From contig JAAXVX010000007.1 of NCBI GenBank assembly GCA_013335275.1, positions 1 through 13,626 on the forward strand: a stretch of DNA of 13,626 bases. The letters are read 5' to 3'. This DNA is from Bacteroidales bacterium. Its GTDB lineage: Bacteria > Bacteroidota > Bacteroidia > Bacteroidales > UBA932. A model generated the notes under the pieces. That model was not told the origin of the DNA and searched no databases. It was given only the letters and a program-made list of their open reading frames with translations. A program made the translations under genes and the position numbers. Each line of letters starts with the position of its first letter. Position 1 is the stretch's first letter. Positions 1-13,626 of this stretch are shown here, piece by piece.

Positions 1-2
1 TT

Positions 3-1604
3 GTCTTAACAGCCAATACTACCCGGCTGGAGAATGAAAACAAAGTAAAGGAAGAGGTTGAGCGCCGGACATCATTCTTTAATGCAAGCAGAGATATGAT
101 GTTCATTAAAGATGATAAATTTAGATATGTCCTTATAAATGAGGCGATTTGCAAATTTTTCGGAAAGACAAGGGATGAAATATTAGGAAAAAGCGATCAT
201 GACCTCCTGCCGGGTGTAAATCTTGACGATGTTCTTGAATCGGATTTAAAAATTCTTAAAGAAGGCATTACTGTCACCATTGAAGAAAAAATTGGCGACA
301 ATATTTATGAAGCTACTAAGTTCCCCACTAAACTGTATGATGAACTATATGGTATCGGAGGGATTGTCAGAGATTTAACAACAATAATTAAAAAAAGAAA
401 TATTCAGGAAGCCATTCTCCAGATATCTAAAAGTTCGCTTTCTGAGATTAACTTCAAAAACTTTTTGGAGCAGGTTCATTCTCAGCTTAATAAGGTCATT
501 CCTGTTAAAAACATATATATAGCCCTTTATCACAGTGATACCGATATGTATAGCTTTCCATACTATGTGGATGAGTTTGATGAACTGGAAGATGACGCAA
601 TGGAGGTACTGCATGGTTCACTTACCGATTATGTGAGAAGGAGCGGGAAAAGTCAGTATGTTTCTGATAAGATAGCGGAAAAGCTAAAGGCAGACGATGT
701 TATTTTCATCCCTTACGGCACAAGCGCACCGCTCTGGCTCGGGTCTCCTCTTTACGATTCTGAATTTAAAGAGGTGATTGGCGTAATTGCTATTCAGGAC
801 TACGAAAATGATGATGCATATTCCCCGGATGACCTTGCACTTCTTGAAATTTTCGCAAACAGTATCGGTGTATTTATCGAAAGGGTTAAGAATATTGAAT
901 CACTTAAGGTTGCCAAATTTAAAGCAGAAGAAAGCGACCGGTTAAAAACAGCTTTTCTTGCAAATATGAGTCACGAAATCCGCACTCCAATGAATGGAAT
1001 AATGGGTTTTGCAAATATCCTGCTGGACGAGGTCACAGACCCTACCCATAAAGAATATCTGACTATCATTACCAAAAGTGCAGACAGGCTTCTTGCCACA
1101 ATTAACGATGTACTGGATATATCAAGAATTGAAACAGGCCAGGTTGTTATCCACAAAACTAAATTTGACCTTGTTGAATTGTTGCATGAACTTTATACTT
1201 TTTTTAACGGTAACAACCAAAGTATCGAAATCAGGCTATCTCCCGGTCTGGACTCTTCGCTAATGATAGAATCGGACAAAACCAAAATCCAGCAAATACT
1301 TATTAACCTTATAGGCAATGCAATCAAATTCACTAAAGAGGGATTTGTCGAATTTGGGATAAAGACAACAGACACTAATTTCATTATTTATGTCAATGAT
1401 ACCGGAATAGGTATTGCCGAAGAGTATCATAAATCTGTTTTCGACAGATTTGTTCAGGCAGATACCGGCGCCATCAGGGAGTTTGAGGGCAGTGGCCTAG
1501 GTCTTGCCATTACCAAACTGTACACCGAACTTCTTGGCGGAAACATTTGGCTGGAGTCTAAATTAGGTGCCGGAACAACTTTCTTCGTTCAGCTTCCGCT
1601 TTAA
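3..1604 (+). CDS. PAS-GAF sensor histidine kinase (5'-truncated by window edge)
   Basis: The reading frame is already open at base 3 and has no stop before 1604, so the gene starts outside the window; the first ATG in view (96) lies inside a PAS domain and is not the real start. Numbering from that ATG, a PAS domain covers about 1-95 (with FFNAS just before it), a GAF-like domain about 105-265, a short helical linker about 266-282, the HisKA dimerisation domain about 283-348 with phospho-acceptor His293 in SHEIRTP, and the HATPase_c domain about 390-502. The ATP-binding boxes are intact: N box around Asn404/Asn408, G1 DTGIG at 435-439, F box FDRF at 449-452 and G2 GSGLGL at 465-470. No receiver domain follows, so within view it is a classical rather than hybrid kinase. 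No transmembrane segment is visible in this part. No response regulator gene is in the window, so partner and signal are unknown. Confidence 0.95.
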   Translation, partial: VLTANTTRLENENKVKEEVERRTSFFNASRDMMFIKDDKFRYVLINEAICKFFGKTRDEILGKSDHDLLPGVNLDDVLESDLKILKEGITVTIEEKIGDNIYEATKFPTKLYDELYGIGGIVRDLTTIIKKRNIQEAILQISKSSLSEINFKNFLEQVHSQLNKVIPVKNIYIALYHSDTDMYSFPYYVDEFDELEDDAMEVLHGSLTDYVRRSGKSQYVSDKIAEKLKADDVIFIPYGTSAPLWLGSPLYDSEFKEVIGVIAIQDYENDDAYSPDDLALLEIFANSIGVFIERVKNIESLKVAKFKAEESDRLKTAFLANMSHEIRTPMNGIMGFANILLDEVTDPTHKEYLTIITKSADRLLATINDVLDISRIETGQVVIHKTKFDLVELLHELYTFFNGNNQSIEIRLSPGLDSSLMIESDKTKIQQILINLIGNAIKFTKEGFVEFGIKTTDTNFIIYVNDTGIGIAEEYHKSVFDRFVQADTGAIREFEGSGLGLAITKLYTELLGGNIWLESKLGAGTTFFVQLPL

Positions 1605-1630
1605 CTTTCTTCTCCTGAATACCGTCTGAA

Positions 1631-1663
1631 ATAAAAAGAGGCGCCTAAAATTAAGCACCTCTT
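1631..1663 (-). terminator. Intrinsic terminator after the DUF2202 gene
   Basis: An imperfect inverted repeat at 1636-1663 (arms AAGAGG...CCTCTT) is followed, reading the minus strand, by a T-rich run (TTTTTATTT, 1637 down to 1629). The two imperfect positions are G-U wobbles in the minus-strand RNA but mismatches in the plus-strand RNA, and the T-run is on the minus-strand side. It therefore best terminates the DUF2202 transcript. It may also weakly stop the convergent kinase transcript. Confidence 0.75.
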
Positions 1664-1684
1664 AAAAACCATTATTTTACTTAC

Positions 1685-2572
1685 CTATTTACCCCCTCTG
1701 TAGCCTTTACCAACATTCCCCTGTCTGTTTTGTGAGCCCGGAGTAGCACCGTTTGAAGATGAGTTGCAGTTTCCCTGACGATTAACAGATCCTTTTTTTT
1801 GCCCGTTACCGCCCAGCTTATTGCCACTGTTTGTTGTTGACCCATTGTTTTTATACATGTATCTTTTCCCTTTTTCAAAGCCAATTGCAATTACTGCCTT
1901 GTACTGCTCCTGAGTCATAAGTGCAGGCGTATATGTTCCCCCAAGTGCTGTAATTTGTCTTATTGCAGCTTTAAAGTGATTTGCAGATGCTCTTGCAAGA
2001 TTTTCAATAACAATTTTAATATTGGGATTTGCTATTGTTTTTAAAACTTCTCCATATTCAACGATATTAGATTCTTCAAGCATAGCCATTACCTTAAAAG
2101 CTTCAAGTTCCGGAGTCCCTTTCAATAATAAAGAATCAAATAACTTCTGGCGAATTGCATTTTCAAATTTGCCATTTTCGCTCAATGCAGGATAATCTAT
2201 TTCATAATAGTCAAACAATTTTTCGGTTGCCTTAATATGGTTGTCTTCTGCTTTTCCAATGTTTTCAAATGGTTTTAAGCCGAATGTTCCGAAAAAAGAA
2301 AAGTACAAATCTCTGGCAACTTTCTCGTCTTCTCTAACGGCATAGATAAACTCGATTTCGTCGGCAGTGAGATCGGCAGTGGAGTCAAATGCTGGAGTAA
2401 CTCCTGCAAGAGCAAAGGTTGTTGCACCATCGCTTTTAACCTCAATAATATCAGATGGAGTTGCGGAAACCAGCAATTCCGGTGTGTTCGGGTTTGTTTC
2501 CTTAGTACAGGAAGCAAGAGAGAGTGAAATAGCACAAATAGCCAGTAAAGTTTTAATCGAATTTGCTTTCAT
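1685..2572 (-). CDS. DUF2202 ferritin-like lipoprotein
   Basis: A 295-residue predicted lipoprotein. The N-terminus is a signal peptide ending in the lipobox LASC with the lipidated Cys at 22, followed by Thr-Lys-Glu. Residues about 68-228 match the DUF2202 family, a four-helix ferritin/rubrerythrin-like fold of unknown function. Candidate metal ligands in helical segments are Glu83 (REDEKVARDLY), the ExxH pair Glu109/His112, Glu166/Glu167 (LEESNIVEYGE) and His199 (ASANHF). The Glu that would complete a second ExxH motif is Ser196 here, so a classical di-iron site is not assured. Residues about 236-295 form a basic tail rich in Gly, Asn, Ser and Gln, with NRQGN present twice (264-268, 282-286) and one Cys at 267. 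The gene lies 76 bases downstream of the STN receptor and has its own predicted ECF-type promoter at 2607-2635. A metal-related or oxidative-stress role is inference from the fold and the context. Confidence 0.88.
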   Translation of the reverse strand: MKANSIKTLLAICAISLSLASCTKETNPNTPELLVSATPSDIIEVKSDGATTFALAGVTPAFDSTADLTADEIEFIYAVREDEKVARDLYFSFFGTFGLKPFENIGKAEDNHIKATEKLFDYYEIDYPALSENGKFENAIRQKLFDSLLLKGTPELEAFKVMAMLEESNIVEYGEVLKTIANPNIKIVIENLARASANHFKAAIRQITALGGTYTPALMTQEQYKAVIAIGFEKGKRYMYKNNGSTTNSGNKLGGNGQKKGSVNRQGNCNSSSNGATPGSQNRQGNVGKGYRGGK

Positions 2573-2606
2573 GAGATTAATTATTTCGTTTTTAAATCTA
2601 TAATTC

Positions 2607-2635
2607 TATACCGCTTATGTAAGGCTATACCCTAC
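2607..2635 (-). promoter_or_regulatory. Predicted ECF-sigma promoter of the DUF2202 gene
   Basis: On the minus strand this reads GTAGGG (2635 to 2630), 16 bases, then CGGTATA (2613 to 2607). The same two blocks with the same spacing precede the sigma gene at 6434-6462. If they are -35 and -10 boxes, transcription would start near 2600, giving a leader of about 28 bases before the ATG at 2572. No TAnnTTTG housekeeping box is seen in this gap. The element also overlaps an imperfect direct repeat (CTATACC-N2-TTATGTA at 2606-2621 and CTATACC-N5-TTATGTA at 2625-2643, plus-strand reading). Confidence 0.6.
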
Positions 2636-2648
2636 TTTATGTAGAAAA

Positions 2649-5093
2649 TTACAAATCAATCTCAAGGTAGATTGTAGGAGTAAACGGAATTGACTCCGAA
2701 TACAGGTTTAAAAACATGTTTTGGCCCACTTTGTTTGGAGATGGGAGAATGTCAAGAGTTTTAGCATTCGAAGTATTGAGAATATTTAGAACAGAGAGCC
2801 CGGTTCTGAATTTTGATTTTTTGATTTTAAACGAGTAAGTAGCAGATATATCAAATCTGGAATAATCTTCTCCTCCCAAATTTGAATAACGTCCAATTCC
2901 AAATGTATTCACATACCCATTTCCGTAAACAAAGCTTGCAGATAAAAAGAATGGGTTTAAATTCCACAGCGCCCCGAGCTTTATTTCTAAAGGATTTGAA
3001 CTTCTTGTCCTTACTGTTTTAGTGTCGTAAGTTTCTGTCATCTTTGCCAGACTGAAAGCACCGAAAACCTGACTTCCCTTTTTCTCCCATTTTAAAAACA
3101 AATCGGCACCTGTAACATCAGATAATCCGTTTTCAACAGAAGTTATGTTTCCGCTTCTGAATATCTGAGTCAGTCCCCTGTTATTCTTATTATAACCCTC
3201 CAGTGATATTAGCCAGGCTTTATTAGAATATGAAAAAGAGACAATTGAATGAACGGAACTCATTACAGGATAATTTTCTTCCCCAAGCACTTTCCAAATT
3301 AGAGCCGGGGCAATTTTTTCATAAATTATGGGAACCTTTCCCAAAAACTGATTATAAATACCCCATGAAGCGCTTAAAGATAAATTCTCAAGCACATTAT
3401 ACTTTAAAGAAAACCTTGGCTGTAAATAAAGCCTCTGCTTATATATATCTCCCCTTAGCCCCAAATCGAACGAGAGTTTCCTCAGATTTATCCTGTCGTT
3501 TATGTAAAAATTAAATTTATTTTCTTTTGATTTTAAATCATTTAATACATCTGACAAGTTATCGGCACCAATGCCCGTCTCAATATTGTTTATCGATAAA
3601 ACAGCGAAAGAATGGCGTATTTTTGCACCTGCCTCTGTCCCTGTGTTGTCTGTGTCAATCGTGTAATAATTTTCCCTGTTTAGTCTTACTGCTTTTGAAC
3701 TATTATTGTCCAGAGCAGAGTACTTAAAATAGATGCCGGAAGATGACCCTTCTTCCCAGTTTTTGTCAAAACCGGCAGAAGCACTTATTTGATTATTACG
3801 GTCAAATGCATCAAGAGTAAATTCGTCTCCAGAAATTGAATATTCAAATTTGTCCGAAGCACCATAAAGAGAGATATAATAATGACTATTGTCACTTAAA
3901 TCCCCGGAAAGTTTCAGGTTTGCATCCCTGAAATTATAATCCGGAGTTACATATATAGATTCCTGATTATTCCCGGAACTATTACCATTTCCGGGTGCAG
4001 AAGATGTCTGATTAGCATTCCTTTTCCCATACGGGTTCAAAATATTTACATCATATAAACCATAGTATGTTTGCCTGTATGCAGCAGAAATGGTTGCTCT
4101 TTTACTAATCGGCACAGAACCAAATATGTTTGCAGTTAGGTTATTCAGGTTGAGTTTGAATTCCGGCCTGGTTCTGTTGCCATTAATCCCCACAATCTCG
4201 GCTATTCCTCCCGTTTGGTTTCCATATTGCGGCCCATAACCTCCCTTCATAAGCCGAATCTCTTTTACCATATATGGGTTAATCGAGCTGATTTGCTCAT
4301 TAAATCCGCTCATTGAAAACAGACGGCTGCCGTCAAATATAACAGAACTCTCTCCGGGTCTGCTTCCCCACACCGAAAGGCCAGAGGGTTCTCCAGTAGC
4401 TCTTATGCCGGGCATAAGTCTCAATAAATTGAAGACAGAGTTATCGCCATTGCCTGGCAAATATTGAGCAATGGCATGGTTTATTCTGATTAATCCGGGC
4501 TGATCGCCGTTTTGTAATGCCTTGCCTGTTTCATAATCTTCAAAAAGCAGTTCATTAATTTCCAGACGAGTACTTTTAAGGCAAATAATGCTACCGTTTC
4601 CCGGAGAAAGTGTCGTATCAAGTTGTCGGTATCCCAGGTATCTGAACGAAAATTTCAACCCTTCGATATATTTTGCCGGAAGCCTGAAATATCCATTTTC
4701 ATCCGAAATATAAACCCGATTGTCAAATAAAATATTCGCAAATGGCAGTCTCTCCCCACTCTCTTTATCGGAAATAATACCGCCAATAATATTCGCATCG
4801 GCTTTTGGGGATATCACGATTACCCCATTTACAATATTCACATTTAGTGGAAATTCCTTTACTAAAAACCTGATTGCACTAAGTCCATCTGCAAACGTAG
4901 AATCTACAGTAATTTTATACCGGGAAAGTTCCCCCTGGTTAAAAGATAATGACAGAGATGCCTGATCTCTGATAATAACCAACACATCACTAAGGGGATA
5001 CTTTGAGTATCTCAGACGAAGTTCACCTGCATTGCAAAATGCGCTTAGTGAAACTAAAAAAACTGTTATGACAGCCTTAAATAAGAATCTCAA
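2649..5093 (-). CDS. STN-containing TonB-dependent outer-membrane receptor/transducer
   Basis: An 814-residue outer-membrane receptor. A signal peptide covers about 1-22. An STN (secretin/TonB N-terminal) domain covers about 24-96, a carboxypeptidase D-regulatory-like beta domain about 103-176, a plug about 205-305 (LRLMPGIR, VIFDG, MKGGYGPQYGNQTGG) and a beta-barrel to the end. The STN domain is what FecA-type transducers use to pass ligand occupancy to a FecR partner, and a FecR gene lies immediately upstream. The start is a TTG at 5093; it is the only usual start codon between the in-frame TAG at 5106-5108 and the signal peptide. It begins one base after the FecR stop, suggesting translational coupling. 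An Asn/Ser/Gly-rich segment at about 359-378 is probably an extracellular loop. No SusD gene follows; the next gene is the DUF2202 lipoprotein. At about 800 residues it is nearer to FecA-type receptors than to SusC (about 1000). The ligand cannot be read from the sequence. Confidence 0.93.
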   Translation of the reverse strand: MRFLFKAVITVFLVSLSAFCNAGELRLRYSKYPLSDVLVIIRDQASLSLSFNQGELSRYKITVDSTFADGLSAIRFLVKEFPLNVNIVNGVIVISPKADANIIGGIISDKESGERLPFANILFDNRVYISDENGYFRLPAKYIEGLKFSFRYLGYRQLDTTLSPGNGSIICLKSTRLEINELLFEDYETGKALQNGDQPGLIRINHAIAQYLPGNGDNSVFNLLRLMPGIRATGEPSGLSVWGSRPGESSVIFDGSRLFSMSGFNEQISSINPYMVKEIRLMKGGYGPQYGNQTGGIAEIVGINGNRTRPEFKLNLNNLTANIFGSVPISKRATISAAYRQTYYGLYDVNILNPYGKRNANQTSSAPGNGNSSGNNQESIYVTPDYNFRDANLKLSGDLSDNSHYYISLYGASDKFEYSISGDEFTLDAFDRNNQISASAGFDKNWEEGSSSGIYFKYSALDNNSSKAVRLNRENYYTIDTDNTGTEAGAKIRHSFAVLSINNIETGIGADNLSDVLNDLKSKENKFNFYINDRINLRKLSFDLGLRGDIYKQRLYLQPRFSLKYNVLENLSLSASWGIYNQFLGKVPIIYEKIAPALIWKVLGEENYPVMSSVHSIVSFSYSNKAWLISLEGYNKNNRGLTQIFRSGNITSVENGLSDVTGADLFLKWEKKGSQVFGAFSLAKMTETYDTKTVRTRSSNPLEIKLGALWNLNPFFLSASFVYGNGYVNTFGIGRYSNLGGEDYSRFDISATYSFKIKKSKFRTGLSVLNILNTSNAKTLDILPSPNKVGQNMFLNLYSESIPFTPTIYLEIDL

Positions 5094-5094
5094 A

Positions 5095-5898
5095 TTATTG
5101 ACTAACTAATTTATATCCATTTCCCCGTTTCTCCGTACGGAGTCCAAACGGGAGCGATACAATTTCCAATACCTCCTCAATTGTACTCTCTTTAGAGAAA
5201 TTTCCAGTATAAATGTAATTATTATTTTCAGCATATTCGATGTCGACATCATATTGCCGCATAACCTCCTCAATCACTTTATTTAACGGCACAGATGTAA
5301 AATAGAAAACATCATCTTTCCAGGAAATTGTATTCCCCATATCAGGCTCTGATATTAATTTCAACTCTCCGTTATTTGCCATCCTGACCCCTTCATTTTT
5401 TTCAATAATTACCTTATTTTCGCTCTTAACCTCAACTCTTCCTGTTATACACGTAACCGCAAATTCATCTCCTCTTGAAAAAACATTGAATTTAGTTCCA
5501 AGTACTCTTACATCTCCGTTTTTTGTCCTTACTGTAAACTTTGCACCTTTTTCAACTTCAAAATATGCTTCTCCATTCATTTTCACACCTCTGCTGATAA
5601 ACCAGATTAAAGAATTATATGTTAATTCAGTTTCTGCATTTAAATTTACTACCGATCCGTCAGGCAGCGTGCATGATATATGCTCACCTCTTAATGACAC
5701 AACATTTTTAGAAAACAGCAGTGGCAAAAGAGCAATAACAACAATAGCAGCTGCTGCATAATAAAAAGCATATTTTTTTATCAGGGCAAAGTCAAGCCTG
5801 CTCACTTTATCCACTGAAGTAATCTCTTCAAAATGGTCCCGCCAAATCTCTTCGCTGCTTCTCTTCCATTTTGGTTCTATTTTCATTTTATCATTCAT
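5095..5898 (-). CDS. FecR-family anti-sigma factor with C-terminal DUF4974
   Basis: A 267-residue single-pass inner-membrane protein. Residues 1-42 are the cytoplasmic sigma-binding part (with SSEEIWRDHFEEI), 43-62 form the transmembrane helix (YAFYYAAAAIVVIALLPLLF), about 68-165 are the periplasmic FecR domain (TLPDGSVVNLNAETELTY, GEAYFEVEKGAKFTVRT, VLGTKFNVFS) and about 198-265 are a DUF4974 domain. In this family the periplasmic part contacts the receptor STN domain and the cytoplasmic part holds or activates the ECF sigma factor. The gene sits between the sigma gene (22-base gap) and the receptor gene (1-base gap), which is the classic order for such a cascade. A second in-frame ATG at codon 5 is an alternative start; the first is used here because it is nearer the sigma stop. 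Confidence 0.95.
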   Translation of the reverse strand: MNDKMKIEPKWKRSSEEIWRDHFEEITSVDKVSRLDFALIKKYAFYYAAAAIVVIALLPLLFSKNVVSLRGEHISCTLPDGSVVNLNAETELTYNSLIWFISRGVKMNGEAYFEVEKGAKFTVRTKNGDVRVLGTKFNVFSRGDEFAVTCITGRVEVKSENKVIIEKNEGVRMANNGELKLISEPDMGNTISWKDDVFYFTSVPLNKVIEEVMRQYDVDIEYAENNNYIYTGNFSKESTIEEVLEIVSLPFGLRTEKRGNGYKLVSQ

Positions 5899-5920
5899 CG
5901 CCTGATGATTTAATTTCCAG

Positions 5921-6433
5921 TTATTCCGTTTCCCTCCGTAGATCTCTTCTCAATAATGTAAGTGCAAGGTTCATCCTCTTTTCAATTGCCTTTACACTCA
6001 CATTTAACCGCTCTGCAATTTCCGCGTATTTCAGTTCCTCTCCCCTGCTCATTAAAAATGTTGTTCTCACCTTTTCTGGCATTTTAAGCAATACTTCCGA
6101 ATATTGTATTTTTAACTGCTCGTACTCAACATTAGTTTCGGGAGTATTACCAGACTCTTCTATTATTATGGAACCTGAATAATTTAATTCTACTTTCTTC
6201 CTCCTTAATTTGCTAACAATCATATCAGAAGCCATCTTATAGAGTAGTGCCTTATCTTTGACAGGGTCAATCTGCATCGATTTTTCCCAGATACGTGTAA
6301 AGAGGTCCTGAGCAACATCAGAGGCCAGTTCGCTGTCCGAACATCTGTAATACAGATATCTTCTGATGGCATCAAAATATGTATCGAAAAGCTTTTTGAA
6401 CTCCTCCTTTCTCAATTTTCCTGCTTTTAACAT
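5921..6433 (-). CDS. ECF RNA polymerase sigma factor (sigma-70 family, FecI-like role)
   Basis: A 170-residue ECF sigma factor. Region 2 covers about 10-80 (FDTYFDAIRRYLYYR, ELASDVAQDLFTRIWEK, the -10-recognising part) and region 4 about 105-162 (LLKMPEKVRTTFLMSRGEELKYAEIAERLNVSVKAIEKRM, a helix-turn-helix that reads the -35 box). It is first in the operon with FecR and the STN receptor and is presumably activated through them. The annotated ATG at 6431-6433 directly abuts the predicted CGGTATA -10 box. If that box is used, the transcript would start downstream of this ATG and translation could begin at the TTG at 6413-6415 (codon 7), which still precedes region 2. TTG is also the start of the receptor gene in this operon. 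The function call is firm; the exact start is not. Confidence 0.93.
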   Translation of the reverse strand: MLKAGKLRKEEFKKLFDTYFDAIRRYLYYRCSDSELASDVAQDLFTRIWEKSMQIDPVKDKALLYKMASDMIVSKLRRKKVELNYSGSIIIEESGNTPETNVEYEQLKIQYSEVLLKMPEKVRTTFLMSRGEELKYAEIAERLNVSVKAIEKRMNLALTLLRRDLRRETE

Positions 6434-6462
6434 TATACCGAATTAATTGCTCTGAACCCTAC
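6434..6462 (-). promoter_or_regulatory. Predicted autoregulatory ECF promoter of the sigma-fecR-receptor operon
   Basis: On the minus strand this reads GTAGGG (6462 to 6457), a 16-base spacer, then CGGTATA (6440 to 6434), directly followed by the annotated sigma ATG. Both blocks and the spacer length are identical to the element in front of the DUF2202 gene. The T and the AG that follow GTAGGG (GTAGGGTnnAG) are shared as well. No TAnnTTTG housekeeping box is visible in the 95-base gap. That two genes of one locus share the element suggests recognition by the locus's own sigma factor; this is inference. Confidence 0.6.
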
Positions 6463-6473
6463 CGCTAAGTTAT

Positions 6474-6504
6474 AAAAAAAGGGCCGGCCAAAAATGGCCA
6501 GCCC
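6474..6504 (-). terminator. Strong intrinsic terminator of the susCD operon
   Basis: A GC-rich stem of nine pairs (arms 6481-6489 and 6496-6504, GGGCCGGCC on the plus strand) encloses a six-base loop. On the minus strand it is followed by seven T (6480 to 6474). The one imperfect pair is a G-U wobble in minus-strand RNA and a mismatch in plus-strand RNA, so it is built for the minus strand. It starts 25 bases beyond the susD-like stop and insulates the sigma operon from susCD transcription. Confidence 0.9.
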
Positions 6505-6528
6505 CTTAAATAAATTAAGAAAGTAATA

Positions 6529-8118
6529 TTACTTAGCCCACCAAAGTTTAGTATTGTATTTGTCACCACCTATACTGGTAGCAGCAGCTTCAACATTAGC
6601 TTTGTTAAGGGTATATTCATTTGAATCATAAAGCAGACGAGGAACGATATCTGTACCTGTAGGATTAGATACTACAAACGCAATTGTTCCGTTTGTAAGT
6701 TCATTAGGTTTAACAATTGATTTAGGGAAACCTGTTCTGCGATATTCACTCCATGCTTCAAAACCTTGAGTAAACAAGTGGATATACTTTTGAGTAAGTA
6801 CAATTTCTTGTTTACCTGCGGTAGTAGCGGCATCGAATTTAGCAAGAACACCGGTTATATATGCATCAACTGCAGCATTGTAAACATCGGCTGTACCATA
6901 TTCATCTGCGGCTTTAACACCCCATTGTTCGAAAGATGCTCTCATGGCAGCTTCAAAAGAAGCCTTATCCCAATCATTCACTTCACATTTCATGAATTCA
7001 ACAGTTGCATAGTCAATAAATACTGACCAGAAGTCTGCCTGAACGATAAGCGGAGAAGGTAATCTGTATAAGCTGATAACTTTAGTTGTATTTGAAGCAA
7101 CAAATTGTTTTGTGTCTGCATCAGACATTCCGTAAGGAACGCCCATTGTCCTTCCTACATTATAGTTAGAGGCTCCGATAAAGATTCTGAAACGTGGGTC
7201 AACAAGCCCTCCAAAAGGATTTGTATAACCTTTATCTGTATCATTTACACCATTTAACAAACCTACGAATTGTTTGGTAAGAGTAAAGTCATTCCTCTTG
7301 CCTACAATAAATCCGTTATAGATAGGGGCTTCGTTAGGAGCACCAGGACCTGAAAACTGGATAATTGCGTTATCATCATTCGATTCCATAACACCCTCAG
7401 CTATAATAGCTTTGGCAACTGTTTTCCAGTCAGATTTAACATTTGATTGACGAACAACCAGTCTTAGACGAAGTGAGTTACCAAACTTGATCCATTTGTC
7501 AATATCGCCACCAAACATTACATCACCTTGTGTCCATCCCTTTTGAGCTGTCTTAAGAGCATCAACTGCTGTTTTTGCATCTGCCAGAAGTTTAGGGAAA
7601 AGAGTACTTTGTTTGTCATATTTTGGCTGGAGAATTGTACCAATTTGTAAAGCTTCGGTGTAAGGAACGTCTCCAAATGTTTCTGCAAGCATCTCAACGG
7701 CCCAGATTATCATCAGTTTTGAGGTAGCAATCTGAACTGCATTGTCACCATATACCGACATAGCGGCTTTGGTATCAGCATTTGTGTTAAGATTGATGAT
7801 ATCCTGGAAATTCTGGAGATTAAAATATGTATTCCTTGAGAATGCATCAGTTGTTCCCTGTCTGAAGATATATCTGTCTTCGGAAGTGTAGTTTCTTTGT
7901 GCCCAGTACTGCGCACACAAAAGAGACTGGCGGCCTGAATTCCAAACATCAAATGTATTGTACCCCAATTGTCTTTGAGCATATGTCAAAACATAAGGAG
8001 TAGGAACCTTTGTTGTTGAGTTGGGGCTGTTGTTGATTTCATCAAAGTTTTTGTCACAGCCTGTTAATAAAATAGGCAGTGCCAAAAGAGCATAAAATAG
8101 TTTTTTTATTGTATTCAT
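6529..8118 (-). CDS. SusD/RagB-like nutrient-binding outer-membrane lipoprotein
   Basis: A 529-residue SusD-like protein of the SusD-like_2/RagB type, the surface lipoprotein lid that works with SusC. The signal peptide ends in LLTGC with the lipidated Cys at 21, followed by DKNFDEINNSPN, a typical start for this subgroup. Helical repeat-like segments follow (for example IATSKLMIIWAVEMLAETFGDVPYTEAL), and near the C-terminus is the characteristic QGFEAWSEYRRTGFP. An ATG three codons upstream (8127) is also in frame. I prefer 8118 because AGGAG at 8128-8132 lies 9 bases before it, while the 8127 ATG touches the AGGAG with no spacing. The gene begins 19 bases after the SusC stop and ends before a strong terminator. 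No glycosidase or peptidase gene is adjacent, so the substrate is unknown. Confidence 0.95.
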   Translation of the reverse strand: MNTIKKLFYALLALPILLTGCDKNFDEINNSPNSTTKVPTPYVLTYAQRQLGYNTFDVWNSGRQSLLCAQYWAQRNYTSEDRYIFRQGTTDAFSRNTYFNLQNFQDIINLNTNADTKAAMSVYGDNAVQIATSKLMIIWAVEMLAETFGDVPYTEALQIGTILQPKYDKQSTLFPKLLADAKTAVDALKTAQKGWTQGDVMFGGDIDKWIKFGNSLRLRLVVRQSNVKSDWKTVAKAIIAEGVMESNDDNAIIQFSGPGAPNEAPIYNGFIVGKRNDFTLTKQFVGLLNGVNDTDKGYTNPFGGLVDPRFRIFIGASNYNVGRTMGVPYGMSDADTKQFVASNTTKVISLYRLPSPLIVQADFWSVFIDYATVEFMKCEVNDWDKASFEAAMRASFEQWGVKAADEYGTADVYNAAVDAYITGVLAKFDAATTAGKQEIVLTQKYIHLFTQGFEAWSEYRRTGFPKSIVKPNELTNGTIAFVVSNPTGTDIVPRLLYDSNEYTLNKANVEAAATSIGGDKYNTKLWWAK

Positions 8119-8127
8119 ATATAGCAT

Positions 8128-8132
8128 CTCCT
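8128..8132 (-). promoter_or_regulatory. Shine-Dalgarno site deciding the susD-like start
   Basis: AGGAG on the minus strand lies 9 bases upstream of the ATG at 8118 and directly against another in-frame ATG at 8127. It is the only clear ribosome-binding site found in front of a gene in this window; the others have AT-rich leaders, as is common in Bacteroidetes. It could support strong independent initiation of SusD behind SusC. Confidence 0.65.
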
Positions 8133-8137
8133 ATTAT

Positions 8138-11100
8138 TTAAAAGTTAAAGCTTAGGCTGAAACCATAAGATCTTGTTGATGGAATATATCCACCCTCAAT
8201 ACCTTGTGCGTTAGATCCGGCCATTTGTAGATATTCAGGATCAAAGTGCTGAGTAGCAGCTCCGAAAATAGCCAGATTACGGCCAAAAGCAGATACACGC
8301 AGTTGTTTGATAGGACCAGTGAATTTAGAAGGAACGGTATAACCTAAACGAACTTCGCGAAGTTTAATGTAATCTGTACTGAATACGTTACTTTCGTCAT
8401 TTTGGTCATAGTGATAAACACCCCATGATTCTGCATCAAGTGCTGAAGTATTTTTTACAGGAGTAGTTGAAACGGCACCTGCAGCAGTTGTATAGACGAA
8501 TTTCTTTGTAGCGGCGTCATATTTACCATAGTAACCATCAATAGTAACACCTTTATCACGAATGTCTATACCATCCTGAATTGCTGTTTCTGCAAGCAGA
8601 CCAGAGTACATACCCCACATGTAAGATGTGTAGTACATATGTCCGCCTCTTTGCATATCAATCAGAATACTCATGTCAAATCCTTTAAAGCTGAATGAGT
8701 TTGTCAAACCTGCTGTGAAATTAGGTGTAGCATTTCCGATAGGTTTTATTGGAGTTGCTGCATAATAACCTGTTGAAGGATTGATAAGTTTGTTGCCAGC
8801 ATCGTCATATACAAAGCCGGTACCATAAATAACCGGATAAGAAGAGCCGGTGAATGCACCTGATTTAACACGGAACGGAGCATTTTGCAGGTTCAGGTAA
8901 TCAAGACCTTCTGCAATGGAAACAACTTCATTCTTAAGTGTTGAAGCGTTAAGCTGAATATCCCATGTAAAATTGGTTGTCTTAACAGGAACAAGGTTAA
9001 GGGTTAATTCAAAACCACTGTTGTTCATCTGACCTGAGTTAATATACTTGCTTGTATATCCTGTTGCACCTGAAACCATAACCGGAACGATTTGGTCGTA
9101 AGTGTTTTTCTGATAGTAAGAAGCATCAAAACCAATGCGGTTGTCAAGGAAACGGGCTTCTAAACCAACTTCCCATGATTTTGTTGTTTCCGGCTTAAGG
9201 TTAATGTTTGAAAGTGTTGTAGGCAAATTATAACGAGGATCTGAACCTTTACCAAATGCACCACCAGTAGATGCGGTATAGTAAGATTCGAGGTTATAAG
9301 GGTCGGTGTCATTACCAACTTGTGCCCAACCACCGCGTAATTTCGCAAAACTCAACCAGCTAAATTCTTTAACAGCATCAAGTGATGTAAGAACAAAACT
9401 TAAGTTAACTGATGGGTAGAAATACGAACGGTTGCTTGCAGGAAGAGTAGATGACCAGTCATTTCTCGCTGTGATATCCAGATATACAAACTGATTGTAG
9501 TCTAAAGTCACATTACCGAAAATTGAGTTAATTCTCTTATTTGTTTTTGTATCATAAACCGTTGCTTTTGTAGCAGAGTTCGAAAGATTGTAAAGATTAG
9601 GAATAAGCAGACCACCAACGGTGATTCCGCCTGTTCTCCAAGACTTCCTGTCTGAACTTGAGCCCCCTACCAAAGCAGAAACTCCCATTTTATCATTCAT
9701 AAACCTCTTGTTGAAGTTTGCAAACAATTCAGTTGTAACTTCAAGAGCTTCACGATTGTCAAGATAGTATTCAGATGTTGCCTGTGAACCAACTGCATAT
9801 CTCTCTTCCATTGAAAGGTTGAAATAGTCCAAACCAACACGGCCTGTAATTTTAAACCAGTCTGTAAGTTTAAGATTTATACCTGCGTTCCCATAAATAC
9901 GGTTCCTGCGGTCATTTTGGTAGTTTTTGTAAGCTGACCAGAATGGGTTGTCTGTATAAAGAGGAGTGCCATCGTCATAAGCAGACCTGTTCCATGTGCG
10001 CTGGCTTCCGTCAGGATTCTCATAAGACCTGAGGGCTTTATAGTCCAAAGATGTCTGAGACCACTGCCACATTTTCTGAACAGGGTTTCTGTCGCCGTAT
10101 CCAGTTTCCGGACGGCCCAGTGTATTGTTATTTACATAGTTCATTGCAGCCCATCCGTCCAGATATTTATTAAAGACAGAAGTACCACTGAAACTTACTG
10201 TGTTTCTTTTCAAATGGCTGTTTGGAGTAATACCGGTTATATCACTGTTTGTATATGACATCCTGAATGATCCTACTTCACTGCTTTTTGCAAGCTGAAT
10301 ATTGTTTGTGAAGTTTACACCACTTTGGAAATAAGTCATATAGTCGTTTTCAGGATAAATCCAAGGTCTTTCAACCAAATAGTTTGCAGTATCCCAAGAA
10401 TCGAATGCATTCCAGTGGAGTACCTTAATACTTGCGTTGTACTTAGGACCCCAGCTTTCGTCTGTTCCATAGTCAACAGTTCTGTAGGTTTTGCCTCCAA
10501 TAGATGCTGTGAGGAAACCATCAAGTGTACCTGCGCCTGAATAAGCATAACCTGCACCATACTCTTTCTGGAGTTTTGGTACATAGGCAGCCCTGTCAAT
10601 AGTAACTGATGAGTTTACACTCACGCCAAAAGTTTTTTGAGCTGCTTTAGCTTTCTTTGTTGTTACCATAACAACACCGTTAGCTGCTCTTGAACCGTAA
10701 AGTGCAGTTGCGGAAGCACCTTTAAGAACGGACATTGATTCAATATCGTCCGGGTTAAGGTCTCCTGCTAGGTTACCCATGTCATATCCGCCACCACCTG
10801 TAGCACCATATGAAAAGTCGGCGTTGCTGATTGGAATACCGTCAACAACAAACAACGGCTGGTTGTTACCTGTTAGAGATGTGTTACCGCGAACATTGAT
10901 CTTGGCACCACCACCCATTTGACCAGAAGCGGCAGAGATCTGAACACCTGCTACACGGCCTGAGAGGGCAGAAACAACATTTGATGTACGAACTTTTTGA
11001 AGTTCATCTCCTTTTACATCTTGAACGGCATAACCCAAAGCTTTCTTTTCACGAGAAATACCAAGGGCAGTTACAACAAGTTCATCAATCCGGATGGCGT

Positions 11101-11413
11101 CTTCTTCAAGAACCATTTCTACGTAGGCTCTTCCATTAAGAGCTACCTCGATTGTTTTGTAACCGATAGAACTAACGATTAGAGCGCCGTTGCTCGGAAC
11201 GTTATTTAAGGTAAAGGTACCGTTTTCAGCAGTGTTAGTTGCTGTAGTTGTTCCTTTAAGAACAACGGTAACAAAACCTAAGGGCTGTCCATTTACATCT
11301 ATTACCTTACCGGTAACGCGTACCTGTGCCCATGAATACACTCCTACGGTGAGGAGCAGCAGAGTTAAAGCAAATAGCTTGCTCACCCCTTTTAAATGCT
11401 CTTTTACATTCAT
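8138..11413 (-). CDS. SusC/RagA-family TonB-linked outer-membrane transporter
   Basis: A 1091-residue SusC-family protein, the TonB-driven outer-membrane channel of a SusCD pair. The signal peptide covers about 1-29 (ending SWA before Q30), the carboxypeptidase-like regulatory domain about 31-105, a TonB-box-like DELVVTALG about 110-118, the plug about 120-252 and a large beta-barrel to the C-terminal Phe (FSLSFNF). The plug has the family signatures ALSGRVAGVQI, QPLFVVDGIPI and SVLKGASATALYGSRAANGVVMV. There is no STN domain between the signal peptide and the regulatory domain, so this transporter is not built to signal through FecR, unlike the receptor at 2649-5093. The ATG at 11413 has no Shine-Dalgarno site. 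It is transcribed with the susD-like gene from a predicted promoter at 11472-11501. The substrate cannot be assigned. Confidence 0.97.
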   Translation of the reverse strand: MNVKEHLKGVSKLFALTLLLLTVGVYSWAQVRVTGKVIDVNGQPLGFVTVVLKGTTTATNTAENGTFTLNNVPSNGALIVSSIGYKTIEVALNGRAYVEMVLEEDAIRIDELVVTALGISREKKALGYAVQDVKGDELQKVRTSNVVSALSGRVAGVQISAASGQMGGGAKINVRGNTSLTGNNQPLFVVDGIPISNADFSYGATGGGGYDMGNLAGDLNPDDIESMSVLKGASATALYGSRAANGVVMVTTKKAKAAQKTFGVSVNSSVTIDRAAYVPKLQKEYGAGYAYSGAGTLDGFLTASIGGKTYRTVDYGTDESWGPKYNASIKVLHWNAFDSWDTANYLVERPWIYPENDYMTYFQSGVNFTNNIQLAKSSEVGSFRMSYTNSDITGITPNSHLKRNTVSFSGTSVFNKYLDGWAAMNYVNNNTLGRPETGYGDRNPVQKMWQWSQTSLDYKALRSYENPDGSQRTWNRSAYDDGTPLYTDNPFWSAYKNYQNDRRNRIYGNAGINLKLTDWFKITGRVGLDYFNLSMEERYAVGSQATSEYYLDNREALEVTTELFANFNKRFMNDKMGVSALVGGSSSDRKSWRTGGITVGGLLIPNLYNLSNSATKATVYDTKTNKRINSIFGNVTLDYNQFVYLDITARNDWSSTLPASNRSYFYPSVNLSFVLTSLDAVKEFSWLSFAKLRGGWAQVGNDTDPYNLESYYTASTGGAFGKGSDPRYNLPTTLSNINLKPETTKSWEVGLEARFLDNRIGFDASYYQKNTYDQIVPVMVSGATGYTSKYINSGQMNNSGFELTLNLVPVKTTNFTWDIQLNASTLKNEVVSIAEGLDYLNLQNAPFRVKSGAFTGSSYPVIYGTGFVYDDAGNKLINPSTGYYAATPIKPIGNATPNFTAGLTNSFSFKGFDMSILIDMQRGGHMYYTSYMWGMYSGLLAETAIQDGIDIRDKGVTIDGYYGKYDAATKKFVYTTAAGAVSTTPVKNTSALDAESWGVYHYDQNDESNVFSTDYIKLREVRLGYTVPSKFTGPIKQLRVSAFGRNLAIFGAATQHFDPEYLQMAGSNAQGIEGGYIPSTRSYGFSLSFNF

Positions 11414-11447
11414 AAAACAGTTTTTAGTTTAGTTTGAAATTTAGGTG

Positions 11448-11473
11448 ACCTTATTTTGACATAAGGTGAGACA
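11448..11473. repeat. Composite repeat copy 1 at the predicted susC transcription start
   Basis: On the plus strand this is a perfect inverted repeat ACCTTAT-N6-ATAAGGT (11448-11467) running into TGAGACA (11467-11473). A near-identical composite lies at 11562-11588. Copy 1 overlaps the end of the predicted -7 box and the expected transcription start, so it could be an operator; the hairpin could also form in the 5' leader of the susC mRNA. Confidence 0.5.
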
Positions 11474-11501
11474 AATTTAAGAAAATAATTTTCATATCAA
11501 A
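11472..11501 (-). promoter_or_regulatory. Predicted housekeeping promoter of susCD
   Basis: On the minus strand a -33-like TTTG (11501 to 11498) is followed after 18 bases by TAAATTTG (11479 to 11472), matching the Bacteroidetes -7 consensus TAnnTTTG. The start would lie near 11465, leaving a leader of roughly 50 bases before the ATG at 11413. The spacing is close to, perhaps one base shorter than, the usual value. Confidence 0.6.
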
Positions 11502-11561
11502 GTAATTTGAATGAAAGTTATATGCATTAGATGTAAATATTTAGCAGATAAATTTGCATTT

Positions 11562-11588
11562 CTTATTATATATTATAAGGCTGAGACA
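11562..11588. repeat. Composite repeat copy 2 upstream of the susC promoter
   Basis: On the plus strand CTTAT-N8-ATAAG (11562-11579) is an 18-base near-palindrome with one central mismatched pair. It runs into ATAAGGCTGAGACA (11575-11588), which equals the ATAAGGTGAGACA of copy 1 with one extra C. The copies are in the same orientation, 114-115 bases apart, with the predicted -33/-7 boxes between them. The rest of the 259-base gap 11414-11672 is AT-rich, with no further feature I can support. Confidence 0.5.
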
Positions 11589-11672
11589 TCATTTTGGTTT
11601 TGATATCATACTTTTTTTCACATATGATAATTTATAAGAAATTCAGTAGAAAAATCAGAAAAAAAGCGAAAC

Positions 11673-12836
11673 CTACTGATTTTCACTCACAGATTTTCTA
11701 TACTGACCGGGAGTCTGTCCCGTTGCTTTTTTAAATGCACGGAGCAAAGAGTTAACTGATGCAAATCCAGACTCTTCTGCAATAAAATCAAGTACATAGA
11801 GATTATTTTCCTGAAGCAGCTTTTTTGCGTAAACAACTCTGTAACTATTTATTAAATCGGAAAATGTTGTTCCGAAGTCCAGATTCACAATATTTGAAAT
11901 ATATGATCTGTTCGTATTGAGTTCAGATGACACATCTGTGATTCTTAAATCGGTTTTACGGTAGAATTCCCGCTCGGTTAAAAGTTTTATAAGGTCCCTC
12001 TTTATTTTATCTCTGGTTTTCTCCTGTACAGAAAGGCAGCTCTCTTTGGGAATAACCTTAAACATCATATCTTTCCTGAAGTCCCGGATGGAATGTGTCT
12101 GTTTAAACCCAAGAAAACCAATCGAAAACAGCATTATGCTGAAAACAAAAGACGGTATGGCCAAGAGTGCGGCAGATTCTGCGAAATAAGCTCTCCCTAT
12201 TATTCCGGATATAATGGCAAAGATTCCTGTCAGGATCATTATAATAGTCATCAACCTGACCCATGTTAAATTTCTGCCCTCGGTAGACGAGTAAAACTCT
12301 TCAATGTTCCTGTTGTATTCCGTAATATGTTTCCTGCTGTAGTAGATAAATGGAACGACCTGGACAAGAAAGGTAACTCTTCCGGCCTTGTAGATAATTT
12401 CACCGGCCATTCCCATTGGGGAGAAGATGAAATCTACTTTTTCCTTGTATATAACCTTACGGGCCAGCTCCCTCAGCTCCTGCCCGTCCAGCAAAGAATA
12501 AATTACAGCAAGGCATGCTCCGAAAAAAAATGCGGGAATCAATGTCCACAAAACAAACGGATTAAAGTCAAAATCTTTGGAAAGAAGCCGGATGTAAATA
12601 TAAAAAAGAGGAAAAACAGACAAAGACGAAAAAGTGTATAAGGGATCGATCATCATATAAAACCGCTCACTTGACGAAAAGAAAACTACATGGGAAAAAT
12701 AGAGAATGGTAGAAACGGCCATAAAAATTCCCAATGCAGTCTTTGCCTTGTCACTCTTCCCTGCGTCCAGCAGCAAAGCCACTGCCCAAAAAAAGCAGAC
12801 AAACATAGGCATATACAGGATTATGACTTCAGGCAT
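11673..12836 (-). CDS. Seven-helix membrane-anchored AraC-family transcriptional regulator
   Basis: A 387-residue protein with an integral-membrane N-terminal half and a DNA-binding C-terminal half. Seven hydrophobic segments are visible at about 5-24, 32-53, 65-85, 92-115, 148-166, 190-213 and 220-243. A linker of about 45 residues leads to an AraC-type double helix-turn-helix domain at about 290-382, with the family signature ESGFASVNSLLRAFKKATGQTPGQYR at its end. In this architecture a membrane sensor directly carries the DNA-binding domain, so no separate kinase is needed. The gene is divergent from the SIMPL gene (50-base gap, TATCTTTG -7 box at 12860-12867). It is followed 259 bases later by susC in the same orientation, which makes susCD the obvious candidate target. 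No periplasmic ligand domain is present, so the signal is unknown. No strong terminator follows its stop. Confidence 0.93.
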   Translation of the reverse strand: MPEVIILYMPMFVCFFWAVALLLDAGKSDKAKTALGIFMAVSTILYFSHVVFFSSSERFYMMIDPLYTFSSLSVFPLFYIYIRLLSKDFDFNPFVLWTLIPAFFFGACLAVIYSLLDGQELRELARKVIYKEKVDFIFSPMGMAGEIIYKAGRVTFLVQVVPFIYYSRKHITEYNRNIEEFYSSTEGRNLTWVRLMTIIMILTGIFAIISGIIGRAYFAESAALLAIPSFVFSIMLFSIGFLGFKQTHSIRDFRKDMMFKVIPKESCLSVQEKTRDKIKRDLIKLLTEREFYRKTDLRITDVSSELNTNRSYISNIVNLDFGTTFSDLINSYRVVYAKKLLQENNLYVLDFIAEESGFASVNSLLRAFKKATGQTPGQYRKSVSENQ

Positions 12837-12844
12837 TATAATTG

Positions 12845-12852
12845 TATATTTG
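12845..12852 (+). promoter_or_regulatory. Predicted -7 box for the SIMPL-domain gene
   Basis: TATATTTG matches the Bacteroidetes consensus TAnnTTTG on the plus strand and would place the start near 12858, about 30 bases before the ATG at 12887. No clear -33 TTTG was found at the right distance, so support rests on the -7 box and its position. Confidence 0.45.
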
Positions 12853-12859
12853 TCAATAC

Positions 12860-12867
12860 CAAAGATA
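12860..12867 (-). promoter_or_regulatory. Predicted -7 box for the AraC-type regulator gene
   Basis: On the minus strand TATCTTTG matches TAnnTTTG and would start transcription about 17-20 bases before the ATG at 12836. It lies only 7 bases from the oppositely directed -7 box at 12845-12852, so the two promoters overlap face to face. The -33 region is only partially matched. Confidence 0.45.
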
Positions 12868-12886
12868 AAAATTTTTACAATTTATT

Positions 12887-13582
12887 ATGAAAAGAATTAC
12901 ATTACTCATTTCGGCGCTATTCTTCTTTATGGCCGGTATGGCCCAGGAAAAGAACTTTATTGACTGCAACTATATTGAGATTACAGGAAGGGCCCAAACA
13001 GAGGTGGCTCCCGATGAAATTTATCTTAACATAACAATTAACGAGAAAGAAAATAAAGGAAAGGTATCTCTCGAAAAACAGGAAAAGGACATGTTTAAGA
13101 AGCTTACCTCACTTAATATTGATCTGGAAAAGAACATGACAGTTCTGGACATGAATAGTTTTTACGAAAAATATATTCTCAAAAAAGACAAGATACTTAT
13201 TACTAAATCCTATATTTTAAAAGTAGGTTCGGCAGATATGACTGCAAAGGTTTTTGCAGCACTGGAAGAGGCAGGAATTTCAGATGTAAATATTGCAAAA
13301 ACAGCTCTGAGCAATGTTGATGAAGTTCGCGACGGAGTAATGGAAAAGGCAGCTGCTAATGCAAAAGACAAAGCAGTATTGCTGGCAAACGCACTTGGCA
13401 GGAAGGTCGGAAAAGCAATTTTCATCCAAAACTACGACAACTATTCAATGCTGTTAAGAGGTGTGCAGCCGATGACAAAAATGTCCATGGCTGAAAGCGC
13501 CGATAGTTTTATTTCTCCTGTACTTGAATTTGAAAAGATTCGGTTTGAGCACACAGTATTGGTGCGGTTTGAGCTTGAGTAA
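12887..13582 (+). CDS. Exported SIMPL-domain (DUF541) protein
   Basis: A 231-residue protein with a signal peptide of about 19 residues (hydrophobic LLISALFFFMAGMA, probable cleavage before QEK). A SIMPL/DUF541 domain covers about 28-231. It opens with the family's ITGRAQTEVAPDEIYLNITI strand and loop, and the second half carries an Ala-rich helix (EKAAANAKDKAVLLANALGRKVGKA) typical of the family. There is no lipobox, so it is probably periplasmic or outer-membrane associated. The family (including the Brucella periplasmic protein BP26) is widespread but its biochemical role is not established. The gene is divergent from the AraC-type regulator. The 44 bases after its stop hold no gene or clear terminator. 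Confidence 0.9.
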   Translation: MKRITLLISALFFFMAGMAQEKNFIDCNYIEITGRAQTEVAPDEIYLNITINEKENKGKVSLEKQEKDMFKKLTSLNIDLEKNMTVLDMNSFYEKYILKKDKILITKSYILKVGSADMTAKVFAALEEAGISDVNIAKTALSNVDEVRDGVMEKAAANAKDKAVLLANALGRKVGKAIFIQNYDNYSMLLRGVQPMTKMSMAESADSFISPVLEFEKIRFEHTVLVRFELE

Positions 13583-13626
13583 TATAAAAAAGAAGGCAGG
13601 CATAGAAACTAACCCCCAATCTATAT

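Follow-up and report, generated by a model that had tools for sequence, protein, structure and literature searches.

The stretch of DNA analysed here (the window; 13,626 bp of a Bacteroidales contig) carries two exact copies of a bipartite element, GTAGGG-N16-CGGTATA. Sequence comparisons suggest, with a probability that we put at roughly 0.9, that both are promoters of the FecI-type ECF sigma factor encoded at 6433-5921, and that they belong to a circuit (receptor, FecR-like protein, sigma factor) which would drive its own operon and a gene for a DUF2202 lipoprotein. The features of the locus are listed in Table 1.

Table 1. Position and characteristics of the features identified within the window.
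Feature	Position	Strand	Characteristics
Promoter element 1	6434..6462	-	GTAGGG 6462-6457 (-35), N16, CGGTATA 6440-6434 (-10); exact match; proposed driver of the sigma-fecR-receptor operon
Promoter element 2	2607..2635	-	GTAGGG 2635-2630, N16, CGGTATA 2613-2607; exact match; proposed driver of the DUF2202 gene
FecI-type ECF sigma factor ORF	5921..6433	-	Pfam Sigma70_r2 and Sigma70_r4 (r4_2) above cut-off
FecR-type anti-sigma factor, adjoining the sigma gene	5095..5898	-	Pfam FecR and FecR_C above cut-off
TonB-dependent receptor, probable signal transducer	2649..5093	-	Pfam Plug above cut-off
DUF2202 (PF09968) lipoprotein	1685..2572	-	Pfam DUF2202 1.5e-27; 96.8 bits (cut-off 22)
Terminator-like hairpin 3′ of the upstream SusC/SusD pair, just ahead of element 1	6478..6507	-	13-pair stem and T run
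Terminator-like hairpin 3′ of DUF2202	1636..1663	-	12-pair stem and T run
AraC-type regulator gene	11673-12836		Pfam search of the window

The pair had been noticed in a sequence-only reading of the window, and its coordinates, minus-strand orientation and 16-base gap proved to be exact. Equally correct was the remark that a TAnnTTTG box is missing, as none occurs in the elements themselves or in the 60 bases that flank them on each side. The T that follows GTAGGG in both copies usually has an A after it in relatives; the AG also reported as common to the two copies is not conserved there. No third GTAGGG/CGGTATA match was found in the window with gaps of 13-20 allowed, and 200 shuffles gave none. 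A scan of the 1.92-Mb draft genome returned 2 matches, both of them the window copies, versus 0 for a reversed control pattern; the count expected genome-wide for a fixed gap, calculated from the base composition of the window, is 0.03. The element pair is far above chance both in the window and in the draft genome. When two mismatches were permitted in the same genome, specificity was lost (22 matches versus 38 for the control).

The placement of both elements directly upstream of genes of one signaling locus was borne out by the Pfam matches of its four products. The sigma factor scores 113 bits against TIGR02985, which is below the cut-off of 126. An STN domain is represented only by weak, sub-cut-off matches in the receptor homologs of Dysgonomonas (1.4e-5) and Parabacteroides PF5-6 (0.016), and none was detected in the receptor of the window. 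The DUF2202 family, which we take to be ferritin-like, has a profile matching the solved structure of MJ0754 (E 7.8e-46), and residues E109, H112, E166 and H199 are invariant across 16 homologs.

Element 1 abuts the predicted start codon of the sigma gene (ATG 6433), so that a promoter role fits only if translation starts farther downstream. In 38 of 41 aligned sigma factors, including that of the window, codon 7 is TTG or GTG, and the true start is probably the TTG at 6415-6413 rather than ATG 6433.

The alignment of regions upstream of orthologous sigma and DUF2202 genes, which the sequence-only reading had proposed as a check, revealed that the two-block element is kept in every readable locus. 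A GTAGGGTA-N14-CGGTWW-like site lies ahead of the sigma gene in 17/17 readable orthologous loci and ahead of DUF2202 in 18/18, and all 35 regions matched in one orientation and with the single spacing that the pattern allows. When a matrix was trained on one set of sites, those of the other set ranked 1st-3rd among 10,638-30,812 positions per locus. It could be argued that the repeat is a coincidence or the remnant of a local duplication, given that both copies lie within one 13.6-kb contig. The expected genome-wide count given above speaks against coincidence, and duplication is contradicted by conservation, as loci with different spacers again have the same blocks in both places; we regard this explanation as having practically no chance of being correct. 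The receptor and DUF2202 genes are present in the same 15 of 25 genomes of the genus and are neighbors in all 15, and in one genome nearly the whole module has been removed by a single 4.65-kb deletion. A more distant relative (G042; receptor 24-25% and sigma factor 36% identical) lacks the site at its sigma gene. The SusC/SusD pair was considered as a component of the module and rejected, since a clear SusD homolog occurs in only 4 of 18 loci.

We also examined a sample chosen by sigma factor similarity, comprised of the 30 nearest sigma factors (25 of them outside the training set of the matrix), which were compared with the 27 next-nearest. The site was present within 1.4 kb upstream in 27 of the 30, including 22 of the 25 outside the training set, and in none of the 26 sigma factors compared out of the 27 next-nearest was a CGGTWW-type site found within the same distance. 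In 6 of the 27 sites CGGT is replaced by CGGA, CGTT or CGAT. The three sigma genes with no scoring upstream site are (i) L304, for which only 694 bp are readable, (ii) L311, in whose genome a site instead follows the receptor gene, and (iii) L312, where a site is present but its spacer is longer by one base. Two sigma factors of 50-52% identity, from genomes outside the order, are accompanied by GTAGGGTA-N14-CGGTGTA.

Nine of the 26 next-nearest sigma factors, members of a sister clade, keep GTAGGGTA but have TGTA at -10 (GTAGGGTA-N14-TGTA). A constant -35 box combined with a different -10 box is what would be expected if two sigma domains read the two boxes. Three genomes (G210, G295 and G363) each hold one sigma factor per clade, and the site nearest each gene or operon is of its own -10 type; in G210, an additional CGGT-type site lies 1.6 kb upstream of the sister-clade sigma gene. 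The clades separate on a supported tree and differ, by majority, at positions 66, 70, 74 and 77, near the end of region 2, although 7 of the 11 discriminating positions fall outside 66-77 and the comparison is confounded by descent.

These data bear on two further explanations. Short conserved DNA ahead of co-regulated genes can be an operator, and with an AraC-type regulator gene in the window, the element might serve a DNA-binding protein other than the sigma factor, common to both genes. We consider this highly improbable, because one block does not repeat the other in either direct or inverted orientation, orientation and spacing were uniform in all the aligned regions, and the -10 half changes between the sigma clades while the -35 half is shared. 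The element could also be a promoter for another sigma factor of the same cell: up to 17 FecI-like sigma genes per genome were counted in the 12 genus genomes searched, and ECF specificities can overlap. However, the element tracks the present sigma gene across genera and families and adjoins none of 27 sampled distant FecI-like paralogs, which makes this explanation highly improbable. The original proposal, a two-block ECF promoter through which the sigma factor drives its own operon and DUF2202, is thus supported at the level of comparative sequence analysis by conservation in orthologs, absence at distant FecI-like sigma genes and the -10 switch of the sister clade.

According to the proposed mechanism, an outer-membrane TonB-dependent receptor would sense a ligand, which we guess to be a metal or metal chelate, and the signal, relayed by the FecR-like protein, would switch on the sigma factor; this order is suggested by homology to the Fec system. 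Both direct recognition of the elements by the sigma factor and the start sites are predictions: region 4 would read GTAGGGTA as the -35 box and region 2 would read CGGTWWA, 14 bases away, as the -10 box. The active sigma factor would transcribe its own sigma-fecR-receptor operon, creating positive feedback, and, from the second promoter just 3′ of the receptor gene, the DUF2202 lipoprotein gene.

The locus resembles the ferric citrate system FecI-FecR-FecA of Escherichia coli, in which a FecI-type sigma factor, a FecR-type regulator and a TonB-dependent outer-membrane receptor are likewise encoded together. According to the available part of one source (PMC9249621), sigma70 transcribes fecIR, and the only promoter served by FecI is the one ahead of fecA, whereas in our locus the same predicted promoter precedes the sigma gene and also at least one distinct lipoprotein gene. 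ECF sigma/anti-sigma pairs of Bacteroides polysaccharide loci, e.g. BT1877/BT1876, belong to the same phylum and couple outer-membrane transport to an anti-sigma factor, as stated in the accessible text of PMC11501099. Unlike such loci, the present module has no carbohydrate enzyme gene, and the upstream SusC/SusD pair is located behind a terminator-like hairpin. For the motif SM6 of Flavobacterium psychrophilum, the portion of PMC9723704 that was available describes an ECF promoter with a CGT box as its -10 core, type IX secretion genes being among those served; judged by the -10 core alone, both are Bacteroidota ECF promoters with a short conserved core, which is CGGT in our case. Among the matches listed in a literature search, whose scope did not extend to the 2021 ECF reclassification, the available portions held no description of the motif or of DUF2202 regulation.

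The analysis provides a specific predicted recognition sequence for a set of surface-signaling sigma factors of Bacteroidales, together with a few candidate targets whose function is unassigned (DUF2202, DUF4382 and others). With sister clades distinguished by a single promoter box, in some cases within one genome, a sigma-promoter code becomes directly testable, and the named isolates pointed to are Dysgonomonas sp. 511 and Parabacteroides sp. PFB2-10 and PF5-6. We tentatively suggest, at slightly less than even odds, a family of self-activating FecI-type surface-signaling modules that occurs across numerous families of Bacteroidales and, beyond this order, in two or more genomes, with GTAGGGTA-N14-CGGTWW as the promoter that would serve an interchangeable set of envelope products (DUF2202, DUF4382, His-rich, Met/His-rich and EF-hand-like secreted proteins, and a recurrent lipoprotein of ~290 aa). 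The sister clade, with the same -35 box, would read TGTATT at -10, which would constitute a two-part promoter code, and all modules would respond to a metal or metal chelate.

The regulon looks wider than the sigma operon and DUF2202, and a DUF4382 lipoprotein of the window's own genome is a likely further target. In relatives the same type of site is also seen ahead of genes for other proteins of the envelope. DUF4382 is not always a target, as no site was found at its copies in G017, G201 and G327 or at the three in G361. Applied to whole genomes, the strict pattern gave 42 matches versus 22 for the reversed control in the whole-genome scan of the genus and 39 versus 20 in a further one. At only about twice the control, single off-locus matches cannot be trusted. 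Of the 42, 26 fall at the locus, 1 is a deletion scar, 3 precede DUF4382 and 1 precedes an operon of G017. The remaining 11, being outnumbered by the 22 control matches, were treated as background, which three matches of the order scan (L263, L278 and L279) likewise resemble. The surroundings of six of the 11 (L105, L106 and L111-L114) were read. The match of L105 lies in genome G010, in which no close sigma homolog was found, and precedes an ORF of 165 aa followed by DUF6769 and CusB-like genes. The product of this ORF has no Pfam match and resembles, by eye, a FUR-domain protein of L264.

The sigma, FecR, receptor and DUF2202 genes lie in a row on one strand of the window, and both the first and the last are preceded by the candidate promoter GTAGGG-N16-CGGTATA (element 1 and element 2, respectively). 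The sequence-only reading had reported an identical element before these two genes; this was confirmed, and apart from these two copies the 1.92-Mb draft genome has no exact match (0.03 would be expected from composition). The architecture is of the known FecI/FecR/receptor kind. In Escherichia coli, according to PMC9249621, fecIR is transcribed by sigma70 and FecI serves one promoter. Unlike in that system, the sigma gene described here has its own predicted promoter, which is common to at least one other gene. No description of the motif was found in the literature searched, the main ECF classification paper lying outside that scope.

Features of the module and its surroundings in the window, and sister-clade loci with a related candidate promoter
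Feature	Position	Strand	Remark
FecI-type ECF sigma gene	6433-5921	minus	first in row
FecR-type anti-sigma gene	5898-5095	minus	second in row
TonB-dependent receptor gene	5093-2649	minus	third in row
DUF2202 lipoprotein gene	2572-1685	minus	fourth in row
GTAGGG-N16-CGGTATA, two copies	6462-6434 and 2635-2607	minus	elements 1 and 2
Terminator-like hairpin	6507-6478		between upstream SusC/SusD pair and element 1
SusD-like and SusC-like gene pair	6529-11413	minus	terminator-like hairpin after pair
AraC-type regulator gene	11673-12836	minus
Sister sigmas with GTAGGGTA -35 and TGTA-type -10, same spacing			L320, L323, L324, L325, L331, L335, L336, L345, L349

The scan revealed no terminator-like hairpin between the receptor and DUF2202 genes, and therefore the latter may also be reached by read-through. 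Of the neighboring genes, the SusD-like one has a clear homolog in only 4 of 18 loci. The N-terminal half of the AraC-type regulator is hydrophobic and probably membrane-bound.

Element 1 lies immediately before ATG 6433, and a transcript beginning 5-9 bases further on would therefore not contain this codon. In a comparison of 41 first-clade sigmas (the clade of the window's own, which is one of the 41), the position corresponding to window codon 7, extrapolated without gaps, holds TTG 32 times and GTG six times (38/41), and an in-frame stop occurs among the six preceding codons in 14. The sigma gene probably starts at TTG 6415, 18 bases past the -10 box, and not at ATG 6433.

The receptor is present in 15 of the 25 genomes of the genus, including the window's, and the same 15 contain DUF2202, which adjoins the receptor in every case. 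Together with two other genomes of the order (G053 and G037) and two named records, these provided 18 loci that have DUF2202 and 17 in which the sigma upstream region was readable. Named isolates represented in this set are Dysgonomonas sp. 511 (apparently the G053 locus) and Parabacteroides sp. PFB2-10 and PF5-6. The element is retained before sigma in 17/17 loci and before DUF2202 in 18/18, each of the 35 regions matching a pattern of single spacing that was relaxed after the sequences were seen (GTGGGG, TTAGGG, CGAT and A or G as the seventh base being allowed). Three of the loci (the window, L041 and L042) are near-copies, L049 and L053 end before sigma, and L056 is without DUF2202 beside the receptor. 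Locus L057 of G042, left out of the set (receptor 24-25% and sigma 36% identical), has no site. With matrices trained on one set of sites (spacer masked), those of the other set ranked first to third among 10,638-30,812 positions per locus, the two sets coming from the same loci and thus not being fully independent; the L054 sigma site won only narrowly (11.7 versus 11.6).

A further sample was chosen by sigma similarity, and not by motif: the protein was searched against 384 genomes of the order and the 30 loci of the best matches were fetched (a second, lower-ranked G361 copy is not among them). A site scoring above 15 bits was present within 1.4 kb upstream in 27 of these 30 loci, and in 22 of the 25 new ones once five from the training set were removed; less than 1.4 kb was readable for L297, L300, L302 and L304. 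Control maxima in the same 30 loci were 7.1 (reverse complement) and 10.3 (reversed sequence). The -10 core was CGGA, CGTT or CGAT, not CGGT, in 6 of the 27 sites. Often the site is 0.7-1.2 kb upstream, and those of these loci that were annotated have a lipoprotein-like gene ahead of sigma. Two of three additional close sigmas also carry it (one scoring 15.5), the third being cut by a contig end. The next-nearest sigmas (27, 35-42% identical) were read except for the already known G042, and none of these 26 exceeded 10 bits within 1.4 kb upstream, their reverse-complement score reaching 12.6; a CGGT-type site lies 1.6 kb upstream of one (G210, L345). No site adjoins any of 27 more distant paralogs (one weak match at -264). 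Outside the order, among 395 genomes of the class, two sigmas with 50-52% identity carry GTAGGGTA-N14-CGGTGTA at approximately -680, and none of three with 41-43% identity has a site.

Nine of the 26 next-nearest sigmas are preceded by GTAGGGTA-N14-TGTA no more than 140 bp before the matched start, and a tenth has a TTAGGGAA variant; [GT]TAGGG[TA]A was absent from the coding strand of 21 distant paralogs (up to 1.4 kb read). In a tree of 81 sigmas, including 20 of these 26, the first clade comprised 40 rows plus L326 (support 96/87) and the sister clade 19 rows (96/92), the two being jointly split from the paralogs (100/99). L326, placed by similarity in the second group and by the tree in the first clade, carries GTAGGGTT-N15-CGGTTTA far upstream. 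Both kinds coexist in G210, G295 and G363: the first-kind sigma has a CGGA core at -56 (G295, G363) or -1045 (G210), and the second-kind a TGTA near the gene. Eleven alignment positions distinguish the groups by majority, four of them near the end of Sigma70 region 2 (residues 15-80), i.e. 66 (K/T, first versus second group), 70 (D/N), 74 (S/N) and 77 (R/K), and the others elsewhere, with one (135) in region 4. The -35 is read by region 4 and the -10 by region 2, as stated in PMC9249621. Separate recognition of the boxes by these two regions predicts a shared -35 with an altered -10, the pattern displayed by the clades; they may represent a two-part promoter code, common descent confounding the comparison.

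The site also precedes other candidate target genes. A scan of the order gave 39 matches in 30 of 393 genomes versus 20 control matches; 13 of the 20 regions fetched (covering 23 of the 39) are homologous sigma, FecR or receptor loci. Isolated matches are weak evidence. The site precedes a DUF4382 lipoprotein gene in G021 (CGGTAT), in G006 and G022, and in G160, which belongs to another family. In the window's own genome such a gene, located beside a dihydrofolate-reductase-like gene, has a CGGTGT variant (G000, contig C172, 2208-2236; L110). Homologs of its protein occur in 5 of the 25 genus genomes, all five with the sigma locus; the DUF4382 copies in G017, G201, G327 and G361 have no site. 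Homologs of a G017 operon that has a site in front of it are located inside the G015 sigma operon. A PqqD-like/ATP-grasp operon shortly follows a site in G422 and G190 (L270:1396 and L277:2959), which represent different families and both contain the sigma; their PqqD-like proteins are 46% identical. In G010, where no close sigma homolog was found, the element (L105:5330) lies before a gene that is possibly Fur-like and is accompanied by DUF6769 and CusB-like genes.

The cargo of L264 includes a His-rich 114-aa lipoprotein, and downstream of its gene lie DUF6769, FUR-family and RND-type genes. Elsewhere it includes Met/His-rich proteins, one with a YHS domain (L262), and small proteins that are EF-hand-like by eye (L126, L128). 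Together with DUF2202, these predicted products point to metals at the cell envelope, and the module may sense a metal or metal chelate, a tentative proposal to which we give slightly less than even odds. Q-rich secreted proteins, DUF3108 and DUF4382 are uninformative on metals. A lipoprotein family of about 290 aa with repeated DYGxGxC motifs and no Pfam match is found behind the element in several families (L272, L273, L274, L276, L265).

An alignment-based scan of named genomes for DUF2202 gave at least 80 loci; among the 80 matches listed, the 11 with a receptor all have the site (nine apparently counted already, the additions being L128 and L130), and in the remaining 69 neither sigma, FecR nor receptor gave a match; only one of them (L190, high-GC, spacer 17) has even a weak site just before DUF2202. 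Loss of the module is visible in G009, whose flanks are 98% and 95% identical to those of G005 and which lacks some 4.65 kb between an early point in sigma and a late one in DUF2202. In the scar (L104:4605-4744), the candidate promoter stands before the final 31 DUF2202 codons, and the remainder of the module has been lost.
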